Below, piece by piece: positions 1 through 64,000 of a DNA stretch of 64,000 nucleotides. The translations under genes were made by a program, and so were the position numbers. The stretch's first letter is position 1; every line of letters begins with the position of its first letter. The stretch comes from Candidatus Obscuribacterales bacterium (GTDB lineage Bacteria > Cyanobacteriota > Vampirovibrionia > Obscuribacterales > Obscuribacteraceae): contig JAGVKG010000026.1 of the NCBI GenBank assembly GCA_020050685.1, forward strand, positions 62,001 to 126,000, given 5' to 3'. Under the pieces are notes generated by a model that saw only the letters and a list, made by a program, of their open reading frames with translations, was not told where the DNA came from and did no database searches.

Positions 1-411
1 TAAAAGCAACACCGCCATCTGATGCTTGCCCAACTGCTCATGCGCTGTAGCAAGACCTTGGAGCGTATTGCCGATGTCGATGCTCTCGGGATCCCCCAAC
101 TTATCTTGCACCTTCAACGCCCGCTCAAAATATTGCTGAGCATTCGCCCAGTCTTCCTGCTTCAATCGCAGCTCCGCGACCTCATAGTAAGTCTTCGCCA
201 AGCGCGGATCGTTTGCCTGAAACTTCGCAGTCTGCTTCAAAGCCTCTGCCAGCTCATTTTGCGCCTCGTCAAAATTCCCTTCGCTCTCTGCCTTCGTCCC
301 CGCACTAAAATGACTCTCCCATTGCGCATCCTTTGCGCAAATAGGCAGAGCCTCCGCCGCAACAAGTATGACAGAAAGTACACCGGCAACCAGACGACCA
401 CTCTGACGCAT
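1..411 (-). CDS. Secreted TPR protein (3' end beyond the window)
   Basis: An open reverse-strand frame of 137 codons runs from ATG at 411 to the window edge without a stop, so the C-terminus is missing. The N-terminus is a signal-peptide-like hydrophobic stretch (about residues 7-22) followed by cleavage-like residues ICAKDAQ. The rest reads as tetratricopeptide helices, with patterns such as EGNFDEAQNELAEALKQ and DWANAQQYFERALKVQDKLG, the latter resembling kinesin-light-chain TPRs. A GAGG motif lies 6 bases before the ATG. TPR domains mediate protein-protein contacts; no specific partner can be inferred. Several other TPR proteins occur in this window. Confidence 0.75.
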   Translation of the reverse strand, partial: MRQSGRLVAGVLSVILVAAEALPICAKDAQWESHFSAGTKAESEGNFDEAQNELAEALKQTAKFQANDPRLAKTYYEVAELRLKQEDWANAQQYFERALKVQDKLGDPESIDIGNTLQGLATAHEQLGKHQMAVLLL

Positions 412-525
412 ATTAGACCTCGATTGAAACGAACAGAACCCCCATTTTACGAGGTTTGTCACGCCCCAATGATAAAAAGGCAATCAGAATTGTCCCCGAC
501 TCGAGCCCTGCGGATCCGAGCGGTT

Positions 526-825
526 TCACTTGTCTTCAAATTTCAACTTACCGAGGTCACGCTTGCCGTGCACCACTCGTATTACTTCGATTGCATCGCC
601 GCTTTGGCGGTAAAAGATTACGTAATTGCCTTCAGTTACACTGCGAACGTTTGGAAACAACTCATCACGCTTTCGCCCAATGCCGGGGCTCTCTGCGAGC
701 AAATTGCATTTTTCTTTTAGACGTCCAACGAAGTTGTGAGCAGCGGTAACGTTATCCTTGGCAATATAATCACCGATGTTCTTTAGATCTTGAAGCGCCA
801 ACCTTGTGAACTGTAGTCGGCTCAC
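526..825 (-). CDS. parE: ParE/RelE-family toxin
   Basis: A 99-residue protein with the ParE/RelE toxin pattern: an N-terminal helical half (LQDLKNIGDYIAKDN), a central PGIGRKRDEL segment, and a C-terminal beta half with NYVIFYRQ and IEVIRVVHGKRDL. The family consists of ribosome-dependent mRNases or gyrase inhibitors, and the arrangement with a ParD-like partner suggests the ParE branch. The start is GTG at 825, overlapping the antitoxin stop by 4 bases (GTGA), which implies translational coupling. The antitoxin comes first in the operon, as is usual for parDE. The gyrase target is inferred from family, not shown. Confidence 0.85.
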   Translation of the reverse strand: MSRLQFTRLALQDLKNIGDYIAKDNVTAAHNFVGRLKEKCNLLAESPGIGRKRDELFPNVRSVTEGNYVIFYRQSGDAIEVIRVVHGKRDLGKLKFEDK

Positions 826-1052
826 ACCTGATCACCATTAGTCTGATATCGCTTTGCCAGTTCCGAAAAGACCTCATCCCCATCAATCAATTCGCCCCTG
901 TCAGCCTGATCAACACCTATTTGAATCTCATGACGTAGCCATTGCAGCTTCATCTCGTCCATTAACCGCTCCTGCTCGCCCGGAGTGAGCTGATTAGCAA
1001 GCTTCAATATCTGACTCACAATTGTCTTATCATCTGATTTTGGCTGAGCCAT
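822..1052 (-). CDS. parD: ParD-like antitoxin
   Basis: A 76-residue protein starting at ATG 1052, chosen because AGAGG lies about 8 bases upstream; an upstream start at 1100 lacks a ribosome site. The C-terminal half has the toxin-neutralising pattern IQIGVDQADRGELIDGDEVF, common in ParD and related antitoxins. The N-terminal half (QILKLANQLTPGEQERLMDEM) is helical and lacks an obvious ribbon-helix-helix, so the DNA-binding class is unclear. It overlaps the toxin by 4 bases and is presumably co-transcribed with it and autoregulatory, although no clear operator palindrome was found upstream. Confidence 0.75.
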   Translation of the reverse strand: MAQPKSDDKTIVSQILKLANQLTPGEQERLMDEMKLQWLRHEIQIGVDQADRGELIDGDEVFSELAKRYQTNGDQV

Positions 1053-1231
1053 GTTTCGGTACCTCTTAATGAAATTATACCCGAAGCGACAATTCTCCAA
1101 TTCCCTAGCAGGCTAACGATTTAATATGCAACAAAGTGCTTCAGTCTAATCTCCAACCGTTATTTGCGAAGCCGCCGAGGGCAAAAACTTGATAGATTTC
1201 TGTGACTTTTGGCAACCTGGGGGGACGCATT

Positions 1232-1792
1232 ATGCACGGTGGGCTTAGCTTTGAGGAACAGCTTGAGGACGCGGAGACTGCACTTGCGGAGTGCATTAAA
1301 ACTCACGGCGAATTTCATGAGCGGGTTTCATATAAATTAGATGCCGTAGCTAAATTGCTACGCAGCAAAGGCATAAGGATTCACGACGCCGCCAATATGG
1401 AGGCGAAGGCGAAGTCTATCCGCATAGGAATAAATACGGGGCAGATGAAGGCAGCCAGCCGTACGTCAAAAGAGATTGTGGAAGCGATGAGCATTACTGC
1501 TCAGCGACGAGCGGCGCAAAGAAGATCGAATAAAGTCCAGACCATTGTTTGGGCGCTGGTCGCCTTCGCCGTTTTTGTATTTGGAGCAAAATTTGTTTCT
1601 GACCCAGCCAACGCCAAATTGATCAACAGCTTGCTCCCAACTGCACTTCTTAAGAACATTGAGAAGGAACCGATACTAATTCAGGATACGGGCGCGAAAA
1701 CCAAAGAGCACAACGAGCAAGTGGATCAAATTCTCAACGAAGGCGGCGAGGGAGCGAGTGCCGACGGTTCAAGCACCAGCGAACAGCAATAA
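1232..1792 (+). CDS. Membrane-anchored TPR-like protein
   Basis: A 186-residue protein. The start was placed at ATG 1232 behind a GGGGGG tract rather than at 1202. Residues about 8-65 resemble a kinesin-light-chain TPR unit (ALAECIKTHGEFHERVSYKL, then LLRSKG). A basic linker (TAQRRAAQRRSNK) precedes one transmembrane helix (VQTIVWALVAFAVFVFGAKF), and a soluble, acidic, serine-rich tail follows. This implies a cytoplasmic N-terminal domain and an exported tail. The function is unknown. The next gene starts about 100 bases downstream in the same direction. Confidence 0.6.
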   Translation: MHGGLSFEEQLEDAETALAECIKTHGEFHERVSYKLDAVAKLLRSKGIRIHDAANMEAKAKSIRIGINTGQMKAASRTSKEIVEAMSITAQRRAAQRRSNKVQTIVWALVAFAVFVFGAKFVSDPANAKLINSLLPTALLKNIEKEPILIQDTGAKTKEHNEQVDQILNEGGEGASADGSSTSEQQ

Positions 1793-1889
1793 TTGCGTGC
1801 GGGTTAGTGGTCTTGGCGCGGAATTCCTTCTATTGACCAGTGATTGCTTTGAGAATAGGATGAAAGATGGGCATTGTAAGGAATTGGGA

Positions 1890-2462
1890 ATGCTAGTCAA
1901 TCGCATAGCAGCAACAATACTGGCTATGGCTATGATCACCGGCTCGACAAATTCATCTTTAGCGCAGCAAACGACTTCTGACTCAGCAAGAGCATCCATT
2001 GATCATTACAATCACGCCGTTAAACTGCACAAAGCTGGATCGTTAGACCAAGCAATTGTTGAGTACAAGGCCGCTATTAAGGCTCATGAATCCAGAGAGT
2101 ATTGGTCCAACCTAGGTCTTGCTTACTCGGCAAAAGGTTTACATCACGAAGCAATAGCTGCTTTCAAGAAGGCGTTAGCGCAAGGGTCGGACGCTGCCAC
2201 TATAGATGGGTACGCATGTGTGCTCCATTCCTCCGGAAGAGCCGGTGAGGCAATAGAACAATGGAAGCTGGCTATCAAGATGTATCCAGAATACAAACCT
2301 GCCTATACAAATCTGGCCGCGGCATTACTGAGGGCTAAACGTTTTGGCGAAGTAAAGGAAATATTGGCCAAAATTGGTACTACAATGCGCGATCCTACAA
2401 CTACAAATAAGATAGGGGATTTTCTTCGACCAGATGGTCAACTGCTCTCGCCAAACCAATAG
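1890..2462 (+). CDS. Secreted TPR-repeat protein
   Basis: A 190-residue protein. The ATG at 1890 was chosen because AAGGA lies 8-9 bases upstream and the N-terminus then forms a signal peptide (hydrophobic AATILAMAMITGS, cleavage near SLAQQ). At least three TPR units follow: HYNHAVKLHKAGSLDQAIVE, YWSNLGLAYSAKGLHHEAIA, and AGEAIEQWKLAIKMYPEYKP. Exported TPR proteins often scaffold envelope complexes; here no partner is identified. It is probably co-transcribed with the flanking forward genes. Confidence 0.7.
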   Translation: MLVNRIAATILAMAMITGSTNSSLAQQTTSDSARASIDHYNHAVKLHKAGSLDQAIVEYKAAIKAHESREYWSNLGLAYSAKGLHHEAIAAFKKALAQGSDAATIDGYACVLHSSGRAGEAIEQWKLAIKMYPEYKPAYTNLAAALLRAKRFGEVKEILAKIGTTMRDPTTTNKIGDFLRPDGQLLSPNQ

Positions 2463-2510
2463 GCAATTTCAAGAATCATCTTACTGAACAAATCATTGGT
2501 ATAACAGACA

Positions 2511-2960
2511 ATGAGACATTTCCTCAATATTCTTGCTCTGACAATAGTGACGATCATGACAGTAGTGGTTGTATGGTTTGTTCATGCATTTCTTACACAC
2601 GAATTTCACATACCACTTCACGCTTATGTGTCTCGTGAAATAGAACCAGCTGCACTCAAGTTTGAAGCAGGAGACTATCCGGGGTCACTTCAAATAATCA
2701 ATTCCCAGAAACCGCAGTCTCACCGCCCTATGATTGAACTACATTATGTAAAAGCGCTCTGCCTACAAGCTAGCAAGCAGTTTCGCCAAAGTGCTGAGGA
2801 ATACTCATACATCAGACAGCACACAGCGGATGAGGATCTGACTTGGAGAGCAGCAGTCGGGGATTTTTTTGCCAACGTACATCAGCCTTTTGTAATAGAC
2901 CAGCAAACTCATTTTCCAGACTACGCACCGACAATTGATTTGATTCAAATTGCCCCGTAA
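2511..2960 (+). CDS. Small membrane-anchored protein, possible degenerate TPR
   Basis: A 149-residue protein not recognised as a named family. The N-terminus is one long hydrophobic helix (LNILALTIVTIMTVVVVWFV), either an uncleaved signal anchor or a signal peptide. The middle reads like a helix-turn-helix TPR pair (LKFEAGDYPGSLQIINSQ, YVKALCLQASKQFRQSAEEY). It follows the secreted TPR gene by about 50 bases and precedes the next gene by about 70 bases, so it may belong to the same transcription unit. Confidence 0.55.
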   Translation: MRHFLNILALTIVTIMTVVVVWFVHAFLTHEFHIPLHAYVSREIEPAALKFEAGDYPGSLQIINSQKPQSHRPMIELHYVKALCLQASKQFRQSAEEYSYIRQHTADEDLTWRAAVGDFFANVHQPFVIDQQTHFPDYAPTIDLIQIAP

Positions 2961-3027
2961 ATATACACTCTTAGCATCGTTCCAGCAAAAAAGGTCTTGC
3001 ACCTCAAATACAAAGATTGAAAACACT

Positions 3028-3831
3028 ATGAGCGACACCAATAAAAAGGGCAAGAATTCTCCACGCTTTCAAGAGCTAAAGGCGACATTCACGCAGGTGG
3101 CAGAAGAAACCGGGGGAACGTTTTCCGCAGAACCAGGAATGGGTGGCGAGGAATTTACATATCAGCAAATTAAGATTTACAGCTGGCTGATTGAAAAAGT
3201 CGCTAAGCCTATGTCAAAGATATTTAGAGATAAGAGTGAGCCTAAGGCTTACAAACAATTGTCGGATGCTTTATTTGAAAGCCTCTACATAAACTACAGC
3301 TATCGAAACGCACTCATATGCATGCAAAGCCGAAGTCATCCGCCTTGGGATGAGGATCAGGATACTTTCCCTGTACATCTTAAATGTTCTATCAAACCAA
3401 CACGCGGATTCATGTTTCATCTCGGTAGACGAAATCGTTTTACCAACGATAGCGACGTTAACACCTTTCGCGGATTTCCTGCCTATGTCGGTTTATTTGT
3501 ACCCGAGGAGTATTTAGAGGACATTGAGGAACGAGCGAAGCTACCATACAACGTGGCAATGGAAAATACTGAACTTAAACAACTATACTCCGCAAGAACC
3601 AATGATAAAACGATTGCTGAAAGTTATATCAATGACAATCCGGTTCAAGAATTGCTTTTTCAAATCTCCAAAGTTCACGCTCTCAATATCGATTGTAAAC
3701 TTGAGCACGAGACAAGTCTTCTGCATTTATTTTTTGTTGTACAATGCAATTCATATGATTCGTTATTGGCTGCTATCAAGCTAACAAATGCAAGCGTCGA
3801 TAATTTGACTGAAAATGCGGTAATTCATTGA
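3028..3831 (+). CDS. Hypothetical soluble protein
   Basis: A 267-residue protein with no signal peptide or membrane segment and no recognised domain. The start was placed at ATG 3028 (MSDTNKKG); the upstream in-frame ATG at 2950 would overlap the previous gene and lacks a ribosome site. Composition is mixed, with aromatic stretches (RGFMFHLGRRNRF, FPAYVGLFVPEEYLEDIEE) suggesting a folded globular protein. Base composition is more AT-rich than the housekeeping region, in line with accessory DNA. Confidence 0.55.
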   Translation: MSDTNKKGKNSPRFQELKATFTQVAEETGGTFSAEPGMGGEEFTYQQIKIYSWLIEKVAKPMSKIFRDKSEPKAYKQLSDALFESLYINYSYRNALICMQSRSHPPWDEDQDTFPVHLKCSIKPTRGFMFHLGRRNRFTNDSDVNTFRGFPAYVGLFVPEEYLEDIEERAKLPYNVAMENTELKQLYSARTNDKTIAESYINDNPVQELLFQISKVHALNIDCKLEHETSLLHLFFVVQCNSYDSLLAAIKLTNASVDNLTENAVIH

Positions 3832-3956
3832 TTCGCTGACAGTAAGGCCGCCTAATGGTGAGAAAACCGGCTTAGAAGACTGACGAGCCCTCAATTGCTA
3901 CGAAAACATTTAATTTACGCGCTCGCAAACGACCCAAACAATGAACCGCTTTGTTG

Positions 3957-3962
3957 TATAAT
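3957..3962 (+). promoter_or_regulatory. -10 box for the DUF3800 gene
   Basis: A perfect TATAAT lies about 75 bases before the DUF3800 start codon. The matching -35 region is weak. Predicted initiation near 3969 would place the whole inverted-repeat leader within the transcript. Confidence 0.5.
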
Positions 3963-3968
3963 GGACCT

Positions 3969-4037
3969 TGGTAATCTGACCGGCGACAAGAGGCCCACTG
4001 GAATCTTCCTTCGGGATAGCCGGTCTCTTATTTTTAT
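3969..4037 (+). promoter_or_regulatory. Structured, possibly switching leader of the DUF3800 gene
   Basis: Seven-base arms GACCGGC (3978-3984) and GCCGGTC (4019-4025) can pair perfectly around a 34-base interior. A competing 8-bp helix joins AAGAGGCC (3988-3995) to GGTCTCTT (4022-4029), with one G-U pair, and is followed by ATTTTTAT, so the alternative fold resembles an intrinsic terminator. The two helices share 4022-4025 and exclude each other. No Shine-Dalgarno motif lies before the ATG at 4038. From memory, several conserved RNA motifs named DUF3800-I to -XI are described upstream of genes of this family; membership of this sequence in any of them is unverified. Confidence 0.5.
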
Positions 4038-4691
4038 ATGTACCTATTTCTAGATGAAGCTGGTGATTTTGACTTTTCGGCTAGCGGTTCCAGCTACCTG
4101 ATTTTTGGCGGCGTCTTAATGCCGACTCTAGCTCCGGCCGAGGCGCTTCAAAATCTACGGCATGAACTTGCTGCTGGTGGTTACTCCCTGCCAAACGGAT
4201 TTCACGCAAAAAATGATCCCAAGCCACGCCGGCTCCGAGCATTCGAAGTAATTTCTAGACTCGATTTACAAATATATGCTGTAGCTCTCGAGAAACGAAA
4301 GGCTTATCCCAATATTCGCTCAGACGTGGCTTATATGTACAAGCTTGGCTGCCACTTCCTGTTGCGCTATCTGTTCGAACAAGTAATTCCAGAGAGGCAA
4401 GCCCTGCAAATTATAATCAGCAATTATGGTTCGGGAGAAATCAACCGTACCGTAGAGGCCGCTTGCCGAGCAGTGATTAAGCAAAACGGAACGAAACACA
4501 CTATCACCACGGCGTTTTGGGGAGGTCAAAGTCACTGCGGACTGCAGCTGGCTGACTATTGCGCTTGGGGAATTCAACGCCATTACGAAGCGCCGGACGA
4601 TGAACACGGTAAGAGAATAATGGAACAACTAAAGCCCAAGATAGCCAATATCTTTGAGCCATTCCGCCTGTCAACACAGAAATATTATTAG
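4038..4691 (+). CDS. DUF3800 protein
   Basis: A 217-residue protein matching DUF3800: an acidic N-terminal strand (MYLFLDEAGDF, residues 1-11, with D6, E7 and D10 as the typical acidic cluster), then SSYLIFGGVL, and a late LQLADYCAWGIQRHYE block with the conserved ADY aspartate. The biochemical role of the family is not established; it is often seen in accessory and mobile regions, and the acidic residues suggest a metal-dependent nuclease-like fold, which is inference. The gene is led by an unusual structured leader without a Shine-Dalgarno site. It sits in the toxin-antitoxin-rich end of the window. Confidence 0.8.
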   Translation: MYLFLDEAGDFDFSASGSSYLIFGGVLMPTLAPAEALQNLRHELAAGGYSLPNGFHAKNDPKPRRLRAFEVISRLDLQIYAVALEKRKAYPNIRSDVAYMYKLGCHFLLRYLFEQVIPERQALQIIISNYGSGEINRTVEAACRAVIKQNGTKHTITTAFWGGQSHCGLQLADYCAWGIQRHYEAPDDEHGKRIMEQLKPKIANIFEPFRLSTQKYY

Positions 4692-4753
4692 CAAAATCTT
4701 TAGCAGCATTTACACGCCAAGTCGAAAGGATTCAAATCGGAAGAGCCAAGAAA

Positions 4754-4978
4754 ATGAAAATAAAAAAACACAAGAACTACCCATTTATGGCAGCCGGACG
4801 AATTTGGACCATACCAGCGGTAACTCTTTCTATTCATCCCGATGGTTCGACTGGTCTATCACTGGCAGAAATTCAGCGGATTCAAAAGGCAATCGCGAAC
4901 GAAATCTGCGCCTCCACTTCTCCCACAACAGCAGAAGAAATGGAATTCTTGCGCGAGACTCCCGGCACAAAGATATAA
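4754..4978 (+). CDS. Small hypothetical protein, copy 1 of a duplicated gene
   Basis: A 74-residue protein, nearly identical to the product at 6665-6886 over its first 70 residues (shared blocks NYPFMAAGRIWTIP and LSIHPDG, then LSLAEIQRIQ). At the DNA level the two share a stretch of about 49 identical bases covering codons 6-22. Substitutions between copies are mostly synonymous or conservative (AV to EV, ST to SA), so both appear to have been under protein-level selection. An AAGA-type weak ribosome site precedes the ATG. The family is not recognised. It follows the DUF3800 gene by about 60 bases and may be co-transcribed. Confidence 0.6.
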   Translation: MKIKKHKNYPFMAAGRIWTIPAVTLSIHPDGSTGLSLAEIQRIQKAIANEICASTSPTTAEEMEFLRETPGTKI

Positions 4979-5030
4979 TTTGGGCATCGTTTATAATCAG
5001 CTACCTATCCACCCACCAAATGGAAATCAA

Positions 5031-5744
5031 ATGACAATGCAGAAATTACTTTCATCCACAGCCATTCTCGCCTTGGTTTTCCTCGCGTGCGCCGCAAGTG
5101 TGACTGCGGGAAGCATCATTGATTTACGCGGAAAGCGATACGGAGAAGTATTGCTCGGCACAGGCGGAGTGGTTGTCTCCAAAGAACTTGATGTGTACAA
5201 CACGATCGGACTAAACGACTGCCCGGAAGAATTGTGGTCGAAGTTGGATCCCGCGGCAATAAAAAAGGAAACAGGCGCCAAAGTAGTGAGATTGAATGGT
5301 CCACGCTATTGGGTTATGGATGGCATGACGAATAGCAATGTAAGCCCAGACATTCGCAATTTTGGTGGCATTGAAATGCGACGTGCAGGCGTGTTGGCAG
5401 TGTCAATAAGCGACCTTATGCACCAAGACCCGTATACAGTGCACAAAGTCGCGCGTCAAACCACATGGGTATATCAAGCGGGCAAGCCCGTTTATCAACT
5501 CATTAGTCCCGATGGAAGTGTGTTCTTCATGCAATCATTCAGCGCACAAAAGAAGAGCCAGGATATGCAAGACCTGGCCAAGCTCGGATCAGCATTGACA
5601 TTGCCGAAAGGATGGCAATTCAGAACTCTCACGCTCAAGAAAGATTATTTGCTGACGGCAACAGATGGAATGGCGTACGTCACGCGGGACGACTTCGCAA
5701 ACACTTACCAAAAGTCAACGGCCCAGCCAAACGATGTTCTATAG
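5031..5744 (+). CDS. Secreted protein of unknown function
   Basis: A 237-residue protein starting at ATG 5031 with a clear signal peptide (LLSSTAILALVFLACAASVTAG). The mature part contains LRGKRYGEVLL, DVYNTIGLNDCPEELW and ETGAKVVRLNGPRYWVMDGM. I remember similar patterns in bacterial secreted proteins annotated loosely as carboxylic ester hydrolases, but no catalytic triad can be assigned here. A single cysteine (in NDCPEE) remains in the mature protein. It lies between the first copy of the duplicated small gene and the VapB relic. Confidence 0.65.
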   Translation: MTMQKLLSSTAILALVFLACAASVTAGSIIDLRGKRYGEVLLGTGGVVVSKELDVYNTIGLNDCPEELWSKLDPAAIKKETGAKVVRLNGPRYWVMDGMTNSNVSPDIRNFGGIEMRRAGVLAVSISDLMHQDPYTVHKVARQTTWVYQAGKPVYQLISPDGSVFFMQSFSAQKKSQDMQDLAKLGSALTLPKGWQFRTLTLKKDYLLTATDGMAYVTRDDFANTYQKSTAQPNDVL

Positions 5745-5775
5745 AATATGTCTGTCATCTATCGATGTCGTCGGC

Positions 5776-5860
5776 AATTTAACTTTGCCTTGGTAAACAA
5801 GGAGTTTTTTTTCTTTTTCCCCTGCGAACAAGTTCCGCAAGGGCGTAATTAATGAACTCT
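5776..5860 (-). pseudogene. VapB antitoxin relic
   Basis: About 85 bases align without large gaps to 7303-7388 inside the intact vapB. They share TTGCCTTGGTAA, then AACAAGTTCCGCAAGGGCG (19 bases), then ATTAAT. The intervening bases differ at scattered positions and an extended T tract breaks the frame, so no antitoxin can be made. No vapC remnant was seen on its downstream (left) side. It marks a second, decayed VapBC locus. Confidence 0.7.
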
Positions 5861-5915
5861 GAATCGTAGCACACTTGTGCTACACTTAAGAAGGTAGATA
5901 AGCAGGAACAGAGCC

Positions 5916-6191
5916 ATGGCAATCACTACATTTAATGATGATAGCCTGGCACGAGGCAAGGTAACCCATGCCGAGATCGAAGAAGTTTTATCCGATTTGC
6001 TGACGTTGGTTGTCGAAGAAGGACAAAGCAAGAGAGGTAATCCAACTAGAACGTATGTGGGCTTTACTCGCAGCGATCGCTTGCTGGAAATCGGAATCGA
6101 ATACAGCGAGAACGAGAACCACGTGTTCCATGCCCGCAAAGCGAACGCTAAAACAATGAAAGCGTACAAAAAACTCATCACCAAGAAGTAG
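5916..6191 (+). CDS. BrnT-like toxin
   Basis: A 91-residue protein with the BrnT fold pattern: an opening FNDDSLARGKVTHAEIEEVL (compare the BrnT signature F-x-W-D-x-x-K-...-H-G-V-x-x-E-E-V), a central RTYVGFTRSDRLLEIGIEY and a closing HVFHARKANAKTMKAYKKL (ARxA...Y in BrnT). BrnT proteins are RelE-like ribonuclease toxins. The canonical tryptophan and histidine positions are changed, so toxicity is uncertain. The downstream ribbon-helix-helix gene, 13 bases away, fits a BrnT-BrnA order. The start is ATG 5916; only a CAGGAA-like weak ribosome site lies upstream. Confidence 0.65.
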   Translation: MAITTFNDDSLARGKVTHAEIEEVLSDLLTLVVEEGQSKRGNPTRTYVGFTRSDRLLEIGIEYSENENHVFHARKANAKTMKAYKKLITKK

Positions 6192-6204
6192 GCCGATTAG
6201 TACC

Positions 6205-6561
6205 ATGCGAAAACTTACCAAGAAAGAAATTGACAAACGAGAAGCTCAACTGAGAGCAGAAGCGCGCAAGGAAATTGCCAAGCGCGAAATCTTTCATTTC
6301 AGGATCGATAGTGAATCGATTGAGAAACTTTATGAAGTTGCCGGAAAGAAGCGGAAACCAGTCGGAACAATGGTGCGCGAATGGGTTATGGAACGACTAG
6401 ATCATGAATGTGTTCCGCGCGCAGGAAAGCGCTCAAGCAAATCCGCATCAATCAGTTACGAACAATTGCTTCCCACTCTCGAAGAAATTAGGGACAAAAT
6501 GGCCGTATTCGAAGCTCTGGCAAATAAATACGAGGCCCGTAAAATCAAGAAATCAAAGTAA
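6205..6561 (+). CDS. BrnA/CopG-like ribbon-helix-helix antitoxin
   Basis: A 118-residue, strongly basic protein. After a charged N-terminal helix (residues 1-28), the segment IFHFRIDSESIEKLYEVAGK followed by VGTMVREWVMERLDHE forms a ribbon-helix-helix pattern: one strand and two helices. The C-terminal part (LLPTLEEIRDKMAVFEALAN) is a predicted helix that may bind the toxin. It lies 13 bases after the BrnT-like gene, and the pair is presumed to be a type II toxin-antitoxin operon, autoregulated through the ribbon-helix-helix domain. The assignment rests on local pattern and gene order only. Confidence 0.6.
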   Translation: MRKLTKKEIDKREAQLRAEARKEIAKREIFHFRIDSESIEKLYEVAGKKRKPVGTMVREWVMERLDHECVPRAGKRSSKSASISYEQLLPTLEEIRDKMAVFEALANKYEARKIKKSK

Positions 6562-6664
6562 CTTCGCTTCATCCGCGAACACATACAGCATCCGGAAAGC
6601 CCTCTAATAGAAAGAGCCGACTACCCCCAATGAATATTTAACCTCGAATTAGAATGGTGAAAAA

Positions 6665-6886
6665 ATGAAAACAAAAAGACACAAGAACTACCCATTTATG
6701 GCAGCCGGACGAATTTGGACCATACCAGAGGTAACGCTTTCTATTCATCCCGACGGTTCCGCTGGTCTATCACTGGCCGAGATTCAGCGGATTCAAGAGG
6801 TAATCGCCAACGAAATACGCAGCTCCACTTCTCCCATAACTGCCGACGAAATGGAGTTCTTGCGCGATGCTACCTTAAGGTCTTGA
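6665..6886 (+). CDS. Small hypothetical protein, copy 2 of a duplicated gene
   Basis: A 73-residue paralogue of the gene at 4754-4978 (see that entry for shared blocks). The copies differ mainly at the extreme C-terminus, where this one ends DATLRS and overlaps the end of the convergent vapC gene by 17 bases. ATG 6665 follows a weak GGTG/AAAA context. In both copies the neighbour on the right is VapB-related DNA in reverse orientation (intact here, decayed in copy 1), so gene and antitoxin probably duplicated as a block. Function is unknown. Confidence 0.6.
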   Translation: MKTKRHKNYPFMAAGRIWTIPEVTLSIHPDGSAGLSLAEIQRIQEVIANEIRSSTSPITADEMEFLRDATLRS

Positions 6887-7265
6887 GATTCGTACACGCG
6901 GCGATTTGATCAAAGTCGCGATCCTTGTGAAATATGGCAAATCCATTTTCCAAACATATTGCAGCAATAATACAATCCACAGTCTTCCTAACCGTTTTGC
7001 CCTTGCGTCGGCACTCCCGATAAATATTCGCTGCCGCAACAAACGTATCCAATCCACTTGCTTGATAAATTGGAAAGCTCATAAGCAGCTCTTTGACTGA
7101 ATGGAAATCGCGATCGTCCTTGATGCCCTGAAGCACCTCTGTTAAGACTATGTCCGTAATGCCGATTTCGGCATCTGATTCGATCAAATGCTTAATCGCT
7201 TTGCTTTGACTACTAGCGTCGTTTGTTAAAAACTCAATCCAAGCGCTAGTATCGACAACAATCAT
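6870..7265 (-). CDS. vapC: VapC PIN-domain ribonuclease toxin
   Basis: A 131-residue PIN domain. The acidic metal-binding residues are visible: D5 in MIVVDTSAW, the glutamate in LTEVLQG, the aspartate in TVDCIIAA, and D115-D118 in FHKDRDFDQIA. All four positions of the PIN active site are intact, so it should be a Mg-dependent endoribonuclease, with tRNA or rRNA as typical targets. Its ATG overlaps the vapB stop by 4 bases (ATGA). The 3' end overlaps the convergent small gene by 17 bases. Confidence 0.92.
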   Translation of the reverse strand: MIVVDTSAWIEFLTNDASSQSKAIKHLIESDAEIGITDIVLTEVLQGIKDDRDFHSVKELLMSFPIYQASGLDTFVAAANIYRECRRKGKTVRKTVDCIIAAICLENGFAIFHKDRDFDQIAACTNLKTLR

Positions 7266-7462
7266 GCTCTAGTCCGCCGCATCTGCGACAGATCTCCGAG
7301 CCATTTAACCTTGCCTTGGTAAGCGAGGAGTTTCTTTCTTTTCTCCCTGCTAACAAGTTCCGCAAGGGCGTGATTAATCAGCTCTTTCTTGGTGCTGATG
7401 CTGGTTAGCTTCATTGCTTGTTTTACGAGCTTTTCATCAAGCTCTATGTTAGTTCTATGCAT
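7262..7462 (-). CDS. vapB: VapB ribbon-helix-helix antitoxin
   Basis: A 66-residue protein starting at ATG 7462, preceded by AGAGG at a spacing of about 10 bases. Residues 1-45 (HRTNIELDEKLVKQAMKLT then STKKELINHALAELV) form the ribbon-helix-helix DNA-binding fold typical of type II VapB antitoxins. The C-terminal tail (WLGDLSQMRRTRA) matches the VapC-binding WxGDLxxMR pattern. It is first in the operon and coupled to vapC. A 13-bp-arm palindrome just upstream is the likely operator. Confidence 0.9.
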   Translation of the reverse strand: MHRTNIELDEKLVKQAMKLTSISTKKELINHALAELVSREKRKKLLAYQGKVKWLGDLSQMRRTRA

Positions 7463-7480
7463 ACCAAGAAAACCTCTATG

Positions 7481-7516
7481 CCAATACACATAATATAGCA
7501 TATTTATGTGTATTGG
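7481..7516 (-). promoter_or_regulatory. Palindromic operator of vapBC
   Basis: Perfect inverted repeat: CCAATACACATAA (7481-7493) and TTATGTGTATTGG (7504-7516) around a 10-base AT-rich centre. It ends 19 bases before the vapB start codon on the reverse strand. Ribbon-helix-helix antitoxins bind such palindromes with the toxin as co-repressor, so autoregulation is expected. Confidence 0.75.
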
Positions 7517-7671
7517 GTACACGTGCGAACTCACTCTTCCACGGCATTCACTCTCACCTCCATAGAAGTGGAACCCGTGTGTCCGGAACTGTATCGTTGG
7601 CGCCAGAATTCAATTTCACTTGACGCCAATTACGCGTAGAATGACCTCGCGGTAATAGCGGAAAAATAAAA

Positions 7672-7989
7672 TTACCTCAGAACTTTCAAGCCGTGTTTTT
7701 GGACTACAGTTAATAGTTTCAGCCCCATTCCGCTGGGTCGTTTTTCCCCTGTCTCCCATTTTTCAATGGTGCTTTCACTTGTGTTTAAATAGCGAGCAAA
7801 GACAGGCTGGCTGACATGCTGGTTTTCACGTAACTTTTTGATCTCTTGCGGTTTTAATTCCTTGGGCGCGACAAGACATGCTTCATCGAATTGCCGCATG
7901 GTCTCTTTGTCAATCGTTCCTAACCGTTTCATGCCTGCAGCTGCACTATGAATTGCCTCAAAGGCGTCGCTTTTGTATTTCTTTTGCAT
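7672..7989 (-). CDS. higA: HigA-type XRE antitoxin/repressor
   Basis: A 105-residue protein with the full pattern of the HigA antitoxin that pairs with RelE-like HigB toxins: YKSDAFEAIHSAAAGM, then TIDKETMRQFDEACLV, then a helix-turn-helix KKLRENQHVSQPVFARYLNT followed by STIEKWETGEKRPSG. GGAG lies 7 bases before the ATG at 7989. The toxin that should precede it is reduced to a stub. The promoter and operator upstream appear intact, so it probably persists as an autoregulated orphan DNA-binding protein. Confidence 0.85.
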   Translation of the reverse strand: MQKKYKSDAFEAIHSAAAGMKRLGTIDKETMRQFDEACLVAPKELKPQEIKKLRENQHVSQPVFARYLNTSESTIEKWETGEKRPSGMGLKLLTVVQKHGLKVLR

Positions 7990-8095
7990 GGCAAATCTCC
8001 ACTAACTCACCATCTTTGATGTTGGCTTTCTTTGCCGCTCTGACAAACCAAGCTGTTTTGAAGGCTCTTCGAGTATTTGCTTTCGTCTCTACCAC
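7958..8095 (-). pseudogene. HigB toxin remnant (N-terminal stub)
   Basis: In the frame upstream of higA, codons 8095-7991 read VVETKANTRRAFKTAWFVRA followed by AKKANIKDGELVE. The block FKTAWFVRAAKKANIKDGEL matches the N-terminus of HigB toxins of the RelE-like family (pattern F-K-T-K-W-F-x-x-x-A-x-K). After about 20 matching residues the frame runs directly into higA and ends at TGA 7958, so the whole catalytic region is deleted. A GTG at 8095 could start it, but no normal ribosome site is seen. The deletion removed most of the toxin and left its promoter and antitoxin. Confidence 0.7.
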
Positions 8096-8101
8096 AAATC
8101 G

Positions 8102-8130
8102 AGCGTACCACCTGGTGGTACTTTTGTCAA
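8102..8130 (-). promoter_or_regulatory. higA promoter with embedded operator
   Basis: On the reverse strand TTGACA (8130-8125) and TACGCT (8107-8102) are separated by exactly 17 bases. The spacer and part of the -10 box contain the perfect inverted repeat GTACCACC-N-GGTGGTAC (8105-8121). An operator embedded in the promoter is the expected layout for HigA autorepression. Confidence 0.75.
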
Positions 8131-8212
8131 GCTTGCTGCCATCACAGTATTTTCCATGAATGCCGGTTATTGACCCAGCAAAGAACCACAGAAGGCTCGA
8201 GGCAAAAGTGTA

Positions 8213-8251
8213 ACCTATGTGTTCGGAACGTTTTGCTACCTATGTGTCCGG
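8213..8251. repeat. Tandem 14-base repeat, possible insertion-sequence end
   Basis: ACCTATGTGTTCGG (8213-8226) and ACCTATGTGTCCGG (8238-8251) are 25 bases apart, differ at one base, and are followed by TATGGACAC. A related TGTGTCCGGAAC occurs near 7580. Such repeated ACCTATGTxxCCGG motifs recall the termini of certain transposons, but no transposase is present. It could be a leftover end. Confidence 0.35.
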
Positions 8252-8270
8252 TATGGACACAAACAAAAAA

Positions 8271-8345
<75 letters not shown>

Positions 8346-8634
8346 ATGAATATATATTGTAGGGATTATTTTATAACATGTGGGGCGGGGGTTCAAAGGG
8401 TTGGGCATCGGTGAGGTTTATGAGAGGTCCTTCGTCGCGAAACGGGCGAGGCGTACCTCGCCCCTACGGATGACAATATATACAGTCGATATAGCCGCAG
8501 CTGGGTAAATGGGGTGGTTTTAATCTGGATTCCGAATGGCATCCACGATGCGATAGAATTAGGGCGGTTGAAATATATTGAATTGGTAGCCGTTCGGCGG
8601 CGGTGTTTTGATGATGTTGTCGCGGAAAGCATAA
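8346..8634. other. Intergenic region with nested interspersed repeats
   Basis: No gene is supported here. ATGAGAGGTCCTTCGTCGC (8420-8438) is a 19-base sequence that recurs exactly inside the SpoIID-like gene at 44114-44132; GGATGACA follows in both places. Between these parts sits a palindrome, GGGCGAGG-CGTA-CCTCGCCC (8444-8463) followed by CTACG, of a type seen again at 10524 and 10578. This looks like one small repeat inserted into another. The promoter of the downstream peptidase gene probably lies at 8480-8630 but no clear boxes were found. Confidence 0.55.
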
Positions 8635-9972
8635 ATGAAATCGGAATCGAGGTTGGTGAATTTGGCAAACAAGAAAGCCGCAAGTGGCTCCGGTCATGAG
8701 GGTGTTAGTCACCAATCGCACATTAACAAAACGACTTTACCAAACGGTGTGAGAGTAATCACCGAGGTGGTGAAGGAAGTTTACTCCGCATCAATCGGCA
8801 TTTGGATTGACGTCGGCTCAGAAGATGAAGACGAAGACAACAATGGTGTGTCGCACGCGCTTGAGCACATGTTGTTCAAGGGAACGACCACTCGCACGGC
8901 CGAAGAAATCGCCCAGCAAATTGAAGATGTGGGCGGCTCGCTTGGTGCGGCGACGGGCAAAGAGAACACTGGATTTTACGGGCGCGTGATGGGCAGCGAA
9001 TTGCCGACCGCCATCAATTTGCTTTCCGACATGTTGCGCAATTCGATTCTCACGCAAGACGATTTGGATCTCGAGCGTCAGGTAATTCTCGAAGAAATTA
9101 TGATGTATGAGGATGATCCGGAAGATCTGGCGCATGAAATTTTGATTGAGAATGTTTGGCGTGGTCATCCTTTGGCGCGACCAATTACGGGCACACGCGA
9201 AACTGTGAATGGTTTCACGCCGCGCATGCTTCGCGAGCACGTTGATACTTTCTATCGTCCACAAAACATGTTGGTGTCAATTGCTGGAAATTTCGACGAG
9301 CAAAAGGCAATTGAATTAATTGCCAGAGGCTTGGATACGCAAATGCCTGGTCGCGCCAAAACACCAGTCAAGACGCCGGAGCATAATTCCTTTGTCTTGA
9401 TCAAGGACAAGGACGTCGAGCAAGCACATCTTGCGCTTGCCACCAAAGGATTGACTCTCACAGATGAGCGTCGATTCGAATTGGCGGTTTTGGATCTTGC
9501 GCTTGGTGGCAACATGTCCTCGCGCTTGTTCCAAGAAGTGCGCGAGAAGCGCGGGTTAGTTTATTCCATTAGTACATTCCGTGATTCTCACAGGAACACG
9601 GGACTTTTTGGTGTGTATGCAGCAGCATCACCGAAACAAGTCGAACAAGTAATGGAACTTGTGATGGCCGAGTTTGCCAAAGTCAAACAAGAAGGTTTTT
9701 CGGAAGTGGAGATCAACCGCGCCAAGACGCAGTTGAAGGCCGAGCTTTTGCTGGGATTGGAATCCATGCGCAACAGAATTAGCCGCAATGCTTACAATGA
9801 ATTTTATTGGAGTCGACAATTTTCTGTGGAAGAAATTGTTGCTGACATTGACAAAGTCGAATCGAAAAATCTTACGCAATTGGCAAATGATCTTTTGAAG
9901 ACAGAAGATCTTTCGCTGGTTGTGGTTGGACCGCAGTCAAAGTTGCGACCGAGTTATTCTCTTGTATGTTAA
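8635..9972 (+). CDS. M16 family zinc peptidase
   Basis: A 445-residue protein of the mitochondrial-processing-peptidase/PqqL-like M16 family. The inverted zinc motif HxxEH is H74-A-L-E77-H78 (SHALEHMLFKGT), with the downstream glutamate in LERQVILEEIMMYEDDPEDL. A C-terminal inactive-like half has VREKRGLVYSI (the R/Y pair typical of M16). There is no signal peptide, so it is probably cytoplasmic. ATG 8635 gives the longest form; TTG 8662, behind GAGG, would remove 9 residues and is a credible alternative. It heads a forward run of housekeeping genes; dut follows after 46 bases. Confidence 0.9.
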   Translation: MKSESRLVNLANKKAASGSGHEGVSHQSHINKTTLPNGVRVITEVVKEVYSASIGIWIDVGSEDEDEDNNGVSHALEHMLFKGTTTRTAEEIAQQIEDVGGSLGAATGKENTGFYGRVMGSELPTAINLLSDMLRNSILTQDDLDLERQVILEEIMMYEDDPEDLAHEILIENVWRGHPLARPITGTRETVNGFTPRMLREHVDTFYRPQNMLVSIAGNFDEQKAIELIARGLDTQMPGRAKTPVKTPEHNSFVLIKDKDVEQAHLALATKGLTLTDERRFELAVLDLALGGNMSSRLFQEVREKRGLVYSISTFRDSHRNTGLFGVYAAASPKQVEQVMELVMAEFAKVKQEGFSEVEINRAKTQLKAELLLGLESMRNRISRNAYNEFYWSRQFSVEEIVADIDKVESKNLTQLANDLLKTEDLSLVVVGPQSKLRPSYSLVC

Positions 9973-10018
9973 TCGTGTGCGTTAAGTCTATTGGGTTGAT
10001 TATTCGGAGGAAATTGTT

Positions 10019-10492
10019 GTGCCACCACTTACCTTAAAAGTAAAACGTCTGCCTCATTGCCATGATCTTCCGCGCTATGCCACCGGCGGTTCTGCCAGCA
10101 TGGACTTAACTGCCGCAATTAAAGAGCCGCTCACTTTGGAGCCGGGCATGCGCACTCGCATTCCTGTCGGCATTATTGTGGAAATTCCGGTCGGGTACGA
10201 AGGGCAGGTTCGTCCGCGTTCCGGTTTAGCGGACAAGGCAGGAATTTCGTTGACCAATTGCGTTGGCACGATCGACAGCGACTACCGCGGCGAGGTCCAA
10301 GTTCTTGTCATCAATCATGGCGACAAGGCATATACCTTCGAGCCGGGTGAGCGCGTTGCTCAACTTTTGATTACGCCGGTACCGCAAGTGGAAATTGTCG
10401 AAGTGGAAGAACTAGGCGAGAGCAAAGAGCGTGGCGCTGGTGGATTTGGATCCACAGGTCGCTCCATCTTGGCAGCCGGTAATTCTAAGTAA
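10019..10492 (+). CDS. dut: Deoxyuridine triphosphatase (dUTPase)
   Basis: A 157-residue trimeric dUTPase hydrolysing dUTP to dUMP and pyrophosphate. The five family motifs are visible: GSASMDLTA, PRSGLADKAGISL (the Ser-Gly phosphate-binding motif), GTIDSDYRGE (the substrate-binding aspartate), GERVAQLLI and the C-terminal RGAGGFGSTGRS lid. The start is GTG 10019, with CGGAGG 8 bases upstream. Length and motifs are normal for the family. Confidence 0.96.
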   Translation: MPPLTLKVKRLPHCHDLPRYATGGSASMDLTAAIKEPLTLEPGMRTRIPVGIIVEIPVGYEGQVRPRSGLADKAGISLTNCVGTIDSDYRGEVQVLVINHGDKAYTFEPGERVAQLLITPVPQVEIVEVEELGESKERGAGGFGSTGRSILAAGNSK

Positions 10493-10814
10493 GTTTGTAA
10501 ACAAAGACATCCGCCATTCGTAAGGGCGAGGCATGCCTCGCCCGCGGTCATCATCGTGATAGCCCGACATTTATTGCGGGTCAGGCATGCCTGACCCCTA
10601 CGCCTATCAGCGGTCCAATCATTTCCCAAGTCGTGTCGCCAATTCCATCATTTTATGACGCGCATTGCCTATCTATAATTCGCCCCCAGTGGGATTTTGA
10701 TGTAAACTAGTAGGCCTCGACTGAAAATTTAGCGAAAATGCGGGCGCGCTCTTCGGGCGCCCCTTGGGCAAAACATTAGGCTCGGCACATCAAGTCAGCA
10801 ATTAGGAATAAACA
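10493..10814. other. Intergenic region with two palindromes and a leader hairpin
   Basis: No gene is supported. Two same-architecture palindromes lie 54 bases apart: GGGCGAGG-CATG-CCTCGCCC (10524-10543) and GGGTCAGG-CATG-CCTGACCC (10578-10597) followed by CTACG. Two stem positions differ and both partners changed to keep pairing. Further on, GGGCGC (10742-10747) can pair with GCGCCC (10757-10762) in what would be the dapB leader. The region 10598-10740 shows nothing I can name. No lysine riboswitch pattern was found. Confidence 0.6.
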
Positions 10815-11651
10815 ATGGGAAAACGAATCAAGGTAGCAATTGCTGGAATTAACGGCCGCTTCGGTCGCACTGCGGCACGCGCCATTTTGGCAGACAACGA
10901 ACTTGAACTGGTTGGTGGCTTCGGCAGAGCCGGCGCACCATATGTTGGGCAAGACATCGGCACCATCGTCGGCACTCCCAATTGCGGCATTGAAGTAAGC
11001 AACGCATTTTTAGATCTGCTTGATGAAAATCCACCAGATGTAATTTTGGATTTCAGCAAAGCAGAAGTGGCGTTCGATACTGCGCGTCTGGCTATCGAAC
11101 GCAAAGTCTCACCTGTGGTCGGAACATCGGGAGTTGAACCGCAAGAAGTTAAACTGCTTGCCAGTCTCGCCGAAAAATTGAAAGTTGGTGCCATGGTAGT
11201 GCCGAACTTTTCACTCGGCGCAGTATTAATGATGGAATTTGCCAAGCAAGCCAGCCAATACTTTGGCGATGTAGAAATTGTCGAGATGCACAATACCGGC
11301 AAAGCCGATGCACCATCGGGAACTGCCATGCACACGGCGGCAAAAATTTCTGCTGCTGGTGGAAAGTTCAACGCAGCAATTACCAATGAGAAAGAACTTT
11401 TGACTGGCGCGCGCGGTGGACAAAATGCATCCGGCGTACGCGTACATTCCTTGCGTTTGCCCGGTTTGATTTCGCATCAAGAAGTTATTTTTGGTGCCGA
11501 CGGCGAACTACTCACAATTAGGCACGATGGTCTGAATGCGGAATGTTACATGCGCGGTGTTTTGATGAGCATCAAAGCTGTAACCAAGTTGGATCATCTT
11601 GTCGTTGGCCTTGAGTCGCTCTTCAATAAATCAACCGTTCCTGTTGCTTAA
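10815..11651 (+). CDS. dapB: 4-hydroxy-tetrahydrodipicolinate reductase
   Basis: A 278-residue NAD(P)H-dependent reductase of the diaminopimelate/lysine pathway. The nucleotide-binding loop GINGRFGRTAAR is at residues 11-22. Catalytic and substrate motifs are VVGTSGV, PNFSLGAVLMM and the signature HNTGKADAPSGTA with the catalytic lysine. The HN-x-x-K form, instead of HH-x-x-K, resembles cyanobacterial enzymes. asd follows 27 bases downstream and dapA after that, so three pathway genes are clustered, although dapB acts after dapA. Confidence 0.96.
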   Translation: MGKRIKVAIAGINGRFGRTAARAILADNELELVGGFGRAGAPYVGQDIGTIVGTPNCGIEVSNAFLDLLDENPPDVILDFSKAEVAFDTARLAIERKVSPVVGTSGVEPQEVKLLASLAEKLKVGAMVVPNFSLGAVLMMEFAKQASQYFGDVEIVEMHNTGKADAPSGTAMHTAAKISAAGGKFNAAITNEKELLTGARGGQNASGVRVHSLRLPGLISHQEVIFGADGELLTIRHDGLNAECYMRGVLMSIKAVTKLDHLVVGLESLFNKSTVPVA

Positions 11652-11678
11652 GAGCTGATGACCAAATCCGGAGGGAAT

Positions 11679-12728
11679 ATGGCTAACGTAGAAAAAAAAG
11701 TAAATGTAGCCATCTTGGGCGCAACCGGCAGAGTCGGACAAGAGCTATTGCTTGTGCTGGAACAACGCAACTTTCCGATTGGCGAATTGCGACTTTTAGC
11801 AAGTGCCCGTTCTAAAGATACAACCATCACATTCAAAGGGAAGCAATATCCGGTCATCGAACCATCGGCGGAAGCCTTTGCTGGAATCGATATTGTCTTA
11901 GCTTCAGCCGGAGAAGAAATCAGCAAGAAGTTTGCTCCGATGGCCGTCGAACAAGGTGCATGCGTTATCGATAATTCCAATGCCTTCCGCATGGAGCCGA
12001 CGGTGCCGCTAGTGGTCCCGGAAGTAAATGGTGCGGCACTTGCTAATCACAAAGGTATTATTGCCAATCCTAATTGCTCGACGGCACAACTTGTGGTTGT
12101 GCTCAAGCCATTGCATGATGCAGCCGGATTGAAGCGTGTGATTGTTTCTACTTATCAATCGGTAAGTGGTGCCGGCAAGGAAGCGATTGACGAACTTGAA
12201 ATGCAAACACATTCTGTTTTGCACGAAAAGGAAATGCCACCACAAGTTTTCCAAAAGCAAATTGCTTTCAATTTGATACCACACATCGACAAATTCCTCG
12301 ACAACGGTTACACGAAAGAGGAAATGAAAGTCGTAGACGAAACACGCAAGATTTTGGATTTACCAGAGCTGCCGGTCACTTGCACCGCGGTGCGCGTGCC
12401 TGTGGTAATTAGCCACTCAGAATCAGTAACTGTGGATTTGGAAAGGCCACTCAGCCCAGGGCAAGCGCGAGAACTTTTAGCCTCCAGTCCATCAATTGAA
12501 GTTTGGGACGATCCTAGTAAAGGCATTTATCCCACACCAATTGAAGCGACTGGTCAAGATCCGGTTTATGTCGGACGCATTCGTCACGACACGTCATCGG
12601 CCCAAGGTCTCAACTTGTGGGTGGTGGCAGACAACCTGCGCATTGGCGCTGCACTTAACGCAGTGCGCATTGCCGAATATTTGTTGGAACACAATCTTTT
12701 GAAAAAGTTTGCTCACGCAGGCAGTTAG
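11679..12728 (+). CDS. asd: Aspartate-semialdehyde dehydrogenase
   Basis: A 349-residue enzyme reducing aspartyl phosphate to aspartate semialdehyde, the entry to lysine, threonine and methionine synthesis. The start was placed at ATG 11679 because GGAGGG lies just upstream; ATG 11658 lacks a ribosome site. The NADP loop is GATGRVGQE, the catalytic cysteine is C133 in NPNCSTAQLV, and the substrate segment includes VTCTAVRVPV. Length is typical. It is followed 8 bases later by dapA. Confidence 0.96.
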   Translation: MANVEKKVNVAILGATGRVGQELLLVLEQRNFPIGELRLLASARSKDTTITFKGKQYPVIEPSAEAFAGIDIVLASAGEEISKKFAPMAVEQGACVIDNSNAFRMEPTVPLVVPEVNGAALANHKGIIANPNCSTAQLVVVLKPLHDAAGLKRVIVSTYQSVSGAGKEAIDELEMQTHSVLHEKEMPPQVFQKQIAFNLIPHIDKFLDNGYTKEEMKVVDETRKILDLPELPVTCTAVRVPVVISHSESVTVDLERPLSPGQARELLASSPSIEVWDDPSKGIYPTPIEATGQDPVYVGRIRHDTSSAQGLNLWVVADNLRIGAALNAVRIAEYLLEHNLLKKFAHAGS

Positions 12729-12736
12729 GGGGAAAT

Positions 12737-13672
12737 GTGGCAATCAGAAATAATGCTCCATTGTTTGGTCGAGTCGCAACAGCGATGGTCACACCATTCA
12801 AGGATGACCTTTCTTGCGATTGGGAAGCAGTCGACAAATTAGTTGATCATCTCGTTTCTAATGGAACCGACACGATAGTTGTCGCTGGTACCACTGGCGA
12901 AAGTCCGACCTTGGAAGATGACGAGAAAGTTGAACTGGTCAAGCGCGTTAGCAAAGCAAATAAAAGCCGAGCAAAAATAGTTGTCGGCACTGGTTCTAAT
13001 TCGACCGCGAAGACAGTCAAGGCAAGCAAGGAAGCAGAAGCACTTGGCGCCGATGGTCTGCTTGTCGTGGCACCTTATTACAACAAGCCAAGTCAAGACG
13101 GATTGTTGGCTCACTATGATGCCGTGCTAAAGGCAATCAATATTCCCGTAATCGCTTACAACATTCCTGGCCGCACCGGCATCAATATAAATGCTGAGAC
13201 CTTAATTGAGCTAGCAAAATGTTTTCCCAATTTGCACGCCGTTAAAGATTCCACAGGCAGCGTTGACCAAGCAAGCGAAATTGCCCGAGGCGCTCACGAG
13301 AATTTCCGCATATATTCCGGCGATGATTATATGACTTTGCCATTTCTTGCCATCGGCGCTTGCGGCGTTATCAGCGTAGCAAGCCACATTGCCGGGCAAC
13401 CAATCAAGAAAATGATTGATGCCTATTTTGCCGGCAACATTGAACAAGCCCGCCAGATTCACTATCAGTATCTGCCGCTTTTCCGCGGACTCTTTGCTTC
13501 ACCAAATCCAACTTGCATCAAGTATGCACTTGCCAAACAAGGATTATGCAAAGCAAATGTTCGCCTGCCTTTAGTTGGTCTCAACCACCATCAAAAGGAA
13601 GTTCTCGATACGCTGCTCAATGTAGCTGGATCGGAAGTCGACACTCAGGAATTAGTGGCTATTCACAAATAG
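12737..13672 (+). CDS. dapA: 4-hydroxy-tetrahydrodipicolinate synthase
   Basis: A 311-residue class I aldolase condensing pyruvate with aspartate semialdehyde. The Schiff-base lysine is K170 in HAVKDSTGS; the catalytic tyrosine is Y141 in AYNIPGRTG; the GTTGESPTL motif lies near residues 51-59. GTG 12737 is the start, with a GGGGGA tract 4-5 bases upstream. Order asd-dapA-rnj is, as I recall, conserved in cyanobacteria, which supports the lineage. Confidence 0.96.
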   Translation: MAIRNNAPLFGRVATAMVTPFKDDLSCDWEAVDKLVDHLVSNGTDTIVVAGTTGESPTLEDDEKVELVKRVSKANKSRAKIVVGTGSNSTAKTVKASKEAEALGADGLLVVAPYYNKPSQDGLLAHYDAVLKAINIPVIAYNIPGRTGININAETLIELAKCFPNLHAVKDSTGSVDQASEIARGAHENFRIYSGDDYMTLPFLAIGACGVISVASHIAGQPIKKMIDAYFAGNIEQARQIHYQYLPLFRGLFASPNPTCIKYALAKQGLCKANVRLPLVGLNHHQKEVLDTLLNVAGSEVDTQELVAIHK

Positions 13673-13711
13673 TATTCAACGGGTCTATTTTTACAGACAA
13701 AAGGAATCATC

Positions 13712-15460
13712 TTGCCAGCTGAAAATAACGACAAACGTTTGAGAATCATTCCACTTGGTGGATTAGGTGAAATTGGCAAGAACACTATGGTGATTGCCTA
13801 TGGCGACGACATGATGCTTGTCGATGCCGGACTTGCCTTTCCTTCTGAAGATATGCTTGGTGTGGATTTAGTTCTGCCTGATATAAGATTCTTGGTAAAA
13901 AACCAAGACAAAATAAAAGGCTTGGCCATCACTCACGGACACGAAGATCATATTGGCGGCATTCCTTACATTCTCAAACAATTCTCCATCCCGGCAATTT
14001 ATGGTCCAGCATTGGCACTGAGTTTGCTTGAAAGTAAATTGCCGGAATACGGACTGGAATCATTCACCAATCTATATAAGATTCATCCACGGCAACAAGT
14101 AAAAATTGGCTGCTTCACAGTCGAATTTATTCGCTGCACCCATTCAATTGCTGATTCATATAGTTTGATCATTCGCACACCGGTTGGTACTCTAGTGCAC
14201 ACCGGCGATTTCAAATTTGATTTCACTCCAGTGGATGGTGAGCAATATGACATTGCCAGCTTGACTCGCGCTGCCGAAGAAGGCATTTTGCTTCTAATGA
14301 GCGACAGCACCAATACAGAGCGCGAAGGCTACACACCATCGGAAAGAACGGTTTGGCGCAAACTTGATGAAGTGTTTGCCAATGCCACCAGACGCATCAT
14401 CGTCACAACATTTGCCAGCAATGTGCACCGCATGAAACAAATCATTCAAGCGGCAATAAAATACGATCGCAAGGTGGCCATTCTCGGTCGTTCCATGTTG
14501 AACTTAGCGGGCATTGCTCGAGAGCTTGGTTATATGACTTTTCCGGATGGGCTTTTAGTGCCGGTAGAAGAAATTAACAGCTTGCCTTTAGACAAATCCG
14601 TGATTATGACTACCGGTAGTCAGGGCGAGCCGCTTTCTGCTCTTTCGCGCATTGCCAGAAATGAACACAAACAAATTTCCGTCATTCCGGGCGACACAGT
14701 AATTATTTCTGCCACACCAATTCCCGGCAATGAAAGATCAATTTCTAAAACAATCAATGCTTTGTCCTTGCGTGGTGCCAATGTAATTTATGGGCGCGAT
14801 GCTGGCGTACACGTATCGGGACATGCCTGCCGCGAAGAACAAAAGCTGATGATCAATATCTGCCAGCCAAAGTACTTCATGCCCGTGCATGGCGAATACC
14901 GTATGTTAGTCAAGCATGCCGAGCTGGCTGTCGAATGTGGTGTTGAACCAGAGAACACTTTCGTCATGGACAACGGCGACGTGCTTGAGCTAACCAAGGA
15001 CAGTGCCAAAATAGTTGATCCGGTGGAAGCAGGCGTAATTCTCATTGACGAGTCACGCGCCTGGGAAATCGACGAATCGATAGTCGACGAACGACGTCAT
15101 CTGGCAGAAGATGGCATTGTCGTTATCGCCCTGACATTGGATTACAAAAAAGGCGTCTTAGCTGGGCCGGATATTTCCATGCGCGGCGTAATTTTGCCAC
15201 GCGGAATGTCGCCAGAAGAATTTCTTGAATCAGTCAAGGAAGAAGTTCTCCTCTCTCTGAGAGACAAAACAGCAATTGCCAGCTTGCAAGACGGCGCGCT
15301 CAAAAATTATATTGTCGATTCGCTTAGCTCCTTCTTCTTAGAGAAGATGAAGTCAAAGCCACTTGTGCAACTTGTCTTGCATGAAATTGCCGAATCAAAA
15401 ATAACAGTTACGGAAAAAGCTAAATCAGGAAAATCTGGCGGAAGGAAATCAAATGTCTGA
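13712..15460 (+). CDS. rnj: Ribonuclease J
   Basis: A 582-residue metallo-beta-lactamase/beta-CASP ribonuclease. The HxHxDH motif is THGHEDHIGG (about residues 74-83); later metal ligands are in RCTHSIADS and HTGDFKFD; the beta-CASP segment contains MTTGSQGEPLSALSRIA; the late HVSGHACREEQ motif is typical of RNase J. It acts in mRNA decay and rRNA maturation as a 5'-3' exonuclease/endonuclease. TTG 13712 is the start, with AAAGGA about 7 bases upstream. The next gene overlaps by 8 bases. Confidence 0.95.
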   Translation: MPAENNDKRLRIIPLGGLGEIGKNTMVIAYGDDMMLVDAGLAFPSEDMLGVDLVLPDIRFLVKNQDKIKGLAITHGHEDHIGGIPYILKQFSIPAIYGPALALSLLESKLPEYGLESFTNLYKIHPRQQVKIGCFTVEFIRCTHSIADSYSLIIRTPVGTLVHTGDFKFDFTPVDGEQYDIASLTRAAEEGILLLMSDSTNTEREGYTPSERTVWRKLDEVFANATRRIIVTTFASNVHRMKQIIQAAIKYDRKVAILGRSMLNLAGIARELGYMTFPDGLLVPVEEINSLPLDKSVIMTTGSQGEPLSALSRIARNEHKQISVIPGDTVIISATPIPGNERSISKTINALSLRGANVIYGRDAGVHVSGHACREEQKLMINICQPKYFMPVHGEYRMLVKHAELAVECGVEPENTFVMDNGDVLELTKDSAKIVDPVEAGVILIDESRAWEIDESIVDERRHLAEDGIVVIALTLDYKKGVLAGPDISMRGVILPRGMSPEEFLESVKEEVLLSLRDKTAIASLQDGALKNYIVDSLSSFFLEKMKSKPLVQLVLHEIAESKITVTEKAKSGKSGGRKSNV

Positions 15461-16088
15461 AATTAATACGATCTTGTTTGATATCGGTGGTGTCATTCTA
15501 TCCGACGGCTGGGGACGCGCATCGAGAAAGCAAGCTTGTGCAAAGTTCGGTCTGAGCGTGGAAGAGTTTCAAGCCAGGCACGACAAAGTTGCCGATTCAT
15601 TTGAAATGGGCAAAATTGATTTGGATGGCTACCTGAAAGAAACCGTGTTTTACGAGAACCGTACTTTCAGCAAAGACGAATTCAAAGACTTCATGTTTGC
15701 TCAAACCAGACCGAATGAGACAACTCTGGACGTACTGAATGAGCTGGCTACAACCAAACGCTATTTGATGTGCACGATCAACAATGAGTCGCTTGCCCTG
15801 AATGAATTTCGCATCAACAAATTCAACTTGGAAGATTACTTCACCGCGTTTTTCTCCTCCAGCTTCATGGGCATCAAAAAGCCTGGGCCGGAAATTTACC
15901 AGCGCGTCTTAAAAATCATCCAGCGTCGTCCGGAGCAATGCGTTTTTATTGATGACCGCGAAGAAAACCTTGTCTCGCCACGCGAGCTTGGGATACACTG
16001 TATTGAGTATCTAGATCACAAGCAATTGGTAAGCGATCTGGAAAAACTAGGTGTAAGAGTTCAAAAAGGACAACCGGCTCGTCTATGA
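15453..16088 (+). CDS. HAD-superfamily hydrolase
   Basis: A 211-residue HAD-IA type phosphatase. Motif I is LFDIGGVI (nucleophile D9, followed by glycine instead of the second aspartate, as in YihX/epoxide-hydrolase-like HADs). A small helical cap follows, motif II is CTINNES, motif III is the lysine in GIKKPGPEIYQRV, and motif IV is CVFIDDREENL. Substrate cannot be deduced; loss of the second motif I aspartate makes efficient phosphatase activity less certain. It overlaps rnj by 8 bases and the next gene by 4 (ATGA), so the three are translationally coupled. Confidence 0.88.
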   Translation: MSEINTILFDIGGVILSDGWGRASRKQACAKFGLSVEEFQARHDKVADSFEMGKIDLDGYLKETVFYENRTFSKDEFKDFMFAQTRPNETTLDVLNELATTKRYLMCTINNESLALNEFRINKFNLEDYFTAFFSSSFMGIKKPGPEIYQRVLKIIQRRPEQCVFIDDREENLVSPRELGIHCIEYLDHKQLVSDLEKLGVRVQKGQPARL

Positions 16089-17050
16089 CCATCTCTGCTT
16101 CTGAAATTGAGCAAGCCCGGTCGAGATTATCCAATTATTTAACTCCCACACCCATTCAGCATTCACGTTACTTCAGCCACAAGACTGGCGCAGAAGTTTA
16201 TCTGAAACTGGAAATTTTACAGCCAACCCATTCTTTTAAAGTGCGCGGCGCCTTCAATGCAATTTTGGCGCTGGACGAGGAAGAACGCAGGCGCGGCATT
16301 GTTTGCGCCTCAGGTGGCAACCATGGACTGGGGGTGGCACTGGCTTGCAATACTCTCAACATTCCCTGTGCGGTTTACCTGCCGGTGAAGACTCCGGAAA
16401 TAAAAATTGAGGCTATTCAAGCCCTGGGCGCCACGGTGATTTTGCATGGCAATGCTTGGGATGAAGCCAATCTCCGTGCCATGCAAGAAGCCAAAGATCA
16501 GGGATTGGCTTACATTCATCCTTTCAACGACCCTCTGGTAATGGCTGGGCAAGCGACAATTGGGTTAGAGATAATCGATCAGTTGCGCTATATCGATTTG
16601 ATTATTGCCTCCATCGGTGGTGGCGGCCTAACAGCTGGGATTCTTTCTGCCGTTAAACACTTTTCGCCCCAAACCAAAGTAATCGGTGTGGAAACCAAAG
16701 GCGCGGATTCCATGTATCAAAGCATGCAAGCCGGAAAAATAGTCGAGTTGCCAGCCATTACTTCCATTGCCGAAAGTCTTGGCGCGCGCAAGACAGAGCC
16801 ACTACCGTTTGAGATTGTTTCCCAAAATATTGAAGATATTGTCGTGGTATCAGATGAGGAAGCGATTGCCTCTTTAGTGGAATTGCTCAAGCAGGAAAAA
16901 TTGCTGGTCGAACCTGCCGCATCATGCTCATTGGCAGCTCTGACTTCCGGCAAAATCAAATACAAACCAGGTGACCGCATTGCTGTTGTCCTATGCGGAG
17001 CAAATGTGGCAATGGAGAAAGTTGCAGCCTGGCTTAATCCCGAAAGCTAA
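16085..17050 (+). CDS. Threonine/serine dehydratase-like PLP enzyme
   Basis: A 321-residue fold-type II PLP enzyme. The PLP lysine is in HSFKVRGA, the phosphate loop is ASGGNHGLGVAL, and the glycine-rich PLP loop is ASIGGGGLTAGI. It lacks the C-terminal ACT-like regulatory domain of biosynthetic IlvA, so it is the short form: catabolic threonine dehydratase, serine dehydratase or serine racemase. These cannot be told apart by eye. It overlaps the HAD gene by 4 bases. Confidence 0.9.
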   Translation: MTISASEIEQARSRLSNYLTPTPIQHSRYFSHKTGAEVYLKLEILQPTHSFKVRGAFNAILALDEEERRRGIVCASGGNHGLGVALACNTLNIPCAVYLPVKTPEIKIEAIQALGATVILHGNAWDEANLRAMQEAKDQGLAYIHPFNDPLVMAGQATIGLEIIDQLRYIDLIIASIGGGGLTAGILSAVKHFSPQTKVIGVETKGADSMYQSMQAGKIVELPAITSIAESLGARKTEPLPFEIVSQNIEDIVVVSDEEAIASLVELLKQEKLLVEPAASCSLAALTSGKIKYKPGDRIAVVLCGANVAMEKVAAWLNPES

Positions 17051-17256
17051 CCGCCGTGAAATTCAACCTGGCAATACATTGGGTCTTCACCAGGATCTTC
17101 TTCCAAATAAATAACCACAAGATCGCTTGCCAGAGCATTCTGGCAATTGGGACAAGCCAGTTTGCCAGCCGTATAAGCAAAGTTCGTGTCGCACCAAATG
17201 CACATGTAAACGCCGGCCTCAGCTGGCTTTTCGCCTTCGTCCATCTTTGGTTTCAT
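17047..17256 (-). CDS. Small zinc-ribbon protein
   Basis: A 69-residue protein with two CxxC knuckles, MCIWC and LACPNC, separated by about 13 residues, forming a zinc ribbon. The C-terminal tail is acidic (VVIYLEEDPGEDP). ATG 17256 was chosen because a GGGGGG tract lies upstream; a longer TTG start at 17274 is possible. It converges with the dehydratase gene, overlapping by 4 bases. Function is unknown; rubredoxin-like or regulatory zinc binding are possible. Confidence 0.65.
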   Translation of the reverse strand: MKPKMDEGEKPAEAGVYMCIWCDTNFAYTAGKLACPNCQNALASDLVVIYLEEDPGEDPMYCQVEFHGG

Positions 17257-17333
17257 AATCGTGCCCCCCAGCAAGGACTATTACCATTATAAGGGTTAGG
17301 AGCAACTGGTTGCCAAAGAGCTAAAATGGGTGG

Positions 17334-18377
17334 ATGACATGGCGAGAGCTTACACCCGAGCAACTTTTGACCTTCAAAGACCCCTTGGTCATTGATGTCC
17401 GCTCGCCTGGCGAACATGAAAGCGAGCGCGTGCTTGGCTCGGTCAATGTGCCATTGCTGGACAATGACGAGCGGGCAGTAGTCGGAACTTGCTACGTGCA
17501 GGAAGGTGAGGCGAAGGCGCGCTTGCTGGCATTGGATATTATTTCACCCAAACTGCCCAAGCTGATTCGCACAATTATTGCTAAGAGAAAACAGGGGCAA
17601 GCGGTGGTTGTCTATTGTTGGCGCGGCGGGCTGCGTAGCGAGTCGGTTTGTAGTTTTCTTTCCATAATTGGCATCGACTCTTGGCGCTTAAAAGGCGGCT
17701 ACAAAGCTTGGCGACGAATGGTGATTGACGATTTGGCTAAAGCCGATTACAAATTTAAACCGCTGATTTTGCAAGGATTAACTGGTGTTGGCAAAACGGA
17801 GCTTTTGCTTGAGCTGGAGAAACTTGGTGTTTCCGTCTTGGATCTGGAAGGCATCGCCAATCATCGTGGTTCCGTATTTGGTGGCATGGGGCTGGGTGAA
17901 CAACCAACGCAAAAGAATTTTGATGCAGCACTCTGGGATAAGCTTAGATCCTTTGGTGATGAAACAGTGGTGCTGGAAGCTGAAAGTAGAAACATCGGCA
18001 AATTGGCCGTACCTGATTTTATACTGGCGCATATTGCCGACGGTAAGAAAGTTTTAGTTACCGCTTCAATTGAAATGCGTGCTCAGCGATTGGTGGCAGA
18101 TTACATTCGTGTCGATGATCAGGCAACGCGCAATAATCTCGTTTCAGTTCTCGAACTGTTGAAGGAAAGACTGGGCAAGCAGCGAGTCACCGAACTGAAG
18201 GAACTGGCTGAGAGTGGGCAATTGAGTGAACTGGCGTCTGCGCTTTTATTAGAATACTACGACCCGCTTTACAACAGACATGTGCAGAAATATGAGCCTT
18301 ACGACCTGGTCGTGTCCGGAGATGACTGCGCCCTGGCAGCTAAGCAAATTGCTGACTATATAAAGGTAGTGGTTTAG
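17334..18377 (+). CDS. mnmH: tRNA 2-selenouridine/geranyl-2-thiouridine synthase
   Basis: A 347-residue protein with an N-terminal rhodanese domain (VIDVRSPGEHESERVLG) whose catalytic cysteine is C95 in VYCWRGGLRS, followed by a P-loop domain (LQGLTGVGKTELL, about residues 146-158). This fusion defines MnmH/SelU, which exchanges sulfur for selenium at U34 of certain tRNAs through a geranylated intermediate. No selD is in the window, so whether selenium is used here cannot be judged. The gene stands alone and is followed by a hairpin. Confidence 0.94.
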   Translation: MTWRELTPEQLLTFKDPLVIDVRSPGEHESERVLGSVNVPLLDNDERAVVGTCYVQEGEAKARLLALDIISPKLPKLIRTIIAKRKQGQAVVVYCWRGGLRSESVCSFLSIIGIDSWRLKGGYKAWRRMVIDDLAKADYKFKPLILQGLTGVGKTELLLELEKLGVSVLDLEGIANHRGSVFGGMGLGEQPTQKNFDAALWDKLRSFGDETVVLEAESRNIGKLAVPDFILAHIADGKKVLVTASIEMRAQRLVADYIRVDDQATRNNLVSVLELLKERLGKQRVTELKELAESGQLSELASALLLEYYDPLYNRHVQKYEPYDLVVSGDDCALAAKQIADYIKVVV

Positions 18378-18427
18378 GCGATTCGCCCCGTGGTTTTTGG
18401 CTAGCTTAATAGTTGGGCAAATTGCAT

Positions 18428-18453
18428 TTTGGCTCTTCATCTCAAGAGCCAAA
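18428..18453. terminator. Hairpin after mnmH
   Basis: Perfect 10-bp inverted repeat TTTGGCTCTT/AAGAGCCAAA with a 6-base loop, about 50 bases after the mnmH stop. It lacks a strong T tract on the forward strand, so it may be a weak or Rho-assisted terminator, or a transcript-end stabiliser. Confidence 0.5.
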
Positions 18454-18552
18454 TCCATTAAGCTTATGGGGCATTGCCGAGATGCTTCGCGGATGTCATT
18501 AGCTTGTTTGTTTAGTTTGATTACTTCATTTGTTTACTAGGATCCTCGCCCC

Positions 18553-19974
18553 ATGTTTTTTGACAGAATAGCTATCAAATCTTTTGCCTTATTGGTTGTG
18601 GTATCACTCTCGCTATTGCCGAAAGCAAATGCGGCAGTCGGCGACACGACACCAGGAGAAACCAAATCTGTAGTTACAAGAACAGCTGCCCCAAATTCTG
18701 CCCAAACGAAATTAGCTGATGCTAGTGGCGCGAAAAGCAAAACAAGTAAATACATTCGCATACCGGTTTTCTACATTACCGATCGCGACCGACACGACGA
18801 TCTTTATTCCGGTCACCGCAAGCCGGAGTTCGATTCGATTTACGAAATGTATTGTGGCAAAGCAGAATGTCTGATTGAAAATGTAGCCAACAAAACAATT
18901 GGCGAAAAGGAAACCAAACTCGGCTGGTCTTATGCCGCCAAGAAAGACAAAATCCCTTACACAGTTGGCCCAATACCAGGTGCTGGCGATAAGAACACCT
19001 TGACCAAACAATTTACCGGTACTTGCGTGAAAGCCTTAACTGACGCAGGGCACTCGGAGTTTTTGGTTTTTGTTCATGGTGCTAACAATACTTTTGATAA
19101 CGCTGTGCATTCAGCAGCAAAACTTTGTTATTACACTGGACGCCCGGTCTTGTTATATACCTGGCCATCGACAGGCAGATTTATTCAATACGGAATTGAT
19201 GCCGGCAATAACGAATGGAGCCAGGAGCACTTCAATTGCTTCATGGAAGACATGGGTCGCGTCAAGGCAAGCAGTAAGGCAAACGGTAAGGATTTTACCG
19301 CTTACTTGGTAGCACATAGCATGGGCAATCGACTAGTTGTGCGTGCCGGTCCAATAATGAGCGGACAAAGCTTGTTCAAAGAAATATACATGGTTGACCC
19401 CGATATCGACGCTCAAACATTTATTCATTACACCTCTCGCTATGCACTCAAGGAAGAGGGACAAAAGTTTTCTAAAACACGCTTGCTTTTTTCCAACAAG
19501 GATCGCGTCTTGCCATTGGCGCAAATGATTGCCGGCGGTTATAGCCGCTTAGGACAAGGTGTGGATTCTATTTTGGCGACAATTTTGGAGCCGGACAATT
19601 TCCCGGTGTTCTGGCAAGAAGCAATTGATTTGCTTAAGCCTGATGATCTCCAACCGGCAGGAGAAGCTTTTGCTGAAACTGCCACCATTGCCAACGGATT
19701 TGAAACCATCGATTACACTCTAGCCGACAAAGGCTTGTGGGGTCACACGATTCCCTTTGAATTAATTGCTAGCCTGGTGGAAACGGGTGGTCCGGGTGAA
19801 GGTCTTTCCTTGCAGCCAATGGGTCATAGCAAAGCCAATCGATTGACCCGCCTGACGGCCTGGTCTTTCAAACAACATAATGATTCACCAGTAGGTCATG
19901 GTCTCCGAGTTGTAATCGATTCTAAAGCCCAACCGAACAAACAAGTTGCAGGAACAAATGTTGTTCCTCATTAA
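18553..19974 (+). CDS. Exported alpha/beta hydrolase, DUF900 type
   Basis: A 473-residue protein with a signal peptide (hydrophobic FALLVVVSLSLLPKANA, residues about 11-27). The pattern IPVFYITDRDR, then FLVFVHGANNTFDNAV, YTWPSTGRF and YLVAHSMGNRLV is that of DUF900-type alpha/beta hydrolases. The nucleophile is S256 in AHSMGN; a histidine in LWGHTIPFELI near the C-terminus could complete the triad. Substrate is unknown; esterase or lipase activity in the envelope is plausible. AGGA lies 9 bases before ATG 18553. Confidence 0.85.
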   Translation: MFFDRIAIKSFALLVVVSLSLLPKANAAVGDTTPGETKSVVTRTAAPNSAQTKLADASGAKSKTSKYIRIPVFYITDRDRHDDLYSGHRKPEFDSIYEMYCGKAECLIENVANKTIGEKETKLGWSYAAKKDKIPYTVGPIPGAGDKNTLTKQFTGTCVKALTDAGHSEFLVFVHGANNTFDNAVHSAAKLCYYTGRPVLLYTWPSTGRFIQYGIDAGNNEWSQEHFNCFMEDMGRVKASSKANGKDFTAYLVAHSMGNRLVVRAGPIMSGQSLFKEIYMVDPDIDAQTFIHYTSRYALKEEGQKFSKTRLLFSNKDRVLPLAQMIAGGYSRLGQGVDSILATILEPDNFPVFWQEAIDLLKPDDLQPAGEAFAETATIANGFETIDYTLADKGLWGHTIPFELIASLVETGGPGEGLSLQPMGHSKANRLTRLTAWSFKQHNDSPVGHGLRVVIDSKAQPNKQVAGTNVVPH

Positions 19975-20062
19975 GATGCGCATAAGACCTGGCCCAAATT
20001 GGACCAAGCCGAAATAGGATATTCCTATAAACAGGTGACGGATCAAATAGAACAGGACAGCA

Positions 20063-23000
20063 ATGGATCGGCTCGTCAATTCCTTTATCAATAGTGCGCT
20101 GCGTGGGCGTTATCTCACACTGGCAGCAACAGCACTAGTATTGATAGCTGGAATTATTGCTTGGCGCAGCTTGCCGATTGAAGCTTATCCGGAATTGTCC
20201 AATCCACAAGTGCGCGTGATCACATTGATACCAGGCAAAGGTGCTGAAGAAGTTGAGCGCCTGGTGACTGTGCCTTTGGAAAAAGAAATGAACGGCATTC
20301 CAGGGCAAACAGCGCTGCGATCAATTTCCCTTTATGGGCTTTCTGTTGTGATCTCAACATTTACTGATGCCACACCAACTACCTTGGCACGCCAGCAAGT
20401 TTTGGAACGGATTCAACAAGCAGACTTGCCGCCTGATGCTGAGCCGCAGTTGGAGCCGGATGTTGGCTCGCTAAGAGAAATTTATCGTTATTGTTTGCAT
20501 AGTCCCTATTATTCGGCAATGGGCTTGCGAGCAATTCAGCAGTGGGATTTGGAAAAGTTATTTCGCCAAATACCAGGCGTAATTGGCGTGGTTAGCGAAG
20601 GTGGCCCGACCAAAACTTTTCAAGTCAATTTGGATCCGTATCTTTTGCGCGCTTATGATGTAACGCTCAAGGAAGTCTTCGACGCGGTTGCCAATGCCAA
20701 TGCCACCACAGGTGGTGGGTTCCTCGAGCAAAATGGCAATGCCATGATTGTCCGGGAACTTGGGCTTTTAAAAAACGAGGACGACATCCGCCAGGTAGTT
20801 ATATCCTCGACCAAGGATGGCATTCCCATAAGAGTAAAAAACATAGCAACCGTCGAAATTGGCCCGATGGTGCGCAGAGGACAAGTCGGTAAGGATGATG
20901 AAGATGATGTGGTCGAGGGTATTGTCCTTTTGCGCCGGGGAGAGAATCCATCTAAGGTTCTGCATGCACTACAAGACAGACTGCCGGAAATTTTATCGCG
21001 CTTGCCTAAAGGCGTAGAGTTCAAAAAACTCTATGATCGCGAATGGCTGATCAAACAAACACTTACAACCGTCGGCACCAACGTGGCAATTGGTATCGGA
21101 CTGGTGGTGGCACTTTTGGCTATCTTTCTTGTCGATATCGGCTCGGCGCTGATAACCGCTTGTGTGATTCCCTTGTCGATGTTAATTGCTTTCATTTGCC
21201 TGACACTTTTTGGCATACCGGCGAACTTACTTTCGCTGGGAGCAATTGATTTCGGCATTCTAGTCGACAGCGCCGTGGTGATGACGGAAAACATCATTCG
21301 CCGCCTTTCAGAAGAAGGCCAGGATGCATCACCGCAAGAACGTTTGCTTTTGCTTTCTGAAGCGGCGCGCGAAGTGGGCAGCCCAATTGTCTTTGGTATT
21401 ATCGTAATTGTCGCCACCTTTTTGCCAATCTTTAGTTTTGGTGGCGTTGAAGGCAAGCTCTTTCATCCCCTTGCCACCACTATGGTCTGCGCCTTAATCG
21501 GAGCCGGTCTTGTGGCCCTGGCATTAGTGCCTGTCTTGTGCTCATTTTTTCTCGTCAAGAAACCCTTACGTGAACGTGAAAGTCCAATAGTGGCTCTGGC
21601 ACGAAATGTTTATCAACCATCGCTTGCTTGGTCACTCAAGCATCCAATGGTGATGATTTGTGGTGCAGCTATCGCTATTGGTTTTGCCACTTTTCTTTTT
21701 TTGAATCTAGGCAGTGAATTTCTGCCACATTTAGAAGAAGGGAATATTTGGCTGAGAGCAACAATCAAGCCAGGTAGTGTTTCGCTTGCTGAATCGGTGA
21801 GAGTGGCAAGAGAAATCAGATTGACATTGCTCAAATATCCGGAAGTCAAACAAGTGCTTTCACAAGCTGGTGGTCCGGACGATGGTACTGACCCGGCTCG
21901 CTTTGCCGACCAAGAAATTTACGTCGACCTCAAGCCAGCCCGGGAATGGCGCGGGCAATTTCATGAGAATAAAAACGAACTGATTGCTTCCATGCGCAAA
22001 GATTTGGAGGAGATCCCAGGCGTTGGTTATTACTTCACTCAATATATTCAGACGACGCTGGATGAGGCACTGTCCGGTGTACAAGGTTCTTTGGTGGCAA
22101 AAATTGCCGGTCCGGATCTAGCGCAATTAGAAATTGTTGCGCATCAGGTTGGCCGAATCATGAGCCAAACTCCTGGCATTGTTGACGTGATTGTTGATCC
22201 ACTTTTAGGCCAGCCGCAATATGTAATTGAGATCAATCGCGATCAAGCAGCACGATATGGACTGAATGTAGAAAATCTCAAACAGCTTGTCGAAATTGCC
22301 ATTGGTGGTCAGCAAGCAACAAAAGTAATTGATGGTGAGCGCCGCTTCCAAGTTATCGTTAGGTTGGCAGCACCTTATCGATCCAGCCAAAAAGCATTGC
22401 AAGAAGTGTTAATCGATAGTCCTTCCGGCGCCAAAATTCCGTTAACACAGTTAGCCACTCTCAAAGAAGTAAATGGTGCCACACAAATTTGGCGCGAAGC
22501 CGGCTATCGCATGGCCACAATTCGTGCCAATGTCAGAGGGCGAGATCTGGCAACGTCCGTGGAAGATGCTCAAAAACAAGTTGCAAGACATGTCACTTTG
22601 CCGTCAGGTTATAGAGTGGAATGGAGTGGAGAATTCCAACGACAAAGGGAAGCCACTCACCAACTGGCCGTTGTCATGCCAGTCACATTGGTAGTTATCC
22701 TAACGATTTTGTATTTATCTTGTGGCACCTTGGGTGGTGCTGTACTGATGTTTTCTGTTGTGCCGCTTGCCGCCATTGGTGCAGTCTGTGCCCTTGAGTT
22801 GACTGGCACTTATTTTTCCATATCTGCTGGTGTCGGCTTAATTGCCTTGTTTGGTCTGGCAGTTAAAAACGGTATTTTGCTTGTTTCGTTCGTCAATGAG
22901 CTTAGATTCCGAGGCGAACCAATTGATAAAGCGGTTTTCAACGGCTCATTAACCCGCATGCGCCCAGTCATCATGACTGCCACCATTGCGGCGATGGGAC

Positions 23001-23215
23001 TTCTGCCGGCCGCCTTATCCAACGAAATTGGCTCTCAAACACAAAAGCCGTTTGCCATCGTGATTATTGGCGGTTTAATTTCCTGTACATTGCTAACATT
23101 ATATGTATTACCGGCCCTATATTTGCGTTTTGCTCCGAGCCCGGGAAAGCAACCTGGCTCCGAGAATTCAAATCCTAAAGTGACGAAGAAAGAAACGGAG
23201 ACACAGACTCAATGA
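20063..23215 (+). CDS. CzcA/CusA-type heavy-metal RND transporter
   Basis: A 1050-residue RND pump, the usual length, with the N-terminal helix then SLPIEAYPELSNPQV and the heavy-metal-efflux signature in transmembrane helix 4: D396-F-G-I-L-V-D402 and E409 in VVMTEN, the proton-relay residues. It has two large periplasmic loops and a second membrane half (FSVVPLAAIGAVCAL). Such pumps export Zn, Co, Cd, Cu or Ag; the metal cannot be read from sequence alone. It overlaps the adaptor gene by 4 bases. No outer-membrane channel gene is nearby. Confidence 0.93.
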   Translation: MDRLVNSFINSALRGRYLTLAATALVLIAGIIAWRSLPIEAYPELSNPQVRVITLIPGKGAEEVERLVTVPLEKEMNGIPGQTALRSISLYGLSVVISTFTDATPTTLARQQVLERIQQADLPPDAEPQLEPDVGSLREIYRYCLHSPYYSAMGLRAIQQWDLEKLFRQIPGVIGVVSEGGPTKTFQVNLDPYLLRAYDVTLKEVFDAVANANATTGGGFLEQNGNAMIVRELGLLKNEDDIRQVVISSTKDGIPIRVKNIATVEIGPMVRRGQVGKDDEDDVVEGIVLLRRGENPSKVLHALQDRLPEILSRLPKGVEFKKLYDREWLIKQTLTTVGTNVAIGIGLVVALLAIFLVDIGSALITACVIPLSMLIAFICLTLFGIPANLLSLGAIDFGILVDSAVVMTENIIRRLSEEGQDASPQERLLLLSEAAREVGSPIVFGIIVIVATFLPIFSFGGVEGKLFHPLATTMVCALIGAGLVALALVPVLCSFFLVKKPLRERESPIVALARNVYQPSLAWSLKHPMVMICGAAIAIGFATFLFLNLGSEFLPHLEEGNIWLRATIKPGSVSLAESVRVAREIRLTLLKYPEVKQVLSQAGGPDDGTDPARFADQEIYVDLKPAREWRGQFHENKNELIASMRKDLEEIPGVGYYFTQYIQTTLDEALSGVQGSLVAKIAGPDLAQLEIVAHQVGRIMSQTPGIVDVIVDPLLGQPQYVIEINRDQAARYGLNVENLKQLVEIAIGGQQATKVIDGERRFQVIVRLAAPYRSSQKALQEVLIDSPSGAKIPLTQLATLKEVNGATQIWREAGYRMATIRANVRGRDLATSVEDAQKQVARHVTLPSGYRVEWSGEFQRQREATHQLAVVMPVTLVVILTILYLSCGTLGGAVLMFSVVPLAAIGAVCALELTGTYFSISAGVGLIALFGLAVKNGILLVSFVNELRFRGEPIDKAVFNGSLTRMRPVIMTATIAAMGLLPAALSNEIGSQTQKPFAIVIIGGLISCTLLTLYVLPALYLRFAPSPGKQPGSENSNPKVTKKETETQTQ

Positions 23216-24447
23216 AATGTCGTCTGAGTTATAGTGCAATTCGTGCCGCCATGTTTTTATTGGCAAGCACAATATTGTTGTCCTCTTGCAGTGGGCCTGT
23301 GCACGAGCAGAATAACGAGAAAGCCATCGACAAGACAGCGCCAATTGCGCTTAGCGATGCGCAAGCCAAAGAACTTGGTTTAACGACTGCAGTTGTACAA
23401 AACAAGACACTACCAGTTGAATTGGACTTAGCTGCCGTTGTGCATGCCAATGAGAACTTAAGTACACCGGTAAATTGCCTTGTGCCTGGGCGAGTGGAAG
23501 ATGTTAACGTCAATATGGGAGATGTGGTATCACGTGGACAAATATTGGCCCATATTCGCTGCGATGAGGTTGGCCAAATTGAAAGTGAGTATTTGTCCAA
23601 GGATCTCGACTCGCTGGCCGACTATAAACAAAAACAAGTGCAACAAAGTCTCGCCGAAAAAGTTCATCAACGGAAGAAAACACTTTATGAAGAAAAAATT
23701 GGTGCCAAAGCCGATTTAGAAATTGCCGAAAGTGAACTTGAGCAAGCCAGGGCTGCTCTAACTGCAATTACCGATAAGCGGGTTGCTGCAAAATCAGCAA
23801 TTCGACAACGTTTGAAAATCTTTGGCATCCCTGGCTCAGAAGTCGATCGTTTATTACGCACCAGGCAGGTGCAACATGTTTTTGAAGTGTTCGCACCGAG
23901 AACCGGAATAATCATCGATCGTGATGCCAACCCGGGAGAAATTATTGACGCAGACAAACAACTTTTCATGGTGGCCGATTTAAGTAATGTCTGGCTAATT
24001 GCCCAAGTCTATGAGAAAGACGTACCGAAGATGAGACTTGGACTGCCTGTGACAGTTACATTAGACAGCTTGCCTAACGAGCCGTTTAAGGGTGTTTTGG
24101 ATTTTGTTGGTGCACAAGTAAATCGAGAGACAAGAACTTTGTCCGTACGCGCCAGCATCAACAATCCCCAATTAAAATTGAAGCCAGACATGTTTGCTCG
24201 TTTGAAAGTGAAAGTAGCAACAGCAGACGCGATGATTGTGCCACAAGAGGCTGTGCAAAAAATCGGCGAATCATCGGTAGTTTACGTAGTTAGCACGCAC
24301 AATAATTTTTTGGAACGCAAAGTAAAGACTGGTCGGATTTTGGGAGACTATGTGGAAATTTTGGATGGATTACGCCCTAGGGAAACCGTTGTTGTACATG
24401 GAAGCCTACAGCTTCTCGGTGACGCAATTCAGCGTCTCAGTCAATAA
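23212..24447 (+). CDS. RND membrane-fusion (adaptor) lipoprotein
   Basis: A 411-residue CzcB/CusB-like adaptor. It has a lipoprotein signal (FLLASTILLSSCSGP, acylated cysteine in the SSC lipobox), barrel-sandwich halves VPGRVEDVNVNMGDVVSRGQ and FAPRTGIIIDRDANPGEIID flanking an alpha-hairpin (about residues 125-190), and a beta-barrel/membrane-proximal end (VPQEAVQKIGESSVVYVV). It links the RND pump to an outer-membrane duct. It begins within the end of the pump gene (4-base overlap) and is followed 14 bases later by the PII-like gene. Confidence 0.92.
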   Translation: MKCRLSYSAIRAAMFLLASTILLSSCSGPVHEQNNEKAIDKTAPIALSDAQAKELGLTTAVVQNKTLPVELDLAAVVHANENLSTPVNCLVPGRVEDVNVNMGDVVSRGQILAHIRCDEVGQIESEYLSKDLDSLADYKQKQVQQSLAEKVHQRKKTLYEEKIGAKADLEIAESELEQARAALTAITDKRVAAKSAIRQRLKIFGIPGSEVDRLLRTRQVQHVFEVFAPRTGIIIDRDANPGEIIDADKQLFMVADLSNVWLIAQVYEKDVPKMRLGLPVTVTLDSLPNEPFKGVLDFVGAQVNRETRTLSVRASINNPQLKLKPDMFARLKVKVATADAMIVPQEAVQKIGESSVVYVVSTHNNFLERKVKTGRILGDYVEILDGLRPRETVVVHGSLQLLGDAIQRLSQ

Positions 24448-24461
24448 TCAGAGGAGAAATC

Positions 24462-24782
24462 GTGAAACTCATTACTGCCATCATTCAACCTTTCATGACT
24501 GATAAGCTGGCTCGCGTTTTGCGCAAGCAGCCTATCTCTGGTTACACCGTATCCAAAGTTGACGGCTCCGGTCGGGACTTGGCTTTATCGCCGGATTATT
24601 TACGCCCGAGAGCGAAAGTAGAAATTGCCGTCAATGACGAGCAAGTCAAACAAATCACCGACTTGATAGTCAAGACTGTCGGCACCCATCAAGAAGGCGA
24701 TGGTATTGTTTTTGTCACCGCAATCGAAACAGTCATAAACATCCAAACCGGACACGTAAACGAAACCGCCCTGACCGTGTAA
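24462..24782 (+). CDS. PII-like protein linked to metal efflux
   Basis: A 106-residue PII-superfamily protein: KLITAIIQPFMTDKLARVL at the N-terminus and KVEIAVNDEQVKQITDLIVK, then DGIVFVTAIETVINIQTG at the C-terminus. The T-loop region (GSGRDLALSPDYLRPRAKVE) is shortened and lacks the canonical uridylylated tyrosine context of GlnB. From memory, a PII-NG group is encoded beside CzcA/CusA-type pumps, and this operon fits. It probably senses a metal or nucleotide and regulates the pump; that is inference. GTG 24462 has GAGGAG about 7 bases upstream. Confidence 0.85.
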   Translation: MKLITAIIQPFMTDKLARVLRKQPISGYTVSKVDGSGRDLALSPDYLRPRAKVEIAVNDEQVKQITDLIVKTVGTHQEGDGIVFVTAIETVINIQTGHVNETALTV

Positions 24783-24822
24783 AGAGTGTCGACCTAACGT
24801 GCTATCAGCAAAACGCAGCGAT

Positions 24823-24840
24823 CCCCAAAGCTTTTTGGGG
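24823..24840 (+). terminator. Hairpin after the RND-PII operon
   Basis: CCCCAAA pairs with TTTGGGG around a GCTT loop, 40 bases after the PII-like stop codon. No T tract follows on the forward strand, so termination efficiency is doubtful. Confidence 0.4.
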
Positions 24841-24890
24841 TCGGTTGCGGAGTGGAGCGAGCAAACGCGCGTACCAAAACGAGCGCCCAC

Positions 24891-24980
24891 CCAGCGAGCA
24901 TAGGACTGTGAGGAACAGTCCGCAGCGAGCGTCGCAAAATGCGGAGGAGCCGACGGAGGAAGGCGACGGAGCATGTAAAA
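24891..24980 (+). repeat. Structured interspersed repeat, copy A
   Basis: The core hairpin is GGACTGT-GAGGA-ACAGTCC (24903-24921). It is flanked by AGCGAGCA on the left and CGCAGCGAGCGT on the right, then GCGGAGGAGCCGA and GGCGACGGAGC, ending in TGTAAA. The same ordered blocks occur at 40571-40684 and, on the reverse strand, at 52561-52645, with different but still complementary stem bases. It lies downstream of the PII-like gene and ends at the reverse-strand terminator. Confidence 0.8.
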
Positions 24981-25010
24981 AAAGAACTTCCCCCAAAAGC
25001 TTGAGGGAAG
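24977..25010 (-). terminator. Intrinsic terminator, reverse strand
   Basis: Reading on the reverse strand, CTTCCCTCAA-GCTT-TTGGGGGAAG forms a 10-bp stem with one T-G pair, followed at once by TTCTTTTTTT. This is a strong Rho-independent terminator for transcription coming from sepF or from a separate RNA in between. Confidence 0.85.
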
Positions 25011-25178
25011 GACTTCTTGTGGTGGATTAGATAAGGAGGAAACACTGCACCTGGCGGGAGTTACCACCTTGCGCTTTGTTAACTAAATGATACCAGCGTG
25101 GCCGCTGGATACCAGTTAAAAAACGTGAAGTGAGAGCCCCCAAAGAGCCAAGCCACGTTAGGTTAGAAAACGTTTAAC
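25011..25178 (-). ncRNA. Candidate small RNA or structured 3' UTR of sepF
   Basis: 168 bases between the sepF stop and a strong terminator. On the reverse strand TTAACT...AGTTAA encloses CCAGCG-GCCA-CGCTGG; before it AACGTG...CACGTT can pair; after it GGTGG-N6-CCGCC can pair. The multi-stem structure ending at a terminator suggests an RNA gene or long structured 3' UTR. It does not contain the SRP RNA GGAAGG apical motif, and I could not match it to 6S RNA, tmRNA or RNase P. Low confidence as an independent gene. Confidence 0.3.
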
Positions 25179-25670
25179 TCAGTGTCCGGGTTTGAAGCCG
25201 CCCAAGCCATTTTTATCTGGGAATCCAGGGAAAAGGTAGTCAAGCGGATTGTTTTCAATCTTGACCTTATCTTTTTCCTTGCCATCGGCAACGATTCTGA
25301 TGTTGCTTGGGCAGAAGAGGTAAACCTGATCGTTTAACTTATGGAAATCACCATCAAGTGCAGCAGACGCACCAGCAATAAAATCAACAAGACGATTGGC
25401 ATCGTGCTTGCGCATATTTTCCAAAGAAATAGTGGTGGCAGATCGTCCGCGCAAGCATGCCACTATATCTAGTGCCTCATCGTAGTTCATTGGAGTGAAC
25501 ATCGAGATCTGAGTGCCACCACGGGCGCCGGCGCCTTCGCGAACTGGTATCATTGGCATTCCGGATCTTTCAAGAAGCGCAGGGAAGAGATCTACTTCCA
25601 CCTTTTGTGTATTCCTGGGAGAAGAATTTGGCGACTTATCTTGCGGCACATTAGTTTGATCTTGAATCAT
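25179..25670 (-). CDS. sepF: Cell division protein SepF
   Basis: A 163-residue protein. Residues about 50-145 carry the SepF fold: FTPMNYDEALDIVACLRGRS, then TTISLENMRKHDANRLVDFI, AGASAALDGDFHKLNDQVYL and FCPSNIRIVADG. SepF is the FtsZ-membrane anchor and Z-ring organiser found in Firmicutes, Actinobacteria and Cyanobacteria. ATG 25670 was chosen; a TTG at 25739 would add 23 residues but has no ribosome site. The N-terminal membrane-binding amphipathic helix usual in SepF is not obvious in either form. A strong terminator lies about 170 bases downstream. Confidence 0.85.
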   Translation of the reverse strand: MIQDQTNVPQDKSPNSSPRNTQKVEVDLFPALLERSGMPMIPVREGAGARGGTQISMFTPMNYDEALDIVACLRGRSATTISLENMRKHDANRLVDFIAGASAALDGDFHKLNDQVYLFCPSNIRIVADGKEKDKVKIENNPLDYLFPGFPDKNGLGGFKPGH

Positions 25671-25856
25671 AGTTTCTTTTTGCCATCCGAAGAGGTGCAC
25701 TGAATACCCCAATTCTAGTGATTTGTTTTCAATAAGCAAGTAGTAATTTGGACAAATAAGTTATTCACGTCAGATAAGGCTAGCATAGAGCCAGATCTCT
25801 GGCAAATGCTGTGGCAGATCTTGTGGCAAATATTGCACATACAAATGTCACCATAT

Positions 25857-26558
25857 TTAGTGCCTCGATGCAATTGCCTCGGCAAGCACCAGATCGGCAG
25901 GTTCAGTAATTTTGATGTTATAAGACGAACCTTTTATTGTATAAACTTTGTGGCCGGCAGCTTGCAAAACAGACGCATCATCCGTGGTGGCAGATCCGTT
26001 TTTGCACGCAAGCTCATGCGCAGAATACAACCAGTCAAATCGCGCTGCCTGCGGCGTTTGAATCAAAGCCAATTGCCCTCGGTCTAATGTTTCTCCAAGT
26101 GTGCCACCATTAACAGTATTAACGGTGTCAGAACAAGCAATGGCGGCTGTACAGGCACCATGTATGGTGACAGCAGAAATGATATCGGTGATTATTGCAT
26201 CGGTAACAAATGGGCGCGCGGCATCATGAATCAGTACGTATTCTGGTTTGTCTGTTTGCTGGTGGCAAAATGTCATTGCTTAGCGCACGGATTCTTGCCT
26301 ACTAGCGCCACCAGGGATCACAAAAACTTGCTTTTTAAGATCGAGATCGGCGATCTCGTTTTTCACTTGCTCAAGCGAATCTTCTGGAACGACAAGAATT
26401 ACCTTATCGATCTTTTTATGGTGGCAAAAGACTTTGAGCGGCCATTGGTAAATCGGGCGACCTTGCAATTGCAAGAACTGCTTTTTAGTGCCACCACTAG
26501 TAGCATCAAAACGTGTGCCACTACCTGCAGCGGCCAAAATTGCATAAATGCCGGCCAT
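25857..26558 (-). pseudogene. ispD: ispD interrupted by an in-frame stop
   Basis: Together two segments in the same frame make a complete 2-C-methyl-D-erythritol 4-phosphate cytidylyltransferase of the MEP isoprenoid pathway. The first (26558-26280) has the CTP loop LAAAGSGTRF and PGGASRQESVR; then TAA at 26282-26280; the second resumes with the conserved YVLIHDAARPFV, QTPQAARFDW and NIKITEPADL. No bases are missing; only one codon is a stop. ATG 26276 lies one codon after the TAA, so reinitiation could give a two-chain enzyme. A sequencing error is also possible. The start overlaps the scpB stop by one base (TAATG). Confidence 0.85.
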
Positions 26559-27589
26559 TAGGTGAGAGATTCGCCACCAGTAGTCTCTTGGGCCAAAATA
26601 TTTCGACCTTCCGGCTCAAAGCTCATTTCAAGCTCCGGACTGGCAATGGATTGCTTGTCCGATTTATCAGACTCTGTTTCTTCGGTGGAATCAGAGTTGC
26701 TTTCAACAGCTTCAGTTGCCTGGCGAGTTTCTTCGACCTGAACCGATTCACTTTCGTCATCGGCGAGCTCTTCGGGCTCCTTGAACATGACTTCAGGCAC
26801 AGTATCAAATACAGACTCAGCAGTTTCAGAGTTTTCCGTTTCCGAAACCTCTAGGCTCGTCTCGGTTGATGCGCTCAATTCCGTCTCTGACACTTCGGAT
26901 TGGTTTGCAAGTTGATCCGATGCCTCACTAGCTGCGGCCACTGGTTCGGCATCTGCAAATTCGCTTACTCCGGCGAGCAATGCAGCTGTTAGTTGCTCGG
27001 CTGCTTGAGCATCACTATCCTGCAAAGCCATGACCAATTGCGTGGCTGTATCGGCTTCGCCATCACCAGACTCGCCTGTGCCATCATCCGGTACACCTTG
27101 CGGCTTGTCTTGTTTCTTGATCGTCTTGCGCAAATCGTTAGCGTCTTTTGTCAAGCGGAAGTATTCTTGGAATTTCTTGGTAGTTGTCAGAATCGGCGAG
27201 CGACCAGTGTCTTCCTTATTAATAAGTTCGCGTTCTAATAAAAGCTTGACATGCTCATAAGCACCAGCACCGCGGATGCGAATAATTTCCGACTGCATAA
27301 CCGGTTGCTTGATGGCAATGGCAGACAAAGTACGTAAGAGAGCTGCGGAGATATCTGTCGGGGCAAACTCTTCAATAATTGAGGCGTGCTCGTCTTTGAC
27401 TTGAATTATGTAACCATTGTCCTGGCCAATCTCCAAGCCCGTATCGCGCCCTTCGTAGTCGGCGATAAGCTCAAGAATTGCCTGGCGGACTACCTGCACA
27501 TCTTCATTGACAATCTTGGCAATGGCTTGTGCACGGATTGGTTTGTCCGTGAGAAACAAAACTGATTCGATTTTGGATTTTAAACTCAT
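26558..27589 (-). CDS. scpB: Condensin subunit ScpB with acidic extension
   Basis: 343 residues; ScpB is normally about 180-200. Residues 1-165 are the paired winged-helix ScpB core (KIESVLFLTDKPIRAQAIAK, LRTLSAIAIKQPVMQSEIIR, IRGAGAYEHVKLLLERELI, GRSPILTTTKKFQEYF). Residues about 180-343 are a low-complexity tail rich in Glu, Asp, Ser, Ala and Thr, probably disordered. ScpB dimers bind ScpA to bridge SMC. The gene lies 12 bases after scpA and ends overlapping ispD. Confidence 0.9.
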   Translation of the reverse strand: MSLKSKIESVLFLTDKPIRAQAIAKIVNEDVQVVRQAILELIADYEGRDTGLEIGQDNGYIIQVKDEHASIIEEFAPTDISAALLRTLSAIAIKQPVMQSEIIRIRGAGAYEHVKLLLERELINKEDTGRSPILTTTKKFQEYFRLTKDANDLRKTIKKQDKPQGVPDDGTGESGDGEADTATQLVMALQDSDAQAAEQLTAALLAGVSEFADAEPVAAASEASDQLANQSEVSETELSASTETSLEVSETENSETAESVFDTVPEVMFKEPEELADDESESVQVEETRQATEAVESNSDSTEETESDKSDKQSIASPELEMSFEPEGRNILAQETTGGESLT

Positions 27590-27601
27590 GATAGCTAGTT
27601 C

Positions 27602-28918
27602 CTAGTCCTCATCTTCATCATCTGGATCTTCGTCGTCTTCATCTGAATCTTCGTCATCCAGATCATCTTCGTCCTCAAGATCTTCATCATCTTCGTCTGA
27701 GTCCTCGTCATCTGAGTCCTCATCGTCTAGATCTTCATTATCGTCGTCAAGGGCTTCAGCCTTCGTGTCATCTTTAATATAACCTTCGACTGGTGCTTCC
27801 TCATCAACAACAAACACTTCAAGCTCTATTGTCTCATTATCTGACTCTTCTTGATCGGAATCATCATCCAGATCCGCAACGTCGACGGAAATTTCACCGC
27901 CGGCAGCGAGAGCATCCTTCTTAGCCTGAGCTTGCAACTTTCTTTCTGCCTTTTCCTTCGCCCAATTAGGATCAGCGGCACGCAGGGCTCTGGCTTGTTT
28001 CAAGCGCTCGCCTCTAGCTTTGCGTACAACTTGTTCTCTTTCCTTCTCGGCTTGCTCTTCCATTTCTACTTCGCGAGCCAATTGCGCCAAGAGATTGGCT
28101 TCGGCAGTGCTATTTGGCTTAACCAAATATACTGGTCCATAGAAGTGTTCTTGCTCGAGCAGAATTTTGCCACCATTGGAAAGAAAGAGAATGGCTAAAA
28201 ATGCGTCGACCCAATCGCCTTTATTGAGTGTACGAATTAGTTCTGCAAGGGAGATTTTTTCTTCCGATTCAAATACATCTTCAATAATTACTTCGATACG
28301 GGCAATGACAGTTTCAATGTCTTCGTCGTGAGCAAGCTCAAGAATGTCGCCGTAGTCTTGCACTTGCGGCTGACCTTCCAGGTCGATACGAGTGCGTGGC
28401 TTGCGGTCCATTTTTTCACGCTCAATGCGTTCCGCTTCACGCAGGGCATCGATAAGTTGCTCGAGTGTAACTTTGCGCTCGCGTAAATGTCTGGTATTGG
28501 CGCGGCGCACCAAGGCACGTTCCAAATCCTGCAAAGTAATTTGACGAGCAATGGGCTCATTGTTGGCATTGTAAAAAATTGGCGCGCCATCGGCGTCAAA
28601 ATCAAGAAAATCATCGGCACCATTCAGGTCGTCGAGATTGTCGATTAAGAGTGCTTCGGCTTTCATGCGCAAAAGTACAGATGCATGGAACAAAATTTTG
28701 CCGGACTGACGCAAGTTTTCCTTTGGGGCAGATGCAATGGCTTTCAAGAATCGGTCGGTAACGTCGATGATATCGATGTTTTTTGGATCAATTTCGCCGC
28801 GCTCTGCCATAGAAACAATAATGTCGATACCACCCGGCTCACCATTTGCCGGGGCGGCAGTGGGAGTTGCGGTGGTAACACCGACCTCTTGATTCATGCT
28901 AGTGGCGACTTCATCCAA
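27602..28918 (-). CDS. scpA: Condensin kleisin ScpA with acidic tail
   Basis: 438 residues; ScpA is normally about 250. The kleisin N-domain is visible at residues about 28-100 (IDIIVSMAERGEIDPKNIDI, IDVTDRFLKAIA, KILFHASVLLRMKAEALLI) and a winged-helix C-domain near 225-285 (SLAELIRTLNKGDWVDAFLA, then ILFLSNGGKILLEQ). A charged helix follows (about 285-345), then an acidic tail ending in repeated DEDSDEDDEDLEDEDD-type sequence. The start is probably TTG 28918 behind AAAGGA, although spacing is tight; ATG 28897 is an alternative. It is co-transcribed with smc and scpB. Confidence 0.9.
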   Translation of the reverse strand: MDEVATSMNQEVGVTTATPTAAPANGEPGGIDIIVSMAERGEIDPKNIDIIDVTDRFLKAIASAPKENLRQSGKILFHASVLLRMKAEALLIDNLDDLNGADDFLDFDADGAPIFYNANNEPIARQITLQDLERALVRRANTRHLRERKVTLEQLIDALREAERIEREKMDRKPRTRIDLEGQPQVQDYGDILELAHDEDIETVIARIEVIIEDVFESEEKISLAELIRTLNKGDWVDAFLAILFLSNGGKILLEQEHFYGPVYLVKPNSTAEANLLAQLAREVEMEEQAEKEREQVVRKARGERLKQARALRAADPNWAKEKAERKLQAQAKKDALAAGGEISVDVADLDDDSDQEESDNETIELEVFVVDEEAPVEGYIKDDTKAEALDDDNEDLDDEDSDDEDSDEDDEDLEDEDDLDDEDSDEDDEDPDDEDED

Positions 28919-28959
28919 ATCCTTTCACCAATTCCATGCTTCACAGCCAAGCTGTAAAA

Positions 28960-31900
28960 CTAAGCTCCTACACCCTGTGCTTCCGGTTCAGTTTCCGGAA
29001 TTTGAATTTCTTGAATGCCGACAACTCTCGAATAACCATCTGATCTTAAGGAGACACCAACAGCGTGGTCGGCGTTTTCAATCATTGGACGTCTCAAGCT
29101 GACGACAACAAATTGTGCATGCTCCGATTGACGCTTGACCATGCGGGCCAAACGATCAGCATTTGAACCGTCGAGCATCATGTCGACTTCGTCAAAGGCA
29201 TAAAACGGTGCTGGTGCATAACGCTGGAAGGCAAAGACAAAAGAAAGCGCTGTCAGTGATTTCTCACCACCAGACAATGCCTCGATGCGTTGCATCTTCT
29301 TATCGCGTGGTTGAGCACGAATAATCAAACCACCGGCAAATGGGTTTTCCGGGTTTTCCAATTCGAGCTTGCCGTGTCCATGTGAAAGCTCAGCAAAGAT
29401 TTCTTGGAAGTTAGTGTTAATCGCATCGAATGATTCCATGAACGTACGCTTCTTCAGTTCGTCATAGCCGGCAATACGCTGAGTAATTTCGTCTTTTTCT
29501 TCCGTCAAGGTTTGCAAATTGACGTCTAATTCGTCTTGGCGTTCCTTGACTGTGTTGTATTCTTCCAAAGCCTTCATGTTTACAGGCTCGAGAGCGCGCA
29601 TGCGCTTTTCCAGTCTGTCTACTTGCGCTCTCAATTGCTCGACTGTGCCTTCCGATGGCGGCTGCCAATCCGGTTGTTCAGCAATGATTTGCTCAAGCTC
29701 GGCTTTCAGTTGAACCAGTTCTTGCTCAAGATCATAATGATAAAGTTTGCTCTTTTGTCTTTCTTCTTCCAAGTGCAAGAGATCTTGTTCAATCTTAGTT
29801 TTTTCAATTTCTAAGGCTGTAACCTTTTCATGGATCTCGTCTTTTTGCTTGCGCAAATCATCGAGCTCTTCTGAAAGTTCGCCGGACTTTTGTTCAATTT
29901 GATGAATCTGGGCGCGCAGCTCGGCAATTTTGGTTTCATGTACAGGAGTCTGTACGGAAAGCTCGTTAACTTCAAGGGTAATTTCATCCAGCTGCAATTG
30001 CAAATTATCGCGATTGCCTTGCTCGACTTTTGCTTCTGTATCAATTCTGTCGATTTCGCGTTGCACTTCCTGGAAGTTGGCCTCTACTGCCGTAACTTCT
30101 TGCTGCAACTCTTCAGCTTCCGAAATCAACTTTTCAATCTTAGTCCGCTTGCCTGTGCCTGAAGCTTCAGTCACGTTATCTTGCAATTGGGTGATTTCTT
30201 TGTCCAGCTTCTTCAGCGTCTGACTAATATCCTCAATTTTCTTGTCGATACCTTCAATTTCATCGCCGGAATTGCGCAAGCGTGGCTTGTAATCTTCGAT
30301 CTGCTTTTCCAGGGATTCTGCTTGCTGGCGTTTGGTATCAAGCTCGGCACGCTTTTCGGCCAGATCCGCACTGGCATCCTGCAGCTTTGTGCGCTCTTCA
30401 TTTAAGGCAACGGCCAATTCTTTTAGTCCATCTTGCAAATTGCGGATGCTTTCGGCTAACGCTGCTGCTTTAGCTTGTACAACACTTAGATCGTTTTCGC
30501 CTTTGGAGGCAAAGTGCATTTTGGATTTGTTATCGTGACCGCCGGATATAGCTCCGGACTTCTCAAACAACTCACCTTCCAAAGTCACCATACGAGCCTG
30601 GTTGATCAAGCGTCTGGCGCATTCCATGTTTTCGACAACAATGGTTTGACCACAAGCATATTGAATCGCTTTGGTGAAACGTGGATCAAAATTGATTAGG
30701 TTAAAGGCAAAATCAATTACACCCGGGCGCTCAGGCAAGTAACCTGGCGGCTGAGTTTGGATCTTGCTCAGTGGCACAAATGTAGCCCGACCAAGACGTG
30801 GGTTTTGCTTGAGAAAATCAATACACTCTTGAGCTACTTGATCGTCTTCGACAACAATGTGGCCAAGGCGAGGGCCAATGGCTACTTCTAAGGCAGTCTT
30901 GTATTCATCCGGTACAGCACCAAGTTGACCGATGGTACCATGCACGCCATCGATGCCAGCTTTCAAAATTGCATCAACGGCTTTACCGAAACCACCTTCA
31001 CCGGATACTTCTCGGTGAGTTTCCAATTCAATTAAGCGGCGGTTGACCGATTCCAATTCCTTACGTCTTTGTTCAATATCTTCGCGTGTCGATTCCATTT
31101 CGTCATCAAGCTGGCGAATCGTACGCTCAATTCCAAGCACAAGTGCTTGTTGATCGCGATGCTTGCTTTCTAACGATTGAACCTGCGATTTTGATTGGGC
31201 AGATTTACCAATGGAATCCGTAACAGCATTACGCAAAGTTTCAATTTCACGTTCCAAACTTTCTTTGCGCGTTGTCAGTTCGGTCTTTTGTACTTCAACT
31301 TTGTGCTTCTTGTCTCTCAGATCTTGCAGCGCACCATAGGTCGAAACCATGTTGTCCGCCGAGCGGTCCTTTTCTTGGCGCAAGACTTCAATTTCTGCCT
31401 GCACTGCAGACAAAGAACCTTGCTTTTCAAAAAGTACTTTCTCGACGGTCTGTTGTTCTTCGACAAACTGTTTGCGCTTTCTGGCAAGTTGAGACAAGTG
31501 CTTTTCAATAGTCTGAATTTGCGCCTGTACATTTTTTTGTATCTTGGTCTTTTCGCCAATCACACCAGTGAGATTGGAAAGTTTGTTTTCTTCACGAGTC
31601 AGGTCGCCTCGGAGGTTTTCCAGTTCTTGTCTGAGCAAGAGCTGTTCGTGCCCACCCTTTTCGCGAATCTCCTCATCAATGCGGCCCATTTCCGAGCGCA
31701 AAGACAATCTGTCGATTTCCGCCTTTTCGCGTGATTCAAGCAAAGACTCTTCTTGCTTGGCAAATTTCTCCAAGCGCTTAAGCTCGCTTGCCACCTTAGC
31801 TTCAGTTTCTTTGACGCGGACAAACATCAAATCACGCTCGATCTGTTCCTTTTGCGTCTTCAGATCCAAATACTTCAGAGCTTGGTCTCTGTCTTGTTGC

Positions 31901-32493
31901 AAGAGTTCCAAGCGCGAGGCAATTTCTGCCAAAATAATCCGCTGGTGATCAATTTTTTCGCCAACAGCGGAAAGCTCGTCATTAGCTTGATCAATTCTGC
32001 GGTCAAAATCGGCAACCCCTGCCAATTCATCAATAATTTTGCGGCGCTCAGTCGGGCTCATCGAGACAATACCCGTCACGTCGCCCTGCATGATCACGTT
32101 AAATCCAGTCGGGCTGACGTTATATTTCATCAGCTCATCATGAATTTCAGTCAAGGTTGTGTTCTTACCATTCAACATATAAGTTGAGGTATAGCCGTTA
32201 TCCTTAACCCTAATTCGACGGACGACTTCAAGCTCATTGCCCAGCCCGTCGGTAAAACGCACCGTGACTTTGGCTTCGTTCTTGCCGCTCAAGTTATTCA
32301 GCAGGTCAGGTAGGCGCTCTGCCCGCATCGAACGTGTGGACGACAGACCAAGCGCAAACAATAGGCTATCGACAATATTGGATTTGCCGGAACCATTTGG
32401 TCCGGAAATCGTTGTAAAGCCATTCAATAGTGGAATTGTCGTGCGGCGGCCAAATGACTTGAAGTTATCTAATTCGATTTCTTTGATTCGCAT
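28960..32493 (-). CDS. smc: Chromosome condensation protein SMC
   Basis: 1177 residues, the normal SMC length. Walker A is GPNGSGKSNIVDSLLFALG near residues 33-51. Two long coiled coils (about 165-500 and 670-1010) flank the hinge (GFGKAVDAILKAG to LEGELFEKSGAISGG, about 500-650). The C-terminal head has LSGGEKSLTALSFVFAF and the Walker B/D-loop YAFDEVDMMLDGSNA. SMC with ScpA and ScpB organises and segregates the chromosome. It is first in the reverse-strand operon smc-scpA-scpB-ispD. ATG 32493 is the start. Confidence 0.97.
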   Translation of the reverse strand: MRIKEIELDNFKSFGRRTTIPLLNGFTTISGPNGSGKSNIVDSLLFALGLSSTRSMRAERLPDLLNNLSGKNEAKVTVRFTDGLGNELEVVRRIRVKDNGYTSTYMLNGKNTTLTEIHDELMKYNVSPTGFNVIMQGDVTGIVSMSPTERRKIIDELAGVADFDRRIDQANDELSAVGEKIDHQRIILAEIASRLELLQQDRDQALKYLDLKTQKEQIERDLMFVRVKETEAKVASELKRLEKFAKQEESLLESREKAEIDRLSLRSEMGRIDEEIREKGGHEQLLLRQELENLRGDLTREENKLSNLTGVIGEKTKIQKNVQAQIQTIEKHLSQLARKRKQFVEEQQTVEKVLFEKQGSLSAVQAEIEVLRQEKDRSADNMVSTYGALQDLRDKKHKVEVQKTELTTRKESLEREIETLRNAVTDSIGKSAQSKSQVQSLESKHRDQQALVLGIERTIRQLDDEMESTREDIEQRRKELESVNRRLIELETHREVSGEGGFGKAVDAILKAGIDGVHGTIGQLGAVPDEYKTALEVAIGPRLGHIVVEDDQVAQECIDFLKQNPRLGRATFVPLSKIQTQPPGYLPERPGVIDFAFNLINFDPRFTKAIQYACGQTIVVENMECARRLINQARMVTLEGELFEKSGAISGGHDNKSKMHFASKGENDLSVVQAKAAALAESIRNLQDGLKELAVALNEERTKLQDASADLAEKRAELDTKRQQAESLEKQIEDYKPRLRNSGDEIEGIDKKIEDISQTLKKLDKEITQLQDNVTEASGTGKRTKIEKLISEAEELQQEVTAVEANFQEVQREIDRIDTEAKVEQGNRDNLQLQLDEITLEVNELSVQTPVHETKIAELRAQIHQIEQKSGELSEELDDLRKQKDEIHEKVTALEIEKTKIEQDLLHLEEERQKSKLYHYDLEQELVQLKAELEQIIAEQPDWQPPSEGTVEQLRAQVDRLEKRMRALEPVNMKALEEYNTVKERQDELDVNLQTLTEEKDEITQRIAGYDELKKRTFMESFDAINTNFQEIFAELSHGHGKLELENPENPFAGGLIIRAQPRDKKMQRIEALSGGEKSLTALSFVFAFQRYAPAPFYAFDEVDMMLDGSNADRLARMVKRQSEHAQFVVVSLRRPMIENADHAVGVSLRSDGYSRVVGIQEIQIPETEPEAQGVGA

Positions 32494-32768
32494 CGCTACC
32501 CCAGATAATGATCTAAATGCAGATCGAGCATATTTATATCTTGCATATCTATATGTCGCATCCGATCAAATATCCGTCCTATTCAGTGTGGACATTTGCC
32601 TCTCCAAGCCAGTCGCCATGCCTTACATAGCACAAGCCAGATTAGACTATATCCTACATTTACTGTCAACAAAATGCATAGCCGGTTACCCGCATGAACT
32701 GCGGTTTCTACGGCACTTTCCAATTAGAATCGGGTTTTGACAACCAGAATGTGCGGGTATATCCACCT

Positions 32769-34004
32769 ATGGACCCTTTATTAAATTTATTGCCGCGGGA
32801 CAATTTAATCTCTTTGATCTCGCCAACTACTCTCTTAAAGACAGACGTTTTGCTATTGCTATCAATTTTGGCAATGGCAATGCCTGGTCGCGCCGATGAA
32901 TTAAATGAGCCGCAGGCGAAACCGGCACCTAAATTTGCTGCCAGCCAAAAGTCGCCTTACAAAGACTTTCTCCTCAAGGGCAGTCTGCAGCAAAGTGCAT
33001 TTTTTGATATTCCGCCCACAAGCCTGGCTAAGCCTAAGTCCTTTGAGGCAGGTGTTTGGAACAAACTTTGGCAGACTTATAGCCAAGCTGGACGAAATGC
33101 CTATGCCAAGAAAAACTATGAGGAAGCCGAGGCTATGTACCGCGGTGCCGTCGAGCAAGCCCAAAAGTTTGCCCCGGGCGACCGGCGCCTGGGCATAAGC
33201 CTGACCAATTTAGCGGCAACCTTGCGCGATGAGGGCAAATACCAAGAATCGCAGGCTATCTTTTTGCGTGCCATTGCGGAAAAGGAAAGGTGGCTTCAGC
33301 CATCCGACCCAACGCTTGCCACCACGCTCAAGCATTATGCTTATTTGCTGAGAAAGTTGGGCAAGGGCACGGAAGCAAAAATCAGTGAACAAAAGGCAGA
33401 CACAATCATCGCCATCGCCAACCATCGAGGATTGAGCCTGGCAAAATCGCGCCCCGTATCATCGGCATTTCTGGCTGATGACATATTTCAAGACAACCAA
33501 TCAGGCAAGACCAAGGAAAAAGACTCGGACAAAGCAAGTTGGTCAGCTAGCCACAGGATAACCAGGCTTTGTACTGTACTTAAACATGAACGGCCAGCAT
33601 CTGAGCCCGTGACCATAATTAGAATCAATGCCCTAATTTTGGCTGGCGGAATAATAAACGGCGCAGGCGGTGGCGCAGGACAGGTGCGGACTTTTATTGG
33701 TGCACCACAAGTAACTCAATTTGGCCACAGCCAGGCATCAACAAGTTACTTAGATGCGCAGATAGTTGAGCTGGCATCGAAGTATGGTATCGCCGACGAT
33801 ACCATCGAAGCGATTACAGCCCCGGGTGGCGAATTAGTGGAAATTGACAACAACCGCTTGTTTTACGTTTGCTGCCCGATTAATCGCCACCATTGGCAAA
33901 TTGGTACCATTGTTAGTATCACGAAAATGAACGAACTACTCTACCTTTTGCAAAGCCAAGACGAAGGCTACAGGCTATTGGTGAAAGAATTAGCCGGTTT
34001 GTGA
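32769..34004 (+). CDS. Secreted TPR protein
   Basis: A 411-residue protein. ATG 32769 places a signal peptide at the N-terminus (TDVLLLLSILAMAMPGRADE, about residues 26-45); an upstream ATG at 32694 seems too early. Residues about 90-200 contain kinesin-light-chain-type TPRs (NYEEAEAMYRGAVEQAQKFA, RLGISLTNLAATLRDEGKYQ, TLATTLKHYAYLLRKLGKGT). The C-terminal 130 residues have no recognised domain. Its stop codon directly abuts the stop of the convergent desaturase gene. No function is assigned. Confidence 0.7.
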   Translation: MDPLLNLLPRDNLISLISPTTLLKTDVLLLLSILAMAMPGRADELNEPQAKPAPKFAASQKSPYKDFLLKGSLQQSAFFDIPPTSLAKPKSFEAGVWNKLWQTYSQAGRNAYAKKNYEEAEAMYRGAVEQAQKFAPGDRRLGISLTNLAATLRDEGKYQESQAIFLRAIAEKERWLQPSDPTLATTLKHYAYLLRKLGKGTEAKISEQKADTIIAIANHRGLSLAKSRPVSSAFLADDIFQDNQSGKTKEKDSDKASWSASHRITRLCTVLKHERPASEPVTIIRINALILAGGIINGAGGGAGQVRTFIGAPQVTQFGHSQASTSYLDAQIVELASKYGIADDTIEAITAPGGELVEIDNNRLFYVCCPINRHHWQIGTIVSITKMNELLYLLQSQDEGYRLLVKELAGL

Positions 34005-34871
34005 CTAGAGCATTGCCGTGCGTTTGACGGACTTAGCCCTTTCTGACTTCTGATGTTGCAAGACTTTCCTCGCATGCTTGGATGCACGCATGCGTGATTT
34101 CCTCTCAGCAATGCGAATTGGCACTGGCGCAAGCTTAGGTTTTGCCACAGTCATCCGGCCAACCAAACCAAAGAACTTCATCAATTGAATCGTTAACCAG
34201 GACAGATCAAATTCATGAGGCAAAAGACCAGTTTTGGCAGAGCCAGGAAATGCATGATGGTTGTTATGCCAGCCTTCGCCCATAGCTAAAATTCCTACCC
34301 ACCAAACATTGACGCTGTCATCTTGCCGAGCAAAGTTTTTGTAACCAAGCTTTGGTATATGACAGACGACATTCAACATAAGTGGAATTTGCAAAACCGC
34401 CAAAGAGGCTATCAAACTAGCCAAAGCCACTTGCCAGCCAAAGAAGAAAAACAAGCAAGCCCGGAAAGCAACACCAATTATGGCTGTGAGCAAATGCGCA
34501 CGCTGCCAATCGCCACCTTGTTCCAAAAAGCGATAGAGCGGGTCGGCCAATAAATCCTTGCCATGTGTCGCCGGATTTATATGCTCGGCATAGCCAGCCT
34601 TAGTCATCCAACCATAATGCGCATTGGCCAGACCATAGCGAGGAGAATGCGGATCTAACGGTGTGTCCACGTAACGATGGTGCGCTCTATGCATTGTTGC
34701 CCACCAGATTGGTGAGCCCTCAAAAGCAAGATAACCAGCAAAGACCCAAAAATATTCAACTAGTTTGGGGCAATCAAAAGACCGGTGAGATAAGAGCCTG
34801 TGATAACCAATAGTCACACCCATGGCGTGCCAAACATATGACAGCAAAAATACCAGAATGAATTCAGTCAT
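34005..34871 (-). CDS. Membrane acyl-lipid/acyl-CoA delta-9-type desaturase
   Basis: A 288-residue integral membrane di-iron desaturase. The three histidine boxes are present: GYHRLLSHRSF (HxxxxH), HRAHHR (HxxHH) and HNNHHAF (HxxHH). Several transmembrane helices include FILVFLLSYVWHAMGVTIGY and AFRACLFFFFGWQVALASLI. The family inserts a double bond into saturated acyl chains, commonly at carbon 9, in an oxygen-dependent reaction, so the organism probably meets oxygen. ATG 34871 was chosen for its AGGAGAG site about 10 bases upstream. Regiospecificity is inferred from the family. Confidence 0.92.
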   Translation of the reverse strand: MTEFILVFLLSYVWHAMGVTIGYHRLLSHRSFDCPKLVEYFWVFAGYLAFEGSPIWWATMHRAHHRYVDTPLDPHSPRYGLANAHYGWMTKAGYAEHINPATHGKDLLADPLYRFLEQGGDWQRAHLLTAIIGVAFRACLFFFFGWQVALASLIASLAVLQIPLMLNVVCHIPKLGYKNFARQDDSVNVWWVGILAMGEGWHNNHHAFPGSAKTGLLPHEFDLSWLTIQLMKFFGLVGRMTVAKPKLAPVPIRIAERKSRMRASKHARKVLQHQKSERAKSVKRTAML

Positions 34872-35025
34872 GCTCTTTTTCTCTCCTAAAAACCCGTTTG
34901 AAAAATTGTTCGACAATTAGTCGCGCTACGACCTGACCTCGGCACCCGCCGAAGACACATGAGATAGGTTTCCCCTGTGCAAGTGGATTTGCCACTTACA
35001 TTCCAGTCAATTCAATTTTTTCCAA

Positions 35026-35637
35026 TTATTTGAACAAGGTAGATTCTGCTCTACCGCGCCGAATATCTTGGCTCTTATCACTGGCTTGCACAAATTTGTC
35101 TGTCCAAGTTCCATCGAGCAGCATCGCCATTAATTCCTCCAGAGTCTCTGGTACTTCTGCTGCTTGCAAAATCCGCTTACCATCTTGATCTGGACCGGTA
35201 TATTGATTCCAAATTAGCCGGTCTACTTCCAAGCCTTGCCGGTTGTAAAAGTTGAGGAGCGCTATCCCCACTTCCTTTGCTACCTGCTGTTTGTCTTTGA
35301 CTTGCCAGTCACGAAGCACTGTTCTACCAACTCCAATGAGATAGTAGGCACGCTCTTTTTCAAATTTCGGTTCATCTATAAAGAATGCCCAGGTGGTTTC
35401 ATCGACATTGTCTTGATGTAATTCGCTGCGAATCTCAAACAACCTGCCAGAATTGAGCGCCGTGATTGATTCCGGACCAAAGCCGGAATGCATCAAGTGT
35501 ATTTCGAGCACCCTCAAAACATGGGCATTAAAGCTAATGCCCTTCTTGTCTGCTTGGATTTGCAACCGTTTGCGGTACTCGTCCGGCAGGCGCAGGGTGA
35601 AGTTCGTCGTCTTTTGTCTATCTTCTCTCAGCTTCAT
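35026..35637 (-). CDS. Ribbon-helix-helix (Arc-like) regulator
   Basis: A 203-residue protein. Residues 9-52 (TTNFTLRLPDEYRKRLQIQA then KGISFNAHVLRVLEIHL) form an Arc/MetJ-type DNA-binding domain. The remaining 150 residues, with TWAFFIDEPKFEKERAYYLI and EVGIALLNFYNRQGLEVDRL, have no recognised domain; the fusion is longer than a simple antitoxin. No toxin partner is adjacent. Two copies of an 8-base direct repeat lie just upstream of its start and overlap a likely divergent promoter for tgt. Confidence 0.7.
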   Translation of the reverse strand: MKLREDRQKTTNFTLRLPDEYRKRLQIQADKKGISFNAHVLRVLEIHLMHSGFGPESITALNSGRLFEIRSELHQDNVDETTWAFFIDEPKFEKERAYYLIGVGRTVLRDWQVKDKQQVAKEVGIALLNFYNRQGLEVDRLIWNQYTGPDQDGKRILQAAEVPETLEELMAMLLDGTWTDKFVQASDKSQDIRRGRAESTLFK

Positions 35638-35641
35638 TACA

Positions 35642-35677
35642 TCACATGATTACAATTTGCAGTCACATGACTATACT
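35642..35677. promoter_or_regulatory. Direct-repeat operator and tgt-side promoter
   Basis: TCACATGA occurs at 35642-35649 and 35663-35670, exactly 21 bases (two helical turns) apart, 5 bases before the RHH gene start on the reverse strand. On the forward strand TTACAA (35650-35655), a 16-base spacer and TATACT (35672-35677) form a promoter reading toward tgt, with its -35 and spacer covered by the repeats. The RHH protein may therefore repress itself and influence tgt. Confidence 0.55.
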
Positions 35678-35679
35678 AA

Positions 35680-36924
<1,245 letters not shown>

Positions 36925-36934
36925 CGGCGCGAAA

Positions 36935-37714
36935 TTAGCCGTTTTCTTTTCTGATTTCTTCAGCGTCAAGCACTTCTTCTTTTTGCTGTTTGTCTTCGAG
37001 CAAAACTGGTTCTTTTTCTTCGATAACAATTTTGGTCGGTGTATCAATCTTGCTTTCCACTGGCTTACCGAATTGTCCTTTGAGGGCATTTAATTCTGCC
37101 TCAACATCGGCTTGACCTTCGAAAGTTTTGAACTGCCCTTCCAAAGTACCGCTAGCCATTTCATGCAGAGCGGCAGCTTTTGCTTCACGCTCGGAAACTT
37201 TTGTTTCCATTTTTTCCATGACTGACATGGCACCATCGGCGGTGGTCTGCGAAAGAATTTCGTTTGCTTTGCTGGTTGCTTTAGCTGCTTTATCACGAGC
37301 AATAAGCACTTGCTTTTTAGTGTAAGCCTTTTGCACTTGCGTTTCTAAATCGGTCAGACGTCCACGCAAAGTTGCAGTTGCTTGTTTTTGTGCTTTCAGT
37401 TGCGTTTCCAATTCGGTAACAGCTTGCGCATATTGTTGCTTGCGCTGCAATGCTTGCCGCGCCAAATCATCATTGTTTTGTTGCACAGCCATGGAGGCTC
37501 TATTTTGCCAAGTTACGGCTTGGTCCTTATTTTTCTCCAGCTGTTGCTCAAGTTGTTTTTCGGTGGCAATGGCTTGAGCGACTGCTTGTCTGACTTGAAT
37601 CAAATTAGATTGCAGATCTTGATAGGTCTGCTCAAGCATCATTTCCGGATCTTCAATCTTGCCCATCAAAGAATTGAAGAAGGCGCGTACTAAGGTGAAG
37701 AAACGGCTGAACAT
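36935..37714 (-). CDS. pspA: PspA/IM30 (Vipp1) family protein
   Basis: A 259-residue, mostly coiled-coil protein starting with an amphipathic helix (MFSRFFTLVRAFFNSLMGKI), then EDPEMMLEQTYQDLQSNLIQ and long helices with AVTWQNRASMAVQQNNDDLA. This is the ESCRT-III-like PspA/Vipp1 family, which binds membranes to protect or remodel them. It has a C-terminal tail beyond the normal PspA length, ending acidic (EVLDAEEIRKENG), which recalls Vipp1; a non-photosynthetic role in membrane stress is assumed. Two ACTTGTCATG direct repeats lie upstream. Confidence 0.9.
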   Translation of the reverse strand: MFSRFFTLVRAFFNSLMGKIEDPEMMLEQTYQDLQSNLIQVRQAVAQAIATEKQLEQQLEKNKDQAVTWQNRASMAVQQNNDDLARQALQRKQQYAQAVTELETQLKAQKQATATLRGRLTDLETQVQKAYTKKQVLIARDKAAKATSKANEILSQTTADGAMSVMEKMETKVSEREAKAAALHEMASGTLEGQFKTFEGQADVEAELNALKGQFGKPVESKIDTPTKIVIEEKEPVLLEDKQQKEEVLDAEEIRKENG

Positions 37715-37749
37715 AGTTGAAACAACTCCTATAACTGACTATCTCGTTT

Positions 37750-37772
37750 ACTTGTCATGACCACTTGTCATG
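37750..37772. promoter_or_regulatory. Direct repeat upstream of pspA
   Basis: ACTTGTCATG occurs at 37750-37759 and again at 37763-37772, 13 bases apart, between pspA and the divergent ATP synthase operon. Downstream on the operon side GACACAG (37776-37782) can pair with CTGTGTC (37810-37816) before the atpZ start. A regulator-binding site is possible; no sigma-54 motif was seen. Confidence 0.35.
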
Positions 37773-37830
37773 CACGACACAGAGAAAGTTTGATTAAAGT
37801 TTAGCAAAGCTGTGTCAAGATAGTTGAGTT

Positions 37831-38064
37831 ATGAAGCAACCGCCGAAAGAAATAATGGCCGCGATGACTACAGCCGGGGATGCTGTTCTTGGCATGGCCA
37901 TACTTTCCGGCTTTGGTGCCTGGGGTGGATTTTGGCTAGACGAGAAGCTTCACACTACTCCGCTTCTGGCAATTTCGTTATCGCTAATTGGTTTGGGGCT
38001 GGGATTGGCGCGCATGGTTGTAAAGGCCATCAAAGCCGACAAGGCCGACACGAATGATTCGTAG
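37831..38064 (+). CDS. atpZ: AtpZ/AtpI-family protein
   Basis: A 77-residue protein with two transmembrane helices (AVLGMAILSGFGAWGGFWLD and LLAISLSLIGLGLGLARMVV) joined by a short loop, ahead of atpB. This matches the AtpZ/AtpI group, small membrane proteins encoded first in many ATP synthase operons that aid c-ring assembly or carry divalent cations. The assignment rests on topology and position; the family is poorly conserved. Confidence 0.75.
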   Translation: MKQPPKEIMAAMTTAGDAVLGMAILSGFGAWGGFWLDEKLHTTPLLAISLSLIGLGLGLARMVVKAIKADKADTNDS

Positions 38065-38070
38065 GAGCGC

Positions 38071-38093
38071 GGGCGGGGTGACGCCGCCCCTAC
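38071..38093. repeat. Imperfect GGG...CCCCTAC palindrome in the atp operon
   Basis: GGGCGG (38071-38076) and CCGCCC (38084-38089) pair around GGTGACG and are followed by CTAC. This resembles the palindromes at 8444, 10524 and 10578 but has a shorter stem. It lies just after the atpZ stop. Confidence 0.55.
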
Positions 38094-38239
38094 TGAGACG
38101 CGCCAAATGTTCTGGCTAAATTCATCTGATATGATCCAGACCAAGATTTGATCGGTCACGCTTGACTGACGGATTCATCTCGCTTGCGAGATTTGAATTT
38201 ATTTCGTCCCTACAAATTTATAGGCAGAGAAACTTAGAA

Positions 38240-38983
38240 ATGCTTGGCAAAAACCTTCACCTCTCCCAATTCGTCAACGATCCAGCTATTAACAACATAA
38301 ACATCTTGGGTCCGTTGGGTGATGTGCACGTCGACACTTTGATTTTGAGCTGGACTTGTATGGCTGGCATTCTCGCTTTTGCTGCCCTGCTCACACCACG
38401 CTTAGTCGTCGAGGGACCTGGTGGCACTGGTCAAGCAATGTTGGAAGGTCTATATAAGTTCGTTGATGATCTGGCACACGGACAAATCGGTCATCTTTAC
38501 AAGAAATTCTTTCCCTTGATTGCGGCAATATTTATTTTTGTATTAATAGGCAACTTTATTGGTGTCGGCCCTTGGCGAGCCTTCGAGCACATGCCCGGTT
38601 GGTTCAAATTACCGGACGGCGAAGCATTTGAAGTTGCTTCACCAACCACCGATTTCAACGTCACTGTTGGCCTGGCATGCATCGCTCTTATCGTCTATTT
38701 GGCATCAGGTGTTTGGGTGCATGGTGGCAAGTACATCAAGCTCATGTTGACCAATCCTATTGAATGGCTCGACTTGATAGTTCGCCCATCAACACTGGCT
38801 TTGCGACTGATGGTTGTTATCACGGCAGACGAACTTATGCGTAGTGCATTCTTGTTGATGATGCCTGTTTTGCTTCCCACAGGTATCATGGCGTTTGAGC
38901 TTTTCATTGGCGTGATTCAAGCCTTCGTCTTTGCTCTATTAACGTCAATTTACATTGGCCTGACCGTAGCAGAGCACCACTGA
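38240..38983 (+). CDS. atpB: ATP synthase subunit a
   Basis: 247 residues with about five to six membrane helices. The essential arginine is in STLALRLMVVITADEL; the family normally reads RLFGN at this point, so F, G and N are replaced by M, V and V while R and the cyanobacterial ADEL are kept. A second conserved block is FIGVIQAFVFALLTSIYIGL, ending EHH as in cyanobacteria. ATG 38240 (MLGKNLHL) is chosen; TTG 38162 would add 26 residues and is not favoured. It forms the proton half-channels beside the c-ring. Confidence 0.93.
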   Translation: MLGKNLHLSQFVNDPAINNINILGPLGDVHVDTLILSWTCMAGILAFAALLTPRLVVEGPGGTGQAMLEGLYKFVDDLAHGQIGHLYKKFFPLIAAIFIFVLIGNFIGVGPWRAFEHMPGWFKLPDGEAFEVASPTTDFNVTVGLACIALIVYLASGVWVHGGKYIKLMLTNPIEWLDLIVRPSTLALRLMVVITADELMRSAFLLMMPVLLPTGIMAFELFIGVIQAFVFALLTSIYIGLTVAEHH

Positions 38984-39031
38984 TTTATATTTAAGCCAAC
39001 AATAGCTTACAAGATCAGCATCATGACTTCT

Positions 39032-39058
39032 CGAAAGCCGCTATTCATGCGGCTTTCG
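39032..39058 (+). terminator. Hairpin after atpB
   Basis: CGAAAGCCGC (39032-39041) and GCGGCTTTCG (39049-39058) form a perfect 10-bp stem with a 7-base loop, followed by TCGTATTG. It could be an attenuator or a processing or stability element between atpB and atpE; the T tract is poor. Confidence 0.55.
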
Positions 39059-39117
39059 TCGTATTGTGCCGCAAAATTGGCTTACCATGCCAATTGCCTA
39101 TATGTAGGTACGGCACT

Positions 39118-39207
39118 TGCTATAATCTTAAATCGCTTCTGGGATCGCTTCTGGCTGTACGAGCTGGTCGTACCGTGAAGTAAAGGACTTGCGTCATGCC
39201 GTCCTTT
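39118..39207 (+). promoter_or_regulatory. Internal promoter and structured leader of atpE
   Basis: An extended -10 promoter TGC-TATAAT lies at 39118-39126, with no good -35, about 125 bases before atpE. The expected transcript would start near 39133 and contain two hairpins: GTACGA/TCGTAC (39157-39173) and AAAGGAC/GTCCTTT (39182-39207). ATCGCTTCTGG is also directly repeated at 39132-39157. AGGAG follows 7 bases before the atpE GTG. Confidence 0.55.
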
Positions 39208-39250
39208 TGGTAATTAGTATCAAATTTCGTTTTGAAATAGGAGAACCACA

Positions 39251-39535
39251 GTGGACCCCCAAATCATCGCCCAAGCTGGAACAGCTGTTGATTCTGCAAC
39301 CTTGATTAAAGCAGCCTCACTCTTAGGAGCAGGTTTTGCTGTTATCGGTGTTTTCGGTCCTGGTATCGGCATCGGTGTTGCCGGATCACGCGCTCTCGAA
39401 GGCATGGCCAGACAACCAGAAATGGCCGGCAAGTTGCTCGCTAACGCAATCATCATCGCCGCACTTATGGAAGCTCTCGGTCTTTTGGCATTCGTCGTTG
39501 CCATTTTGCTCTATCTCAACGGTACCAAGGTCTAA
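39251..39535 (+). CDS. atpE: ATP synthase subunit c
   Basis: A 94-residue two-helix proteolipid. Helix 1 has GAGFAVIGVFGPGIGIGVAG, the polar loop is ARQPEM, and helix 2 has ANAIIIAALMEALGLLAFVV with the ion-binding glutamate E74. The residues around E74 (LMEALG) lack the Ser-Thr pair of sodium-binding rings, so protons are the likely coupling ion. Start GTG 39251 has AGGAG 7 bases upstream. An N-terminal extension of about 12 residues precedes helix 1. Confidence 0.95.
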   Translation: MDPQIIAQAGTAVDSATLIKAASLLGAGFAVIGVFGPGIGIGVAGSRALEGMARQPEMAGKLLANAIIIAALMEALGLLAFVVAILLYLNGTKV

Positions 39536-39547
39536 TAAGAGAAAATC

Positions 39548-40024
39548 ATGTTTGAACTAAACGCAACGCTTCCAATATTCATACTCAGCTTTTTGATTTT
39601 CATGTATCTCTTAAACGAGATCATGTTGAAACCAGTGGGCCGCGTATTGGAAGCACGTGCTGCCCGAATCAATAGCAATATTGAAGCTGGTAAAAATGCA
39701 CATGCTGAAGCTGAGAAGTCTTTGAAGCACTACCAAGAACACCTGCACAAGGTGCGCTCGGAAGCTCAAGGCATTATCAACACGGCAGTAGAAGAAGCAA
39801 ACAAAAAGCGCAATCAAGAATTCGATAAGCTGAGACAAACCAGCAAAACCAAATTGGATGCAGCCAAAGCAGAAATAGCTGCGGAACGCACCATATTGAT
39901 CGACTCCTTGGTTGCGCAAGAGACCGCATTGGTTCAAGAAATTACCGACAAGCTGATTGGTGAGAAGACAAACGTGTCTTTCGATACAGGAGTCGTTCGC
40001 AAAGCGTTGGAGGAAGCCTGCTAA
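39548..40024 (+). CDS. atpF': ATP synthase subunit b'
   Basis: A 158-residue stator protein: an N-terminal membrane helix (LPIFILSFLIFMYLLNEIML), the KPVGRVLEARAARI motif typical of b/b', then a long charged coiled coil. Having both b and b' genes, with b' first, is characteristic of cyanobacteria and some photosynthetic bacteria. The stop overlaps the next start by one base. Confidence 0.9.
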   Translation: MFELNATLPIFILSFLIFMYLLNEIMLKPVGRVLEARAARINSNIEAGKNAHAEAEKSLKHYQEHLHKVRSEAQGIINTAVEEANKKRNQEFDKLRQTSKTKLDAAKAEIAAERTILIDSLVAQETALVQEITDKLIGEKTNVSFDTGVVRKALEEAC

Positions 40025-40536
40025 TGTTGTTGTTGGCAGCCATTCATAATGAGGGCTCAATCTTGGAGCTATTTTCAAACAACCTTATAAACTGGTTAGT
40101 GCTAGTAGGCTTGATTGTCTGGATGTGGAATAAATACATGCCAGCCACTCTTGCACAACGCAAAAATGGCATCGAGTTGGCCTTGCAAAATGCATTAGCT
40201 GCTAGGCAAGAAGGTGAAGTCTTCCTGGCTGAGCAAAAGAAAAAGCTGGAGCAAGCCGAAAAAGAATCCGACAAAATTGTTGCAGAAGCAAAGCAAGTGG
40301 CTAAGCAAATGAAACAAGAGTTGGAAGCACAAGCCCAAAAAGATCTGGCCGATTTTGCCGTAAGAATTGATCATGACATTGCTACACAAAGGCAAATGGC
40401 AATCACTGAACTGAGAGCACAAGCAGCCAAAGCCGCTATTGCCCTGACGGAAAAAGCGTTGCCGGGAGTGATGAATCAAGCAAACTCCACGAAACTGATG
40501 GACCAATTTGTAAACCAACTAGATTCCCTAAACTAA
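40024..40536 (+). CDS. atpF: ATP synthase subunit b
   Basis: A 170-residue stator protein with a membrane helix (FSNNLINWLVLVGLIVWMW), the motif NKYMPATLAQRKNGIELALQ, and a coiled coil to the C-terminus (KAAIALTEKALPGVMN binds delta). It pairs with b' to form a heterodimeric peripheral stalk. It is followed by 149 bases containing repeat copy B before atpH, an unusually large gap inside the operon. Confidence 0.92.
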   Translation: MLLLAAIHNEGSILELFSNNLINWLVLVGLIVWMWNKYMPATLAQRKNGIELALQNALAARQEGEVFLAEQKKKLEQAEKESDKIVAEAKQVAKQMKQELEAQAQKDLADFAVRIDHDIATQRQMAITELRAQAAKAAIALTEKALPGVMNQANSTKLMDQFVNQLDSLN

Positions 40537-40570
40537 TTGGAGGACCTGCCGCCAAAATATAACGAGTGCC

Positions 40571-40684
40571 CCGCAAGCGAGGCGAAGGATAGCGAATGAG
40601 CTATCCGCAGCCGAGCGTCAATCAGGCGGAGGAGCCATGGAGGCGACCCAGTGAGTCGCCGGAAACGACGGAGCTTTTATAAAA
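40571..40684 (+). repeat. Structured interspersed repeat, copy B, inside the atp operon
   Basis: Core hairpin GGATAGC-GAATGA-GCTATCC (40587-40606), then CGCAGCCGAGCGT, GCGGAGGAGCC, an additional stem GGCGAC-CCAGTGA-GTCGCC (40642-40660), and CGACGGAGC ending in TTTTATAAA. The GGAG at 40670-40673 is the only ribosome-site-like motif before the atpH ATG at 40686 (12-base spacing). Copies A and C share the block order. It separates atpF from atpH. Confidence 0.8.
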
Positions 40685-40685
40685 T

Positions 40686-41237
40686 ATGAACACAGAACAC
40701 TCATCAGTAGCCGCTCGATACGCCGAAGCCATTATGGATTTAGCTCAGGATTTGCCTGGCATGGCAACAGAGACCATTCTGACCAATCTTGTTCAAGTAA
40801 ACAAAACCATTGCCGAAACTGAGAACCTCTCCAAAGTGTTGGCGCATCCTTCCGTTTCGACAGGCGACAAAAAGCGTATGCTCAATGAATTGTTCGCCGA
40901 CAAGATAAACGAACTGGCAATGCGATTACTTGAGCTCATGGCAGACAAGCGCCGTCTGGCACTTCTCCTTCCATTGGAAGAAGAGTACAGAAAACTTTTG
41001 CGCACTCGCCAAAATATTGTTTCCGCCAGCTTGGTGGCCGCAAGCCAACCAGCAGATCCTTTAGTTGAATCAATTAAACAAAAGCTGTCCACTAAATTGG
41101 GCAAGCATGTAGAAATTGATGTCAAAGTCGACAAGTCGCTGATTGGCGGTGCCATTTTGCGCCTTGGCGATCAAGTTATTGATGGCAGTTTGAAAGGCAA
41201 ACTTGCTTCCATCGAAAAGATTTTTGTTTCCGTTTAG
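40686..41237 (+). CDS. atpH: ATP synthase subunit delta
   Basis: A 183-residue OSCP/delta subunit. The N-terminal helical domain starts [16 protein letters not shown], with [20 protein letters not shown]; the C-terminal domain has [20 protein letters not shown] and [20 protein letters not shown]. It joins the F1 head to the b/b' stalk. It follows copy B of the structured repeat, which seems to provide its ribosome site. The atpA AGGAGG begins right at its stop codon. Confidence 0.94.
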
Positions 41238-41253
41238 GAGGTTCACAAATACC

Positions 41254-42777
41254 ATGGCTATTAGACCTGATGAAATCACTTCAGTACTGAAAGCACAATT
41301 GGAACACTATCGCGCAGAGCTGAGTGTCACCAACGTCGGTACGGTAATTCAAGTGGGTGACGGTATCGCCCGTATCTACGGCATGGAACGCGCCATGGCC
41401 GGTGAGCTCGTCGAGTTCGCTGACGAACACAAAACCATGGGAATGGTGCTGAACCTGGAAGAAGACAACGTCGGTGTGGTTATTCTTGGTGAAGGCAGAA
41501 AAATCAAAGAGGGCATGACGGTAAAGACCACAGGCCGCATTTCGTCAATTCCAGTTGGCGAAGGATTGCTTGGTCGTGTTGTTGACCCAATCGGAAATCC
41601 GCTCGATGGTAAAGGTCCAATTACAGCTGCCGAATATCGTCCAATCGAATTCAAAGCTCCTGGTATCGTTAGCCGTCAATCCGTTTGCGAACCATTGATG
41701 ACTGGTATCACAGCGATCGACGGTATGATTCCAATCGGACGTGGACAGCGGGAACTTATCATTGGCGACAGACAAACCGGTAAGACCGCTATTGCTATCG
41801 ATACGATTATCAATCAAAAGAATCAGCCCAATCGCCCAATCTGCGTTTACGTAGCCATTGGTCAAAAAGAATCGAACGTTGCCCGTATCCAAAAGATTTT
41901 GGAAGATCGCGGCGCTATGGAATATTCAGTAATCGTCAGTGCTCCGGCAACCGCCGCAGCCGCACTGCAGTTCTTGGCACCATATGCTGGAGCAGCAATC
42001 GGCGAATACTTTATGTTCAAGGGTCAACACGCCCTCAACGTATACGATGACTTGTCCAAACACGCTCAAGCTTATCGCGCTATGTCACTTCTGCTTCGTC
42101 GCCCACCAGGTCGTGAAGCTTATCCTGGTGACGTGTTCTACTTACACAGCCGCTTGCTCGAGCGCGCATCCAAGCTTTCAGAAAAGCTTGGTGGTGGTTC
42201 ACTCACAGCTTTGCCAATTATTGAGACACAAGCTGGTGACGTTTCGGCCTACATTCCGACAAACGTTATTTCCATTACAGATGGTCAAATCTTTTTGGAA
42301 ACAGACTTGTTCTACGCCGGCGTAAGACCAGCTATTAACGCTGGTATCTCGGTTTCCCGTGTAGGTGGTGCAGCCCAAACCAAAGCCATGAAGATGGTGG
42401 CAGGTAAATTGCGTCTGGATCTTGCCCAGTTCAGAGAACTGGAAGCCTTTGCCCAATTCGCATCAGACTTGGACAAAGCCACACAAGACCAAATCCGCCG
42501 CGGACAAAAACTGATTGAAGTTTTGAAACAGCCACAATATCAGCCGCTCTCATTGGCTCAGCAAGTATCAATGATCTTCGCTGCCAACTCAGGCGTTCTG
42601 GATGATGTCGAAAGCAAGGACATCGGCAAGTTCAAGACCGAATGGTTTAAGTATCTTTCCGCTCAAGGCAAAGATATCGAAGCCAAATTGAACAAGGGCG
42701 ATAAGCCATCCGCTGATGAAGAAAAAGAATTGCGCAATCAACTTGTGAAGTTCAAAGAAAACTTCTTCAAAGTGTAG
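41254..42777 (+). CDS. atpA: ATP synthase subunit alpha
   Basis: A 507-residue non-catalytic F1 subunit. Walker A is [15 protein letters not shown]; it also has [39 protein letters not shown] and the C-terminal helical domain. ATG 41254 was chosen, with AGGAGG 12 bases upstream; the apparent earlier ATG at 41203 lies within atpH. Sequence conservation is high and length normal. Confidence 0.97.
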
Positions 42778-42802
42778 AAAGGTAAATCACTAGGAAAGTC
42801 CA

Positions 42803-43687
42803 ATGGCAAACTTAAAAGCAATCCGCCGCCGTATCAAATCAGTTCAATCGACCCAGAAAATTACTCGGGCGATGCGTCTGGTGGCGGCGGCAAAAGTGCG
42901 TAAAGCACAAATGCGAGTTGTTGCAGCTCGCCCCTTCACTTCAAGAGTAATCAAACTCCTGCGCGAAGTGGTGCGCGATACAAATCCAATTGACCTGCAA
43001 GAATTGCCGCTTCTCGAACGCAGAAAGAACGTTCAAAAAGTTGGACTGATTGTTATTTCTTCCGATCGCGGTTTGTGCGGTTCATACAATACAACCGTAT
43101 TCCGCCACGCTCTGGAAAGAATTCAGCAATTAGAAGCAGAGGGTAAGACTCCAGTTTTGATTTGCGTCGGTTTGAAATCAGTGCTTTTCTTCCGTCACGT
43201 GAAGATTGAAAAGCTGAAGACATACACATTGCTTCCTGCAGTACCAACCGTAGAAGAAGCAAAATTGATTGCCGATCAAGCTGGCGAATATTACGTCAAC
43301 GGTACTCTCGATGCAGTGGAAGTAATTGGCACCGACTTTATCTCAATGTTGCGTGCAGAAGTAAAAACAACCAAGTTTTTACCAATTGATCTGCCAGAAG
43401 CTGAAGAGCAGGTGGCAATGCAACCGCAAATGTTGTTCGAGCCATCCGTGCTAGAAGTATTGGAAAAGCAATTGCTTCCTAAATACATCGAAAACATGAT
43501 CTTCCAATCCTTGCTTGAAGCAACAGCATCCGAGCTTGCCGCTCGTATGAACGCCATGAGTAACGCTTCTAAGAACGCTCAAGAGTTGATCAATAACTTG
43601 ACCTTGGTCTACAACAAAGCGCGTCAGTCAAGCATCACGCAAGAACTGCTAGAAGTCGTCGGCGGAGCCGAGGCCCTCAAAGGCTAA
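42803..43687 (+). CDS. atpG: ATP synthase subunit gamma
   Basis: A 294-residue rotor shaft subunit. N-terminal helix MANLKAIRRRIKSVQSTQKI then TRAMRLVAAAKVRKAQ; central SSDRGLCGSYNT; C-terminal SLLEATASELAARMNAMSNA then SKNAQELINNLTLVYNKARQ, which inserts into the F1 head. The redox-regulatory cysteine insert of photosynthetic gamma subunits is not visible. It is the last atp gene here: beta and epsilon must be encoded elsewhere, as in cyanobacteria. Confidence 0.96.
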   Translation: MANLKAIRRRIKSVQSTQKITRAMRLVAAAKVRKAQMRVVAARPFTSRVIKLLREVVRDTNPIDLQELPLLERRKNVQKVGLIVISSDRGLCGSYNTTVFRHALERIQQLEAEGKTPVLICVGLKSVLFFRHVKIEKLKTYTLLPAVPTVEEAKLIADQAGEYYVNGTLDAVEVIGTDFISMLRAEVKTTKFLPIDLPEAEEQVAMQPQMLFEPSVLEVLEKQLLPKYIENMIFQSLLEATASELAARMNAMSNASKNAQELINNLTLVYNKARQSSITQELLEVVGGAEALKG

Positions 43688-43728
43688 GTTCGAGTTTTAT
43701 ATCAAATATAATTGGTTATAATTGCTGC

Positions 43729-45513
43729 ATGACAAGCAAGAAGATCGATTATCAGTCATCAAGTGTTACTTCGGGAATTTCGCCCGAGGAAGAAGCGGCT
43801 GTCTTGGCTGCGGTTTATGCTTATTTAGATCAGGAAGAGCAATCGGTCGAAGATCCAAGTGTTGCAAAAGAAAGTTCTTGGGCGCGCTCTGCACACTTGG
43901 AAGTATCTGGCTCTTTCAGAGGAAAACTGACGCGCTCGTTACCTGCCAGCTTGCCAAAAAATTTGTGGCAGGCAATTACGCGGCCGTTTGTGCCGGTTTT
44001 AGTATTGTGTTCACTTTCACTTAGTTCTTCTGCGGTTTATGCACAACAGGTTTTTGCGCCGTTACCGGGCAATGATGAGGGGTCTCAGTTCAGACCTGTT
44101 TTGCAAGGAAATCATGAGAGGTCCTTCGTCGCTGGTGCACCTCAGGATGACATGGCAAGAAATGTGCCGAAGATGGTTCGAGTTGGGATTGCGCTTGGGC
44201 AAGAGGCAATTGAAATTGCAGCACCGGATGGGGCGCAAATTGTCGATCTTGCCACCAAACAAGTGGTAGCAGTTCTACCGAAGGAAAGTGCTTGGGTTTG
44301 TCGCACGCAAGCTGATGCGATTTGCTTGCAAAATAAATTCATGCCGGCAATTGCTCATAATGAGAATGAACAATCAAGCAACTACGAAAAAGTTTCTTAC
44401 ACACCGAATTTAACCGTGATCACAGAAGGCGCTGCAACATTGCCAGAACAGATGATGTTGCCTGGCGTTCAAGCAAATTATGCCATCTCCGCACCAAATG
44501 ATCTGACCGATGGACTGCTGGCAATTAACGGCAAGTTTTATCGCGGCTCTATTGAACTTAGTTGTCGTGAGCTTAACAGCCGTCCGGGTGCCACCACAAA
44601 AACACAATCGCAAATTACTCAGACTGGTCAACAAACCACAAATCAAGTTACACCTGATACCACTTTGTCGGCCGACAAAACCATTTCAGCTGACAGTGCA
44701 AAGCTCTATGCGATCAACGTCGTTGATTTAGAAGACTATCTTCTTTCCGTCGTTCCTTCGGAAATGCCCAGTCAGTGGCCGCAGGAAGCGCTGAAAGCCC
44801 AAGCGATTGCAGCACGTTCTTATGCCCTGGCAAATTTAGGCAAGCACCTGGCTGATGGTTATGATGTCAAAGCCAATACAGAAGATCAGGTATACAGCGG
44901 TGTACAATCAGAATCAGACAATTCCAATCTTGCTTGTGCCCAAACAGCAGGCATCATTCTCAAACATCAGGGACAAGTTATTCCTGCATTTTTCCATTCA
45001 GGATCAGGCGGCTGGACTGAGGTTTCCGAAAATGTTTGGGGAAATACACTGCCTTTTCTTAAGTCGGTTCCCGATTATGATGATGCCTCGCCGATGGCTT
45101 CCTGGACACGAACCTTTGAGCAAGAAAAGTTGATGCAACTTTTGCAGGCAGCACGACTGCCAGCAAACAAAGATCCAAATAAAGATGCCGTTAAAGATGT
45201 TTCTCAAATCGGGCAACTTCTTGACGTCACGGTAATCGCGCGTACTCCCACCAATCGTGTAACGCAAGTAAATTTGATTGGCAAGAAGCGAGAAGCGGCA
45301 ATCAGTGCAGAAGAACTTCGAAAAGTTCTCAAGTTGCCGAGCACCAATTTTAATTTGTCGTTTCAAGACGGCGTTTTTACATTTTCCGGACGTGGTTTCG
45401 GGCACGGGCTGGGGCTTTCCCAGTGGGGCGCCAAAGCTCTTGCCGATAATGGTTACAATGCCGCCCAAATTCTCAAGTACTACTATAAAGATGTTGCCTT
45501 AGAGTATCGATAA
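43729..45513 (+). CDS. SpoIID/LytB-domain protein
   Basis: A 594-residue protein. Residues 1-85 are probably cytoplasmic (ISPEEEAAVLAAVYAYLDQE), a membrane or signal segment follows (VPVLVLCSLSLSSSAVYAQ, about 90-108), and the SpoIID/LytB domain occupies about 325-590 (DLEDYLLSVVPSEMPSQWPQ, EALKAQAIAARSYAL, VIPAFFHSGSGGWTE, FGHGLGLSQWGAKALADNGY). SpoIID cleaves denuded peptidoglycan glycans in sporulating bacteria; here it is likely an amidase enhancer-like or lytic wall protein. Codons 129-142 correspond to an interspersed repeat found elsewhere between genes. Confidence 0.88.
   Translation: MTSKKIDYQSSSVTSGISPEEEAAVLAAVYAYLDQEEQSVEDPSVAKESSWARSAHLEVSGSFRGKLTRSLPASLPKNLWQAITRPFVPVLVLCSLSLSSSAVYAQQVFAPLPGNDEGSQFRPVLQGNHERSFVAGAPQDDMARNVPKMVRVGIALGQEAIEIAAPDGAQIVDLATKQVVAVLPKESAWVCRTQADAICLQNKFMPAIAHNENEQSSNYEKVSYTPNLTVITEGAATLPEQMMLPGVQANYAISAPNDLTDGLLAINGKFYRGSIELSCRELNSRPGATTKTQSQITQTGQQTTNQVTPDTTLSADKTISADSAKLYAINVVDLEDYLLSVVPSEMPSQWPQEALKAQAIAARSYALANLGKHLADGYDVKANTEDQVYSGVQSESDNSNLACAQTAGIILKHQGQVIPAFFHSGSGGWTEVSENVWGNTLPFLKSVPDYDDASPMASWTRTFEQEKLMQLLQAARLPANKDPNKDAVKDVSQIGQLLDVTVIARTPTNRVTQVNLIGKKREAAISAEELRKVLKLPSTNFNLSFQDGVFTFSGRGFGHGLGLSQWGAKALADNGYNAAQILKYYYKDVALEYR
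44114..44152 (+). repeat. Interspersed repeat in frame within the SpoIID-like gene
   Basis: ATGAGAGGTCCTTCGTCGC at 44114-44132 is identical to 8420-8438, and GGATGACA follows at 44145-44152, as it does at 8468-8475. Within this gene it is read without disrupting the frame, encoding HERSFVAGAPQDDM just after the membrane segment. Confidence 0.65.
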
Positions 45514-45554
45514 TACTTGCCAACAAGACGGGAAAGTATAGTCAGAGGTAATAG

Positions 45555-45577
45555 TTACAGGTGCGAAATACCTGTAA
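45555..45577 (+). terminator. Hairpin between the SpoIID-like and rseP genes
   Basis: TTACAGGT (45555-45562) pairs with ACCTGTAA (45570-45577) around a GCGAAAT loop, about 45 bases after the SpoIID-like stop. No T tract follows, so it may be a weak terminator or an attenuator in the rseP leader. Confidence 0.4.
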
Positions 45578-45624
45578 AATGTCTCTAGTTCTATATTTTC
45601 CATTGGGAAACAAGAGAGGAAACC

Positions 45625-46830
45625 GTGCTAATTTCCATCGCTAGCCAAGTCTTCGCCATCTTTGTGATGTTGGGAATCTTGACTGCAATCATCATTGTCC
45701 ACGAATGCGGCCACTTTTCCGTGGCACGATTTTTTGGTTTTCAAACACCCGTGTTTGGTTTCGGTTTACCTTTTGGTCCATCATGGACAATTGGCACGCG
45801 CTGGGGAACAGAATTCCGCGTGCACGCATGTTTGCTTGGCGGATACGTTGCCATTCCTGAATTAGGTGATGAGTCCAATCAGGAAGAAGCTTTTGGTGTA
45901 CCTCTCAAACCATTCCGCAAATTTCCCATTTGGCAAAGAGCATTAGTGGCATTTGCCGGTGTTGGCTTCAATATCATTTTTGCTTACATAGTAATGTTCG
46001 GTATGTATGCCAGCTTGGGCGAACCAACGCAACCCACAGTTATTTATTCTCTGATCAAATCAAATCCAATTGCCACCGACGCTGGTATCAAAATCAATGA
46101 CCAGTTGGTGGCAATCAACGAGCACAAAGTTAAAAGCCCGGATGAAGCAGTGCATCTTTTAGTTGCGCACAAACTTGAGCCGGTGAAGATTGAAATTTTG
46201 CGTAACGGCCAACCAATTACTTTCAATGTCACGACCAACAAAGATGGTCGGGTCGGCATGGGTCTGGTATCAAAAGGACCTGTGAGCTATCAAAAGATGG
46301 AAGGCAACATTTTTGAAATTGCCTGGGCAGCTTTGGTCCGACTTTGGACCTTGACCTACAGTATGGTTGAAGCTCTCGGACAAATGGTCAGTGGGATTTT
46401 TAGTGGCGGCGGCGGTGGTGCCGCAGACCCAGGACACAAATTTGGCCTGCAGGACTTGCACGGCGTGCTGGCAGTGATAAAAATTGGCGCTGACATTGCT
46501 CAGCAGGACTGGAGCCAGCTCTTTATTTTCACAATCATGATTTCCATGGACCTGGCAATTATCAATTTGTTGCCCTGGCCAGCGCTTGACGGCGGACACT
46601 TAGCCTTTATGGCTGTAGAAGCAGTGCGCGGCAGACCAATGGGCGAGAAGTCCCAGGGCGAGCTTGTCAAATGGGGCTTCATAAGTTTAATCGTTCTCAT
46701 GGCCGTTGTCATGGTGAATGATATAACTGCATTGGTGACCGGCAAATTGGACATGAAGAAGAAGAAGGAAGAACGCCAGGAAAGACCAGCACCGGATGAG
46801 ACTCCCGCACCAACAACGCCAGGTAATTAG
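45625..46830 (+). CDS. rseP: RseP-like site-2 (M50) membrane protease
   Basis: A 401-residue intramembrane metalloprotease. The zinc motif HExxH is H26-E27-C-G-H30 (IIVHECGHFSVARFFGF); the third ligand is in NLLPWPALDGGHLAF. A PDZ domain is present (SLIKSNPIATDAGIKINDQL, residues about 145-220), plus helices FNIIFAYIVMFGMYAS and WGFISLIVLMAVVMV. A charged, proline-rich tail (KKKKEERQERPAPDE) ends the protein. It cleaves membrane substrates such as anti-sigma factors or signal peptides. GTG 45625 has GAGGAAACC upstream. Confidence 0.93.
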   Translation: MLISIASQVFAIFVMLGILTAIIIVHECGHFSVARFFGFQTPVFGFGLPFGPSWTIGTRWGTEFRVHACLLGGYVAIPELGDESNQEEAFGVPLKPFRKFPIWQRALVAFAGVGFNIIFAYIVMFGMYASLGEPTQPTVIYSLIKSNPIATDAGIKINDQLVAINEHKVKSPDEAVHLLVAHKLEPVKIEILRNGQPITFNVTTNKDGRVGMGLVSKGPVSYQKMEGNIFEIAWAALVRLWTLTYSMVEALGQMVSGIFSGGGGGAADPGHKFGLQDLHGVLAVIKIGADIAQQDWSQLFIFTIMISMDLAIINLLPWPALDGGHLAFMAVEAVRGRPMGEKSQGELVKWGFISLIVLMAVVMVNDITALVTGKLDMKKKKEERQERPAPDETPAPTTPGN

Positions 46831-46841
46831 GAAGACGAATT

Positions 46842-47084
46842 ATGCCGCAATACGACTATCGCTGTAAAAGTTGCGATGGATACTTTAGTATCGAACGCTC
46901 AATGAATGATTCTGCCGAGCCCGCTTGCACAAGCTGTGGAAGCACTGACGCTACGCGCATTTGGAATATTCAATTTGCCACAACTGAAACACGCAAGGGC
47001 GGCGCCAAGCCTCAAGCCCAAGCCGCCCCCCAAGGTCACATGCACCGTGGCGGATGCTGCGGCGGCGGTGCATGCGGCACGTAG
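46842..47084 (+). CDS. FmdB-type zinc-ribbon protein
   Basis: An 80-residue protein beginning PQYDYRCKSCDGYFSIERSM, with CxxC knuckles CKSC and CTSC, as in the FmdB putative regulatory family. The C-terminus is low-complexity with further Cys/His (HMHRGGCCGGGACGT), perhaps a second metal site. It lies 11 bases after rseP in the same direction and is probably co-transcribed. A hairpin follows. Confidence 0.88.
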   Translation: MPQYDYRCKSCDGYFSIERSMNDSAEPACTSCGSTDATRIWNIQFATTETRKGGAKPQAQAAPQGHMHRGGCCGGGACGT

Positions 47085-47150
47085 ACTAACACTCTTTACA
47101 GCCGTCCGAGTTACAACCTGACCGGTCGCAACCCGACTGACAAAGATTCA

Positions 47151-47184
47151 CGGCAAGGACAATCGCCATTGTTTGTCCTTGCCG
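47151..47184 (+). terminator. Terminator hairpin after fmdB-like gene
   Basis: CGGCAAGGACAA (47151-47162) and TTGTCCTTGCCG (47173-47184) form a perfect 12-bp stem with a 10-base loop, followed by TTTAGG. It probably ends the rseP-fmdB transcript. A separate perfect 16-base palindrome, ATAACCTATAGGTTAT, lies at 47230-47245. Confidence 0.7.
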
Positions 47185-47323
47185 TTTAGGGTATCTCGAA
47201 AAACCGTGATAACGTATACGCCGTCAAATATAACCTATAGGTTATCAGCGGAAATTAAAGGGCCCCTTCCAGCGTCAATCAAAGCCGAATCCTTTGCAAC
47301 CAAGTGATTGGTCGACAAGAAGT

Positions 47324-48142
47324 TTAATCCTTGGGATTGGATTGATCTAAATCAGGGTTGGCAATAATCGGGTTATTAACATCCGGGTTGGTAATAATCG
47401 GGCTAGCGACATCAGGGTTGGTAATAACTGGACTAGCAACATCGGGATTTGTAATAACGGGACTAACAATAGTCTGGCTATGAACAGGCGGCTCGGCTAA
47501 TTGTCGGCGGATCTTAATTTCGCGGCTTTGCAAATATTCGCCAAGGGTTTGCATGCCTGGAGTTGGTGGACCAACTATTGTCTTGTCCGATTGATCGGTT
47601 ACTACTTTGACTTTGCCGAACTTGTCGATATAAACGTGAATTTGTTCAGCACCGCAAGTAAATCGCAAATTCTTGCCGTCCATGTAGCTGATACCATCAA
47701 AGGTAACTTCCGGAAGCCAATCATGCGATTTGACTTTCTCATTGATCTCCGCTTGATCGATTGCGTTCGTTTTTTCACGAGTCTTTGAATCGTGTGCTTT
47801 GTTCAAAGTGTTGATCAGTCCTAAGTCATCTATGACAGCTTTCCAATCATTAGTTTCCAACGACTGTAGAACATCTGTTACAGTCTTGTTTTTCAATTCG
47901 GCATGAAACGGATCGTAAAGGTCATTCAACTTCCGCTTTGCCGATAAATAAAGCACTAAATCGTAGCGATGTTGAGCAATAAATTTACCGGGGTCATTTT
48001 TGTACTCTTGCTTGATCTGCAAAAGTTCATTGCATTCCTTGCGCAACTTATTCGGCAGACTTTCATCGTCTGCCAATTTCTCAATCAAAGGAGAATACTG
48101 ATCAAGAAACTGGGTGAGCTTTTCTATTTTGCTTGAATCCAT
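47324..48142 (-). CDS. Hypothetical protein with C-terminal decapeptide repeats
   Basis: A 272-residue protein of unknown family with no signal peptide. The N-terminal 120 residues are predicted helical (KIEKLTQFLDQYSPLIEKLA), followed by a globular block (YMDGKNLRFTCGAEQIHVYI). The C-terminus has four tandem 10-residue units of the form SPVITNPDVA. It begins 4 bases after the stop of the preceding TPR gene on the reverse strand, so the two form an operon and may work together. Confidence 0.65.
   Translation of the reverse strand: MDSSKIEKLTQFLDQYSPLIEKLADDESLPNKLRKECNELLQIKQEYKNDPGKFIAQHRYDLVLYLSAKRKLNDLYDPFHAELKNKTVTDVLQSLETNDWKAVIDDLGLINTLNKAHDSKTREKTNAIDQAEINEKVKSHDWLPEVTFDGISYMDGKNLRFTCGAEQIHVYIDKFGKVKVVTDQSDKTIVGPPTPGMQTLGEYLQSREIKIRRQLAEPPVHSQTIVSPVITNPDVASPVITNPDVASPIITNPDVNNPIIANPDLDQSNPKD
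47345..47464 (-). repeat. Four 30-base tandem repeats (decapeptide units)
   Basis: Units at 47435-47464, 47405-47434, 47375-47404 and 47345-47374 encode SPVITNPDVA, SPVITNPDVA, SPIITNPDVN and NPIIANPDLD. Unit number could vary between strains by slippage. Confidence 0.8.
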
Positions 48143-48145
48143 GCT

Positions 48146-49621
48146 TCAATAGCCACGCTTGCGCAACTGATCTTGTTTAGCTTGATCGTGCGCTTGCATT
48201 TGTTGCAAGGCAACTATATGACGAGGGTCATAAGGATAACGTCCGGCAATTTCGTGAAATTTTTTGTAGACGCTGCCAGCATCGGCAGGCAAGTTCAATT
48301 TTTCAAGCACGTAAGCCACATTGTAATAAGCACCATCGTATTGGGGATTAAGAGCGACTGCTTCCTGATATTTAGCCAGCGCTGCATTTAAATCTCCCAT
48401 GGTCTCCAAAGCAGCACCAAGATTTTGAGTTGCTTCAAAACTATTGGGATTGAGTTGAATGGCACGCTCAAACGATAATTTGGCGGAATCCAAATCGCCA
48501 TCTTCCATTTGATTAATGCCTCTGGCAACAATCGCATCGACTTCCGCCGGATCATATGTCATCGGCGGCTTTTTGCGCGCCTTTGCTTCTCTGCGTAACT
48601 GTGTTTCAAGATCGTTTATATGTTTGAGAATATCTTGATTGACTTTCACGAGTGATGCCAATTCCTTGTAGGCTTCCACGGCTTGAATTCTTTGATTTTT
48701 AAATTCAAGCGAAACGGCGGTCTTGCGTTTCAGTTCTACAGGATCGACAGGTGGATAGCCTTTTGTCTTCGTGTACTCGGGGCTAATTGCTTCGGTTTGT
48801 TTTATTTCCGAAATGCAGCGATCCAGATCACCACGATAATAGCGAAGCTTAGCTAATTCCCAGTGGGCAATTGCCATATTAGAATCGCAAGCTAAGGCTT
48901 GACGAAATTCCTTTTCTGCTTCATCCAATCTGGCATCTGCAGCATATATCGTACCAATGTAATAGTGAATTTTAGGATTGGTTGGCACTAATTTTTCAGC
49001 AATCAAAAGTTTTTCCAAAGCAACTTCAATATTGGCATCAGCACGTTTATAAATTGCCAATCCCAAATCGCGCTGCGCATCCGGATAATTTGGATTTAGC
49101 CTGGTGGCAGTTTCGTAATTTTCAATTGCTCCATCCAAATCGCCAAGTTGCTCTAAGAGTTCACCAAGGTGATAGTAAGCATCCGGGTATTTGGGATCAA
49201 TTTGTATACACTGCTTGAACAAATTCATCGCTTCTCTGGTCTGTCCAAGTTTCTTTAGCACCAGCGCATAGTTATTTCGACATTGAACAAAATTGTAATC
49301 AATGTTGAGTGCCGTACGAAATTCAGGAATAGATGCTTGGTCATCCCCAGATTGCGAGAGCACCAAGGCCAAATAGTGGTGAACTAATTTGTTTTTTGGA
49401 TCTTTATCCAGCGATTTTTTATAAGCAGCAATTGCTGCCGGGAAATCGCCTGCCTCGTGCAGCCTCATACCCTCATTAAAATACGCCTTTGCCTGATTAG
49501 CACGCTGAATATCAAATGGGTTTGGCGCTATCCAAGGCGAATCCTGGGCTGAAACCATCTGGCAGGTAGCAAAAGACAATGTACATAATAGGCTGAAAGC
49601 AACAGAGCTCATGAAACGCAT
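48146..49621 (-). CDS. Exported TPR protein
   Basis: A 491-residue protein with a signal peptide (VAFSLLCTLSFATCQMVSAQ) and about ten TPR units, e.g. AYFNEGMRLHEAGDFPAAIA, YPDAYYHLGELLEQLGDLDG, FEATQNLGAALETMGDLNAA. The array is interrupted near residues 290-360 by a charged segment (ETQLRREAKARKKPPMTYDP). Likely a scaffold in the envelope. It is followed 3-4 bases later by the repeat-tailed protein gene. Confidence 0.85.
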   Translation of the reverse strand: MRFMSSVAFSLLCTLSFATCQMVSAQDSPWIAPNPFDIQRANQAKAYFNEGMRLHEAGDFPAAIAAYKKSLDKDPKNKLVHHYLALVLSQSGDDQASIPEFRTALNIDYNFVQCRNNYALVLKKLGQTREAMNLFKQCIQIDPKYPDAYYHLGELLEQLGDLDGAIENYETATRLNPNYPDAQRDLGLAIYKRADANIEVALEKLLIAEKLVPTNPKIHYYIGTIYAADARLDEAEKEFRQALACDSNMAIAHWELAKLRYYRGDLDRCISEIKQTEAISPEYTKTKGYPPVDPVELKRKTAVSLEFKNQRIQAVEAYKELASLVKVNQDILKHINDLETQLRREAKARKKPPMTYDPAEVDAIVARGINQMEDGDLDSAKLSFERAIQLNPNSFEATQNLGAALETMGDLNAALAKYQEAVALNPQYDGAYYNVAYVLEKLNLPADAGSVYKKFHEIAGRYPYDPRHIVALQQMQAHDQAKQDQLRKRGY

Positions 49622-49838
49622 GGTACTTATGATTCTCCAGGCAATTAATCGAATTGGACTAGTGGAATTAGCTAACTACTATTTTTCAACCACATTAGTT
49701 CCCATAATAACCTCTTTGCTAGATTCTCCGCAGGTTAAAAACGACCGGCATAAATTGCCGGCGTTAATGCGCCAAAGATCCGTAGAGACGACTGAGCCCG
49801 GGGTAAGCATAATCCGTTGAGGGCTGGGTGATCCTCCG

Positions 49839-52559
49839 CTACGAGGCTCGCTTGTCACTTGATGGCTTCTGCTTGGACTGGCGAAGCATTTCTTGACGCA
49901 TTTCTTCTTCCTGGACAATTCGGCCCAAGTAATTCGATGCCGCCAAGGCTGAAAGCGGTGACACATAATTTTGAGAAGCCCGGATTAACTTACCCGGTGC
50001 GTGCCAAGCTTTGGTGCCTACATAGGTCAGTGCGGCTTCCGGAGAGACTGCCGCAAGTTTTGCCAGCCGACCGGTGTTCTCAACCAATGCATTTGGTATA
50101 TTGTTGAACACTGTCAGCGGTTCATATTTACCGGTATCCGTACGATATTGGGAACGTAAGTCCCGCGAAATCAAGTCTATGTATTGCAAAGCATTGTGAG
50201 CATCTTGACCGCGCTCAGTCGCTCTTGCCCATGCAGTCATGCCAGCATCAAACACATCGTTAACTCCGTACTTGGACTTATCGAATGATGGCACAGTGTG
50301 CAAACCCTTATCCATGGCATCACACATCTTGTCGGCCAGTCCATTTATACGGTTGTATTCCTCAATACTATTAGGATCTACTTGCTTCCATTGTTTTCCT
50401 TCTAAAGCATCAAGTGGAGTTTCGTACTGAAGTTTAATCAGCGATTCATGGATGGCATCCCAATCCTTACGCAGAACTGAGAAGCTCTTGCCGTTTAGGT
50501 CTGTGCTATGCCAAGTGTATTTATCACCAGGCAGACCAGCTTCATTTCCATACTTCCGAAATGCTTTTGACATAGCCAACACCAGTGGGTCTGGCGTAAT
50601 CCCAAGTTTCTCGGCATCGGCTTTTGTGTGAAAGTTGTAAGCCTGATATTCCAATTGAGCAGCACCGCGCATCAAGCGGCTAATGTCCAGATCGTGCACT
50701 TCAATTCCAATAGTGTCTCCAGTTTCTTTGTCGATCATGGAGTTTCCATAAACGGAACGATTTTCCAACTTTCCATTTGTGCGCACAGATTGAAGCAACG
50801 TGCCCAGTGGTGCCAATCCATGACCGCCGGCAAAAATGTCAGCGGTATTCTCGTTGGCTTGAGCCATGAGTATCTCGTAGAAGAGCTCGCTTTTCATCAT
50901 TGTTCGGGTACCAGGAATGCCACCAAGCAGAAGAGTCGGAATTTGAACCTCTTCGTCGACTATTCCTGCTTTTTTGAAGCCAGTCTTAACCATGTCTCGC
51001 ACGAGCGTTTCGCGTTGTTCCTTCGGCAATTCCATGAGCAGCACATAGATGTTGTGTCCCGTTTCGTGTTTGTTGATACTGGTCCAGACAGAGCTTAACT
51101 GATTTTCGGCAATATCTTGCACTATGACAGAGCGGTCCGTAACCCCAGGAATGCGAGGAATTGTAAAATTACTTCCTCCTTTGCTATCTCCCACTACATT
51201 GATTGGTGCTAAAGCCGGACCAAGTACTTTATGCGATACACCAGCTTTGGAAAGTGCCTTCACAAAAGAATTGTATTCTGCCTGCGAGAAATTGTTCAAA
51301 TCCAAAGTAAGCGGTTCTTTCATTTGCACCAAGTGACTGGCCATTGTATGAAAGTACAACAAATCATATGCTTGGCGAAGATCAGCCGGTGAGCGAATTT
51401 CCTTAACAAGATCTACCAACTGTTTCGTGCTGGCACTATATTCAGGCGGCAACATGGAACCAGCCGCGCGTGACTCATCAGTCACGCTGGATAATGTAGA
51501 GATCATGCTATGTCTTCTATCCGCAATTAAAGCGTCTCTAGGCGCCCATCTCTCTTGCAGATCGCGTGCAACTCGTGCCAGTTTTGATAAGTTGTGGGCA
51601 GAGAATTCTGAGCCAATTTGTTCTTCCAGTGAATTGTGCTGTTTTGGTGCTGTCGGCGATTTACCAGCAGCAAGCTCAACTCTATTGTCGAGAACATTGT
51701 TGTAAGACAATGAAATTGTCGACGCCAATGGTATTTCCTTGCTTCTTAACTTCGCATCGGCAGCCAACTTTCCTTCGAGTGTGTCGATAAATTCACTATA
51801 TGACTTACCGTCCTTGCCAAATCTATGAAAGTTCTCTTTAGAAATTGTATCGTTGACATGGTTCATGTACTCACTGACACGTTCAAGTTTTTGTTCGTGC
51901 GTGAGATTCTCGGCCGGTTCCGGTTTAGCAAAAATAGCTTTTGTACCACCAACAATTTTATCTACGCCCCAATTAGCAAAACCGCCAGCGGCAAGACCAA
52001 TAGTTGAATCAACGACAAATTCGGATTGCGCATGTCCCATTCTTTTGGCTACATGATCAATTGTCTTTAAGTCGCGTGCAGTCGTTGCAGAGGACAATGC
52101 ATCCCAAGTTGGCTTGAGTGCGTCTTTGACAAAAGTAGCAGCCAATATGCCACCAACTGCCATTTTCACCGCCGCTGGTGCGGGCGCCAAACATCTCAAA
52201 CCAACAGTAAATGCACCGGCACATACTGCTTTCTGCCCAGTTTCCGGCAGCTTGGTTGTGACAGCTTCCGTAAAATCTTTGGAAAGATTGCTCACTGCAT
52301 ATCGCGTTCCCAAACCTAAAACAGTTCCGTAACGCGCAGCCAAATTGTTTTCAACTGCTCTCTCTAAGGCTTTGTCGCTCTTGCGTGCAAATGCCCGATT
52401 CTCTTCAATAATTTTTGCTGCAACTTTTGATTCGAAACTTTGCTCGGCTGGAAACATCAGCCATTTATCCGTCTCTTTCAATTGATTTTTGTTGTCACTA
52501 CTTCCAAAAACCCCAACGTTGCTTTTACTCGAACCTATCTCTTCAGTGCCTTCGCTCAT
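49839..52559 (-). CDS. 906-residue protein with HExxH metalloprotease motif
   Basis: A large protein without a recognised family. The N-terminal 100 residues are charged; residues about 105-190 contain glycine/alanine-rich hydrophobic helices (FTVGLRCLAPAPAAVKMAVG, STIGLAAGGFANWGVDKIVG), perhaps membrane-inserting. A zinc-protease motif is H498-E499-T-G-H502 (NKHETGHNIYVLL), and a plausible third ligand with the ExxxD pattern is E570/D574 (NENTADIFAGGHG), as in gluzincins. The rest is largely helical. ATG 52559 receives its ribosome site (GGAG, spacing 9) from repeat copy C. Protease activity is inference. Confidence 0.7.
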   Translation of the reverse strand: MSEGTEEIGSSKSNVGVFGSSDNKNQLKETDKWLMFPAEQSFESKVAAKIIEENRAFARKSDKALERAVENNLAARYGTVLGLGTRYAVSNLSKDFTEAVTTKLPETGQKAVCAGAFTVGLRCLAPAPAAVKMAVGGILAATFVKDALKPTWDALSSATTARDLKTIDHVAKRMGHAQSEFVVDSTIGLAAGGFANWGVDKIVGGTKAIFAKPEPAENLTHEQKLERVSEYMNHVNDTISKENFHRFGKDGKSYSEFIDTLEGKLAADAKLRSKEIPLASTISLSYNNVLDNRVELAAGKSPTAPKQHNSLEEQIGSEFSAHNLSKLARVARDLQERWAPRDALIADRRHSMISTLSSVTDESRAAGSMLPPEYSASTKQLVDLVKEIRSPADLRQAYDLLYFHTMASHLVQMKEPLTLDLNNFSQAEYNSFVKALSKAGVSHKVLGPALAPINVVGDSKGGSNFTIPRIPGVTDRSVIVQDIAENQLSSVWTSINKHETGHNIYVLLMELPKEQRETLVRDMVKTGFKKAGIVDEEVQIPTLLLGGIPGTRTMMKSELFYEILMAQANENTADIFAGGHGLAPLGTLLQSVRTNGKLENRSVYGNSMIDKETGDTIGIEVHDLDISRLMRGAAQLEYQAYNFHTKADAEKLGITPDPLVLAMSKAFRKYGNEAGLPGDKYTWHSTDLNGKSFSVLRKDWDAIHESLIKLQYETPLDALEGKQWKQVDPNSIEEYNRINGLADKMCDAMDKGLHTVPSFDKSKYGVNDVFDAGMTAWARATERGQDAHNALQYIDLISRDLRSQYRTDTGKYEPLTVFNNIPNALVENTGRLAKLAAVSPEAALTYVGTKAWHAPGKLIRASQNYVSPLSALAASNYLGRIVQEEEMRQEMLRQSKQKPSSDKRAS

Positions 52560-52955
52560 ATTTATACGCTCCGTCGCCTTTCGGCTCCTCCGCTACTCTA
52601 AACGCTCTGCTGCGGACAGCTCCTCGCTGTCCTTCGCTCGCTGTGTACCATTTCTATCTGTATTCTCCATCGCCTTCCGGCTTTTTAAGCGTTACCTCAG
52701 CCATCGCCTTGTCGCTTTCTTTCTCTTGTTTTCTATGTAAAGAAGATTAAGACTGTTAATGTTCTTTGTCGATTAAAACGGAGGCGCTCACAGTGGTGGA
52801 ATCACGACTGAAATCTGAAGATCTAATCTAGCTCGTCAAGCACGTAGAATGTAGTTACAACAGATTCCAACATTTAGGCGTCAAAAGGCACAGGTCGTCA
52901 GGCGGTTGGCTGGCAAGACCTAATTCCTAAAGATTCAGATGGAGCGTGCAAAAAA
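52560..52955. other. Gene-free region with repeat copy C
   Basis: The left part is the reverse-oriented structured repeat (52561-52645). At 52660-52700 a second, degenerate partial copy may follow (reverse strand GCCGGAAGGCGATGGAG, compare GCCGAAAGGCGACGGAG). The remainder, 52740-52955, carries no gene; a regulatory region for the forward ADP-ribosylglycohydrolase-like gene is expected there but no clear promoter boxes were found. Confidence 0.6.
52561..52645 (-). repeat. Structured interspersed repeat, copy C
   Basis: On the reverse strand: AGCGAGCGAA, then core hairpin GGACAGC-GAGGA-GCTGTCC (52632-52614), CGCAGCAGAGCGT, GCGGAGGAGCCGA, AGGCGACGGAGC and GTATAAA. GGAG (52572-52569) is 9 bases from the ATG at 52559, an ideal ribosome site. 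The loop GAGGA equals that of copy A while the stem bases differ and remain paired. Confidence 0.8.
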
Positions 52956-53924
52956 ATGAACGAAGCAGTAAAAGACCGGATTTATGGAGCCATTCTTGGC
53001 TCAGCTTGCGCCAACTCGCTTGGCGGCAGTTGCATAGGTCTAAATCGCAAAGAAATTTGTACCGCAGTTGGCGCACGCGGACTGAAGGACTTCAGCCCCG
53101 GACTTTTGCGCAGCTTTTTGCCGGATCATGTACCCGGCACCATTCTGGCCGATACTTATTTGGCAATGGCTCTAGCCGAATCCTTGATTGCCAACAAAGG
53201 AAATTTTAGTCAGGCGGATCTCAAGGCGCGCTTCGCGCATTTGCTGGAGGATCCAGCATTTCTCAAATCCGCGCCAGGCGCACTTTGCCTTTCGGCTCTG
53301 CGCCGCATGGCTGACAACGAAGAACCATTAGATGACCATAGTGCAGAGGCCGTACATGATTCTGCCGCAGTGCGTGCTTACCCAATTGGTTGTTTGCCAA
53401 ACAAGTTTAATTTGAAAGAGATTGCCGTCGGACAAACCAAGCTCACTCATGCAGATGGACGCGTTCAAGCTGCGGCTGCCGTTTTGGCAAACTCAGTGCA
53501 TGGATTTATCAACGGCAAGCGCTTGGATAATGAAGCCGAGGTACGAAATTATGTACGCGAGAATTATCAGCTAGCAAGCCAAATTGATGAACGATTTGCC
53601 GAAGCCTGGGACGACGTTGCACCAGATCTCGACTATGCAAGACCGGCTCACGAACTTCCTTATTCGGTTATCAATGTCGAAGCGGATGTATCGGAAGGTG
53701 TGCCAACTTCAGTGGGGATTTTCTTGATCTTCCGCCATAGTTTGGAAGAGGCAATTAGCCAAGCGGCCTCATCCGGTGGAGACACAGATACTGCCGCCGC
53801 CGTAGTTGGCGCATTGTCCGGCGCTTACCACGGCGCATCCGCCATTCCTGAGCGCTGGTTAGCCAAAATTGCCGAGCGCAAGCGCTTAGAAGATATTGCC
53901 GAAGGACTTTGCAAGCTTTGGTAA
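52956..53924 (+). CDS. ADP-ribosylglycohydrolase-like protein
   Basis: A 322-residue protein of the DraG/ARH family. It starts KDRIYGAILGSACANSLGG (family pattern G-A-x-x-G-x-A-x-G-D-A-x-G, with N for the usual D) and carries the second metal-binding block SGGDTDTAAAVVGALSGAYHG intact. The first metal motif, usually TDDT, is not seen; LADTYLA occupies that place. The enzyme family removes ADP-ribose from proteins or cleaves related conjugates in a Mg-dependent way. Activity is uncertain because part of the metal site is altered. ATG 52956 is used; the upstream ribosome site is weak. Confidence 0.8.
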   Translation: MNEAVKDRIYGAILGSACANSLGGSCIGLNRKEICTAVGARGLKDFSPGLLRSFLPDHVPGTILADTYLAMALAESLIANKGNFSQADLKARFAHLLEDPAFLKSAPGALCLSALRRMADNEEPLDDHSAEAVHDSAAVRAYPIGCLPNKFNLKEIAVGQTKLTHADGRVQAAAAVLANSVHGFINGKRLDNEAEVRNYVRENYQLASQIDERFAEAWDDVAPDLDYARPAHELPYSVINVEADVSEGVPTSVGIFLIFRHSLEEAISQAASSGGDTDTAAAVVGALSGAYHGASAIPERWLAKIAERKRLEDIAEGLCKLW

Positions 53925-54016
53925 AGTAGTTGCGAGGACTAGAAAAATCAGCCCCGAGGATATAAAGTAGTCGTCCGCATGAACATATAGCGTGAACATA
54001 TAAAAGGATGAGGTTA

Positions 54017-54796
54017 ATGACAACTCAGCAACTAGAAAGCGTACTTGAAGGAAACAAGCCCATGTTGGCAGACAAAGTAGCAATCATTACAGGTTCAGGC
54101 CGAGGAATCGGCAAAGCAATTGCTCAGGCAATGGTCCAGCAAGGTGCCAAAGTTGTAATCACGGATATCAACGAAGAGCTCTGCCAAACCACCGCTAAAG
54201 AATTGAAAGAAGGCGGCGGTGAGGTAATTGGCGTTCCTTGCAACGTGACAATTTCCGACACAATTGAAAAGATGGTCGAAACAGTGATCAAGACGTGGGG
54301 ACGCATCGACATTTTGGTAAACAATGCCGGTATCACACGCGACGACTTATTTATTCGCATGACGGAAGATCAATGGCAGGCTGTGATTGATACAAATTTG
54401 ACCTCGGCTTTCAAAGTCACCAAGCCAGTGATCAAAGTAATGTCCAAGCAACGTTTTGGTCGCATTATCAACATCGCCTCAACAACCGGCGTGCATGGCA
54501 ATTTTGGTCAAGCAAACTATGCAGCCGCAAAAGCCGGCTTGATTGGTTTCACCAAGACTTTGGCTCGCGAATATGCCAGCCGCAATATCACCTGTAACGC
54601 TGTAGCCCCAGGTTTTATTGAGACCGACATGACCAAAGCCCTAGGTGAAGAGAAAATAAGCAAAGTGGTCGAGCATATTCCGCTGGGCCGCATGGGACAA
54701 CCGCAAGATATTGCTAAAGCCGTTATGTTCTTTGCCGGACCTGGCGAATACGTCACTGGTCAAGTGCTGAAAGTAGACGGCGGGCTTTACATTTAG
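54017..54796 (+). CDS. fabG: 3-oxoacyl-[ACP] reductase
   Basis: A short-chain dehydrogenase, 259 residues from ATG 54017 (AAGGATGAGG upstream); ATG 54062, also with an AAGGA, would give the standard 244-residue form. NADPH loop TGSGRGIGKAIA; NNAG motif LVNNAGITRDD; catalytic Ser-Tyr-Lys in NIASTTGV and QANYAAAKAGLIGF; C-terminus EYVTGQVLKVDGGLYI typical of FabG. It catalyses the first reduction in fatty acid elongation. acpP and fabF follow, a standard fatty-acid cluster. Confidence 0.93.
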   Translation: MTTQQLESVLEGNKPMLADKVAIITGSGRGIGKAIAQAMVQQGAKVVITDINEELCQTTAKELKEGGGEVIGVPCNVTISDTIEKMVETVIKTWGRIDILVNNAGITRDDLFIRMTEDQWQAVIDTNLTSAFKVTKPVIKVMSKQRFGRIINIASTTGVHGNFGQANYAAAKAGLIGFTKTLAREYASRNITCNAVAPGFIETDMTKALGEEKISKVVEHIPLGRMGQPQDIAKAVMFFAGPGEYVTGQVLKVDGGLYI

Positions 54797-54982
54797 TCCT
54801 GCTAATTTTTCCCTCGAAAGACGGCTAGAAATTAGCTTGAAAAGTTCTTAGCGAACATTTCAAAACATTGCCGTTCCTCGAGCCAAAGATGATAGCAAGC
54901 GTGTTATCCTATTTAATTCTGGTGCTCAGGTATCAGCGTCGTCTGCACTTCGTATTTGACCTATTAGGGGGTATTTAGGACC

Positions 54983-55222
54983 ATGGATGAAAAGGAAGCC
55001 TTCGAGCGAGTAAAGAAGGTAGCCGTCGCTCAACTCAACGTTAACGGTGACGAAGTTACTATGGAAGCAAGCTTCACCCAGGACCTAGGCGCCGATTCTC
55101 TCGACACCGTCGAGTTGGTGATGGCTCTTGAGGAAGAATTCGGAATGGAAATTCCGGACGAAGATGCCGAAAAGATCACAACAGTTGGCGAAGCCGTTAA
55201 ATACATCGCCGCTCATCTCTAA
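54983..55222 (+). CDS. acpP: Acyl carrier protein
   Basis: A 79-residue acidic protein with the phosphopantetheine serine S39 in [10 protein letters not shown], and flanking helices [15 protein letters not shown] and [19 protein letters not shown]. It carries growing acyl chains. A GGGGG tract and TTTAGGACC precede ATG 54983. A 186-base gap after fabG, containing GCTAATTT...AAATTAGC arms at 54801-54836, suggests its own promoter, as is common for this highly expressed gene. Confidence 0.97.
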
Positions 55223-55254
55223 GCAAAAGCTAAGTCATCGGCCAGGATGTACAA

Positions 55255-56511
55255 ATGAATAAACAGCGTGTTGTTGTCACCGGCATCGGGGCAGTCACAT
55301 CTCTTGGTATTGGCAAGGATGACTTTTGGTCAGCAATAGTGTCCGGACGTTCGGGTGTATCCCGAGTGACTGGCATCGATCCTAAATATGAATCTGCGTG
55401 CAAAATTGGCGCGCAGATTCATGATTTTGATCCATTAAAATTCATGGAGCCAAAACAAGCCAAGCGAATGGACAGGTTCATTCAGCTCGGTGTTGCTGCC
55501 AGTAAGTTAGCCGTTGAAGACGCCAAGCTTGATATGGCCCAAGAAGATTCAAATCGCGTCGGCGTGATGGTCGGATCAGCCGCCGGTGGTTTTGCCACTT
55601 TTGAAGCACAACACAATATCTTGCTTACCCGTGGTGCAAGTCGTCTGTCACCATTTACGGTGCCAATGATTATTGTCAACATGCCGGCTGGTTGGATATC
55701 GATTATTCATGGGGCAAACGGACCAAATTCTTGCGCAGTAACCGCTTGTGCAACATCGGCACATTGTCTTGGCGATGCATTTAGAATTATTGCCCGCGGT
55801 GAAGCAGACGTTATGTTTGCTGGTGGCACGGAAGCGGTTTTAACACCAGTGGCAATTGCCGCATTTGCTGCCGCTCGTACTTTATCCACTCGCAATGACG
55901 AGCCGGAAAAGGCTAGCCGTCCATTTGACAAAGACCGCGATGGTTTTGTCATGGCAGAAGGTGCCGCTGTTTTGATGCTGGAATCGCTTGAGCATGCGCA
56001 AGCACGTGGTGCTCATATTTATGCCGAAATTGTTGGCTTTGGATCATCTGCCGATGCCCACGATATCGTACAGCCCTGTGCCAACGGACGCGGTGCCACC
56101 ATGGCAATGAAACTGGCTCTGGAAGACGCTGGATTGAAGCCGGAACAAGTTGATTATGTCAATGCACACGGCACGTCGACACCGCTTGGCGATAAAGCCG
56201 AGACTGGTGCGATCAAACAAGTTTTTGGCGAACACGCAACCTCGCACAAGTTGAAAGTCTCATCGACTAAATCTATGAGTGGTCACCTACTTGGTGCCGC
56301 CGGAGCAATCGAAGCTGCCGTTTGTGTCCTGGCAATTGAAAATTCCATATTGCCACCAACAATCAACTTGGATAATCCTGATCCGGAATGCGACCTTGAT
56401 TATGTTCCCCACACAGCTCGCAAGAACGTCAATATTGATGTGGCTATTTCCAACAGCTTTGGCTTCGGTGGCCATAATGCTTGTCTGGCCTTCAAAAAGT
56501 TCAAACAATAA
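55255..56511 (+). CDS. fabF: 3-oxoacyl-[ACP] synthase II
   Basis: A 418-residue condensing enzyme. The Cys-His-His triad is visible: C165 in [14 protein letters not shown], histidines in [11 protein letters not shown] and [16 protein letters not shown]. It ends [17 protein letters not shown], as usual. It extends acyl-ACP with malonyl-ACP. It follows acpP by 32 bases; gatA follows by 11 bases. Confidence 0.96.
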
Positions 56512-56522
56512 TTCGGAGTGCG

Positions 56523-58019
56523 ATGAAAGAGCTAATCGGCAAATCAATCTCCAAATTACAAGAACTTCTGGCCAGCAAGCAAGTAAAAGCCAAAGAAGTT
56601 TGTGACGCACACCTCAATCATATTGACCGCCTCGACAAAGAAATTTTTGCCTTCAATACTGTCACTCATGGCTTGGCAAGAAAGCAAGCCGAATTAGTTG
56701 ATCAACAAATTGCCGCAGGCGATAAGCTGGGAAAACTGGCAGGAATTCCCATTGCTCTGAAAGACAATATTTGTCTGCAAGGATATCCAACCACTTGCTC
56801 AAGTAAAATCCTGGCTAATTTCATGCCACCATATGATGCCACCGTGACAAAACGTTTGTTTGAACAAGGGGCAGTTTGCGTCGGCAAAACAAACATGGAT
56901 GAGTTTGCCATGGGCTCATCGACAGAAAATTCCGCGTTCAAACCCACTCTCAATCCCTGGAGTTTGATGGGCAATGGCAATAAGAAATTAGTACCAGGCG
57001 GTTCATCGGGGGGGTCTACCGCATCAGTGGCTGCCGGATTCTCCACAGTGGCATTAGGCTCAGATACTGGCGGATCTATTAGACAGCCCGCTTCGTTTTG
57101 TGGTGTGGTGGGCATGAAGCCGACCTATGGACTGGTATCACGCTTTGGCTTGGTGGCTTTTGCCTCTAGTCTCGATCAAATTGGTCCGCTTGGACGCACA
57201 ACCGAAGATGTAGCAATTACACTGTCTGCGATTGCCGGACATGATTCACATGACTCGACTTCACTGCCTGAGCCGAAAGTAGATTTTTTGTCAGATCTCA
57301 AAAAGCCTATTAAAGGCTTGCGCCTAGGAATTATCTCAGAACTTCTCGGTGAAGGTATAGAGGCTGAGATTCAAGAGGCTATCAAAAAGGCAATTGAGAC
57401 TTATCGCAGCTTAGGTGCCAAATGCGATCAAGTCTCCATGCCTAATTTGAAACACGCTTTGCCTGTCTATTACATAATTGCCACGGCAGAGGCCTCTGCC
57501 AATCTTGCCCGCTATGATGGCGTCAGATATGGCTTGCGTGATAAAGAATCAAAAGACGTTCTTTCCATGTACTACAAGACTCGACAAGCCGGTTTTGGCG
57601 CAGAAGTAAAACGCCGGATTATGCTTGGCACGTTTGCCTTGAGTACAGGATATTACGATGCCTATTACAAAAAGGCCCAACAAGTCAGACAATTGATCAA
57701 AAACGAATTTGATCAAGCATTCCAAAAATTTGATTTGCTCATTTGTCCGACTTCACCATCCGTGGCTTTCGAGTTTGGTGCCAAAACATCCGACCCACTA
57801 AGCATGTATTTATCCGATATTGCCACCATACCAGCCAATCTTGCTGGCATTCCGGCAGTATCTTTGCCCTGCAGTTTTGACAAACAAGGTTTACCAATTG
57901 GTTTACAACTGATGGGACCAGCCTTGTCTGATGCAAAACTTTTACAAGCCGCTTTCGCATTTGAAAGTACGACCAATTTTGATAATCAACCACCACCGGC
58001 ATTATTGACAAAAGTGTAG
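56523..58019 (+). CDS. gatA: Aspartyl/glutamyl-tRNA amidotransferase subunit A
   Basis: A 498-residue amidase-signature enzyme. The Ser-cisSer-Lys triad is indicated by IALKDNICLQG (Lys) and PGGSSGGSTASVAAGF (S161/S162), with SDTGGSIRQPASFCGVVGMK. GatA releases ammonia from glutamine for the GatCAB complex that converts Glu-tRNA(Gln) to Gln-tRNA(Gln). ATG 56523 has GGAG just upstream; an apparent earlier ATG lies inside fabF. gatB and gatC are not in the window. Confidence 0.95.
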   Translation: MKELIGKSISKLQELLASKQVKAKEVCDAHLNHIDRLDKEIFAFNTVTHGLARKQAELVDQQIAAGDKLGKLAGIPIALKDNICLQGYPTTCSSKILANFMPPYDATVTKRLFEQGAVCVGKTNMDEFAMGSSTENSAFKPTLNPWSLMGNGNKKLVPGGSSGGSTASVAAGFSTVALGSDTGGSIRQPASFCGVVGMKPTYGLVSRFGLVAFASSLDQIGPLGRTTEDVAITLSAIAGHDSHDSTSLPEPKVDFLSDLKKPIKGLRLGIISELLGEGIEAEIQEAIKKAIETYRSLGAKCDQVSMPNLKHALPVYYIIATAEASANLARYDGVRYGLRDKESKDVLSMYYKTRQAGFGAEVKRRIMLGTFALSTGYYDAYYKKAQQVRQLIKNEFDQAFQKFDLLICPTSPSVAFEFGAKTSDPLSMYLSDIATIPANLAGIPAVSLPCSFDKQGLPIGLQLMGPALSDAKLLQAAFAFESTTNFDNQPPPALLTKV

Positions 58020-58073
58020 TCACTTTTATGATACACCGGCAACATTTTGGAGACCATTGAAGGAGAAAATCCA

Positions 58074-58514
58074 ATGAAGACTAAATACTTATTCCTAGCA
58101 CTAACGGTGGTGGCACTAAATGCACCTGCCAGTTTGGCCGGCCCAAATGATTTCTTTGGCGGCGGCGCGCAACTACCAGGTGGCCCTCCCGGTGGCACAG
58201 ACCCAGGTGCCGGCTATACACCACCACCAGGTGGATCTGGTGCAGGACGTCCAGATTTTACCGATGACGAAAAGCGCATGCGTCGCAAATACAAGGCGCA
58301 AGTAAAGCACGTCAAAGAAATAATTGCCAAAGGCACCAACATGATTAAGGATGGCGAAAAACGCCATGACCCAAAGGCTATCAAAAAAGGCAAGATTTTC
58401 AAGGAAATTGGCCAGAAGCAATTAGCCGAATTGGAAGCCAACAATCCTTTCCCAACTCCGCAACAGTTGATGGAAGAGAAAGACAAAGAGAAAGCCAAAG
58501 CTGCTAATAAGTGA
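58074..58514 (+). CDS. Small secreted Gly/Pro-rich protein
   Basis: A 146-residue protein with a signal peptide (KYLFLALTVVALNAPASLAG), a Gly/Pro-rich linker (residues about 25-60) and a strongly basic helical C-terminus (DEKRMRRKYKAQVKHVKEII). ATG 58074 follows GAAGGAG. The family is not recognised. It starts 54 bases after gatA and ends 6 bases before the next gene. Confidence 0.65.
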   Translation: MKTKYLFLALTVVALNAPASLAGPNDFFGGGAQLPGGPPGGTDPGAGYTPPPGGSGAGRPDFTDDEKRMRRKYKAQVKHVKEIIAKGTNMIKDGEKRHDPKAIKKGKIFKEIGQKQLAELEANNPFPTPQQLMEEKDKEKAKAANK

Positions 58515-58520
58515 GGTCCT

Positions 58521-59366
58521 GTGCAAGTTTGTATAATTGGAGCTGGCAACGTAGGCTCGGCTCTTCTATTTCCCTTGGCCTATAACAAGCTTGTTGACGA
58601 AGTGCTTGTGATAAACAGAAGCAAGGACGCAGCCATGGCCGCCATCATGGATGTAGCCAGTGCTTGCCCACAAGATGCCAGAAAGATTTCTTACGCAGAA
58701 CCAAGCCGCATCAAAGAATCCGATATCGTCGTTTTCACAGCCGGCGTCAAGATGCGGGGACAAACTGCCGAAACAGTCTTCGGTCCAAATTTAGAGATGG
58801 CCAAATCAATAGCCGATGCAGGCCCACTCAAACCATCAGCAATATGCATTCTCGTCTCCACACCAATCGATCACCTGGCACCGGCACTGCAAAAGTATCT
58901 CAATTTCCCAGCCAATCAGGTAATTGGCTTTGGTGGCGACTTAGATACAAATAGATTGAAATGTGTTTTGCAAAACCACGGGCAAAGCACCAAGCAAGTA
59001 CACGTCGTCGGCGAGCACGGTGGCAATGCTGTTGCCGTTTATCCAGATGAGGCCAACTACGAAACTATTACAAACGATCTGCGCACCTTCTGGTCGAAAC
59101 TAGCCAAACATTCCACCGTTGAGCCACGCAATTTGGCCACCGCCGATCAAGTAAGCCTCCTCATCGATAGCATTTGTACCGACTCTAAAAATGTACACTA
59201 CGTTTGCGGCTACCATCCCGAGCACAAAATGTACTTAACTTGGCCATTTAAAATCGGAAGCGAAGGCACAGAAGAGGCTGTCAAAGTTCCTCTTGGTCCC
59301 CAAGCGACAAAAGACCTAGAGCGTGTTGTTGCCTATCGCTCTAATTCGGCTTTTGCACTGGCCTAA
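58521..59366 (+). CDS. Malate/lactate dehydrogenase-family protein, divergent
   Basis: A 281-residue protein, shorter than the usual 310. Rossmann loop VCIIGAGNVGSALL at the N-terminus; N32 replaces the aspartate that holds the NAD ribose (VLVINRSKD), and an Arg follows, suggesting NADP use. DLDTNRLK keeps the Asp/Arg pair and GEHGGNAV keeps the catalytic histidine. The active-site loop reads VKMRGQTAETVF, keeping one Arg but lacking the second substrate-binding Arg of malate dehydrogenases. Substrate is therefore uncertain. GTG 58521 has GAGG upstream. Confidence 0.8.
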   Translation: MQVCIIGAGNVGSALLFPLAYNKLVDEVLVINRSKDAAMAAIMDVASACPQDARKISYAEPSRIKESDIVVFTAGVKMRGQTAETVFGPNLEMAKSIADAGPLKPSAICILVSTPIDHLAPALQKYLNFPANQVIGFGGDLDTNRLKCVLQNHGQSTKQVHVVGEHGGNAVAVYPDEANYETITNDLRTFWSKLAKHSTVEPRNLATADQVSLLIDSICTDSKNVHYVCGYHPEHKMYLTWPFKIGSEGTEEAVKVPLGPQATKDLERVVAYRSNSAFALA

Positions 59367-59418
59367 TTTGCACCACCTTACTTTGTCGATTAGCTCGTCG
59401 TCGAAGTTGCGCCTAAAG

Positions 59419-62400
59419 CTATTGTCCTTTAGAGGATTTTTCTTCTTCTTCGAGAGTGGCGAGGACGGCTGTGAACATGTCGACTAGGAATGGATCGAAT
59501 TGACGGCCTGCGCCTTTACGTAATTCTTTAATTGCATCTTCACCAGATAAAGCTTTGCGCCAGGGGCGATCGGAAATTAGGGCGTGATAAGCATCGACAA
59601 TAGCAACAATTCTTGAGGCAAGCGGGATTTGTTCGCCTTTAAGTCCATGAGGGTAGCCTGTACCATCCCAGAATTCGTGGTGATATTCTAAAATGTCGCA
59701 AACGTCTTTCAATTCACGTACGGGTCGGAGCAATTGCGCACCAAGCGATGGATGACGTTTGATCATTTCCATTTCTTCTGGTGTGACTTCGCTTTCCTTA
59801 TTTAAAATTGGCTCTGGCACGGCAAGAATTCCCACATCGTGCAATAGTGAGGCCACACGGATGTGTTCCACTTCCGATCCAGCAAGTCCTAATACTTTAG
59901 CCAGTAATTCTGCAAATCTGGCCGTCTCTAAATGATGTACTTTGTTGTATTCGGATTTATCGTAAAGTTTTTGGGCAAGTGCCTTGACCATTTGCACCGC
60001 CTCGGGCGACGCAGGCGGTGGCTCGTCTATTGCTGGCTGATTGCCTGGTGAGTGTACAACTGGTTGACCATTTTCGTCGAATTTCAAAGTCTCACCACGA
60101 GCAATGTTTATTGAAACGACATTTGGTGGCAAGACTGGTGAAGAAGAAGATGATGATGATTCGGCTGTCGGGGGGTTAGGCTTAGCTTCTGACATACCTT
60201 CAGTAATACTTGCCTCAAGCGGCGATACCGGCTTTGCCTCAGTCTTGCCGGAAGCAGTAACATTTTCTTCAATGAATTTTGAAAACGTAAGATCAGATGC
60301 CAAATGAACTTGGTTGCGTCCCAAGCGTTTGGACATATACATGGCGCGGTCAGCAAGCTCAAGCAACTCTTGCTGAGTTTTTGCATCGTCAGGGTAGCTC
60401 GCCACACCAAAACTTGCTGAGACAACAATTTCGCTTTTGTCATAGCGAACATTTTCGGCTGCCAAATTCTTGCGAATACGTTCTGCCAGTACAAGGGCGC
60501 CCTCTTGATGCACTTCGGGAAGAACAATCAAAAATTCTTCGCCACCATATCGCGCTGGGATGTCCACATCACGGCAATCTCGCCTGATCATGCGGCCAAC
60601 ATATTTCAACACCGCATCGCCTGCCTGGTGTCCGTATTTGTCATTGGTCGACTTGAAGTAATCGATATCGAGCAAAATTATCGATAGGTTGCGAGAATAA
60701 CGCTCAGCTTGACGCAATTGCTCAGCCAAACGTTCCTGCGCTGCACGGTGATTATAAAGCCCTGTCAAACCATCGGTAGTTGCTTGACGCTGAACGCAAG
60801 CATACAATCGCGAATTAGTCACACCACTGGCTACCTGATCTGCAACTTGCTTGAAGAAATTCACATTGTCTTGGCTCCAATGAGCTTCGTTCTCGCACTT
60901 GTGACCACCAAGAATGCCTAACAATTTTTCTTCATACGTCACCGGCACATAAAACAAAGCACGCACGTGATGACCAAGAAGCGGTCCTCTGACAAATGGC
61001 TCAGGCAGCCGTTCTCGCGAAACATCGCTTACAAACACACAAGAGTCACCGGCAAAATATTCTTTGAAAGTTTCCAGCACTGCCAAATCAATGTCCTTCG
61101 GCTTAAGGCTGTAGTGCTCGTTGCGCGCATATTCAGCCCGGACAAAATCTTCACTTTCTTCGGCTGGCAATACTAAGAAACAACAATCAAGCGAATAATA
61201 ATCGGCAAGCGCTTCCAGTGCTTCTTTTACATTATCCTGTATGTTGAACGAGCGACGAATAGTATTGGAGATGCGATGCAAAAGTTGGTCTTGCCCCAGT
61301 CTCTTTTCCGCCTCGAGCTTACGCTGCTCAAGTTCCGTCTTAACTTTGAGAAGATCTTGCTTGTCGCGCTCCGAAACCTGGCGAGCCCTGGATGCCTCTT
61401 CATGAGCCGTTTCCAGCTTGTGCGAATAAGCATCAAGCAATTCAAGTTGAACCGACAAATCGCGCTCGGCAGTGTGATGACGCAACAAAGTTTTTACACG
61501 TGCAGATAATTCCGCTTCCAAAGACGACTGAAACACACAATCATCGGCACCAGCATTCAGACCCTCAACCTTTTGTTCCGGATTATCATCTGAAATGATC
61601 AAAATAATTGGAATATGTTGCCAGGCTTGTTTGGCTCTGATTTCCTTACACAAACTTCCACCTGATGCAGATTGCATTTGACCTTCTAGGATAATCAAAT
61701 CAACCGCATCAGCTTCCAAATGCTCAAGCACCTTTTGACTTGAGTCCACCTCTGTGACGCGATACGTATCGGAAAGCGCTCGCACATAACGTCTGCGCAC
61801 TGCACGATCGGCATGGGCTATCAAAACACGCTCGCATTCACCCGGAAGAATGCCTTTGGCTTTCTCTTGCGTCGCTTGTTCTTGTTTCGGCTGACCGAGA
61901 GCATTACCTGATTGCTTAGCGCCTTCTTTTGTGATTGGCACCAAACTGGCAATCAGCTTTGCTTGATTGGCAGCAAAATCCATAAGCTCAGCAATTTCCT
62001 CAGGTGTGACCTGCTTGGTCTCATCCAAAATAACTGCACGAATTAAACCAACAACAATTTGTCTGCCTTCTTGTTCGGAGTCACGATCAATTACAGGCAC
62101 AATTAAATAAGGCAAACCATGCGCGCTGGAAGCACCAAGAAATGCATGACCGAGAAATGGCTTTTGAGTTTGCTTGACCTTTTGTGCCACCAAAGTATGT
62201 GCCACCGAAAGCGGTTGCTTTTGCTCATCGAGCAACGACTCGAAAATATGTGAGTCACTTGCAGAATCTGCCTGAAAGGCCGCTACATTTTGCACTGAAT
62301 GGCCTTGCACCAGGTCAATCAAACAAATGTCATAACCGAGCACATCCAATAGGTGACGACGCACGGCATCAAGAAGCTCTCGCTCATGCTGAAGTCTGCC

Positions 62401-62439
62401 TTGCGTATCATTATCGTGCGCTCGTGCCACCAAAATCAC
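59419..62439 (-). CDS. GAF-pseudoreceiver-GAF-GGDEF-HD-GYP signalling protein
   Basis: A 1006-residue cyclic-di-GMP enzyme. A GAF-like N-terminal domain (about 1-170) is followed by a receiver-like domain (about 205-325) in which the phosphoacceptor Asp is E252 (DLIILEGQM) and the conserved Lys is missing. Then a coiled coil, a second GAF (about 395-555), a GGDEF domain with R-Y-G632-G-E-E-F636 and an RxxD inhibitory site (CRDVDIPARYGG), a Ser/Pro linker, and an HD-GYP domain with H867-D868 and HHEFWDGTGYP (920-930). Both synthesis and degradation motifs are intact. The gene is divergent from the hybrid kinase next door. Confidence 0.92.
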   Translation of the reverse strand: MILVARAHDNDTQGRLQHERELLDAVRRHLLDVLGYDICLIDLVQGHSVQNVAAFQADSASDSHIFESLLDEQKQPLSVAHTLVAQKVKQTQKPFLGHAFLGASSAHGLPYLIVPVIDRDSEQEGRQIVVGLIRAVILDETKQVTPEEIAELMDFAANQAKLIASLVPITKEGAKQSGNALGQPKQEQATQEKAKGILPGECERVLIAHADRAVRRRYVRALSDTYRVTEVDSSQKVLEHLEADAVDLIILEGQMQSASGGSLCKEIRAKQAWQHIPIILIISDDNPEQKVEGLNAGADDCVFQSSLEAELSARVKTLLRHHTAERDLSVQLELLDAYSHKLETAHEEASRARQVSERDKQDLLKVKTELEQRKLEAEKRLGQDQLLHRISNTIRRSFNIQDNVKEALEALADYYSLDCCFLVLPAEESEDFVRAEYARNEHYSLKPKDIDLAVLETFKEYFAGDSCVFVSDVSRERLPEPFVRGPLLGHHVRALFYVPVTYEEKLLGILGGHKCENEAHWSQDNVNFFKQVADQVASGVTNSRLYACVQRQATTDGLTGLYNHRAAQERLAEQLRQAERYSRNLSIILLDIDYFKSTNDKYGHQAGDAVLKYVGRMIRRDCRDVDIPARYGGEEFLIVLPEVHQEGALVLAERIRKNLAAENVRYDKSEIVVSASFGVASYPDDAKTQQELLELADRAMYMSKRLGRNQVHLASDLTFSKFIEENVTASGKTEAKPVSPLEASITEGMSEAKPNPPTAESSSSSSSPVLPPNVVSINIARGETLKFDENGQPVVHSPGNQPAIDEPPPASPEAVQMVKALAQKLYDKSEYNKVHHLETARFAELLAKVLGLAGSEVEHIRVASLLHDVGILAVPEPILNKESEVTPEEMEMIKRHPSLGAQLLRPVRELKDVCDILEYHHEFWDGTGYPHGLKGEQIPLASRIVAIVDAYHALISDRPWRKALSGEDAIKELRKGAGRQFDPFLVDMFTAVLATLEEEEKSSKGQ

Positions 62440-62604
62440 CCATATCAGGCTACTTGACCATATACATTGAGCACCGGGTCTTACAGGTGAGTCTAACAGA
62501 ATAGTGAGATTATACTCAAATCTTCTTGATATCCAATTTTTTTTCGCGACAGAACTAAAGAGAAGTACACTTGATATGAATTGGAACTGAGACCTTGATA
62601 TTCC

Positions 62605-64000
62605 GTGCCAAAGCTAGTTGAATCATTGTTTTCCCCCAGCACATTTATGCCTCACGGCTTTTGTTTAAGCTGGGATCCGCCACTATTGTTTGCTTTGATT
62701 GCTTCCAATTTGGGCATTGCCATTGCATATTTTGCCATTCCAATTGCGCTTTATCATTTCATCCGCAAGCGACGAGACGTACCTTATCCTTGGATGTTCA
62801 GGCTCTTTGCCATGTTTATCGTCGCCTGCGGTCTGACGCACCTCATGCAAATCTGGACCCTTTATCAACCAGTCTATTGGTTGGAGTCTTGCATCGATGC
62901 GTACACAGCATTAATTTCCTTGTTGACAGCAGCCTTGCTCTGGCCCTTGATTCCCAAGGCCCTGGCATTGCGCTCACCAGCTGAGTTGGAGCAAGCAAAT
63001 GCACAGTTAGCTCGCGTAAATTCCGAGTTGCAAATAGCACGTGACAAGGCTTTGGAATCATCAAACTTAAAATCGGCATTTGTCGCCAACATTAGTCATG
63101 AGTTACGAACCCCGCTTTCCGGAATTATAGGCATGACGGAACTTTTGCTTGCCACGCGCATGACGGAAGAGCAGCAGGAACTTGCCGATGCAACTTTCGA
63201 ATCCGCCCAATCACTTCTGGCCATCGTCAACGACATTTTGGACTTGTCCAAAATTGAAGCTGGCAAGATGGAACTTGAATCGATTGAGTTAAACCCCTCG
63301 TCCCTGCTCACAGAGTCAATCCAAGTAATTGCCAATAGCGCGAAGAAAAAGCACTTGCGCCTGACAACCGATATCGATGGCAACCTGCCTGAAAAGGTTT
63401 ACGGCGATTCCGTGCGCATCGAACAGGTTCTAATTAATCTGCTTTCCAACGCTGTGAAATTTACAGACGAAGGCGGCATAGCAGCGTCAGCTTACTTAGA
63501 ATCCTCAGACAAAGAATTCGCAACCGTAAAATATTCCGTCACCGATACAGGCATTGGCATAAGCGCAAGCGAAGCTCAATATTTGTTCTTGCCATTTTCC
63601 CAAGCAGATACTTCAACCACTCGCAAGTATGGTGGCACAGGTCTTGGACTTGCCATTGGTAAGCGATTAGTTGAATTGATGGGCGGCAAAATTGGATTCA
63701 TTTCGAACAAAGGAAGAGGATCAATATTTTGGTTTACTATTCCTTATCGACTTGAGCCGAGAGAACCAATTCACCGAATCAAGCAGGTCGTATCGCCACC
63801 ACAGACGGTGCTAGCCTCAAAGACAGTATTAGTTATAGAAGATAATGTCGTTTTGTCTGCACTGGCCCAAAAGCAGTTGGAGAAGCTAGGGGCAAAGCCA
63901 CTCTGCGTTGCCACCGCACAAGAAGCGTGGGACACACTGAACAATCAACCAGTGGATCTTGTTCTCATGGACTGCCATCTGCCGAACATTGATGGGTTTG
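62605..64000 (+). CDS. Ethylene-receptor-like hybrid histidine kinase (3' end beyond the window)
   Basis: An open frame of about 465 codons to the window edge. GTG 62605 is the likely start (TTG 62626 and ATG 62647 are alternatives). Residues about 27-110 match the three-helix ethylene-binding domain: FMPHGFCLSWDPP, AYFAIPIALY, FIVACGLTHLMQIWTL. Counting from the GTG, Y42, I45, P46, I72, C75 and H79 fall exactly 10 residues after ETR1 Y32, I35, P36, I62, C65 and H69, but ETR1 D25 is N35. A coiled coil, HisKA (H165 in SHELRTPLSG), HATPase (DTGIGIS, GGTGLGLAI) and a receiver (VLVIEDN, LVLMDCHLP) follow. Confidence 0.88.
   Translation, partial: MPKLVESLFSPSTFMPHGFCLSWDPPLLFALIASNLGIAIAYFAIPIALYHFIRKRRDVPYPWMFRLFAMFIVACGLTHLMQIWTLYQPVYWLESCIDAYTALISLLTAALLWPLIPKALALRSPAELEQANAQLARVNSELQIARDKALESSNLKSAFVANISHELRTPLSGIIGMTELLLATRMTEEQQELADATFESAQSLLAIVNDILDLSKIEAGKMELESIELNPSSLLTESIQVIANSAKKKHLRLTTDIDGNLPEKVYGDSVRIEQVLINLLSNAVKFTDEGGIAASAYLESSDKEFATVKYSVTDTGIGISASEAQYLFLPFSQADTSTTRKYGGTGLGLAIGKRLVELMGGKIGFISNKGRGSIFWFTIPYRLEPREPIHRIKQVVSPPQTVLASKTVLVIEDNVVLSALAQKQLEKLGAKPLCVATAQEAWDTLNNQPVDLVLMDCHLPNIDGF

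Follow-up and report, generated by a model that had tools for sequence, protein, structure and literature searches.

A conserved three-way-junction RNA tied to one branch of DUF3800 genes, with a diverged copy ahead of such a gene in an Obscuribacterales genome

The gene and the leader before it

The window, by which we mean the whole 64-kb stretch of DNA analysed here, from a Candidatus Obscuribacterales bacterium, carries on its forward strand a gene (4038-4691) for a DUF3800 protein of 217 amino acids (PF12686, 37.4 bits against a cutoff of 21), as the preliminary description of this DNA had stated. Modelled by AlphaFold2 from an alignment of the protein and its fetched relatives (pLDDT 88.6), it has a predicted RNase HII-like fold. 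The best solved matches in Foldseek are RNase HII enzymes with E-values from 4.3e-6 to 7e-4, at TM-scores of only about 0.5, and we therefore take the likeness as a resemblance of fold. Residues D6, E7, H56, K86 and D173 are invariant, and the protein's FxDEAG resembles the DEAG motif of RNase HII. An RNase H fold has been predicted for DUF3800 in published work too (PMC10910872). Elsewhere in the window, a 213-nt direct repeat (4751-4963 and 6662-6874, 89% identical) holds in each copy an ORF of 73-74 amino acids that begins MKxKxHKNYPFMAAGRIWTIP, the one in the first copy having no Pfam match, and two small gene pairs on the reverse strand look toxin-antitoxin-like by eye, one ParE-like (526-1100) and one with a PIN-domain gene and a short partner (6870-7534).

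Ahead of the DUF3800 gene we find a TATAAT (3957-3962), a U-rich tail TCTTATTTTTAT (4026-4037) that includes ATTTTTAT (4030-4037), and an ATG at 4038 that lacks a Shine-Dalgarno site, with the letters as previously given. The TATAAT is a possible -10 element of an RNA promoter and the tail a possible terminator, although promoter and terminator scans gave no match at the site: no good -35 partner for the TATAAT passes the scan, and the tail together with the helix directly before it was not detected by a simple hairpin scan.

The leader had been described as holding two mutually exclusive helices, and the complementarity is real. GACCGGC (3978-3984) forms seven Watson-Crick pairs with GCCGGTC (4019-4025), AAGAGGCC (3988-3995) forms eight pairs, one of them G-U, with GGTCTCTT (4022-4029), and the two helices exclude each other since positions 4022-4025 are common to both. 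Could they form a cis-acting attenuator or riboswitch, in which an exchange of leader helices sets termination before the DUF3800 start codon? Both helices are present, U-rich sequence would follow either of them, and no equal of the second, rival helix (span 3988-4029, forward strand) turned up when the 3' region was shuffled 300 times. However, two overlapping helices that together are at least as long, with G-U pairs allowed, occur in 228 of the 761 84-nt tiles of the window, or 30% (in 2 of 761 if only Watson-Crick pairs count), so that helix competition by itself is ordinary at this size in a 64-kb window. Moreover, single-sequence folding gives the leader no advantage over shuffled sequence (z -0.31), and the predicted ensemble gives the first helix a probability of 0.87 against 0.018 for the rival. 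The site stands above chance for a comparative reason, namely because the first helix is conserved, as P1, in a covarying RNA of three helices.

A conserved RNA with three helices

We built two covariance models of this RNA, R1 from four sequences and R2 from 21 other loci with the window excluded. R1 recovers the RNAs of relatives in tandem and in convergent arrangement as well as the window site, which it scores at 23.1 bits (E 1e-4), and R2 finds a single match in the 64 kb, at 3974-4027 on the forward strand (29.6 bits, E 2.5e-5); these E-values are rough, owing to a shortened calibration. Support independent of the E-values comes from position, for the matched core ends 10 nt before the DUF3800 start.

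The family was aligned on a covariance model (alignment A6), which replaced MAFFT alignments that misplaced P2 and P3 in members with longer loops. Such an alignment leans towards its own structure, and controls with slid structures therefore matter: the covariation score is 0.565 for A6 and 0.083-0.133 for the slid structures. In A6, 97.0% of the 395 cells are paired and 13 of the 20 pairs show changes on both sides, which bears out, across homologues, that the first of the two described helices is both conserved and covarying. P1 and P3 are free to vary in sequence with pairing kept, P3 covarying at all 4 of its model pairs, P2 is almost invariant in sequence (consensus AGAGCCC-n2-3-GGGCUCU), and the junctions, mostly GAYA on one side and UA on the other, are almost invariant too, with UAG in every row. 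The leading base of UGAY pairs with the G of UAG as U-G or C-G, and C3984-G4019 in the window is therefore a usual closing pair. Clear copies of the RNA stand just before DUF3800 in three genomes of the window's family (loci L003, L004 and L005), where they read P1, UGAY-A, AGAGCCC-UC-GGGCUCU, a small hairpin, UAG and the second strand of P1; further carriers are viral contigs, plasmids, a Gordonia phage and other bacteria. TATAAT-like boxes also precede the RNA in the tandem relatives, and several relatives have U-rich tails comparable to the window's. About 200 nt upstream of the DUF3800-associated RNA of L003 there is an int-alpA RNA (RF02996, 53.9 bits; 1151-1219, reverse strand), another three-way-junction sRNA.

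By these comparisons, window positions 3974-4027 are a diverged copy of the conserved three-way-junction RNA. The 5' strand of P1 (3978-3984), ending in a C that is paired to the G of the conserved UAG, is followed by junction J1/2, GACA (3985-3988), and by the P2 hairpin (3989-4006, loop CACU), which was placed by the R2 alignment and a constrained fold. The R2 alignment then gives the P3 hairpin, UCC-UUCG-GGA (4007-4016) with its UUCG loop, ahead of junction J3/1, UA (4017-4018), and the 3' strand of P1 (4019-4025). P2 departs from the family consensus, with AGA/UCU and CC/GG making five standard pairs around two G-A mismatches, but the junction letters are retained. With P2 partly broken, the family fold of the window lies 1.1 kcal/mol above the predicted minimum.

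The leader had also been proposed to supply an RNA partner of the protein akin to the Rfam DUF3800 motifs, and this part of the preliminary description is supported. A conserved RNA does accompany a branch of DUF3800 genes, and it resembles DUF3800-IX (RF02968, of Rfam type Gene; sRNA), with which it shares the order P1, a four-base junction starting with GA, a P2 of 7 pairs, P3, UA and P1. The three-way junction with a GA-starting J1/2 and a UA J3/1 is seen both in A6 and in the window, as is the location beside DUF3800 genes (PF12686 in the window; 9 of 10 sites in the blind scan described below). However, where the consensus P2 of DUF3800-IX is uGUCgCC/GGcGGCg, the RNA described here has a fixed AGAGCCC/GGGCUCU. 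Scores over the full RF02968 model are 30.9 bits for L014 and 35.5 bits for L088, short of the 36.8-bit cutoff, which no family member here reaches; the window does not match the model at E 10, and a search of the genomes of the window's phylum and of control genomes gave zero matches. A scan of the window against Rfam returned one tRNA as its sole match and no DUF3800 RNA at the site. The window RNA is thus, by its plan, an outlying relative of DUF3800-IX and, by Rfam's rule, not a member. Other structured RNAs are also named after DUF3800 genes, for example DUF3800-I (RF02969; PMC11701678), and like ours they are structured and linked by name to DUF3800; at the thresholds used, none of those in Rfam matched the window or the RNA of any scanned relative.

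Linkage to one DUF3800 branch and gene order

Searches by protein yielded 21 homologues of this branch, the window included, and the RNA adjoins the gene in 20 of them, a weak match in L083 (E 0.03) being counted. The one homologue in which no RNA was seen, L081, lies on a contig that ends 57 nt past the match. At 25 loci with other DUF3800 genes, R2 gave zero matches at E 10. Since it was the protein that led to most loci, adjacency there is partly a matter of selection, and the fair test is a blind scan for the RNA only. Across 398 genomes this yielded 10 new sites, 9 of them beside DUF3800 genes, which were convergent and within tens of bases (one, in L090, truncated). At L043 (2565-3244, reverse strand) following up the RNA match brought to light a truncated DUF3800 start immediately behind it, FVDETGELDYS; the remnant ORF opens MHVFVDETGELDYS and joins a DUF3800-like start to unrelated sequence, as in a decayed DUF3800 gene.

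The RNA is found with no adjacent DUF3800 gene in L010, L033 and L093. In L010, a viral contig, a strong copy (562-618, reverse strand) lies immediately ahead of a sequence that, judged by eye, resembles a tmRNA gene, and DUF3800 was not found on the 25-kb record; in L093, the tenth site of the blind scan, a transposase-like sequence, again by eye, follows the RNA. Two weak matches, L036 and L066, had no DUF3800 match next to them and were rejected, the former looking like a chance palindromic terminator. The window's own genome has two more DUF3800 genes (G000:C43:46401-46991 and G000:C6:33880-34500), with no such RNA beside them. A search of that entire genome with R1 passed over even the window site, probably because of its prefilter, so further copies of the RNA may exist there. 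Gordonia phage Kenna (L086, 1878-2691) encodes a DUF3800 protein as gp54, which is annotated as hypothetical; the RNA follows its gene in convergent orientation, and the pair sits between the immunity repressor and integrase genes.

L033, which shares synteny with L005, is of particular use. Over 57 nt the RNAs of the two loci are 98% identical, against 71% for the adjacent coding sequence, which suggests that the RNA of L033 is itself under selection although the adjacent gene is absent; the genome of L033 has another DUF3800 gene with an RNA of its own (L006). In L005 the RNA and DUF3800 lie between 61-nt direct repeats (1287-1347 and 2149-2209, 87% alike) which appear by eye to be the 3' end of a uracil-DNA glycosylase-like gene, as though 860 bp had been inserted as a unit; L033 has the RNA and lacks both DUF3800 and the second repeat. 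Together with the U runs that follow P1 at several loci, these repeats might suggest that the RNA has no role as a partner and just serves some small mobile cassette as its common terminator or marks a site of recombination. We consider this most improbable, for no such flanking repeats were found in L003, in L004 or around the window gene, and the conserved junctions and P2 sequence and the covariation of P1 and P3 go beyond what a terminator needs.

Where the RNA lies with respect to the gene differs among relatives. In 23 rows of the protein tree it is downstream and convergent, encoded on the other strand directly past the DUF3800 gene, and in 4 rows (the window, L003, L004 and L005) it is upstream and in tandem. 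One poorly placed distant row aside, the four tandem loci cluster together (support 92/97) opposite the 23 convergent rows, the root being a midpoint root only, from which the direction of the change in order is not inferable. Comparative evidence ties the RNA to one DUF3800 branch, whereas its place with respect to the gene is not fixed.

This gene order bears directly on the proposed RNA switch, a reading of the preliminary description that the comparison does not support. In most relatives the RNA converges on the gene from its 3' side, where it cannot serve as a leader, and a switch in cis is therefore unlikely; the RNA is not confined to 5' leaders, nor are both alternative helices conserved. 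The rival helix does recur, with 7 pairs in the same register in L004 and partially, with 5 pairs, in L003, as compared to 8 in the window, but L005, which is likewise tandem, lacks it at length, as do all convergent loci. We accordingly set the riboswitch reading aside and regard an attenuator acting in cis as improbable. A lineage-specific use of the rival helix in the tandem loci is possible, with little to speak for it.

A candidate RNA-protein pair

Our analysis points to a unit of RNA and protein as the likely explanation of the locus, with 3974-4027 as its RNA half and the DUF3800 gene behind it as the protein half. The comparison of related loci shows that the RNA exists, how it folds and that it goes with one DUF3800 branch. 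The presence of its own TATAAT and of a U-rich tail suggests that it may be expressed separately, as a small RNA that the protein would bind, and the simplest account, in our best reading, is a cognate sRNA partner of a predicted RNase HII-fold protein. The RNA would be about 65 nt long, probably starting from the TATAAT at 3957, 11 nt before the core, would fold into the three-way junction of P1, P2 and P3 with junctions GACA and UA, and would end in the U-rich tail ahead of the start codon. In the tandem order most transcription would stop at that tail and some would read through into the mRNA, and because of this partial stopping the RNA would exceed mRNA and protein. Once bound, the RNA may scaffold, guide, or restrain and inhibit the presumed nuclease.

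How does such a pair compare with known systems? Type VII retrons carry DUF3800, and the window protein matches the PADLOC model DUF3800_VII weakly (E 1.6e-6); no reverse transcriptase was found by Pfam scan among six neighbouring ORFs, and a retron was rejected. DUF3800 accessory proteins of CRISPR-Cas12a2 and VI-F loci are predicted RNase H-fold nucleases (PMC10910872, PMC12669027). They resemble our case in that a nuclease is predicted to work beside an RNA, but no Cas gene or CRISPR match was found at the window locus and the protein has no TPR domain, so that this assignment too was rejected. In type III toxin-antitoxin pairs of the ToxIN type, a stop signal stands between an RNA and the gene of an RNA-cutting protein, and in the window an RNA, a possible stop signal and the gene of a presumed RNA-cutting protein follow one another in the same way.

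It is conceivable that the RNA is a type III-like antitoxin, a small RNA that would silence a toxic DUF3800 nuclease by binding it and that a transcription stop before the gene would keep in excess. This is one form of the partner model, and its probability overlaps with that of the latter. The order of promoter, RNA, U-rich stop and gene is like the type III layout, an RNase H-like fold is predicted, and the RNA is conserved in L033 where the gene is absent. However, type III antitoxins are tandem repeats and here there is one RNA unit with no repeats, the predicted fold is RNase HII-like and not that of ToxN, and the order at most loci is convergent. On balance we hold the antitoxin role to be doubtful.

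In a literature search we found no paper that gives a function for the Rfam RNAs named after DUF3800. To these, our results add a well-supported clade of DUF3800-linked RNAs that extends across bacteria, plasmids and phages, and its small and clean RNA-protein pairs, including that of Gordonia phage Kenna gp54, are well suited to direct tests of binding and activity. More speculatively, the DUF3800 proteins of this branch may form a compact mobile RNA-protein system in which the 65-nt RNA would be an obligate cofactor that aims or licenses a nuclease of RNase HII fold, for instance in phage defence or prophage immunity. On this tentative proposal, the lineage of the window would have rearranged the pair under one promoter, with a fixed ratio of RNA to protein.
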